Shown in pieces: positions 1 to 27,126 of a stretch of DNA of 27,126 nucleotides (its first letter is position 1; every line of letters starts with the position of its first letter). Location of the stretch: IMG/VR virus record IMGVR_UViG_3300013285_000060, positions 1 to 27,126 of that record; one strand, 5' to 3'. The notes beneath the pieces were generated by a model. The model ran no database searches and was not told the DNA's origin. It saw only the letters and a program-made list of their open reading frames with translations. Made by a program: the position numbers and the translations under genes. The DNA comes from a virus.

Positions 1-120
1 ATCGGTAGCTTGGGTTACCGCGCCTTGGGCTGCAACGGAATAACCGATTTCTTGGGATGCGTAACAAGTGGTGAATTCTGGGTCGCTGTATGCAACGCCA
101 ATAGCAACGGAATTAGACAT
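1..120 (-). CDS. 5' part of an unknown, possibly virion-related protein
   Basis: Only the first 40 codons are present; the gene runs off the left edge. The ATG at 120 is preceded by AAGGA at a normal distance, so the start is well supported. The N-terminus (MSNSVAIGVAYSDPEFTTCY...) is rich in small and polar residues and has no basic or nucleic-acid-binding character, which looks more like a structural or fibre protein than an enzyme. That reading is inference from composition only. It is the most distal gene seen in the leftward early operon, after the GroES-like gene, with a 47 bp gap between them. No domain is recognised. Confidence 0.6.
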   Translation of the reverse strand, partial: MSNSVAIGVAYSDPEFTTCYASQEIGYSVAAQGAVTQATD

Positions 121-167
121 GGTAGTTCCTTGAGGTTAGGCCAAATGTGGCTGTACGTTAATTTTAC

Positions 168-425
168 TCATACTTCAACAACGGCGCAAATGTCCGCTTC
201 TTGGATGATCTGGTAGTCCTGGCCATCAACTTTGTGCGTAGGCCAGTTTAGGTAGTCGCCGTTGCCGTATTTTATAAAATCACCAACTTGCGCTTCGTAA
301 ACTTCTGAGCCAATGGCGACCACTGTGCCTTCGTTGAACGGCTCTTTGTTGTTGACGTAAATAATATCCGACAGATTCCGCACCGTGGGTCGGACTAGAA
401 CACGGTCATTCAGCGGTTTGAACAT
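168..425 (-). CDS. GroES-like co-chaperonin (Cpn10)
   Basis: An 85-residue protein with the Cpn10 plan: N-terminal FKPLNDRVLVRP matches the conserved first strand of GroES (PLxDRVxV), a central EGTVVAIG matches RGEVLAVG, then VGDFIKYG matches VGDIVxFxxG, and the C-terminal IIQEADICAVVEV matches the final strand (xxESDILAIVE). GroES is about 95-97 residues; this one is shorter both in the mobile loop (around residues 15-32) and in the roof hairpin. A hydrophobic triad (IIY, about residues 21-23) is kept where GroES uses IVL to bind GroEL. Known phage Cpn10 homologues such as T4 gp31 help fold the major capsid protein inside host GroEL, and a similar role here is inference. Its start overlaps the upstream gene by 20 bp and has only a weak GAAGAA ribosome site, suggesting coupled translation. 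Confidence 0.85.
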   Translation of the reverse strand: MFKPLNDRVLVRPTVRNLSDIIYVNNKEPFNEGTVVAIGSEVYEAQVGDFIKYGNGDYLNWPTHKVDGQDYQIIQEADICAVVEV

Positions 426-663
426 CGGATTTCTTCGTGTATTTGCGCTTTAGGCGAGGCATTACTACGTCTCGTGCTTCATCGGTCAAGATGTTGTATT
501 CCCGCATGATTTTTGGCTGAACTTTGGGTTGACTTGGATTGTGTTGCCCACACCAGTCCGTTTCGTGCTTATTTTGTGTTTCAGGGTAAAGCCTGCACAA
601 CCCCATAATTTGCCGGTTTACGAAATACTCGCAGTTTCCGCATTTGAAATCTTCAGTAACCAT
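406..663 (-). CDS. Small Cys-rich, probably metal-binding protein
   Basis: An 85-residue protein. The first half carries a CxxCxYF...GLCRLYPE...DWCGQH pattern: Cys8, Cys11, a GxCR motif near residue 23 and a DWCGxH near residue 38. Four cysteines plus His suggest one bound Zn or Fe-S centre. The same CxxCxxF/GxCxxxP/DWCG layout occurs in small uncharacterised bacterial and phage proteins. The C-terminal third is Lys/Arg-rich (PRLKRKYTKK), which would suit nucleic-acid or ribosome contact; that is inference. It lies between the Met/Lys-rich peptide gene and the GroES-like gene in the leftward operon. The upstream ribosome site is GGAGG about 10 bases before the ATG, which supports the start. 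The function is unknown. Confidence 0.75.
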   Translation of the reverse strand: MVTEDFKCGNCEYFVNRQIMGLCRLYPETQNKHETDWCGQHNPSQPKVQPKIMREYNILTDEARDVVMPRLKRKYTKKSDVQTAE

Positions 664-726
664 TCAAAACCTCCATTTTTGCTTGGTTAGTAAGCCCTGC
701 CGCCTGCCAGCGGTTTGGGTTTACGC

Positions 727-894
727 TTATTGGGAACACTTCCTGTCATGGACGTAACATACGCCAGATGACTTTCCACCTTCCAATTTTTGATTAACCA
801 TAGGCTTAGCCATAGGTTTTTCCATTTTTTCTTTAGGCATTTCCTTCATTTCGGATTTGCTTTTCATTGGGCTTTCGTATTTTTCATTTTTCAT
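727..894 (-). CDS. Met/Lys/Glu-rich 55-residue peptide
   Basis: A short ORF with a good ribosome site (AGGAAC, about 8 bases before the ATG), starting just after the stop of the ferritin-like gene. The first 38 residues are almost only Met, Lys, Glu, Pro, Ser and Asn, with short repeated units such as EMKEMPKEKMEKPM and AKPMV. The last 17 residues turn to GGKSSGVCYVHDRKCSQ, a C-x3-H-x3-C pattern that could hold a metal ion. Such composition predicts disorder. No family is recognised. Its place in a tightly packed operon, its ribosome site and the lack of an alternative gene in the gap between 663 and 903 support it being real. Confidence 0.6.
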   Translation of the reverse strand: MKNEKYESPMKSKSEMKEMPKEKMEKPMAKPMVNQKLEGGKSSGVCYVHDRKCSQ

Positions 895-902
895 GATTGT
901 TC

Positions 903-1265
903 CTACTTTAAAGTTAAAAGATACAAGGTGGAGTTAATCAAATCTGCAATTTCATCAACAATGTTTTGCAGTTCCGTGTCTTGCGGGATTTCTGCCCGTG
1001 CTTCTTGGACAAATTCTTTCAATTTAGTCAAGTAATCGGTCGGTAATTCTTTTGGCTCATGCAATTCATCAGGGAATTTTTGCATTCTGGTGGCGTACCG
1101 GCCTTGGTAGCTTTCTGCTAATGCGTCCGCAAGGTCAACAATTTTAGGGTAAAACTTGCCCAATGCCTTGTGCGTAGCGTACTCTTTTGTCTGCAAATGC
1201 TGGAAATGCGTAATGGTTCCCGCATGGAATAAGGTAGCCACAAATTGTGAAACTTCTTCGTTCAT
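903..1265 (-). CDS. Ferritin/Dps-like helical protein (DUF5856-type)
   Basis: A 120-residue, all-helical protein. The first helix pair carries a His-rich signature (FHAGTITHFQHLQTKEYATH, residues 13-32) followed by ALGKFYPKIVDLADALAESY. This resembles the H...H...Y...D..E spacing of Dps/ferritin-like helices and the phage family I recall as DUF5856. The assignment rests on pattern recognition, not a search. Dps proteins bind iron and coat DNA; here the job is unknown. There is no Shine-Dalgarno sequence before the ATG (TTCCCTC instead). A TGATATAGT extended -10 element lies 6 bases before the ATG, so the gene may head its own leaderless transcript covering the downstream Met/Lys-rich, Cys-rich and GroES-like genes. 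Confidence 0.65.
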   Translation of the reverse strand: MNEEVSQFVATLFHAGTITHFQHLQTKEYATHKALGKFYPKIVDLADALAESYQGRYATRMQKFPDELHEPKELPTDYLTKLKEFVQEARAEIPQDTELQNIVDEIADLINSTLYLLTLK

Positions 1266-1271
1266 GAGGGA

Positions 1272-1280
1272 ACTATATCA
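1272..1280 (-). promoter_or_regulatory. Candidate extended -10 promoter for the ferritin-like/GroES-like sub-operon
   Basis: On the minus strand the sequence reads TGATATAGT, a TGn plus a near-consensus -10 hexamer (TATAGT). Six bases separate it from the ATG at 1265, so a start seven bases after the hexamer would fall on the A of that ATG. No convincing -35 element is seen, as is usual for extended -10 promoters. The same nonamer occurs before the Cro-like gene at 4684-4692. It overlaps the stop codon of the HNH gene. Confidence 0.45.
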
Positions 1281-1625
1281 AAAAATGGGAACGCTTGCAT
1301 CCGTTATTTCATTGATTGGCACCTTATCGGGCCACTTTTTTGTAGCCAGTAAGACTAAAACCGTGCGCTGGTGGGCCTTAAACCACAAATCTTGCCGTTC
1401 TTCTTTGGTCATGTCGCTGCCTTGGTCTAACGCAGAATGGCAAGCATGGCACAGGCTGGCAATCAGGTTGTCGTCGGCTTTGATAGCCCTTCCCTTGCCA
1501 CCGCCCCAGTTTATGTGCGCCGCGCATACTGTCCCATCTTCTATGCCGCAGTGTTGACAGGGAATTAGCCTTGCCGCTTCCAGCAAGTTTTTGCTTCTGA
1601 CGTACTTGTGTTTGGGAAACATCAT
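1278..1625 (-). CDS. HNH-type nuclease of the YbcO/DUF1364 type
   Basis: A 115-residue protein. Cys23-x2-Cys26, His37 and a C-terminal C-H-x-C-H cluster (Cys59, His60, Cys62, His63) frame an AAHINWGGGKG segment. This matches the layout of phage YbcO-like proteins, which carry a zinc-stabilised HNH/betabetaalpha-metal fold and are found in the nin region of lambdoid phages. Biochemically it would be a small DNA nuclease acting in recombination or genome maturation; the exact substrate is not known. The start ATG overlaps the stop of ninB as ATGA. The C-terminal part (residues 75-115) is not part of the motif and is hydrophobic and basic. Confidence is high for the fold and moderate for activity. 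Confidence 0.8.
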   Translation of the reverse strand: MMFPKHKYVRSKNLLEAARLIPCQHCGIEDGTVCAAHINWGGGKGRAIKADDNLIASLCHACHSALDQGSDMTKEERQDLWFKAHQRTVLVLLATKKWPDKVPINEITDASVPIF

Positions 1626-2017
1626 GCCGAGAATCTCACTCCACGCTCTGCCCCGAATGCTTCCATTAGGGTCTGTAAATCACACATTTCCGCTTTGGTC
1701 ATTTTGCTGGTGGACAGGCCAAGCACTACAAAGCCACCGTCCAAGCCTGGCACTAAGTCCTGTTTTTTTAGTGATGCGGTGAAGACGTGTTTCCAGTCAT
1801 GGGGCGTTAGCTTACGCCCGTACCAGTCCACTTGTTTGCTGATTTCGTCCAACATTGCCCATAACCGAGCATTCTGCTCTAGGCTACGGGTAGACGGCTT
1901 AACCTCAAGCACCATGCGATGCCCAGCCATCAACGCGCTTTTTAACTGAGGCCAAATGCTTTTGGTCATTGCCGTATGCGCTTGGACGGGGTTTATACAT
2001 TCAATTGACAGTTTCAT
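1622..2017 (-). CDS. ninB: NinB-like recombination protein
   Basis: A 131-residue protein, close to the usual NinB length (about 145). The conserved RSLEQNARLWAMLDEIS block and the following WYGRKLTPHDWKHVFTASL block are the hallmark of lambda NinB (Orf), which binds ssDNA and SSB and assists RecBCD-independent recombination in place of RecFOR. The GTDGGFVVLGLSTSKM-type region appears here as PGLDGGFVVLGLSTSKM, and the C-terminus ends in a FGAERGVRF motif that also fits NinB. The ribosome site TTGGAG precedes the ATG. The start overlaps the nuclease gene by 17 bp. The setting between a resolvase-like nuclease and an HNH protein mirrors lambdoid nin regions. Confidence 0.88.
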   Translation of the reverse strand: MKLSIECINPVQAHTAMTKSIWPQLKSALMAGHRMVLEVKPSTRSLEQNARLWAMLDEISKQVDWYGRKLTPHDWKHVFTASLKKQDLVPGLDGGFVVLGLSTSKMTKAEMCDLQTLMEAFGAERGVRFSA

Positions 2018-2279
2018 TTACTACTCCAATCATTCTTAATGCGGCTTCAGGGCCATCAATCCGCGCTAAGGTACTACCAAACCAATTCTCAAAGAAATCG
2101 GCTTGTAGCCCCGTTAAACGCTTTTTAGGGCCATTCTTGATTTCCACCAGAAATGTGTGGCCCTTGTAACCAACAAGTAAATCAACTGGTAGGCCAATAA
2201 TCCAAACGTAAGCCCCTGCTGCCCGTAGTGCGCTTATCACTTGGGCTTGATTACTGTCTACCCTTGCTGCTCTACGCAT
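2001..2279 (-). CDS. Small PD-(D/E)XK nuclease, VRR-NUC-like
   Basis: A 92-residue protein from the ATG at 2279, chosen because a GGAG ribosome site lies upstream and the family start MRRAARVDxN matches. An upstream in-frame ATG at 2318 would add 13 unconserved residues. The core is GLPVDLLVGYKGHTFLVEIK: Asp33 in the P-x-D position, then Glu46-x-Lys48, the PD-(D/E)XK catalytic set seen in VRR-NUC and Holliday-junction-resolvase-like phage proteins. A Gln in GLQADFFENW (near residue 59) fits the family. It probably cuts branched or flap DNA in recombination or replication; that is inference from the family. It overlaps both neighbours, so it sits in a translationally coupled block. Confidence 0.75.
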   Translation of the reverse strand: MRRAARVDSNQAQVISALRAAGAYVWIIGLPVDLLVGYKGHTFLVEIKNGPKKRLTGLQADFFENWFGSTLARIDGPEAALRMIGVVNETVN

Positions 2280-2476
2280 AGTTCCATCTCCGTGATTTCC
2301 CGCATATATTTCCTGCATCTGGCGTCAAAGCCTTTGCCATAGTGCGGTTCAAGGTAAGCAATCTGTTTGGTCAGCCAGACGTTAGCCTTTGGTTTGCCAA
2401 GCAGGTCCACGGTTGCAAAGTAAGACGGGACAAGCATCCTAGCCTCGGCTTTTTCAAGTTGACAGCGGTCACTCAT
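2258..2476 (-). CDS. Unknown 72-residue protein between helicase and nuclease genes
   Basis: The ATG lies inside the last codons of the helicase gene (8 bp overlap), and the stop lies 22 bp inside the nuclease gene, so it is embedded in the operon. The protein is charged and helical, with a WLTKQIAYLEPHYGKGFDARCRKYMREI stretch split by two Cys residues but no recognisable motif. A helper or regulator of the adjacent helicase or nuclease is possible but unsupported. The function is unknown. Confidence 0.6.
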   Translation of the reverse strand: MSDRCQLEKAEARMLVPSYFATVDLLGKPKANVWLTKQIAYLEPHYGKGFDARCRKYMREITEMELCVEQQG

Positions 2477-3428
2477 AGCTGGTCAAAAAATCGCCTGCGT
2501 TGCCCGTAAATTGCCCAGAATCTTTATGCAGCCAGAGTCCAATAAACGGTTCCCCGTCTCCGCTGCCCTCAAAATGGCGTTGCTTTTGACAAATCAACAG
2601 TGAATCAGGCTCCGCTGACAGTTTGCCAAACAATCCATTTTCCCGAAAATCGCGCTCTTTTGGCTTGTTGCGCCAGACCGTAAAGATGTTGTCCACCTGG
2701 TCGCTGATGCTTCCGCTGCCCTTTAAGTCATGTTTATTAGGTATTGCGTCCTCGTTAGACAGCTTGCGAACGTGGTGAACTAAGTGAATGTGAATCTGCA
2801 AGTCCTTGGCTATCGCAAACAGTTCGCCCACCAGCCGCTTCTGGCCATTCATATCATCTTCGTCGCCAACCACTTTCATCAGCGAGTCAATAAAAATGTG
2901 CTTTATGCCCAATTCTTTCGCGCAATAGCGGGTCATGCCAATGACAATCTCCGAGCTGGTCACACCCATTTGGTCGTATATCCACAGCCGGTTATCGCTC
3001 CAGGCGCCAAAACTGTCAAACATTTCGTCCAGTGCCTCAAATCCTTCGTTGTTTTGATATTCCGGTGTGTAAGGGTTTGTCCTTATAAACATCCTATTCA
3101 TCAGTCGGATAGTCTGCACCGGCTTCATTTCAAAAGACGCTATGCAAGTTCTCTCGCCCTGGGCCATCAGGCTCATTGCGATCTGGGCGGTTAGCTGAGA
3201 CTTTCCGTGGCCGTTCTGCCCTGCCCAGACTGTCATTTCTCCAGGTCGGAAGTAGAACGATTCGCGTGTTTTTAGCCAAGGCATGAAAAGTTTGCGCTCC
3301 GTAGCCATCTGGCGCATACGCTCTTTAATGGCCGGTAGGTAGTGGGACGCAGGCTTGACTTTCTGCTTGTTGTCAGTTTCGCGTAGGTATTGCGAAAAGT
3401 CGATTGTGTCGGGGATTAGTTCAGCCAT
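2469..3428 (-). CDS. Replicative DNA helicase, DnaB/T7 gp4 C-terminal (SF4) type
   Basis: A 319-residue RecA-fold ATPase without the DnaB N-terminal collar domain. Walker A is GQNGHGKS (residues 70-77) after a FRPGEMTVWAG strand, the catalytic Glu region is ASFEM (97-101), Walker B is HIFIDSLMK (Asp181), motif H3 is HLVHHVRK (215-222), and motif H4 with the arginine-finger region is DLKGSGSISDQVDNIFTVWRNK split at 234-255. This is the 5'-3' hexameric replicative helicase set. The missing N-terminal domain resembles many phage helicases that work without a primase fusion. The ribosome site GTGGAG is upstream, and the start overlaps the previous gene by 8 bp. Its place just after the YdaU-like initiator fits the initiator-then-helicase order of lambdoid replication modules. 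Confidence 0.92.
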   Translation of the reverse strand: MAELIPDTIDFSQYLRETDNKQKVKPASHYLPAIKERMRQMATERKLFMPWLKTRESFYFRPGEMTVWAGQNGHGKSQLTAQIAMSLMAQGERTCIASFEMKPVQTIRLMNRMFIRTNPYTPEYQNNEGFEALDEMFDSFGAWSDNRLWIYDQMGVTSSEIVIGMTRYCAKELGIKHIFIDSLMKVVGDEDDMNGQKRLVGELFAIAKDLQIHIHLVHHVRKLSNEDAIPNKHDLKGSGSISDQVDNIFTVWRNKPKERDFRENGLFGKLSAEPDSLLICQKQRHFEGSGDGEPFIGLWLHKDSGQFTGNAGDFLTSYE

Positions 3429-3753
3429 GCCATATCTCCACCCATCCTGTCTTTGCTACTTCACCACGCATTTCGGTATGGCTTGCACCCACCCACTTCG
3501 CCCCTGCGTATATACAAGCCGTAAACAGGCGTTTTGCGCGATCTTCTGACGCACTGGTGATGCTCACCCTCATGTTGACCAGAAAGCGCAAATCAAGCCC
3601 TTCTATCGCGTCCCTATGTACACAGACGGTAGGCGTGTCTCCGTTTGTCTGCCAGTTGGTCAATGGGCTAGGAAAGTTAAAGTCGTCCAGGCTAATCATG
3701 GCAGGTGCTAGACCTTGCTGGCGCATTTTAATAATTCCTTCGTGGCCTTTCAT
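3421..3753 (-). CDS. Unknown 110-residue protein in the replication module
   Basis: The ATG at 3753 was chosen because it overlaps the initiator stop as ATGA and has a GGGGGTGAT ribosome site; an upstream in-frame ATG at 3810 is inside the initiator gene. The protein begins MKGHEGIIKMRQQG, then has a conserved-looking TVCVHRDAIEGLDLRFLVNMRVSI core and a C-terminal AGAKWVGASHTEMR...TGWVEIWHG. It resembles a recurrent phage protein family with no assigned function (CVHxD...LDLRFLxxxRV pattern). It occupies the place of the helicase loader (lambda P) between initiator and helicase, but no AAA+ or P-like features are seen, so a loader role is only a positional guess. Confidence 0.65.
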   Translation of the reverse strand: MKGHEGIIKMRQQGLAPAMISLDDFNFPSPLTNWQTNGDTPTVCVHRDAIEGLDLRFLVNMRVSITSASEDRAKRLFTACIYAGAKWVGASHTEMRGEVAKTGWVEIWHG

Positions 3754-4394
3754 ATCACCCCCGCCATTACGTTTGATTGACCAGAGGGCGCATTTTTGCC
3801 TGTCACCCAATCAGCATTAAACGATTGCCAGTTGCGAACTACCGTTTCTTTCAACGCATCTTCCAATGACCATCCTGCTTTTTTTGCTTGTTCAGCAATG
3901 CCTTTGATGACCAATGGCGTAACTGATGCTTTCTTTGCTTTACGGTGCTTGGTGAATTCCTGCCAAACCTCTTGTGAAACGCCGTCAGGCGGTGCAACGC
4001 TAGTTGCTGTATTTATTGGTTTTGGTTTATGGTTTATGGTTGCTATTGGGATAGCATTGGGGAGGGCAATGGGGTGGCTATTGGGTGGGGATTGCCAGCG
4101 TTTAGCCGCCCCACGTTTACCAGCGGCAATCATCTCATGGTAGTTGGCAATTATCTTGTCAGCTTTGGGGTTTATAAACCCTGCGTCTGTGCTAACAAAA
4201 AATTCGTTCAAGATGCTCAAGACTTCTTGTTCGTTGTCCCTCATGCCAATCTGTCTTGCAATTTCTCGTTGCTTTATGGGAACTTCGTGAAGGTAGTAAT
4301 GGTCAAGGAGCCGCCGATAGGCTAAGTCCTCAATCATGTTTAAATGGTGAGTGTGACTCTTGTAGTCCCCAATATGAAAGGGAAAGTAGTGCAT
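3750..4394 (-). CDS. YdaU-like replication initiator (DUF1376)
   Basis: A 214-residue protein from the ATG at 4394, which has AAAGG upstream; a further in-frame ATG at 4436 lacks one and precedes the family start. Residues 1-85 (MHYFPFHIGDYKSHTHHLNM, then LAYRRLLDHYYLHE) are a clear DUF1376 winged-helix domain. A Pro/Ala/Ile linker (about 101-135) follows, then a C-terminal helical domain (WQEFTKHRKAKKA...WSLEDALKETVVRNWQSF) like those that bind the helicase. This is the general plan of lambda O-type initiators. The linker DNA holds a 12-bp tandem repeat array (4042-4088) that is a candidate origin. A repeat cluster lies just upstream at 4406-4453. Confidence 0.85.
   Translation of the reverse strand: MHYFPFHIGDYKSHTHHLNMIEDLAYRRLLDHYYLHEVPIKQREIARQIGMRDNEQEVLSILNEFFVSTDAGFINPKADKIIANYHEMIAAGKRGAAKRWQSPPNSHPIALPNAIPIATINHKPKPINTATSVAPPDGVSQEVWQEFTKHRKAKKASVTPLVIKGIAEQAKKAGWSLEDALKETVVRNWQSFNADWVTGKNAPSGQSNVMAGVI
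4003..4090. other. Candidate replication origin: four 12-bp iterons plus AT-rich DNA inside the initiator gene
   Basis: On the plus strand four near-tandem units begin at 4042 (GCTATTGGGATA), 4054 (GCATTGGGGAGG), 4066 (GCAATGGGGTG) and 4077 (GCTATTGGGTGG). The spacing is 12, 12 and 11 bp. They lie next to an AT-rich run at about 4003-4041 holding two GGTTTAT units. In the protein they encode a tetrapeptide repeat (PPNS, HPIA, LPNA, IPIA) in the interdomain linker. Lambda O has the same arrangement, with its iterons inside the O gene linker beside AT-rich DNA. Origin function is inferred. Confidence 0.5.
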
Positions 4395-4405
4395 GGCGCT
4401 AACCT

Positions 4406-4453
4406 TTATCACGGTTGTTATCACTAGAAAGAACATCGGCAGGACGGTGATAA
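4406..4453 (-). promoter_or_regulatory. TTATCAC/GTGATAA repeat cluster before the initiator
   Basis: The gap between the Cro-like and initiator genes has TTATCAC at 4406-4412 and 4418-4424 (period 12 bp), and the inverted GTGATAA at 4447-4453. In the leftward mRNA the first element can pair with either of the other two. The second alternative abuts the AAAGG ribosome site of the initiator (GTGATAAAGG). Either a protein-binding cluster or alternative hairpins controlling translation would fit. Confidence 0.4.
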
Positions 4454-4469
4454 GTCGTCTTTTCCCCCG

Positions 4470-4676
4470 CTAAAGGTAGCCGTGCCCAAAATCTAACGCT
4501 TCTTTTTCTGCTTTCGCAATAGCTTTTGCAAACTTTAACCGCATCACTTCCTCCCAGCCCTTTGGCACCGCGCCACGTTTGCGCCAGTTGGAGATGACGT
4601 TCTGTTTCAGGTCGAGGATGTAGGCCAAGCGACCAACGCCACCAGCCGATGCGATTGCGATTTCAAGGATTTTCAT
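4470..4676 (-). CDS. Cro-like / YdaS-family helix-turn-helix regulator
   Basis: A 68-residue protein from the ATG at 4676. An upstream in-frame ATG at 4784 would translate the whole control region and is rejected. Residues 10-40 (AGGVGRLAYILDLKQNVISN followed by WRKRGAVPKGW) form the YdaS/Cro-type helix-turn-helix, with the recognition helix around QNVISNWRKRG. The C-terminus is Lys/Ala-rich. YdaS-type proteins act as Cro in many lambdoid prophages and use short palindromic operators. It is the first gene of the leftward operon, 14 bp from one of the two TCACAAATGTGA palindromes, so it is the natural candidate to bind both and balance the two early promoters. There is no Shine-Dalgarno sequence before the ATG, and the -10 placement suggests a leaderless message. 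Confidence 0.8.
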   Translation of the reverse strand: MKILEIAIASAGGVGRLAYILDLKQNVISNWRKRGAVPKGWEEVMRLKFAKAIAKAEKEALDFGHGYL

Positions 4677-4683
4677 GCGGCGC

Positions 4684-4692
4684 ACTATATCA
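4684..4692 (-). promoter_or_regulatory. Leftward early promoter, extended -10
   Basis: The minus strand reads TGATATAGT, the same nonamer as at 1272-1280. Its TGA is shared with the right end of the operator at 4690-4701, so operator occupancy should block RNA polymerase. Seven bases separate the hexamer from the Cro-like ATG. The -35 region is poor. Confidence 0.5.
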
Positions 4693-4701
4693 CAAATGTG
4701 A
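4690..4701. promoter_or_regulatory. Operator palindrome, left copy
   Basis: TCACAAATGTGA, with 5-bp arms TCACA/TGTGA around a 2-bp centre. It is identical to the copy at 4757-4768. It overlaps the extended -10 of the leftward promoter. It is the likely binding site of the Cro-like protein; that is inference. Confidence 0.65.
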
Positions 4702-4746
4702 AGCCGAACATTAAGGAAAGTATTTAAAAAAAAAGTTAAAAAGACC

Positions 4747-4776
4747 TTGAGCAATGTCACAAATGTGATGTAAGAT
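4747..4776 (+). promoter_or_regulatory. Rightward early promoter
   Basis: A -35 of TTGAGC (4747-4752) and a -10 of TAAGAT (4771-4776) are separated by 18 bp, each matching 4 of 6 consensus bases. The spacer contains the second operator palindrome. A start seven bases past the -10 is at 4783, which is the A of an ATG CCC TGA triplet run. The 43-residue gene starts 38 bp later with a strong ribosome site. Confidence 0.55.
4757..4768. promoter_or_regulatory. Operator palindrome, right copy
   Basis: TCACAAATGTGA, exactly the sequence at 4690-4701, 67 bp away start to start. It lies inside the -35/-10 spacer of the rightward promoter, two bases from the -10, a standard repressor-operator position. 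The flanks extend the symmetry weakly (ATG...GAT). Confidence 0.65.
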
Positions 4777-4785
4777 AGCGCCATG

Positions 4786-4810
4786 CCCTGAACTTCTCGG
4801 GGTCTTTTTA
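4786..4810 (+). terminator. 5'-terminal hairpin with U-run: attenuator-like or stabilising leader
   Basis: CCCTGA (4786-4791) pairs with TCGGGG (4797-4802), giving 6 bp with one G-T and a 5-base loop, followed by TCTTTTTA. It begins only a few bases after the predicted transcription start and ends against the AGGAG of the 43-residue gene. The shape is that of an intrinsic terminator, but its place suggests an attenuator or a 5'-end stabiliser. Confidence 0.4.
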
Positions 4811-4820
4811 GGAGTCAGAA

Positions 4821-4952
4821 ATGACAGATTTTCAAGTTATCGCTTCTGTGATTCGTTACCTACAAGCTGAGGCAAGCGCAGTCTCAGCAAACGTGCATTT
4901 GCCAAGTGGCAAAAACGTAGTTGTCTACGTTGATGGCAGAGTCCAATACTAA
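4821..4952 (+). CDS. First rightward early gene, 43-residue microprotein
   Basis: The ORF has 43 codons with TTAGGAGTC before the ATG, an ideal ribosome site. The protein is MTDFQVIASVIRYLQAEASA, then a helix-to-strand turn VSANVHLPSGKNVVVYVDGR. It is mildly acidic and has no transmembrane segment. It predicts as one helix followed by a beta-hairpin. As the first gene of the rightward operon it could be an early regulator or host-takeover peptide, but nothing in the sequence proves this. It fills what would otherwise be a gap between the promoter and the next gene. Confidence 0.6.
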   Translation: MTDFQVIASVIRYLQAEASAVSANVHLPSGKNVVVYVDGRVQY

Positions 4953-4958
4953 ACCCAC

Positions 4959-4972
4959 GGGGCTACGGCCCC
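4959..4972 (+). other. UNCG-type RNA hairpin before the second rightward gene
   Basis: GGGGC-TACG-GCCCC forms a perfect 5-bp stem capped by a C(UACG)G tetraloop, one of the most stable small RNA loops. No U-run follows, so it is not an intrinsic terminator. It ends three bases before the AGGAG of the gene at 4987 and probably sets message stability or ribosome access. Confidence 0.55.
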
Positions 4973-4986
4973 ATCAGGAGAACATC

Positions 4987-5178
4987 ATGGAAGAAGGAAT
5001 AACAATCATGGCAGAGGCCGATACGCGCATCAACGTGGATGCTTGGAACTTTTACGGCGAACCGTTCAAGGTTTGGCTTAACATTGCCGTGCCAAGAGCA
5101 TCTTGCAGCGCAATGTTAACCCCTGACCAAGCAAGGCAGATTGCAGCAGCCCTAATCATGTTTGCGGAGGCCAAATGA
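4987..5178 (+). CDS. Small unknown early protein (63 residues)
   Basis: The ATG at 4987 follows CAGGAG; earlier in-frame TTG/ATG codons lack a ribosome site and overlap the previous gene. The protein has a strand-rich centre (VDAWNFYGEPFKVWLNIAVP) and a C-terminal LTPDQARQIAAALIMFAEA helix. This LTPxQAxxLAAAL ending recurs in many small, uncharacterised phage proteins. The stop TGA overlaps the next ATG as ATGA. The function is unknown. Confidence 0.6.
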   Translation: MEEGITIMAEADTRINVDAWNFYGEPFKVWLNIAVPRASCSAMLTPDQARQIAAALIMFAEAK

Positions 5179-5255
5179 AACTTGCAGACATTACCCTCGC
5201 AGTCGCTATTGGCCTTGGCCTAGCTTACGCTCTTGTTTATGGGTGGCCGTTATGA
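5175..5255 (+). CDS. 26-residue single-span membrane microprotein
   Basis: MKLADITLAVAIGLGLAYAL followed by VYGWPL: one hydrophobic helix (about residues 5-24) with almost no extramembrane part. It is joined to both neighbours by ATGA overlaps, and GGAGG lies 8 bases upstream of its ATG. The coupling on both sides argues that it is translated. Phage early microproteins of this type sometimes act on host membrane targets, but no specific role is supported. Confidence 0.5.
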   Translation: MKLADITLAVAIGLGLAYALVYGWPL

Positions 5256-5512
5256 AGTGCCTAGCCCCAGTCTGCCCGTCAGGAATGGCCGAATTCAACA
5301 TCTTTATTGAAGGTGTCTGGCTTGTATGCCATTTTGAGTACGAACCCGCAGAACGCGCTTCACCCTGCGAACCGGCCATTGACCAGGTGTTGATTCTTTG
5401 CTCTGCTTACGTTGGTGATGTAGACATTGCCCACTTGCTGCTGGAAAGCATTGCAATGGAGATTAACCACTTGGCTCAATTAGAACTGGAGAACAAAGAA
5501 TGCACATATTGA
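5252..5512 (+). CDS. Unknown early protein (86 residues)
   Basis: The start at 5252 was chosen because it overlaps the stop of the membrane microprotein as ATGA; the upstream in-frame extension is only the other frame of that gene. The protein opens with MKCLAPVCPSGMAEF (a C-x4-C pair), continues with a strand-rich ...NIFIEGVWLVCHFEYEP segment and ends with an acidic helix (DIAHLLLESIAMEINHL). The Cys pattern (four Cys in the first 60 residues) might bind a metal. No family can be named with confidence. Confidence 0.6.
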   Translation: MKCLAPVCPSGMAEFNIFIEGVWLVCHFEYEPAERASPCEPAIDQVLILCSAYVGDVDIAHLLLESIAMEINHLAQLELENKECTY

Positions 5513-5589
5513 AACTTTACCTTATGTACCGACGGTTTGGCTGGACAGTCTGGAATTCACTCAAACAAATCTTGAAAGCAATTAAATGA
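5500..5589 (+). CDS. 29-residue basic amphipathic microprotein
   Basis: MHILKLYLMYRRFGWTVWNS followed by LKQILKAIK: net positive, with hydrophobic and basic faces alternating as in an amphipathic helix. GGAGAACAAAG precedes the ATG. It overlaps the previous gene by 13 bp and the ERF gene by ATGA. Short basic peptides with a YRR(F/L)G motif are common in small phage early genes but remain unassigned. Confidence 0.5.
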   Translation: MHILKLYLMYRRFGWTVWNSLKQILKAIK

Positions 5590-6131
5590 AAAACATAGCC
5601 ACCGCTTTTATAAAGGCAAAACGTGCTTTTGGCCCAGTGCTAAAAGTATCCAGCAACCCGCATTTCAAGAGCAAGTTTGCCCCGCTGGATGTGTGCCTTG
5701 AAGCTGTTGATGCAGCTTGCCTAGACAACGGGATTGCAATCTATCAAGAGACATTCTTAGACGACACAGGCATTACCGTGGAAACGGTGTTCCTGCATGA
5801 ATCAGGCGAATCCCTGCGGTGCGGTAAGTTGCACGTTCCGGCAGCCAAACAAGACCCACAGGGCTACGGCTCGGCATTAACCTATGCGCGGCGCTACAGC
5901 CTGCTTACAGCCTGCGGTATCGCTCCAGAAGATGATGATGGCAACGCCGCCAGCAAGCCAGTCAAGTCCACCGAGGCCACGATCAAAGCATTGTTTGCCG
6001 ATATTAATGACGCATCAACTAGAGAGGAACTCCAAGACGCTTACTACAACGCCATGAAAACGGTAGGCAATGACCAGGCCGCCAAAGACGCAATCATCAA
6101 AGCTAAAGACGCAAAGAAAGCAACACTATGA
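5586..6131 (+). CDS. ERF-family single-strand annealing protein
   Basis: A 181-residue protein. The core motifs of the ERF superfamily (P22 Erf) are present: NPHFKSKFAPLDVCLEAVDA (residues 23-42), then GSALTYARRYSLLTACGIAP (about 97-116) followed by DDDGNAA. ERF proteins anneal complementary single strands and promote homologous recombination and genome circularisation or concatemer formation. The C-terminal quarter (from about residue 120) is a Lys/Asp/Ala-rich helical tail that may contact partner proteins. The next gene encodes a lambda-exo-type nuclease, the usual exonuclease/annealing-protein pair. There is no strong ribosome site, and translation is probably coupled through the ATGA overlap. 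Confidence 0.9.
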   Translation: MKNIATAFIKAKRAFGPVLKVSSNPHFKSKFAPLDVCLEAVDAACLDNGIAIYQETFLDDTGITVETVFLHESGESLRCGKLHVPAAKQDPQGYGSALTYARRYSLLTACGIAPEDDDGNAASKPVKSTEATIKALFADINDASTREELQDAYYNAMKTVGNDQAAKDAIIKAKDAKKATL

Positions 6132-6757
6132 AACTCACTATACGGGCCTCGGGCCTTTTCGCAATCATGACCGATGGCAAAGGCAAAGACGAACTGTCTG
6201 TCGGCGCAAAGACCTATGTCACAAAAGCAGCAAAAGAGTTTATCTACGGCTACGATGACAAAGTCGCTTATAAATACATGGACAAAGGCATTCGCTGTGA
6301 GGATGAATCCATAGCATTGTTTAACAGCGTGATGTTAACCAGCTACATAAAAAACACTGAGCGCCGCGAGAACGAATGGATTACTGGAGAGGCTGACATT
6401 GTTGCAACGCACAAAATCATTGACATTAAAACGTCCTGGTGCGTGACCACTTTCCCCGTGTTGTCTGAACTGGGCGAGGACAAGGGCTATGAGTGGCAAT
6501 TACGGGCTTATATGATGTTGTGGGACAAACCCTATGCAGAGATAGCCTATTGCCTTGTAAACACGCCAGATGACTTGATCGGATGTGAAGCACCAAGCCT
6601 GCACCTGGTTGACCATATCCCACGGGATTTGCGCGTTACCGTTGTCCGTTATGAAAGGGATGTTGAACTAGAAAACAAAATCAAAATCAAAGTCGCTGCG
6701 GCTCGGAAATACTACACCCAAGTTATCCACCAAATTACCAACCAACACACTTACTAA
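6128..6757 (+). CDS. YqaJ / lambda exonuclease-like PD-(D/E)XK nuclease
   Basis: A 209-residue protein. Its catalytic residues can be read: KGIRCEDESIALF (Glu58/Glu60), GEADIV (Asp90), IIDIKTSW (Asp99-x-Lys101), and a YEWQLRAYMML helix (Gln124, Tyr128). These are the YqaJ/alkaline-exonuclease signatures (E..., D...DxK, QLxxYM). It would resect 5' strands to feed the ERF annealing protein. The ATG overlaps the ERF stop as ATGA, so the two are probably made in fixed ratio. The length agrees with phage members of the family. There is no sign of truncation. Confidence 0.88.
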   Translation: MKLTIRASGLFAIMTDGKGKDELSVGAKTYVTKAAKEFIYGYDDKVAYKYMDKGIRCEDESIALFNSVMLTSYIKNTERRENEWITGEADIVATHKIIDIKTSWCVTTFPVLSELGEDKGYEWQLRAYMMLWDKPYAEIAYCLVNTPDDLIGCEAPSLHLVDHIPRDLRVTVVRYERDVELENKIKIKVAAARKYYTQVIHQITNQHTY

Positions 6758-6759
6758 TC

Positions 6760-6999
6760 ATGGCTATCACTAAAGAAATCACCTGCATTGTCGGCATTTA
6801 CACAAACGAAGACGGACAGGAAAAAAAACGTTACCACATAGGCTCAATCATCAGCACCGAAAATGGCGAAATGATAAAGCTGGACGTTATCCCGTTGAAA
6901 GAGGGCGGCTGGACGCGTTGGGCATATTTGAATGACCCGCAGCCAAAAGAAAAGTTTGCAGGCTTGCCGCAAGACAATCCAGAAGATTCGCCGTTTTAA
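6760..6999 (+). CDS. Small OB-like protein with SSB-type acidic tip
   Basis: A 79-residue protein with strand-rich blocks (EITCIVGIYTNEDGQEKKRY, then HIGSIIS and MIKLDVIPL) and a proline-rich tail ending in DNPEDSPF. Bacterial SSBs end in a DDxPF tip that recruits replication proteins; EDSPF matches this closely. The body resembles small phage proteins with a VGxYTxxxGxxKxRYxxIGxxxxxxxG pattern that are annotated SSB-like or unknown. Its place straight after exonuclease and annealing genes supports an ssDNA-binding role. It lacks the length of a full OB-fold SSB (over 100 residues), so it may be a minimal version. No clear ribosome site is seen. Confidence 0.6.
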   Translation: MAITKEITCIVGIYTNEDGQEKKRYHIGSIISTENGEMIKLDVIPLKEGGWTRWAYLNDPQPKEKFAGLPQDNPEDSPF

Positions 7000-7093
7000 T
7001 TTACGGGGGGAAAGCGGATGCTGGTTAGCTGATGTGCACAGCAAACATAAAGAAACACCAGTGCAGCGAGTACCCCCACCTTTAAGGATTTAT

Positions 7094-7255
7094 ATGTGCA
7101 ACAACGATTGTGACCAAGGCCGCATCTGCACCTGTGCAATGAAAGACAGCAGCCTGTTTTTGTACGTAGCGGAAGGGCTGGTTACGTTGGCCGTCATCAT
7201 CGGCATCATCGTAACTTTCTGCTTCGTAGTTGGCTATTACTGGTACGCTATATGA
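7094..7255 (+). CDS. Small Cys-rich membrane protein (53 residues)
   Basis: The ATG at 7094 follows AAGGA; longer in-frame readings overlap the preceding gene and are not supported. The N-terminus MCNNDCDQGRICTC has four Cys in 14 residues, then a single long hydrophobic span (about residues 27-50, GLVTLAVIIGIIVTFCFVVG). The Cys cluster could bind metal or form disulfides, depending on membrane orientation. Function unknown. The stop overlaps the next ATG as ATGA. Positions 7000-7093 hold no supported gene. Confidence 0.55.
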   Translation: MCNNDCDQGRICTCAMKDSSLFLYVAEGLVTLAVIIGIIVTFCFVVGYYWYAI

Positions 7256-7413
7256 GTGCAGGAAGAGCAGGGCGAAAGCCCACCCCGCCAAAGCCAGATG
7301 AGCCTTGGTACACGGTGCTGATGCGGATATGGTTTGCCCATGTCATCACTGAGCCAAAGCCTACCGAGCCTGTAAAGAGTGAAGTAAAAACAACATGGAG
7401 ACACCAACTATGA
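7252..7413 (+). CDS. Small Pro/Lys-rich protein (53 residues)
   Basis: The ATG overlaps the upstream stop as ATGA. The sequence starts MSAGRAGRKPTPPKPDEPWY, has a short hydrophobic middle (TVLMRIWFAHVI) and ends in a Lys/Thr/Glu-rich tail. The middle stretch is too short for a confident membrane span. It is retained because its ends fit exactly between two coupled genes. Function unknown. Confidence 0.5.
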   Translation: MSAGRAGRKPTPPKPDEPWYTVLMRIWFAHVITEPKPTEPVKSEVKTTWRHQL

Positions 7414-7733
7414 CCGGATTTGATAGCAAGCGCCAATCGGCGATGGACAAGTTAGTTGAAATACAAGAGGAACTGGGTATGTACGACGATCAAAAGCCAG
7501 CGCAGGAGCCGGTGGCGTGGGGATACAGAAGCAAAAATGGTGAAATTTACGATTGCATATCGCCTGAAGCCCATGAATATGCCGAGGGTGACTACACAGT
7601 ACCCCTCTACACCGCCCCACAACAGCGCCCGTGGGTAGGGCTTACTGCTGAAGAAACCGCTGAATGCTGGACAACAAGCGCAACACAAACGTGGAAAAAT
7701 TTTGAAGCCAAACTCAAGGAGAAGAACACATGA
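7410..7733 (+). CDS. Phage protein with PVAWGY/TVPLYTAPQ domain
   Basis: The start at 7410 was chosen because GGAG lies 7 bases upstream and the ATG overlaps the previous stop as ATGA; an alternative ATG at 7395 adds five residues. The core QEPVAWGYRSKNGEIY...GDYTVPLYTAPQ then WVGLTAEE is a module found in many small proteins of proteobacterial phages, often next to variable N-termini. Its function is unknown. The C-terminus is a charged helix (WKNFEAKLKEKN). Confidence 0.65.
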   Translation: MTGFDSKRQSAMDKLVEIQEELGMYDDQKPAQEPVAWGYRSKNGEIYDCISPEAHEYAEGDYTVPLYTAPQQRPWVGLTAEETAECWTTSATQTWKNFEAKLKEKNT

Positions 7734-7945
7734 GAGTACGAAACTGGGCAGAGGAAAGACGCGCACGGGAGTTGCAGAAACTGATTGATTCTATTGACCC
7801 GTGTCCTATTAAGGAAGAACCACCGCAACCAACGCCCTCACCAAAAATGAATCTTTGGGAACGTCAGACATACAAACCAGAACAGATGTCGGCTGTGCGA
7901 CCAGGGGCTGACGCTCATCAACGTATCAAGAGCAAAGGGTTTTAA
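7730..7945 (+). CDS. Unknown 71-residue charged protein
   Basis: The ATG overlaps the previous stop as ATGA, with AAGGAG about 8 bases upstream. The N-terminal helix is Arg/Glu-rich (RNWAEERRARELQKLIDSI), followed by a Pro-rich linker (EEPPQPTPSPK) and a polar tail. It is probably a small adaptor-like or partly disordered protein. No family recognised. Confidence 0.55.
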   Translation: MRVRNWAEERRARELQKLIDSIDPCPIKEEPPQPTPSPKMNLWERQTYKPEQMSAVRPGADAHQRIKSKGF

Positions 7946-8161
7946 ATGACACCTAAAGAATTACAACTACACCACATCGGCGGTGTTTACACCGAAAAGT
8001 TAACGGGGGCTATCTATTCAGTCCTTAATTGGGGCGCTGGCTTTGAGCATAATTTGCGCCGCTTGGAGTTTATTGCTGATGACCATACCTATACATTTAA
8101 AACCACGGAGCAACGCTTTGACTTCAGCGACAAACGACCCTACGGGCCTAAACAGCCATAA
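7946..8161 (+). CDS. Unknown 71-residue protein
   Basis: It starts immediately after the preceding stop, with AAAGGG about 8 bases upstream. It is strand-rich with aromatic residues (HIGGVYTEKLTGAIYSVLNW, later LEFIADDHTYTFKT) and a basic C-terminus. It could be a small beta-barrel or SH3-like protein, but no family is recognised. Its last codons lie within the left copy of the direct repeat at 8157-8180. Confidence 0.55.
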   Translation: MTPKELQLHHIGGVYTEKLTGAIYSVLNWGAGFEHNLRRLEFIADDHTYTFKTTEQRFDFSDKRPYGPKQP

Positions 8162-8180
8162 ACGATTTACCTAACTTTGC
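8157..8180 (+). repeat. Left copy of a 24-bp imperfect direct repeat
   Basis: It matches 8537-8560 at 22 of 24 positions (core ATTTACCTAACTTTGC identical). The right copy is the first codons of the gene at 8538 (MNNLPNFA). The left copy reads NDLPNFA in the same frame but has ATA where the ATG should be. It therefore looks like a duplicated, disabled 5' end. Confidence 0.7.
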
Positions 8181-8200
8181 AAATTTAAGGAAAATAAAAA

Positions 8201-8554
8201 ATGAAACTTTTTAAGTTAAATGGTGTATCTAAAAAATACGCATTAAGAGCAGCACTTTACCGCAGAGTAGCTAAAGGCCAAAAAATTAAAGGGTTTGTTT
8301 TTGACGAAAAAGCACTTAGAGAAATGCACGACTGGGAATCTCGTGGCGTTGGAAACGTAGACAAACAAAAAAACGGATTTGCTTATGGGAAATGGTGTGT
8401 TGATCTCTCCGTGGCAATGTGGATAGAAGATTTAAACAAAGGAGAATTTTGTAAAGCTGAGTTTTTGCGAACGCGCATACAAAAATTGCACAACACAAAA
8501 AAGTTAGAAAACATTTTTGCAAACACATTTTTTCCGCATGAACAATTTACCTAA
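8201..8554 (+). CDS. Composition-shifted 117-residue ORF, possible insertion
   Basis: The ribosome site AAGGAAAAT precedes the ATG. The codons are strikingly A- and T-rich (AAA, TTT, TTA, GAA), unlike the genes on either side. The protein is basic: SKKYALRAALYRRVAKGQKI, then ...KALREMHDWESRG and a FAYGKWCVDLSVAMWIEDLN core, and a Lys/Asn-rich C-terminus. The first 60 residues look like a helical nucleic-acid-binding unit. No HNH, GIY-YIG or LAGLIDADG motif is seen. The ORF is bracketed by 24-bp direct repeats and runs 17 bp into the next gene, which suggests it was inserted at the 5' end of that gene. Function unknown. Confidence 0.6.
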   Translation: MKLFKLNGVSKKYALRAALYRRVAKGQKIKGFVFDEKALREMHDWESRGVGNVDKQKNGFAYGKWCVDLSVAMWIEDLNKGEFCKAEFLRTRIQKLHNTKKLENIFANTFFPHEQFT

Positions 8555-8560
8555 CTTTGC
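8537..8560 (+). repeat. Right copy of the 24-bp direct repeat
   Basis: See the copy at 8157-8180. This copy contains the working ATG (8538-8540) and the opening codons of the 72-residue gene. The two copies are exactly 380 bp apart and bracket the AT-rich ORF. Confidence 0.7.
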
Positions 8561-8756
8561 TGCTTGGTCAAACAAAAACTTGGCTGATTTTGCAGTGGAG
8601 GCGTACTTAAAGATGCAGGAGCAGCAAGATTACATCATGCAATTGAAAAGCGATTTTAAAGACGCTATGGTTGAGTTACGCAAGTTGACTCGCAATAGAT
8701 TGGACGTTGGCAACTCGATTACCCCAGCCCTTACCAAAGGTTCCCCAGGTAGGTAG
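8538..8756 (+). CDS. Small coiled-coil protein (72 residues), last gene of the rightward operon
   Basis: From the ATG at 8538 the protein reads MNNLPNFAAWSNKNLADFAV and then a long charged helix (YLKMQEQQDYIMQLKSDFKD, AMVELRKL), predicting a coiled coil. The last 12 residues are unlike the rest. There is no ribosome site, and the gene overlaps the preceding ORF by 17 bp. Its 3' end overlaps the endolysin gene, which is on the other strand, by 81 bp. Similar short WSN(K/E)NL-xxFA helical proteins occur in other phages without known function. Confidence is moderate because of the overlaps. Confidence 0.5.
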   Translation: MNNLPNFAAWSNKNLADFAVEAYLKMQEQQDYIMQLKSDFKDAMVELRKLTRNRLDVGNSITPALTKGSPGR

Positions 8757-9185
8757 GCTTTCAAGGAATTGAAGCCGCTGGTCGTTGTATTGGGCAATCA
8801 AAGACTGCACCGGATGCGCTGCTACGGCAGCAAGTGTTGCAGGGCCAATAGACCCATCAGCCTTTACCCCTGCAACCTCTTGTAGCCACTTTGCAGCCCT
8901 TCCAGGACCACTGTTGATGGCAGCATCAAATACGCAGTAATCCAATCCGGCAGGAAGGTCATCACCGGCTACTTTGTCCCAATATTTTCTCTTATAAAGA
9001 GGGGCAACATCAGCAGGAGTCAATTCCCTCATATCGGTTTCTGAGACTGGATGACCTACAAACTCTTCCCAGACTGCTTTGGTACAACCTAAATTGGTCA
9101 TACCGCCTTGATCTTTTGGATTATTTACATAACCCCCCTCACTCAAAAGTACGTGGGCCAAAGCGGCGGCAAAATTGTCTTTCAT
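8676..9185 (-). CDS. Endolysin, glycoside hydrolase 108 family
   Basis: A 169-residue protein. The catalytic motif is SEGGYVNNPKDQGGMTNLGC, with Glu16 as the acid/base, matching the GH108 pattern ExGGxxxxPxDxGGxTxxGxT. It is followed by YKRKYWDKV and FDAAINSGPGRAAKWLQ, the usual second half. The C-terminal half includes a PG-binding-3-type segment (GVKADGSIGPATLAAVAAHP). It cleaves the glycan strands of peptidoglycan at the end of infection. No signal peptide or membrane anchor is seen, so release depends on the holin encoded upstream. The start overlaps the mini-holin-like gene as ATGA. Confidence 0.92.
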   Translation of the reverse strand: MKDNFAAALAHVLLSEGGYVNNPKDQGGMTNLGCTKAVWEEFVGHPVSETDMRELTPADVAPLYKRKYWDKVAGDDLPAGLDYCVFDAAINSGPGRAAKWLQEVAGVKADGSIGPATLAAVAAHPVQSLIAQYNDQRLQFLESLPTWGTFGKGWGNRVANVQSIASQLA

Positions 9186-9301
9186 TTTAACAATTCCTTA
9201 CTCATCGTTTCCGTCTTGTCCTTGCTGGACTTAGAACTACCGTAGAAAAAGCTGATAATTGTAGCCACCGCAGTGCCCAGCAAAAAGCCGACGTTCTTCA
9301 T
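9182..9301 (-). CDS. 39-residue membrane mini-protein resembling the holin C-terminus
   Basis: The ORF is linked by ATGA overlaps to both the holin (upstream) and the endolysin (downstream). The sequence MKNVGFLLGTAVATIISFFY then GSSKSSKDKTETMSKELLK has one membrane span and a charged tail. It aligns with the last span and tail of the holin (LGSLGTAWTGIIAFYFGSS then ASSQAKDTLLHQ): LGTA, II, F-Y/F-GSS and SS are shared. This is probably an old partial duplication; the DNA has diverged. A one-span holin relative could tune lysis timing or act as an antiholin, which is inference. It could also be a single-span subunit of the holin complex. Confidence 0.6.
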   Translation of the reverse strand: MKNVGFLLGTAVATIISFFYGSSKSSKDKTETMSKELLK

Positions 9302-9792
9302 TGAGTGGGGCTAGACTGGTGTAACAGCGTGTCTTTAGCTTGGCTAGAGGCACTGCTACCAAAATAGAAAGCAATGATGCCAGTCCAAGCAGTACCTAAT
9401 GAGCCTAGCATCAACATAAGAGCATCAGAAGTTGCAAAAGTCTTAGTCATAAGACCAATCAAAATGCCAAAGAACCCAAGTGTTACTAGTAGCGCAAGAA
9501 CTGGCGGCACAACAGACCGGGTAGTAGACTGCATATCACGAGCAGATTTACGGTCATCAACAGCAAGTTTAGCAAAGTCTAAACCTAACTCTTGTGCTCT
9601 AGCTTTGATAGCAATCTCAGCTTGTTGTATGGAGGCAATTTGTTCTGACGTAAGTTTGCCATTCTCAATAGTCTTCTGAGCTTCATCAGTAGAGACACCA
9701 AGCTCATGGGCAATAAGACCATAAGCCATAGTACCAAAGGGGCCAGCTACAGCCGTAGCTATAGTAGGTGCAATTGCTTTTAACCAATCCAT
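9298..9792 (-). CDS. Phage holin (3-TM type)
   Basis: A 164-residue protein from the ATG at 9792, which has GGGGAGTC upstream; a longer reading from 9840 lies within the preceding gene. An N-terminal Ala/Gly-rich hydrophobic helix (IAPTIATAVAGPFGTMAYGL) is followed by an amphipathic helical region (STDEAQKTIENGKLTSEQIA, later DDRKSARDMQ). Two C-terminal spans follow (VVPPVLALLVTLGFFGILIG and LMLGSLGTAWTGIIAFYFGS) and then a polar tail. The DDRxSARxMQ...P motif followed by two spans is typical of the putative 3-TM holin group. It opens the inner membrane so that the endolysin escapes. The context (next to endolysin) supports this. Confidence 0.75.
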   Translation of the reverse strand: MDWLKAIAPTIATAVAGPFGTMAYGLIAHELGVSTDEAQKTIENGKLTSEQIASIQQAEIAIKARAQELGLDFAKLAVDDRKSARDMQSTTRSVVPPVLALLVTLGFFGILIGLMTKTFATSDALMLMLGSLGTAWTGIIAFYFGSSASSQAKDTLLHQSSPTQ

Positions 9793-9793
9793 G

Positions 9794-10273
9794 TTAATGA
9801 CTCCCCATAAAATCAACGTACTGCATAGTGCCCCATGCAACTAATGTCACCAAGCCTGCACCGGCAATGGCAAGCAGCACCATAGTGACTGCTTCTTCAA
9901 TTTCTTTCTTGCGTTTAGCTTTGGCCTTTTCCATTGCGATTTCCTCACTCTTGCGTTTAGACACAATGTCGTTACGCTCTTGAATCATCGCATAGTAAAG
10001 TGGCGCATTGCCCGACCAGATAAGCATATCCTTAAGTTCATTCTCAGCGTCGTTCAGTTCTTTCAAGTGCATGACAGTTTGCATGGCCTTGGCGGTATCT
10101 GACTGCCCAAAAGACTTAGGCTCTGCTGCTATCTTTGCGATTTGGTCTTTGGCATCAAAGAATCGCATCATGTCATGAACAATGCCATTAACATCTTTAC
10201 CTGCCTGTATGACGGCCTTTGCCCCTGCTATTGCGGCTTGCGCGGTTGCAAATAGTGTGAAGGGGTCAAGCAT
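9794..10273 (-). CDS. Tail-anchored coiled-coil membrane protein in the lysis cassette
   Basis: A 159-residue protein. It begins MLDPFTLFATAQAAIAGAKA, has a long helical centre (including FFDAKDQIAKI and ELNDAENELKDMLI), a highly charged Lys/Glu helix (SEEIAMEKAKAKRKKEIEEA) and one C-terminal span (VTMVLLAIAGAGLVTLVAWG). Related small proteins appear near the lysis genes of marine and freshwater podoviruses. A spanin-like or internal membrane role is possible, but it has no signal peptide or lipobox, so it is left unassigned. It lies 1 bp upstream of the holin start. Confidence 0.65.
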   Translation of the reverse strand: MLDPFTLFATAQAAIAGAKAVIQAGKDVNGIVHDMMRFFDAKDQIAKIAAEPKSFGQSDTAKAMQTVMHLKELNDAENELKDMLIWSGNAPLYYAMIQERNDIVSKRKSEEIAMEKAKAKRKKEIEEAVTMVLLAIAGAGLVTLVAWGTMQYVDFMGSH

Positions 10274-10275
10274 CG

Positions 10276-10512
10276 CTACGACCCTTTGCCGAGCCAGTGA
10301 CTAAAGTACCCAACAATGCTAGATAAAGCTGAGATGAACACCATGCCCATCCAAAACCCGCCACGGCCTTTATTTGCTAAAGCAACCAGCGTGTCAATAG
10401 ATGCTTCTAGCTTGTCAATCTTGGTCTCCATTTTGTCAAACCGGCGTTCGTAGTCCTCAACCTTTTGCCAAAGAACGCCATACTTAACCAAGTCAATTTC
10501 AGGTGCTGCCAT
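10276..10512 (-). CDS. XhlA-like small membrane protein
   Basis: The second of two adjacent ATGs (10512) fits the AAGGA ribosome site better. The protein has a heptad-rich N-terminal coiled coil (WQKVEDYERRFDKMETKIDK, then LEASIDTLVALAN) and one C-terminal span (GFWMGMVFISALSSIVGYFS). This matches the plan of XhlA/hemolysin-type phage proteins that associate with the membrane during lysis. It opens the lysis cassette after the ejection-protein genes. The precise role is inference. Confidence 0.65.
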   Translation of the reverse strand: MAAPEIDLVKYGVLWQKVEDYERRFDKMETKIDKLEASIDTLVALANKGRGGFWMGMVFISALSSIVGYFSHWLGKGS

Positions 10513-10520
10513 CATAATCC

Positions 10521-13148
10521 TTATTGTTTTGGTGGCAATAAATCACTTAAAGGAACAAATCTTTGCTGTGTTGCTCTAAATGCGCTTTCTTCTGCTTTTG
10601 CTTGACGCTTAGCTTCACGTTTGGCTAAACGACTACCAATTATTTCATGAGTTACAACAGCAGGAACACCCATGCCAGCGCCACCAGTCACAAACTCTGC
10701 ACCAGCAGCCGTTCCTTTTTGCAATAATTGTTCAACAACCTTAGTGCCAAGTTTTTTCTCAACGTTGATTTTTTGTACAGCCGCGCCTTTGTATCCAGTA
10801 TCAGTTGCCAAAATATGTGAAGCATTATGGTATTCACGAATATCCGCCATTTCTTTTGGCGTAAATAAACGATTCATAACTTCGCTATTACCATTCATAA
10901 AATCAGTTATTTGTTTTGGTGTTTTCTTGGCAGATAACTGATTTAAAAATTGTGCTTTAATTTCAGACAATGCTTTGGTTGCTGATGGCTGTAACGCTTC
11001 TGGCACATTTTTAAGTGTGTCAACCACATGAGTAAATTGTTCAACTGGCATATCAGCTATGTTTTGTGCAATCTTTTCTATTTGCACTTTTCGATTAATT
11101 CCTTTTGGCCCTTCTGCATCCAAAATATTAGATATTCCTTTAGGATTATCTAATGTATTTTTTCTCAGTTCAACCAAAGCTCTAGCATCTTTATAAATAG
11201 GTGAATTAGTATCTAATTTAGCGATCACATCATCATCAACTGCGTTTTTAAGGGCTTTGTGCAATTGATTGGCTTCACGTGACCAATTTTGATTAAGCCA
11301 TTTTCTAAATAATTCGGCATGATAAGCATCAGTTGGCAAAAGATTGCCAGCTTCGTCAAGCATACCCAACTGTTGCATTTTTACTTTTGCAGTTTTAGCC
11401 AATCGTTCTGCGGGGTCTGAAATTTCAACCAAAGTGCGATCATTCAGTTTGGACAAAACATTGTCAGCAGTAACAGGCACTTCTTTAGCCATAGCATCAC
11501 GTTCAGAATAAATCTTTTCAGTGGCTTTATCAAAATAATCTTCAAATTCTTGCAATGGTTTGAGAATAGTATTTCCACGCTTGTAAACGCTACTTTCATC
11601 TAAACCAACTGTTCCACCAGTTTCTTTAACTTGGTTGTTGATATATTTTGACAAACGATTTTGTTCGTCAGTAAATTTATCTTTTAGAAAATTACCAATT
11701 GATGTATCTGTATTTGAAGTAGCGTAATTGGTTGCTCGTTCTTTACCTTTACCCTGAATGGCAGCCATGTCAGCTTGAAAGTCTGTTCCCATTACTTTGC
11801 GTAAAGTTTCTGCCCTAGCCATTTGTTCATCAACGGGCAAATAATTTTCAGCGTATTTTAATTCTGTATAAGGCGCATCAGGCGTAGTTGGTTTGGCAGT
11901 TCCCAAAGGCTCAACCATACCCGTCTCAAGGTTAGTAGCAACTGGTTGCGCTGGTGTTTGTGTTGGCGGTTGTGTAGCTTCTTGTGTAGCTTGTTTTTGG
12001 CGTTCTGCAAACTGAGCCGCCATTTGTTCTTTGGTCAATGCTTGACCAGGCATTGCGGATTGATTAGGTACGGTAGATTGATTAGGCCGTACAAGTTCCA
12101 ACTCACCCGCCATTTGGCGCAAAGGTTGAACAACTTTACCAACAACAGACCCAACTTCTTTTGCAACTTGCGGCAATGCAACAGAACCAATAACAACCAT
12201 GTTGCGAATGTCGGCAGCAGGAACACTAGTTTTTTCTGAAATCTGTTCTGGTGTCATGCCCAACACGTTAAACATCTTGTTTATTTGTTCAGCAATGGGT
12301 TGCGTAAAGCCGCCTAACGGTTGTTGGTACGTTTCTTTGCCCCTAATACCCGTGAATTTACCTACTGGTTTTTCAACGCTTGTAGCTGCTGCTTGCCCTG
12401 TTTGCGCGGCTTGTTCTGGCGTTTGTGCTGTTCTTGCTAAACCTTGTATAACAGCACCATAAGTAGCAGGCACGATGCCATACAAGGTGTCAAATGCACC
12501 GGCTGTTCTTTCGCCCAGATTCTGTTTAGCTTGCAAATACTTGTTTGCTATACCGGCAACCTTTGCCGCAACTGGCCCCACAGTTGGCCTTGGTACATAA
12601 GCACCCATAGTGCCTTCTGCCGTGCCTGTAGTTGCAGGTTGAGGAGCTTGAGCAACTTGAGCAGGTTGCGCAGTAGCTACAGGCTGACCAGAGAAAAAGG
12701 ATTCTAATGGGTCGGCTGATGCGGAAACTGGCGCGGCAGTTGGTTGTGCAGCCTGTCCCACCTTAAACAAATTCTTTGGGCCTTTTTCAACCGTAAACAT
12801 TGCCCCATTAATAACATGACGCTGCACAGGGTCAGATAAATCAATTTTTTGATCGGGGTCTAAACCAACCTTTTGAGCAACGGTATTGATATACGATTCA
12901 GTATTATTGTTATCAGTAGGAGGAGCGTAACGAGTAATAACTCCGCGCAATGTATTGATGCCATACTTTTCGCCATAGGCTTTTAGATTGCTGTCAGCCG
13001 CCGCCAATCCCTGCTCTGGTGAGGTGTATTGTTGAAAACCGGTGCTGGCGCCTACAGGCCGCAAATTTCCTGGGTTGTTTACAGGTGCATTTGACTGGCT
13101 AGATGGCCTAGTTTGATTGCCACCAAAAAATTGTTCTAAAGCATCCAT
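10521..13148 (-). CDS. Large internal virion / ejection protein with N-terminal muramidase-like region
   Basis: An 875-residue protein. Residues 24-125 carry NNPGNLRP...GFQQYTSPEQGLAA then a conserved TLRGVITRYAPPTDNNNTES, a module seen in phage internal virion proteins and thought to be a peptidoglycan-active domain. A Pro/Ala/Gln-rich linker and long helical stretches (about 440-870) follow. The motif DALEQFFGG (residues 2-10) recurs as DPLESFFSG (146-154). It is the last of three consecutive large low-complexity proteins, the position of P22 gp16. It would be packaged with DNA and help it cross the envelope. Identification rests on position and on the N-terminal motif; enzymatic activity is inferred. 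Confidence 0.7.
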   Translation of the reverse strand: MDALEQFFGGNQTRPSSQSNAPVNNPGNLRPVGASTGFQQYTSPEQGLAAADSNLKAYGEKYGINTLRGVITRYAPPTDNNNTESYINTVAQKVGLDPDQKIDLSDPVQRHVINGAMFTVEKGPKNLFKVGQAAQPTAAPVSASADPLESFFSGQPVATAQPAQVAQAPQPATTGTAEGTMGAYVPRPTVGPVAAKVAGIANKYLQAKQNLGERTAGAFDTLYGIVPATYGAVIQGLARTAQTPEQAAQTGQAAATSVEKPVGKFTGIRGKETYQQPLGGFTQPIAEQINKMFNVLGMTPEQISEKTSVPAADIRNMVVIGSVALPQVAKEVGSVVGKVVQPLRQMAGELELVRPNQSTVPNQSAMPGQALTKEQMAAQFAERQKQATQEATQPPTQTPAQPVATNLETGMVEPLGTAKPTTPDAPYTELKYAENYLPVDEQMARAETLRKVMGTDFQADMAAIQGKGKERATNYATSNTDTSIGNFLKDKFTDEQNRLSKYINNQVKETGGTVGLDESSVYKRGNTILKPLQEFEDYFDKATEKIYSERDAMAKEVPVTADNVLSKLNDRTLVEISDPAERLAKTAKVKMQQLGMLDEAGNLLPTDAYHAELFRKWLNQNWSREANQLHKALKNAVDDDVIAKLDTNSPIYKDARALVELRKNTLDNPKGISNILDAEGPKGINRKVQIEKIAQNIADMPVEQFTHVVDTLKNVPEALQPSATKALSEIKAQFLNQLSAKKTPKQITDFMNGNSEVMNRLFTPKEMADIREYHNASHILATDTGYKGAAVQKINVEKKLGTKVVEQLLQKGTAAGAEFVTGGAGMGVPAVVTHEIIGSRLAKREAKRQAKAEESAFRATQQRFVPLSDLLPPKQ

Positions 13149-14576
13149 TTACAAACTCCCAGTTGTCGACAGTTTTTTAATGTTTTGATATTTCTTTAAA
13201 AAATCTTGATAGTCGTTGGGGTTAGGAAACAAACGATTTAATTCTGTTTTTAACCTAGCGGGGTCGGTTACATCCCTTGTGATGTTCATGGCTTCAAAAA
13301 TCTTGCTCTCAGCGTTGGCGTTCCATGCTTGTTGATAGGCTTTCATGTTGTTGTCGCCAAACTTTTTGGAAAATTGTTGTGCGCCGTTAGCTTGCATATC
13401 AAGGTTGGTTTGATCGGCTTGTACCCTACGGGCAATTTTTGTTAACACATCTGGCGGCACTTTAATTGTTCCATTAGCCACCGCCGCCATGTCTAGACCA
13501 GCCACAGTACCACCGACAGACCCCATAGCCTTGGAGTTTGTAATAGCCATGTTTGCCAAGTCTTTAGCAAGCATATCGTATTGCTCACTTCCAACCGCCA
13601 TGCGAATTTTTTGTTCAATTTGTCCAGAAATGCCGCCTTTGGCAAAAAACAATTCACTGCCAATTTTGTTGGCTTGATCCATTACCTCTTGAACGTTGCG
13701 GCGACCTTGGCTTAAACCCATTTGATTGTTAACAAGGTTATTTCGGTACTCAGCGCCAGCGGCTTGGTCTTTAGCTTCCGTAGGCTCTGCAATATACGGC
13801 TGCGCGGCGTTACGGACGGGATAAGGAACACGCATACCAGGGGCAATTTCAGCACCAGCAGGCACCGCATTCGGTTGATTGCCTTGTAAGCCACCAGCTA
13901 GACCAAGTTCAACATTTTGCGTTCCAAGACCAGGCGTTACTTTTACAGTACGACCTTCAGGCGTGACTGTGGTTGTTGTTTGATAAGTACCTGTTTGTGC
14001 AGCTTGATCTAATCCAGCAATGTGACGTTGAATAAAATACGAACGTAAAGCGGCAGGATTGGTTTGAGCAATATCAATATACGGCTGCATTACTTTATCT
14101 GATTGATCTTCTGGCACTCCTGCTGCTTTTGCTTGATTTCTACCAAACGTTCTTACAAATTCAACTAATTGATTTTTATTAACGGCTTCAGGGTTGCTTG
14201 CAGCTTGCAAAACAATAGGGTCGTTAATTGCACCTACATAACCACTAGAAATTACTTGCGCCTTCTTTTGAGCCAAAGCTAATTTGGCAGCCTCAGAACC
14301 TGTCGCAGCAGTTTCAGCCTCAGAACCGGCTCTAGCAATTGTTGGCGCTAATATGCTTTCTGCTGCTGTTGTTGCCGCCGTTTGTTGCCGCAATGCCAAA
14401 GGATTAATTGCTTGGGCCTGTTGAACGGCCATTTGCTTAGCTTGCAACTCCAAAGGGTTTATTTGCTGGGCTTGTTGATAGGATTGCGCTCCACGAGCAA
14501 TATTCATCATATCGCCCAAAGACGTTTGTGGAGGAGGCGTTACCGCCGGTAGTGTGGGGAAGGAAAAGTCTGCCAT
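13149..14576 (-). CDS. Ejection protein, P22 gp20-like position
   Basis: A 475-residue protein. It starts with a Pro-rich head (FPTLPAVTPPPQTSLGD), then Gln/Ala-rich helices with a repeated INPL(E/A)L...QQ unit (QINPLELQAKQM and AINPLALRQQTA). The C-terminal half is long and helical. The composition (Ala, Gln, Gly, few Cys) and the place between two similar proteins fit an internal virion protein injected with the genome, like P22 gp20. No enzymatic motif. The start follows the stop of the previous gene by 3 bp. Confidence 0.65.
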   Translation of the reverse strand: MADFSFPTLPAVTPPPQTSLGDMMNIARGAQSYQQAQQINPLELQAKQMAVQQAQAINPLALRQQTAATTAAESILAPTIARAGSEAETAATGSEAAKLALAQKKAQVISSGYVGAINDPIVLQAASNPEAVNKNQLVEFVRTFGRNQAKAAGVPEDQSDKVMQPYIDIAQTNPAALRSYFIQRHIAGLDQAAQTGTYQTTTTVTPEGRTVKVTPGLGTQNVELGLAGGLQGNQPNAVPAGAEIAPGMRVPYPVRNAAQPYIAEPTEAKDQAAGAEYRNNLVNNQMGLSQGRRNVQEVMDQANKIGSELFFAKGGISGQIEQKIRMAVGSEQYDMLAKDLANMAITNSKAMGSVGGTVAGLDMAAVANGTIKVPPDVLTKIARRVQADQTNLDMQANGAQQFSKKFGDNNMKAYQQAWNANAESKIFEAMNITRDVTDPARLKTELNRLFPNPNDYQDFLKKYQNIKKLSTTGSL

Positions 14577-14579
14577 GAT

Positions 14580-15374
14580 TTACCCAATCATTGAAGAAGC
14601 ATCTATGGGCGCACCAATACTTAAAGGATTTGCAGCAGATTGCGGTTTAAGCATGGAATATAAGAATCCTGTATTGCCAATGTTATTACCAGCATTAGCG
14701 TACGCATTAGCTGCATTGATCTGACCTCCGCCCAGTGCGCTTGCACCGCCGATGCCAAGTTGACCAATGTTTGCAGCGGTTGAAGTGCCTAAATTTTGTG
14801 CTTGGGTTTGTGCGGCTTGACCTATGCCAGCAATACTTGATAAACGGTTAAAAATGTCACCCGTTGCGGTTTGTCTTTGATTAAACCCTTGTTGCTGTTG
14901 CGTCATGTAGTTTTGTAACGCATTTTGATAAGAATTAGAGGCGTAATCTTCTGCAAACTTGGTTTTAGCAAGGTCAACGTTTGAGCCAGGGCTTGCCACA
15001 TTTGCACTTTGAGCAGTAGCACCCAATCCCTGTTGCTTCATAAACTCATAGTTTGGCGCCAGATTTGATTGTAGGTCTGCTGCTGTAAATGGCTTGTATG
15101 CGGATGGCATTGCCGTAAACTGCGGCAGCATGGTGTTGATTTGATTTAACGCACCGTAACCAGCTTTACGATAAGGCTCTTGCTGTTTGTTTAGCGTAGT
15201 AAACATTTGCATTTGTTGAGCAGCCGCTTTATCAGCCGCACTAGCTTGCAAATTAGCTGCATTTTCAGCAGCACCAGCTTGTCTACTTCCACCAATTAAA
15301 TTTAGTATTGAACTACCAGCAATTGCCGTACCCGTTGGGCCTAAAAAATTTACTGCCGACATAATCCACGTCAT
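14580..15374 (-). CDS. DNA transfer / ejection protein, P22 gp7-like position
   Basis: A 264-residue protein from the ATG at 15374, which has GGGGAATGAT upstream; a TTG at 15386 is a weaker start. The N-terminus is a hydrophobic Gly/Ala helix (FLGPTGTAIAGSSILNLIGG), then KAGYGALNQINTMLPQF, PFTAADLQSNLAPNYEFMKQ and a Gln-rich YMTQQQQGFNQR. The QxPYRxAGxxAL...LxSxLAPNYEFxxxQG layout is shared by many phage proteins annotated as DNA transfer or injection proteins. It is the first of the three ejection-type genes. Confidence 0.7.
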   Translation of the reverse strand: MTWIMSAVNFLGPTGTAIAGSSILNLIGGSRQAGAAENAANLQASAADKAAAQQMQMFTTLNKQQEPYRKAGYGALNQINTMLPQFTAMPSAYKPFTAADLQSNLAPNYEFMKQQGLGATAQSANVASPGSNVDLAKTKFAEDYASNSYQNALQNYMTQQQQGFNQRQTATGDIFNRLSSIAGIGQAAQTQAQNLGTSTAANIGQLGIGGASALGGGQINAANAYANAGNNIGNTGFLYSMLKPQSAANPLSIGAPIDASSMIG

Positions 15375-15375
15375 A

Positions 15376-15825
15376 TCATTCCCCAATCATTTTGTTTGCC
15401 GTTACTTTTAACTTGTTGCTAGAGTCAAAAAGTGCGGTTATATCCGGTTCAATCAATTCAGCCTCGATCTCATCAAGGTCGGTTAGATCAGTTCTGTGAA
15501 TCGTAATGCCGATGGCATCAGTCACAGCCAGAGTTACCCGTTTGGTGCCAGGCTGACTTTCTATGCTGTCGCCTGCTTGGAGACGTTTCATGCCGCCTTC
15601 TGTCCATGCGATTATCTCCCCTTTTGCACATAAAAAAAAGTGCGGTTTCTTGTGAACTTTGCCCACAATCAGCGTTCCAGCGGGTCTAAAGACTTTCCGC
15701 ATATACATTCCAGGACTAAATTGATGTTCTGTTGTCAGTTCAGCTTGCGGCATCACAGCCATTTCTGACTGCAAACGCTCAATTTGGTCGCGGCTTACAT
15801 GGGTTGGAAGTTCTAAATCATTCAT
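15376..15825 (-). CDS. Small cupin-like virion-region protein
   Basis: A 149-residue protein. The middle (GMYMRKVFRPAGTLIVGKVH, then KKPHFFLCAKGEIIAWTEGG, LQAGDSIESQPGTKR) is a beta-strand pattern like a single cupin barrel. Family members in podoviruses read GxYxRxxxxPxGTxxVGKxH...G.xxxxTxxG...AxxxxxxxPGTKR. No clear metal-binding HxH...E set survives, so it is more likely structural than enzymatic. It lies between a tail fibre gene and the ejection genes. Its role in the particle is unknown. Confidence 0.7.
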   Translation of the reverse strand: MNDLELPTHVSRDQIERLQSEMAVMPQAELTTEHQFSPGMYMRKVFRPAGTLIVGKVHKKPHFFLCAKGEIIAWTEGGMKRLQAGDSIESQPGTKRVTLAVTDAIGITIHRTDLTDLDEIEAELIEPDITALFDSSNKLKVTANKMIGE

Positions 15826-15827
15826 TT

Positions 15828-18362
15828 TTACAGCAGTAAGATATTGTTTGGTGTGTAACTCATAGCAATCCAGTTGGTTCCGTCAGATACCAAAGTAGTC
15901 GCATCTCCAACGCTTGCCAGCAGGATAGACGTTCCAGCAGAGCCGCCGCCAACCGGCACAACATTGCTAGAAGCCGAAATGGTTGTCTGTGCCTGGTAAG
16001 TTTGGAAGTTTAAAACGCGCCCCGTCCAACTTGAAGCTGTAGGCAAAGTGACAGTACAGGCCGTAGTCGTTTTATTGTTTATCAGCCATACATCAGTTGC
16101 AGCAACTGTAAAATTTGCAGTTTGAGTAACTGGCGCTGAAACGCCTTGGTAATCGGTATTTGCTACAGCCGCCGAGATAGCCGTGCCGTTGCCCTTGATA
16201 ACGCCGGTAATGCTGGTTGAAATAGTAATAGCAGGTGTCGTCGTGGCCGTAGCCACGGTTCCAGCAAAGCCGTTAGCAGAAGCTACAGAAACGCTTGTAA
16301 CCGTGCCTGCGTAAGTGCTGCTCCAAGTAGGCGCCCCGCTGGTCGTGGCCGTCAGCACCTGGCCTGTTGTTCCCGCAGCCGTAGCCACAGGTGTAGCGCC
16401 AGCACCACCACCATAGACAACCCCATATTGGGTCAACAAAGCAGAAGATGCAAGTGCTCCTGTGGCTGAATAGTAAAGTACACCACCGCTTGTTCCTGCT
16501 GTTAGCCCCGTTCCACCATTGGCTACTGGCAACGCTGTACCAGAATAAGTAATCGCTAATGTTCCAGATGTTGTAATCGGGCTACCACTAATTGACAAAA
16601 AGGCTGGTACAGATGCCGCAACAGATGTGACCGTTCCACTGGTTGCTGGCGCTGCCCAAGTAGGAGCACCTCCCGTGGTGGCCGTTAACACTTGTCCTGT
16701 CGTCCCAGCCGCCGTAGCCACAGGCGTAGCACCAGCCCCACCGCCGTAAACAACACCGTATTGAATCAGCGCAGCAGAGGAAGCCCAGGTTGATGCACTT
16801 GAGAAGTAGACAAGACCGCCGCTGGTTCCCGTTACCGTCAAAGCCGGTGTGGTGGTCTGCGTGGCAACGGTAATCAACCCACCCGTGAAGCTGACGCTAG
16901 TGACAGTTCCTGCATAGGTGCTACTCCAAACAGGTGCGCCGCTAGTGGTTGCGCTTAATACTTGGCCTGTTGTACCGTTTGCCAGAGATGTGTAGGCTGT
17001 ACCGCCGCTATTGCCGTAAACAACCCCATAGGCAGATGGTGCAGTGCTGGTGTTAGTACCGCCTCGGCTGATGCCTAACTGACCTGTCCAGCCAAGAGTT
17101 AAAGATGCTGCATTAAGTAATGCTGTTGTAGGCGACCCGCCCAAAGTCAACGTTACGTTGGTGTCGTCTGTTTTGGTTAGTGCAGAGCCTGGAACATCCG
17201 CAGCCACCAATGCTCTGAATGTAGGAACGCCAGCAGACCCATTGGGAGCAGCTAGAACATAGTTTGCCGTTTTGGAAGCATAAGGATTTTGAGTATCCCC
17301 ATATCCAGACGCAAGACTTATGACAGGTGTAGTTGTTCCAGTTGCTACGTTAACAGGGCTTGTTCCAGTAACACTGGTGACCGTTCCACCCAAACCCGTA
17401 GCCGATAAAGTGCCTGCAACAAAGCTAACGCCCGTGCCGATAGTGACATTGCTAAAACCTCCTGACCCATCCCCGTAAAGAATAGACGAGCCGCTTGTTA
17501 AGGTTGACCAAGTAGGCGCTGCGCTGGTGTTTGCAATCAATACTTGTTTTGCCGTTCCTGCCGCAGTAAACGCATAAGCCGTTCCCGTGCCATAAGAAAC
17601 GCCGTAAGCCGTAGGTGTAGCTGAACCGTTTGTTCCACCGTTAGCAATAGGTAAAACACCGCTTACATGGGTAGTGAGGCCAATCTTTCCCCACGCTGGC
17701 ACTGTGCTTATGCCACCAGAAATCAACGCATTACCAGTTGCCACATCAGGCAATTTAGCTAGTGTCGTTGTCGTGTCAGCGTATAGCAAATCACCTATTG
17801 CGTAAGATGCTTGCCCCGTACCGCCATTGACCGCAATCAATGTTCCAGCCAAGGTAACTGCGCCCGTAGTAGCAGTTGCAGGGGTTAATCCTGTAGTGCC
17901 TGAAGAAAAAGATAAAACGCCTGTATTAGCAAAAGTGACATTACCCGTTGGACTTGATACCGAAATTCCTGTTCCTGCAATAGCTGATAACACGCCTGTA
18001 TTGGATACGGTGACGTTTCCTGTTGCGCTAGAAACTGAAATTCCCGATCCAGCGATATTTGACAAAACGCCGGTATTGGCTACCGTGATTGTTCCAGCCG
18101 CATTGGTTACGGATATGCCTGCGCCATAGCCTAGCGTGTTAAGCGTGTAGTCGGTGCCGTTACCAATCAGCAATTGCCCGTTGGTTGGAATAGTCGTTAG
18201 TCCCGTCCCACCAGATGTAACAGCTAAAGCAACTCCAATGTTGACATTTATAAATGACGGACTCATCAACCAAAGCAACCAAGGCTGTGTAGGCCTTCCG
18301 GTAGTCGGGTCAAGAAACGCCGCATACGGGATGTTGATGTTGGTGTTTGGCATTGTTGCCAT
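15828..18362 (-). CDS. Repeat-rich tail fibre protein
   Basis: An 844-residue protein. The head (residues 1-75) has PYAAFLDPTTGRPTQPWLLW, likely the attachment part, and SGGTGLTTIPTNGQLLIGNG. Three 25-residue repeats follow (79-101, 104-126, 129-151). Several units built on GTTGQVLxATTxGAPxWxS occur at about 464-481, 553-571 and 664-681, and GTVTSV strands occur throughout. A C-terminal domain (741-844) starts PVTQTANFTVAATDVWLINN. The composition (Ser, Thr, Gly, Ala, Val) and repeated strands indicate a trimeric beta-rich fibre. It would bind or orient the receptor-binding end. The start overlaps the gp10-like stop by one base. Confidence 0.8.
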   Translation of the reverse strand: MATMPNTNINIPYAAFLDPTTGRPTQPWLLWLMSPSFINVNIGVALAVTSGGTGLTTIPTNGQLLIGNGTDYTLNTLGYGAGISVTNAAGTITVANTGVLSNIAGSGISVSSATGNVTVSNTGVLSAIAGTGISVSSPTGNVTFANTGVLSFSSGTTGLTPATATTGAVTLAGTLIAVNGGTGQASYAIGDLLYADTTTTLAKLPDVATGNALISGGISTVPAWGKIGLTTHVSGVLPIANGGTNGSATPTAYGVSYGTGTAYAFTAAGTAKQVLIANTSAAPTWSTLTSGSSILYGDGSGGFSNVTIGTGVSFVAGTLSATGLGGTVTSVTGTSPVNVATGTTTPVISLASGYGDTQNPYASKTANYVLAAPNGSAGVPTFRALVAADVPGSALTKTDDTNVTLTLGGSPTTALLNAASLTLGWTGQLGISRGGTNTSTAPSAYGVVYGNSGGTAYTSLANGTTGQVLSATTSGAPVWSSTYAGTVTSVSFTGGLITVATQTTTPALTVTGTSGGLVYFSSASTWASSAALIQYGVVYGGGAGATPVATAAGTTGQVLTATTGGAPTWAAPATSGTVTSVAASVPAFLSISGSPITTSGTLAITYSGTALPVANGGTGLTAGTSGGVLYYSATGALASSALLTQYGVVYGGGAGATPVATAAGTTGQVLTATTSGAPTWSSTYAGTVTSVSVASANGFAGTVATATTTPAITISTSITGVIKGNGTAISAAVANTDYQGVSAPVTQTANFTVAATDVWLINNKTTTACTVTLPTASSWTGRVLNFQTYQAQTTISASSNVVPVGGGSAGTSILLASVGDATTLVSDGTNWIAMSYTPNNILLL
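17912..18128 (-). repeat. Three 75-bp in-gene repeats of the tail fibre
   Basis: The DNA encodes three 25-residue units with a shared G(x)GISV...GxxTxxNTGVLS pattern (residues 79-101, 104-126 and 129-151). The units have diverged at synonymous and some coding positions. They probably form equal beta-turns of the fibre shaft. Confidence 0.7.
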
Positions 18363-19837
18363 TAATTGTCCCCTGCGCTTGCTTTCAACTCAGCAGAAAC
18401 AATGACGGCCTTAATTGGGTCGCTAATAGCAACTTCAAAAATCCTATCCCGTGCCGAGCCTAAACGCCTCCACAACGCACGGTTTGCGTACTGACCAATT
18501 TTGCCAATCGTTACCCAGTGTTCATTTGACCAAGTAGAGCCACCGTCATTTGACCAGCGCAACATGGCTTGAGGGTTATTGCCTTGGCCTGTGCTTAACC
18601 CCACGCCTGGCTGAAACTGAATTTGGAACGATTCAAAATACTGACGTTGCAAGTCTGTTGTTAGGTGTGGTGCACGACGCAGGCGGCGAATTGTTGCACC
18701 ATCTTCTGTGTAAACAGCGTTTTCGATGGAGTACAGTTTTCCGTTTTCGTAGTCACCAACAATGTATTGGTTGTTAAAAAAGCATCCGCAGTTTGACCGA
18801 TGGCGCTTGTAAACAGCAAGGTTTGAATCCCAAGATAGCCACTTGTGCCATTGCTGCGTTGCCCCGTCATAAACCCATGTCAGACCGTATTCGCCAATAG
18901 AGGGAAAAGTGACCACATACATTTCGTGGCCTTCAATCTGGTATGTATAAGCCACCGCATCCCTAGTTATTTCATTTGTCAAAGATTGCTCTACGGCATG
19001 GGTAGAAAACTTCTTCCATTCATAGTTCACCATTGCTTCAATGGTTGAATCGCCACGGGTATCCTTACAGACCGCAGCAAAAGAAGTTCCAAAACGGGCC
19101 ACAGAAAATGCAGCACCAACGCCAGATTGAATAGTGGTTCCAGGCACTCGAGCAAACGGAAAAGTTGTGATTCCTGCAATCGTATTGCCTACATCTGTCC
19201 AAACCTCCGTGGTTACATCCTTGAGCAAATAAACCTGCCTGCGGTCAACAAGAATGCTAACAATGTTGTCAGGAAAGCCGTTAGCAGACCCGTAAAGGGC
19301 TTGGCTTGACGAACTTGAACTTAGGTTGGTACACGCCCAATTAAAGGTGTCGGGTTGGTTATAGATGTTGTATCCGTCTACGGAATCTACAACAGTTGCA
19401 CCTTGCCACGGGCCATCAGTGCTTGCCAATATAGCGAATGTGTTGGTTGTCTGAATCCATGTATACCGATTTACCCCGTCCACAATGTAAGCAGTCATGC
19501 CGTTGTTAGTGACATTATCAGATATTGAGACTTGCCCCGTGGTAGTAGTTAACGTACCGATTACGGTTGCGGTGTAACTAGAATCTACTTTGTAAACGCT
19601 TGAACCAGCCACCGCAATCATGTAATTTTCGTTTGACAAAGTATGCAAGGCGCGAACTGGAGCATTGGCAAGTTGGGCAATTTTTGTTAATCCTGGCGTT
19701 GGATACATCGCCACAACACCACGCGAACCAGGCTGTTTCGTAGGGTCAATCTCACAGAAGAAATTGATACATTCCTGCGCGTCTTGATAAATAGATGGGG
19801 CTTCGTAGGAAGCACCGACAAAGCCAAAATCGGGCAT
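18362..19837 (-). CDS. Packaged-DNA stabilisation protein, P22 gp10-like
   Basis: A 491-residue protein, close to P22 gp10 (472). It begins with MPDFGFVGASYEAPSIYQDA followed by ECINFFCEI, then GVVAMYPTPGLTKIAQL, the family signature (xxxYxxxSxxxDxQxxINxYxE...LxPTPGL). The rest is beta-propeller-like, with repeated strands and a WKKFSTHAVEQSL motif. In P22 this protein caps the portal/gp4 channel and prevents DNA loss. It lies next to the gp4-like gene in the same transcription unit, as in P22. AAAGGA precedes the ATG. Confidence 0.88.
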   Translation of the reverse strand: MPDFGFVGASYEAPSIYQDAQECINFFCEIDPTKQPGSRGVVAMYPTPGLTKIAQLANAPVRALHTLSNENYMIAVAGSSVYKVDSSYTATVIGTLTTTTGQVSISDNVTNNGMTAYIVDGVNRYTWIQTTNTFAILASTDGPWQGATVVDSVDGYNIYNQPDTFNWACTNLSSSSSSQALYGSANGFPDNIVSILVDRRQVYLLKDVTTEVWTDVGNTIAGITTFPFARVPGTTIQSGVGAAFSVARFGTSFAAVCKDTRGDSTIEAMVNYEWKKFSTHAVEQSLTNEITRDAVAYTYQIEGHEMYVVTFPSIGEYGLTWVYDGATQQWHKWLSWDSNLAVYKRHRSNCGCFFNNQYIVGDYENGKLYSIENAVYTEDGATIRRLRRAPHLTTDLQRQYFESFQIQFQPGVGLSTGQGNNPQAMLRWSNDGGSTWSNEHWVTIGKIGQYANRALWRRLGSARDRIFEVAISDPIKAVIVSAELKASAGDN

Positions 19838-19846
19838 ATTTATCCT

Positions 19847-20815
19847 TTAACGGAAGCCACCATCCATGATAAAACCGGCGTCTTTGGCTTTGCCCATCAT
19901 CAACGCATCTGGATAACGTGCAACTTGAGGCGGTTTCATGTTGGTTCGCTTAATCGTAGACTTGGCTTGCGCTGCGTAGCTGCTAATCATTGCAATTTGT
20001 GTCTGATTAGATTTGCCATACATAGGCATTAAACGCTCTGCAAGGCACCAACGCAACGCCATGTTGTAACCCTGCGGCAATGTAATGGTGTCGGTCAGGT
20101 TTTGGAATTGCCTAAAAATGGTCTGCGTAAATAGATGCAACTCGCCTTGTGACGGGTTGGGAAACACATACACCGTGCCAAGAGTATCGGCAGGCATATA
20201 GTAGATCATCTTTGCCCACGGGCCGTTCAACTGCTTGATGCCAAGAGATTCGTATTCCTCAAGGCTCAGAATCGCTACTGGGTAGTCCAAGTAACCACCG
20301 GCAATGTTAGAGCCGCCCTGCGTGGTTGCAACCCGTACAAAGGCTGATTCAATTGTTAGTGGACGCTCGTAGTAGGCGCTAATCGTGGTGCTAGAGGTCG
20401 TTTGCGGAATGCTGACTGTGTAAGTACCAGCCTCATTGACATTGCCGCCAGCGCCCGTTCCAAAGCCCACAATGGTTGTTCCAGCCGTAATGCCTGAACC
20501 CGAAAGGGTCATCCCCATTGTGATACCGCCGTAGGTAATGCTTGTGACGGTTAACTGGTTGCCAGAAATTGAGCCTACAAATGTCGCACCTACAGACCCA
20601 CCAGGCCCAAGCGTGTATTGAACGGTGTTTTGCACGGTTTGGAAAATCAGTTCAGTCCGATAAAAGACCATCATGTTTTCGTTAGACCACTGCGCCAACA
20701 TATCGTTTAGCATATCTAAACCGTCTTGCGATTCATCCGAAGTTGGTGATTCACCAGCAGCCACCGCGCCAATGTCTTTCATTGAGCGAGTAATAATGTC
20801 AAGCGGTGTTGTCAT
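19847..20815 (-). CDS. Head-to-tail adaptor, P22 gp4-like, with an inserted beta domain
   Basis: A 322-residue protein, about twice the length of P22 gp4 (166). The N-terminus (IITRSMKDIGAVAAGESPTS, DGLDMLNDMLAQWSNEN) and the C-terminal helices (ITLPQGYNMALRWCLAERLM) match the gp4 family. Between YTLGPGG (68-73) and ERPLTIESAFVR (150-161) lies an insert of about 75 residues. This insert is a Gly/Thr-rich module (GSISGNQLTVTSI, GMTLSGSGITAGTTIVG), common in phage virion proteins as a surface or decoration domain. The core would attach to the portal and receive the gp10-like protein. The insert is unusual for this adaptor. Confidence 0.88.
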   Translation of the reverse strand: MTTPLDIITRSMKDIGAVAAGESPTSDESQDGLDMLNDMLAQWSNENMMVFYRTELIFQTVQNTVQYTLGPGGSVGATFVGSISGNQLTVTSITYGGITMGMTLSGSGITAGTTIVGFGTGAGGNVNEAGTYTVSIPQTTSSTTISAYYERPLTIESAFVRVATTQGGSNIAGGYLDYPVAILSLEEYESLGIKQLNGPWAKMIYYMPADTLGTVYVFPNPSQGELHLFTQTIFRQFQNLTDTITLPQGYNMALRWCLAERLMPMYGKSNQTQIAMISSYAAQAKSTIKRTNMKPPQVARYPDALMMGKAKDAGFIMDGGFR

Positions 20816-20818
20816 TTT

Positions 20819-21085
20819 TTATGCCTTAAATTGTTCTGCTCGGGCTTCTATCTCATAGGGATTGAGGAAATAGCCATACCGAATATTCCAGTAAAGATAC
20901 TTTACCATGTAGACCAGTTTGCCATCTGTTTGCATTTGCTTCAGGTGCGTCTGCTCATGGCGTACCAAACCAACATCTTGCTCAAAGCCTGGCACAAAGT
21001 AAATGTCACCCCACAAGCTAGTCCAACCTTGGAATTTCATCCGGTGCATAAACCAGAGCAAAGGGCCAGAGGCTACTTTAATCAT
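20819..21085 (-). CDS. Small HEXXH-motif protein, putative metallopeptidase-like
   Basis: An 88-residue protein from the ATG at 21085, chosen for the TTGGAG upstream and the ATGA overlap with the preceding stop. RHEQTHLKQ contains HEQTH, the HExxH zinc motif. A NPYEIEARA segment about 35 residues later gives Glu residues that could be the third ligand, as in gluzincins. The protein is short for an enzyme. Similar HEXXH mini-proteins occur in podovirus structural regions without known function. It could trim a virion protein, or bind zinc structurally. Both options are inference. Confidence 0.65.
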   Translation of the reverse strand: MIKVASGPLLWFMHRMKFQGWTSLWGDIYFVPGFEQDVGLVRHEQTHLKQMQTDGKLVYMVKYLYWNIRYGYFLNPYEIEARAEQFKA

Positions 21086-21420
21086 GTTTGGCTCCAAGGT
21101 AATGCTGGCTCGGACATCTGTTTAGAAACTTGACTAGCCATCTGTGCGGCTACCTGTGCTTCAACATCATCTTTAAGCAGTTTGATGATTGTGGTTTGGT
21201 CATCCAAAGTAATCACTTTGGGAACAAAGCACCAGTCCAAAACTTGTTGTTCAGTTAATGTTTCGTAAGCAATAAAGGAATCGCTTGCAGCAAGTTCACG
21301 GATACCAGCCGCACCTGTAGTTAACTCATTTTCTGTTGCATCACAACGCCAATGAACGTGCGTAATCAAATTGGCGTCACCAGTGACCGAAACTTTTTCA
21401 ATTGACCATTTGTAAATCAT
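21082..21420 (-). CDS. Tail-fibre-associated small protein (DUF7936-like)
   Basis: A 112-residue protein beginning MIYKWSIEKVSVTGDANLIT, then HVHWRCDATEN and LTEQQVLDWCF. It matches a small family found just downstream of tail fibre genes in many phages. The C-terminal helix (DDVEAQVAAQMASQVSKQM) is a likely coiled coil. It may chaperone or cap the adhesin encoded directly upstream. That role is a positional inference. Confidence 0.65.
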   Translation of the reverse strand: MIYKWSIEKVSVTGDANLITHVHWRCDATENELTTGAAGIRELAASDSFIAYETLTEQQVLDWCFVPKVITLDDQTTIIKLLKDDVEAQVAAQMASQVSKQMSEPALPWSQT

Positions 21421-21424
21421 AATC

Positions 21425-22276
21425 TTAAAATATAAAAAAGAAGTTGCCGGTAGATGTTACAAGTGGAGTGTATGTAATGATGATGATGTTACCGCCACCA
21501 GCGCCACCAGTTGAAATTGTAGAAGAAGCAGAACCGCCACCGCCACCACCATAAAGACCACCAGCACCACCAACGGTTGTTGTTGTACCGTCACCAGCAC
21601 CACCACCACCGCCTCCTGAGTAAACAGAAGTACCAGCGCCGCCCACAGTGCCAGAACCTGAAGCTAATCCTCCTAAGCCACCGTTACCAGCGCCAGTACC
21701 ACCAGTACCAGCGCCATTGTTTGTTGAAGAACCGGCTGTACCGCCATTGCCGCCGCCACCTCCACGCCCAATGGTTGGGTTTGTTGTAGTGTTTGTACCA
21801 CCTGCGCCACCCGCACCATTAGGGCCAGCAGCGCCACCTCCACCTCCACCCGCCCCTGTAGCTGATAAACGCCCAGCTCCACCAGTGCCCCCGTTAAAAC
21901 CAACTGTCTCGTAACTAACGCCGTTGATAAGACACTGGCGACTCCCAGCAGACCCGCCGTTGATACCATTTGGGCCGCTACCTTGCCCACCTTTGACTAA
22001 TGGGCCATAAGTTGGCCCACCGGGGTCTTGCAAACCTTGCCATAAACCATCGCCATCGTAAGTTTTTGCTGTTACATACCCAGCAGCATCCGAGGCTTTT
22101 AATGGTACGTTGGTTGCTTTTACATAACCGCCACCACCGCCACCACCAACTGAATACGTTGCCGCACCTGTTCCTGGAGTACCACCGGCCCCATACATCT
22201 CAATGGTATTGGCGGCATCATTCCAATCAGCAGGAAGATTCCATGTACCAGAGCCGGTAAGGGTTACTATTGTCAT
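21425..22276 (-). CDS. Glycine-rich tail adhesin
   Basis: A 283-residue protein. The N-terminus (TIVTLTGSGTWNLPADWNDA) is a small beta domain. From about residue 44 there are many poly-Gly tracts (GGGGGGGYVKATNV, GAGGGGGGAAGPNG, IGRGGGGGNGGTAG), then GGAGGGNIIIITYTP and a very hydrophobic end (GNFFFIF). Poly-Gly tracts of this kind form polyglycine-II sandwiches in the gp38 adhesins of T-even phages, where the loops between tracts bind host receptors. The same use here is inference. The start is coupled to the previous stop (TAA, one base gap). Base composition on the coding strand is strongly G-biased. Confidence 0.7.
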   Translation of the reverse strand: MTIVTLTGSGTWNLPADWNDAANTIEMYGAGGTPGTGAATYSVGGGGGGGYVKATNVPLKASDAAGYVTAKTYDGDGLWQGLQDPGGPTYGPLVKGGQGSGPNGINGGSAGSRQCLINGVSYETVGFNGGTGGAGRLSATGAGGGGGGAAGPNGAGGAGGTNTTTNPTIGRGGGGGNGGTAGSSTNNGAGTGGTGAGNGGLGGLASGSGTVGGAGTSVYSGGGGGGAGDGTTTTVGGAGGLYGGGGGGSASSTISTGGAGGGNIIIITYTPLVTSTGNFFFIF

Positions 22277-22277
22277 A

Positions 22278-23264
22278 TTAAGCTACCGCCAAACAGCGCC
22301 ACTTGGTTGTGGCTACGTTCCAGATAAAACCAACGTCCAACCGGTTGGTAGTCACCGTGGTAGTTGGCAATGCGGTAGTAGATGCCTCAAACGATGCACC
22401 CCAGATAATTCCAACAGCAGCAGTTCCTGTAATTGAAATCAACAACTTTTGACCATTAACAGGAGTGCCGGTTAGATTGGTCGTAAAAGACGTAATGGCT
22501 AGGGTTTGACCCGTAATGACCATCATGTCGTAGCTGTCGGTATTCAGTGTAGGGGTTGCGCTATTGGCAGTGCTTGCAAGGACGCGAGGAGTAAATCTTC
22601 CTGTTGCAGACAAATTGCCACTGGTATCCAACGTCATTGCCGCAGTGCCACCATTGGTTCCAAATCCAAGCGGTATAGCACTGCCTGTGGTAATCCCTTT
22701 TCCGCTTGTAGCAATGCTTACGTTTCCAGCCACAATATTAAAATTTCCACTGCTGTCAACACGAATACGCTCTAATACTCCACCACCAGCCGCATCAGCA
22801 GTAGACACAGTAAATGCAGATTGTGCATAAGCAGAGCCAGTCCTAATAAATTGCAGATTACCAATTGAATTAATACCTGCTGTGTATGCTTCTATACCAA
22901 CACCAGAACCTGCTGGGCCTGATGTGTTGTTTAAGCGAATATTAAAAACTGTAGCTAAAGAAGCTGTTGCGTCAACTTGTAATTTTGTTTGCGGAGATGC
23001 AGTACCAATACCAAAAAACCCATTGTTAGTACCAGCACCCAATATTGTTGCATACGTTGTTGCATTTGCCTGAAGATTTAGTGTCGTACTGGCTGGCGCA
23101 CCAAATGTTGCTGCTGAAAAAGACAAACCACTTACAGCCCTACCTGCGGTTAAATTTGCTACTGTTACTTGTGTGGTAGCACTACTTTGAACAACAGGCA
23201 AAACCTCCGTACCCGCCAAAGGCGTAGTAGCGGAAGTTAATGCTGATATTTTGGCGTTTGCCAT
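22278..23264 (-). CDS. Tail fibre protein
   Basis: A 328-residue protein. The N-terminus MANAKISALTSATTPLAGTE followed by VLPVVQSSATTQVTVANL is a standard fibre attachment start. The middle has strands with Gly turns (FFGIGTASPQTKLQVDATAS), typical of phage fibre shafts. The C-terminal part (about 240-328) with MMVITGQTLAITSFT...GTPVNGQKLLISI is a domain common to many tail fibres. It lies between the tailspike and the Gly-rich adhesin genes. No peptidase (intramolecular chaperone) motif is seen. There is no obvious ribosome site, so translation is likely coupled. Confidence 0.75.
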   Translation of the reverse strand: MANAKISALTSATTPLAGTEVLPVVQSSATTQVTVANLTAGRAVSGLSFSAATFGAPASTTLNLQANATTYATILGAGTNNGFFGIGTASPQTKLQVDATASLATVFNIRLNNTSGPAGSGVGIEAYTAGINSIGNLQFIRTGSAYAQSAFTVSTADAAGGGVLERIRVDSSGNFNIVAGNVSIATSGKGITTGSAIPLGFGTNGGTAAMTLDTSGNLSATGRFTPRVLASTANSATPTLNTDSYDMMVITGQTLAITSFTTNLTGTPVNGQKLLISITGTAAVGIIWGASFEASTTALPTTTVTTNRLDVGFIWNVATTKWRCLAVA

Positions 23265-23273
23265 AATTTATGT

Positions 23274-25079
23274 TTAACCCAAAACCAACAATGACCAACT
23301 TAAAACAATAGATAACGGATTGGTATTTGTTAATCTAATTGATGCTCCGCTACCTGTAACTGTTAAATTTGCAGAACCTATTGTGTTAACAATAATTGAA
23401 ATACCAGAACCAACAATCATTGCATTTGCATACCAAACAACACCGCCACCAGATTGAGTAACAGACAACATCATTTTTGTTGCAGCAATTGTGTTGGTGT
23501 TAACAATGTCCGCAGTCCCATTTATAGCCAATGTTCCGGTTGTGCCAGAATAACTGTTAACATAATTGCTTGTTACATTATTAGCAACATAGTTAGTTAG
23601 AGGCAAATTGTTATTTGGCCCTAAAAATACTTGGTTAATGTTTTGATAAATAACTGAGCAATTTCTTGTTGTAACTTGAGTTGGCAATAAAGTAGAATCA
23701 ACCCTATATACAACACAATTATTAGTCGGCGTTGCACTAAAAGAACTAGAAACTTCAGTCATTACCAATGTACAAGAACCATCTTGCAAAAGAATTGGGT
23801 TTGTACCGTTAACAATAAAGCAATTATCCATTGTTACTGTGCCAACTTGCAAAGACAAAGCAGTTGCGCCATATCCCTCAAACCAGCATCGAATAATGTT
23901 TACAATTCCTTTTCCAGGCGATTCACCCGGATAAGAAACTTGTATTGCTGGCCCAGCACAGCTTCCTTGGAAAATACAATCTTCAATGTGCAACACACCA
24001 CCAGCGCCATTATTAACATTGGTTTCGTCTGGATTTTTGCGAATGATGATTGAGTTTTGACTATTGTTAATAAAGTAAACGCTTTTAATCCAAGTTAAAT
24101 TGGGTTTAATAATAGCGCCACTTGTAGTCAACTGCTGAATAAGAAAACCATAGGTGCATGATTCAATTGCCCCGCCTTTAAAGTCATAGATGCAAGCCTC
24201 TGAGCCTATATTTTTAACAGCGTAGGTAAAACCGTAAAAATTAAGATTTTCAAATAAACAATTGCTTATTTGCTGAACCAGCAAACCAGTATACCCAGTA
24301 TTGTTGCTTCGAATCATCAGATTTTTAATCTGAACAGGAGTTGCAGTTATAGCTTGGCTGTTTGCTGGCAAAACAGAAATAGCCGTGCCTCCAGTAGCAG
24401 TCCAATTGATACAAGCCTCACCAATACCAATTAAGTCGCAAACGCTGTAATTTGAAACAACATTGATAGTTGATGAAATGTTATATACGCCTTGCGGAAA
24501 AATCACAGCAACTTTGGTAATTGGAAAGCTGCCTCCAATGCTAGGTGTAGAACTCAACGATCTACGATATTTAGTCCACGCATAGGTAATAGCAGCCTGA
24601 ATAGCTGCTGTGCTATCAATGACCCCACTTGGGTCAGATACCGCACCAAAGTCCAAAATACTGACAGTTTCACGCAATTTAGTTTGCACCGTGGTGGCTA
24701 CAGCTCCTGTACCACCTTGCGTATATCCAACAAGAGAAGAACCAGAAGATGCAGCAAACGTAGCATAAATATTAGCTGGGTCAGATGCACCAGAAATATT
24801 GTCGTATGTGCCAACAGTAATGCTTGCAGAAGTTTTTAACACAAACTTATATGTTTGGCCTTGGCTTAGCCAAATCTCACCACCAAAAGGCATTCGTCCT
24901 GCTGAGTCCAGCACAATCGGATTCGAGTGGGCTATTGAACCTGCGCTAGTCGTATATGCGGCTTGAGGCGTTGTAGTGCCTGCGGTGTAGGTGTAGACAA
25001 GACCGCCAGCTAAAGGAACACCGTTGTTATCAAAAAACTGTGCGCCAGCCCCTGCCAGCAAGGAAAGATTGACGGTCAT
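23274..25079 (-). CDS. Tailspike with right-handed beta-helix (pectate-lyase-like)
   Basis: A 601-residue protein. Residues 1-98 are a conserved N-terminal module (LAGAGAQFFDNNGVPLAGGL, then LDSAGRMPFGGEIWLSQGQT and GTYDNISG) that anchors many phage fibres and spikes. After a linker, TKLRETVSILDFGAV (133-147) opens a Pectate_lyase_3-type beta-helix (IFPQGVYNISSTINV, later repeated strands ending in Asn). Such spikes usually cleave or bind surface polysaccharide. The catalytic residues cannot be assigned by eye. The C-terminus (LSIVLSWSLLVLG) is hydrophobic. AAGGGG precedes the ATG. Confidence 0.85.
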   Translation of the reverse strand: MTVNLSLLAGAGAQFFDNNGVPLAGGLVYTYTAGTTTPQAAYTTSAGSIAHSNPIVLDSAGRMPFGGEIWLSQGQTYKFVLKTSASITVGTYDNISGASDPANIYATFAASSGSSLVGYTQGGTGAVATTVQTKLRETVSILDFGAVSDPSGVIDSTAAIQAAITYAWTKYRRSLSSTPSIGGSFPITKVAVIFPQGVYNISSTINVVSNYSVCDLIGIGEACINWTATGGTAISVLPANSQAITATPVQIKNLMIRSNNTGYTGLLVQQISNCLFENLNFYGFTYAVKNIGSEACIYDFKGGAIESCTYGFLIQQLTTSGAIIKPNLTWIKSVYFINNSQNSIIIRKNPDETNVNNGAGGVLHIEDCIFQGSCAGPAIQVSYPGESPGKGIVNIIRCWFEGYGATALSLQVGTVTMDNCFIVNGTNPILLQDGSCTLVMTEVSSSFSATPTNNCVVYRVDSTLLPTQVTTRNCSVIYQNINQVFLGPNNNLPLTNYVANNVTSNYVNSYSGTTGTLAINGTADIVNTNTIAATKMMLSVTQSGGGVVWYANAMIVGSGISIIVNTIGSANLTVTGSGASIRLTNTNPLSIVLSWSLLVLG

Positions 25080-25088
25080 AGCGACCCC

Positions 25089-25352
25089 TTATTCGTAGTA
25101 GACGGTGCACTTCACAACGCCGCTAATAACCACATAGAGGCCATTGGCAATGTTTAGTCCATCAAAGAAATTGTAATTTGTAGCGGCAACAGGAGTAAAC
25201 ACGCCAAGCACCGTAACACTTGTTCCAGAGGTTTGCGTGTCGTAAATCGTGATTACGGGGGTATTAGATGCGGCGCTGACAAAAATGCCTTTTAGCTTTG
25301 CCGGTGCGCTTTTGACCAGAGTCGTTGCTTCAATATAGGCTATGTTGGACAT
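25089..25352 (-). CDS. Small structural protein (87 residues)
   Basis: The ATG has GAAAGGG upstream. The protein is beta-rich (VITIYDTQTSGTSVTVLGVF, then GLYVVISGVVKCTVYYE) with no enzyme motif. It resembles short phage virion proteins that sit between head and tail genes, so decoration or fibre attachment is plausible. It lies just after a terminator and a candidate promoter, so it would start the tail transcription unit. Confidence 0.6.
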   Translation of the reverse strand: MSNIAYIEATTLVKSAPAKLKGIFVSAASNTPVITIYDTQTSGTSVTVLGVFTPVAATNYNFFDGLNIANGLYVVISGVVKCTVYYE

Positions 25353-25375
25353 GGCAATCCCTTTCAGTTCATCAA

Positions 25376-25381
25376 ATTATA
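25376..25381 (-). promoter_or_regulatory. Candidate -10 element before the tail genes
   Basis: The minus strand has a perfect TATAAT 24 bases before the ATG at 25352, directly downstream of a strong terminator. No good -35 is found (best 2 of 6). If used, it would restart transcription of the tail genes after the coat unit ends. Otherwise these genes depend on readthrough. Confidence 0.35.
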
Positions 25382-25391
25382 TGCATTAAAA

Positions 25392-25420
25392 GAAAAAAAG
25401 CCACCCCTTGCGGGAGTGGC
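25392..25420 (-). terminator. Rho-independent terminator after the coat/head-protein genes
   Basis: On the minus strand GCCACTCCC pairs with GGGTGGC around a small GCAA-like loop (one mismatch or bulge), followed by a run of seven T. It stands 24 bp past the stop of the gene at 25444-25866. This could make coat and small head protein messages far more abundant than the tail messages. Confidence 0.75.
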
Positions 25421-25443
25421 CTTCTTTGCTACATCATGCCGTT

Positions 25444-25866
25444 TTAAGGCAAGAATGTCAGGTCGTAACCGTAGATGAACACATCAGCGGTAGCTGCTGC
25501 GCCCTGGGCGGTTGTGTTGCGAACATACAGATTCAAACCGGTGATTGCATCGGTAGAACTTGCTGCGCTGTTTATAACTTTAGCCGCCGTGGTTGCGCCC
25601 GTGGGGGTCGTAGCTGACAAGACAGCCGTACCACCAGCTGCAGGGGCGGTGTAAACCGCAAATGCCGCAGTGGTCAAGCTGGTGCTTGCATTGCTCAACA
25701 CTACATAGGCAACGCTTACACGACCCGCGACCAAGATCGGGGCAATAGTGTCACCTACGGAGTTGAGATTGACCGATTGCGCCGATGCGATCAAGCGAAT
25801 TGCCTGGTTGCTCGACAACTGAATCGGATGGTTGCTTACAGTGGTTGCTGCGCCTGGATTAGCCAT
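25444..25866 (-). CDS. Small head-associated protein, putative decoration protein
   Basis: A 140-residue protein, rich in Ala, Thr and Ser. The N-terminus (NPGAATTVSNHPIQLSSNQA) and the following strands (IAPILVAGRVSVAYVVLSNA, AAFAVYTAP) suggest an all-beta fold. It lies directly after the coat gene, before a terminator, in the place where many phages encode a head decoration or stabilising protein. AAAGGAA precedes the ATG. The family is not named; the role is from position. Confidence 0.6.
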   Translation of the reverse strand: MANPGAATTVSNHPIQLSSNQAIRLIASAQSVNLNSVGDTIAPILVAGRVSVAYVVLSNASTSLTTAAFAVYTAPAAGGTAVLSATTPTGATTAAKVINSAASSTDAITGLNLYVRNTTAQGAAATADVFIYGYDLTFLP

Positions 25867-25892
25867 GATAGTTTCCTTTCTTTAGAGGTTGA

Positions 25893-27113
25893 TTAGGAAG
25901 CCACTCGGCAAGCCAGTTCAGCGTATAGAGGTGCCCAACCGTAAAGCACATCAACGCGAGTCGGGATGGAATCGTTGTTAATTGTGTACTGACGGACGAT
26001 ACGCATCGAGAGGCCCAAATCTTTATCCGACGCACGGCCAGCAAAGACAACCCCATCAGGCAAATCAAGATCAGCACAGCCAAGTACAAATGCGTTCTTA
26101 TGCATAACAATGTTTTGCGGAGAAACAGCACCGGCTTGGTTAAACGGGGTCACGGCAGAAGCACCAGGGCTAGTGACGGACACGTTTTGGAACTGACCAG
26201 CGGAGATAACAGCAGGGCTAACGGTAACGGCATTACCACTAATAGCGGTTATGACGAAATTACGCAGCTTGTTGCTACCATAGGCTTGACGATTCTGTGG
26301 GTTAACAGCATACACACCAGCGATAGTGAAGGTATCACCAACCAAAGGAGTGAACGTGCCGGTTTTAGACAACGTGAGGGACGATGTTGACGCCCAACCA
26401 GTAGTCAAAATGCCGGTATCCGTGCTAGTGTTGATAGTCGCAGTTCCAATGTATGAACCAAAAGTTTGAGCAGAAATATTTTGATCCATCTTCCAGTTCA
26501 TGCCAGCGGAGTCGCGGCCCATCATGCCCTTGGTATATTGCATTCCAATGCGGTCATTAGGTACAAACAAGCCCTTCAAGCTATCCACAATTGTCGCGCC
26601 GGTGAACGGTTCGATAATGCATGAACGGCGACCATCGCGGGGCGCACCTTCAGCGTCCAAGTAGGCTTGGGCGGTTAGGTAGGTCAACAACGATGTAGGA
26701 GGGGTTCCAGCAGTACCTACGATATTGGCGGTGTTCAGCTTAGCCATAGTCGTGCCGTCAAAGTCGATTTTATTCGCTACGGCGGCAACGGCGGGCTTCA
26801 AGACGCGATCAGAGAAAGCGTCAAGGCTTAGTGCCAAGTCTTGCGTGGTAAATTGCGTATCAACGTGGAACTGGGTAGTCAACGTCAATGGGCTGCTTGT
26901 TTCGTTGAAATCTTCAACGTTTAAAGCGGGGCCGCTTGTACCAATAAAACGACCAGGACGGCGAATATTTAGGGTTGCTCCAATTTTGGCCCCAGTAACC
27001 GCAAACTGATCGTCATAGCTACGCATGACTTCAGAGGAGAAAGTCAACTCATTTTCCAAGACCATCAACGCTTCGTTGGTAATCATGGAGATGGTAAGCA
27101 GATTATTGCTCAT
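25893..27113 (-). CDS. Major coat protein, P22 gp5-like
   Basis: A 406-residue protein, near P22 gp5 (430). The N-terminus LLTISMITNEALMVLENELT, then YDDQFAVTGAKIGATLNIRR and VEDFNETSSPLTL...HVDTQFTTQDLALSLD matches the P22 coat family (NMITxEALxxLxN...RxPxRF). VFAGRASDKDLGLSMRIVRQ and RVDVLYGWAPLYAELACRV match the C-terminal part. It builds the icosahedral shell with the HK97 fold. A Ser/Thr/Gly-rich segment (around 230-310) may be a surface-inserted domain. AAGGAAATGAA precedes the ATG. The next gene upstream (outside the window) is probably the scaffold. Confidence 0.9.
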   Translation of the reverse strand: MSNNLLTISMITNEALMVLENELTFSSEVMRSYDDQFAVTGAKIGATLNIRRPGRFIGTSGPALNVEDFNETSSPLTLTTQFHVDTQFTTQDLALSLDAFSDRVLKPAVAAVANKIDFDGTTMAKLNTANIVGTAGTPPTSLLTYLTAQAYLDAEGAPRDGRRSCIIEPFTGATIVDSLKGLFVPNDRIGMQYTKGMMGRDSAGMNWKMDQNISAQTFGSYIGTATINTSTDTGILTTGWASTSSLTLSKTGTFTPLVGDTFTIAGVYAVNPQNRQAYGSNKLRNFVITAISGNAVTVSPAVISAGQFQNVSVTSPGASAVTPFNQAGAVSPQNIVMHKNAFVLGCADLDLPDGVVFAGRASDKDLGLSMRIVRQYTINNDSIPTRVDVLYGWAPLYAELACRVAS

Positions 27114-27126
27114 TTCATTTCCTTAA

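Follow-up and report, generated by a model that had tools for sequence, protein, structure and literature searches.

A probable two-operator, cro-only early control region with helically stepped operator spacing in an apparently lytic phage

In the OR switch of phage lambda, Cro acts on operators that overlap divergent promoters, and the arrangement comprises three operators together with the repressor CI. The Cro-operator arrangement of lambda is also described in the account of the YdaS protein of prophage CP-933P (PMC8630535), in which the footprint of YdaS covers both divergent promoters in two stretches and the gene for the CI analogue PaaR2 is leaderless. Binding to a single operator is reported for the Cro protein of phiKO2 (PMC4997575). 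In the pLS20 system, two Rco operators lie 75 bp apart, the spacer carries A/T tracts, and a 5 bp insertion is described as destroying regulation (PMC4207663). At the RNA level, put RNAs are summarized as elements of ~70 nt with two stem-loops (PMC9378689). Among the papers listed in literature searches on cro-only control in virulent phages and on leader hairpins in freshwater phages, none describes the present arrangement, as judged by titles and abstract openings.

Here, we examine a region of a 27,126-nt stretch of viral DNA (the whole stretch analyzed, hereafter the window) that carries two identical operator-like palindromes between divergently oriented genes. The architecture looks like that of a cI/cro immunity region minus cI, and we consider it likely that an apparently lytic phage controls its early genes from here, where two operators and a Cro-type repressor acting alone would form a negative-feedback brake. 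The features of the region are as follows.

4421..4485, minus strand: int-alpA-like RNA (RF02996), 28.2 bits, E 9e-4, below the gathering score of 35.8
4470..4676, minus strand: cro-like repressor gene, 68 aa (Pfam, PHROGs, profile, model, and Foldseek matches)
4684..4689, minus strand: leftward promoter, with TATAGT as its extended -10 (TGATATAGT) and no recognizable -35
4690..4701, no strand assigned: left operator TCACAAATGTGA, read in the window sequence and kept in 70/70 clade regions
4702..4756, no strand assigned: AT-rich inter-operator spacer, its length in relatives kept to helical-turn steps
4747..4752, plus strand: weak -35-like hexamer TTGAGC, 18 nt away from the -10 of the rightward promoter
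4757..4768, no strand assigned: right operator TCACAAATGTGA, between -35-like TTGAGC and -10 TAAGAT, kept in relatives
4771..4776, plus strand: -10-like TAAGAT of the rightward promoter, read in the window sequence
4783..4814, plus strand: putative 5' leader of the rightward early mRNA (covariation in 33 leaders; exact 30-mer in IMG/VR)
4821..4952, plus strand: 43-aa gene of no assigned function that opens the rightward early operon, after AGGAG at 4810-4814
5586-6131, rightward operon: ERF annealing protein, after small ORFs past 4952
6128-6757, rightward operon: exonuclease, after the ERF gene

The operator is an imperfect palindrome (TCACA-AA-TGTGA) whose two exact copies, at 4690-4701 and 4757-4768, are oriented alike on the plus strand with a start-to-start distance of 67 bp; no other copy occurs in the 27,126 nt. 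The initial annotation, made from the letters, had noted a palindrome present exactly twice, 67 bp apart and each time next to a -10 element, and the window sequence bears this out. In 100 dinucleotide-preserving shuffles of the window, TCACAAATGTGA occurred at a mean of 0.01 copies and never twice (0/100). When up to 3 mismatches were allowed, 26 operator-like matches were found compared with 31.8 expected; since this looser pattern is no commoner than chance, the information is limited to the near-exact pair. The ordinary frequency of the 3-mismatch motif would suit palindromes that arose by chance and have no regulatory role. However, no shuffle held two exact copies and both sites adjoin -10 elements in all 70 clade regions described below, so that conservation already contradicts a chance origin, to which we give almost no credence.

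On the left, read on the minus strand, the operator is followed by TATAGT (4684-4689), GCGCCGC (4677-4683), and ATG (4676-4674); it abuts the -10 of the cro-like gene, and its arm supplies the TGA of the extended -10. On the right, the operator is followed by TG, TAAGAT (4771-4776), AGCGCC (4777-4782), and ATG (4783-4785). Two modules with the same order of parts had been proposed from this likeness, and operator and -10 are indeed present on both sides, but the remaining parts of the proposal fail. Among 33 relatives, GCGCC occurs on the left only in L003 and L004 and on the right only in L003; many relatives have TCACCC on the right side. The right ATG, taken as a gene start, borders a hairpin and meets a stop codon after one further codon (ATG-CCC-TGA), and the real gene starts from 4821 behind AGGAG. 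Because GCGCC is unconserved and the right ATG opens no gene, mirror duplication of the whole module (operator, -10, GCGCC, and ATG) was rejected. A leaderless two-codon ORF at 4783 was rejected as well, since CATGCCGCAACAT variants lack the early stop and the ATG itself is missing in L094 and L002.

IMG/VR scans returned 33 loci by protein, 79 by alignment, and 19 by operator pair, and 140 matches were merged into 75 different upstream regions, 70 of which belong to the clade of the window; the other 5, CI-type relatives, were kept apart. The operator-pair scan asked for spacers of 50–80 bp, which limits the spacing range (62–92) of those 19 stretches but not their phase. Every one of the 70 clade regions has two operator sites, the left of which starts 23–25 bp before the cro ATG; L151 and L159, whose right site has 3 mismatches, are counted among the 70 at a spacing of 89. 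A search of related phages for the palindrome had been suggested as a check, with a lack of conservation as the outcome that would speak against it; the pair proved to be conserved throughout the clade. The idea of a Cro-type gene with one operator per divergent promoter, rather than three, is likewise upheld by the conserved pair and by the three sites of the CI-bearing distant relatives.

The gene to the left is predicted to encode an all-helical Cro protein of the Xfaso 1/YdaS type. In Pfam, the 68-aa protein matched PF15943 (YdaS) with an E-value of 1e-4 and 22.5 bits, under the curated cut-off of 30, and P22 Cro with an E-value of 0.02, while in PHROGs it matched the DNA-binding family phrog_8008 (E 9e-6). 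A profile built from 21 relatives found the Cro of Xylella prophage Xfaso 1 (PDB 3bd1) at an E-value of 1.2e-10, and hybrid XPH1 was matched by it as well; the helix-turn-helix sequence of the Cro family is recognized by this profile, whereas the single-sequence Pfam match stays under the cut-off. The AlphaFold model is all-helical with five helices (mean pLDDT 92), in agreement with the all-helical fold of ~65 aa of the Cro family, and its best Foldseek match is again 3bd1 (TM 0.68, rmsd 1.6, E 0.027), with 5w8y among the best and N15 Cro slightly lower, every E-value being above 0.001. Most Cro proteins of the clade have 59–60 aa and no separate tetramer domain. A tblastn search with the Cro-like protein against 50,697 phage records gave no match, and no relative was found in a protein scan of genome contigs.

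The mRNA of the cro-like gene probably starts at the ATG itself, i.e., it would be leaderless, because in the window this ATG stands 7 nt past TATAGT and no ribosome site precedes it. Throughout the clade (70/70 regions), cro starts with ATG, 5–8 nt separate the end of the -10 from this codon, and no Shine-Dalgarno-like 4-mer is found before it. The cro promoter has an extended -10 (TGn) in 57 of the 70 regions, and a -35 better than 3 of 6 is absent in all of them. Upstream of this -35-less promoter, many 67–79 bp spacers (L026, L027, L042, and L115) carry a TAGGGA..TCCCTA-like inverted repeat, which is possibly the site of an activator or host factor.

The int-alpA-like RNA of the window lies at and after the end of the cro-like gene, ahead of primosomal (DUF1376) and DnaB-like genes. 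At the cro end of L002, L014, L030, L003, L018, L020, and L035, this RNA exceeds the gathering score, with 36.4 to 45.1 bits (L014 2612-2681 and L003 5190-5259, for example); its core pattern was found in 43/66 clade regions, and in L032 it lies ~600 bp past cro. Because the int-alpA RNA ends in a U-run, both early transcripts would carry a terminator-like RNA near their start. The match of MW202520.1 to the window consists of the int-alpA RNA region only (2423-2489, minus strand, 38.5 bits); no such operator (with at most 1 mismatch) and no leader occur in the 4982 bases examined. MW202520.1 is the one relative with a named source, a spring, and we surmise a freshwater origin of these phages from this source and from the sole leader-bearing bacterial contig, a Comamonadaceae metagenome-assembled genome (MAG). 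A GroES-like co-chaperonin gene, read from the translation, is present in the window at 168-425 (minus strand), and MW202520.1 has an annotated GroES at the corresponding end of its map. In L007, a tRNA gene (5385-5456, plus strand) follows soon after the cro-like gene.

The rightward promoter (TTGAGC, 18 nt, TAAGAT) is weak by consensus, and a strict sigma-70 scan of 4300-5300 found no promoter. Nevertheless, an equivalent -10 stands 6 nt ahead of the leader ATG in 57/68 clade regions examined. The genes that follow promoter-proximal leaders begin with 49 distinct first pentapeptides. In 11 of the 66 regions with enough flank (L013, L017, L016, L073, L061, L102, L114, L107, L006, L010, and L094), an extra copy of the operator-promoter-leader unit lies deeper in the right operon, by 1.0–3.1 kb, as expected of a Cro regulon; the right operon of the window has no such deeper copy.

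The leader consists of a hairpin (4785-4803), a T-run (4805-4809; CTTTTT after the stem), and the Shine-Dalgarno sequence AGGAG (4810-4814). Its exact 30-mer was found in 49 IMG/VR stretches, all of which have CATG; 6 nt separate the best -10-like hexamer from the ATG in 47 of them, compared with 5 and 7 nt in the others, so that the leader begins where transcription is expected to start. The TCACA operator is absent in 23/49 stretches, which show 13 different upstream sequences, and the leader is thus common to phages with other operators. The hairpin, U-run, and Shine-Dalgarno sequence also occur in L053, L055, L060, L063, L074, L096, and others. In an alignment of 33 different leaders (32 of 43 different leaders plus the window), pairing is seen in 92.6% of the cells of the 7-bp stem and two-sided changes occur in 5/7 stem pairs, compared with at most 57% pairing in slid controls. 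Folded alone, the window leader is mildly more stable than its shuffles (z -1.6). A GC-rich stem followed by a T-run, the pattern of an intrinsic terminator, is found at 4785-4803, with 1.3 such sites expected in that kilobase. In Rfam, no family reached the gathering score among the 26 sources scanned; a search of 50,697 phage records gave no match, and one of plasmids gave one 20-base chance match only. The scan of bacterial contigs found a single contig, that of the Comamonadaceae MAG, which is a weak hint of Comamonadaceae as the host.

A related unit lies between cistrons (20 sequences), in the order UUCG/UACG hairpin, linker, small hairpin, U-run, and Shine-Dalgarno sequence; these class B intercistronic hairpins are 98% paired with almost no covariation, and the unit looks like a processing or stabilizing element. 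In L011, L023, L014, L041, and L017, it comprises an UNCG-type hairpin, an ATCAAT linker, a small hairpin, TCTTTTT, and AGGAG. The window holds a partial version (4959-4978, plus strand) with the first hairpin only.

It is possible that the hairpin and U-run of the leader act after initiation, either as an attenuator that resembles a terminator or in antitermination, as HK022 put RNA does, with the int-alpA RNA acting likewise on the left. Such control would be compatible with our preferred explanation, and the position of stem and T-run right at the start, the close int-alpA RNA on the left transcript, and the recurrence of the 30-mer in 49 stretches with CATG and a -10-like hexamer 5–7 nt upstream, 23 of them with other promoter and operator sequences, are all consistent with it. 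Even so, we hold it to be unlikely: a single 7-bp hairpin is set against the ~70 nt and two stem-loops given for put (PMC9378689). Moreover, a role as 5'-end stabilizer and translation unit fits better because the Shine-Dalgarno sequence follows at once after the U-run and the hairpin-U-run-Shine-Dalgarno unit also occurs between cistrons. This latter role is most likely for the leader, which, if confirmed, would be a new RNA family that recurs in phages with unrelated operators.

The early description of the locus as a Cro switch is not supported, as the window and 15 further clade records gave no match to a second repressor or an integrase: PF00589 (integrase), PF00717 (Peptidase_S24), and PF01381 (HTH_3) each gave 0/16. 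Fourteen of the 16 records are 31–41 kb long, and family searches could overlook an unusual repressor; the window covers a fragment of 27 kb and the records may be incomplete, so that CI or an integrase could lie on missing DNA. On these searches, a negative-feedback brake is suggested rather than a switch, because neither a second repressor nor an integrase was found. The 5 distant relatives present another picture, with PF00589 in 4, PF00717 in 2, and PF01381 in 5. A CI-like gene diverges from cro in L031, L032, L160, and L161, while L157, with HTH_3 matches in its record, has too little flank at the locus for such a reading. With the operator matrix of the clade, three operator-like sites were found in 5/5 distant relatives, at about -60, -47, and -24 (-71, -47, and -24 in L031), the middle sites of L032, L157, L160, and L161 being weak (3.8–6.3 bits). 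No third site was found in the clade spacers, where the best score is 7.9 compared with at least 12.3 for the operators.

A true bistable switch could still be assembled if a partner repressor, encoded elsewhere in the phage or by a co-resident prophage, shared both operators. Such a partner would suit the likeness of the layout to cI/cro regions, the CI-like gene of distant relatives, and the fragmentary nature of the window. Yet HTH_3, S24, and integrase matches are absent from all 16 clade records, 14 of them of 31–41 kb, the rightward early operon occupies the position of cI, and the spacers show no third site (7.9 versus at least 12.3), so that we regard a two-repressor switch as very improbable. 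For the cro-only brake that we prefer, the simplest history is that cI was lost in the clade, the direction of this change being our inference.

Within the clade, the inter-operator distance changes one helical turn at a time: values of 56 (1), 57 (3), 67 (12), 68 (10), 78 (3), 79 (1), 87 (10), 88 (18), 89 (11), and 99 bp (1) make up the 70 spacings, with nothing in between, and the best period is 10.4 bp (R 0.92). For the 25 spacers less than 75% alike, R is 0.91, a value attained in 0/5000 uniform draws, and the periodicity of the five class centers was attained in 5/5000 simulations. The spacing classes require 22 changes when they are mapped onto a tree of 73 cro genes, a count that can be inflated if promoter regions recombine. 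The control distance, measured at 52 loci between the stop codon of cro and the gene that follows, lacked this period (R 0.33; 22 distinct values). T-tracts in the spacers have a power excess at 10.5–11 bp (0/300 shuffles) and also at 13–14; curved DNA from phased T-tracts was rejected since an excess that is also present at 13–14 is not specific to 10.5 bp.

These steps may reflect cooperative repression through a short loop, in which Cro on both operators, or Cro and polymerase, would touch across the spacer as in pLS20 Rco; the operators would have to keep their helical phase because such contacts span the spacer. This mechanism is compatible with a cro-only brake, and it is consistent with the confinement of all 70 spacings to 56–57, 67–68, 78–79, 87–89, and 99 bp, with the period of 10.4 bp that persists in the less-alike spacers (0/5000) and class centers (5/5000), and with the aperiodic neighboring control distance. 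The pLS20 precedent, with its 75 bp spacer with A/T tracts and the reported loss of regulation upon a 5 bp insertion (PMC4207663), points in the same direction. However, the relatives are not independent, and ten-base duplications of T-rich units could yield turn-sized steps without any selection for phase; L002 and L001 may differ by one such duplication. Most Cro proteins of the clade comprise only 59–60 aa without a separate tetramer domain, T-tract periodicity is unspecific, and the phase could serve the two polymerases instead. We therefore put the short loop forward tentatively, as a rather doubtful addition to the brake. In any case, turn-sized spacing steps provide a ready set of natural loop-length variants.

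Taken together, we propose that a leaderless mRNA would yield a small Cro-type repressor, which would bind one operator at each divergent early promoter. The left promoter would read cro and the replication genes, while the right promoter would read the recombination operon (ERF protein and exonuclease). As Cro builds up, it would cover both promoters and lower early transcription, and this brake would not be a two-state switch because it has no CI partner. The rightward mRNA would have its 5' end at the ATG of 4783 or directly beside it and would open with the conserved hairpin, U-run, and Shine-Dalgarno sequence, and this leader would stabilize the message and aid translation. As a note of warning, both operators need not be bound by a Cro protein, since the Cro of phiKO2 is reported to bind one operator (PMC4997575). 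A bolder combination, which we think improbable as a whole, is that a lytic lineage released its Cro, of ~60 residues, from cI, that this Cro uses a very short, phase-locked two-operator loop, and that an undescribed 5'-terminal RNA element (hairpin, U-run, and Shine-Dalgarno sequence) exerts its effect after initiation and moves between phages whose repressors differ. Because the natural series from three-site cI/cro regions to two-site cro-only regions holds many sequenced variants, the solo role of Cro in lytic growth becomes testable.

Compared with the OR switch of lambda, the locus shares Cro-type operators that overlap divergent promoters, but it has two operators instead of three and no CI was found. 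The Cro of Xfaso 1 (3bd1) and the all-helical Cro proteins of P22 and N15 are alike in profile match and predicted five-helix fold; here, in contrast, there is no adjacent cI, there are two operators only, and the operator sequence is TCACANNTGTGA. The int-alpA RNA (RF02996) is found at the cro end in relatives above the gathering score, with the copy of the window below it. As in HK022 put, an RNA structure lies just past an early promoter, yet it is one covarying 7-bp hairpin joined to a Shine-Dalgarno sequence instead of ~70 nt with two stem-loops (PMC9378689). CP-933P differs in having the CI analogue PaaR2 and a bistable region, whose 97 bp carry four repeats and three operators, while a YdaS-type regulator, divergent promoters, and a leaderless regulator gene, paaR2 there and probably the cro-like gene here, are common to both (PMC8630535). 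Finally, Rco of pLS20 is described as a proven tetramer that is also an activator, whereas the protein here has 59–68 aa and a role of phase is inferred from relatives; the two systems nevertheless resemble each other in having two operators, ~75 bp apart in pLS20, beside divergent promoters with an AT-rich spacer, and phase, which matters in pLS20 (PMC4207663), may matter here too.
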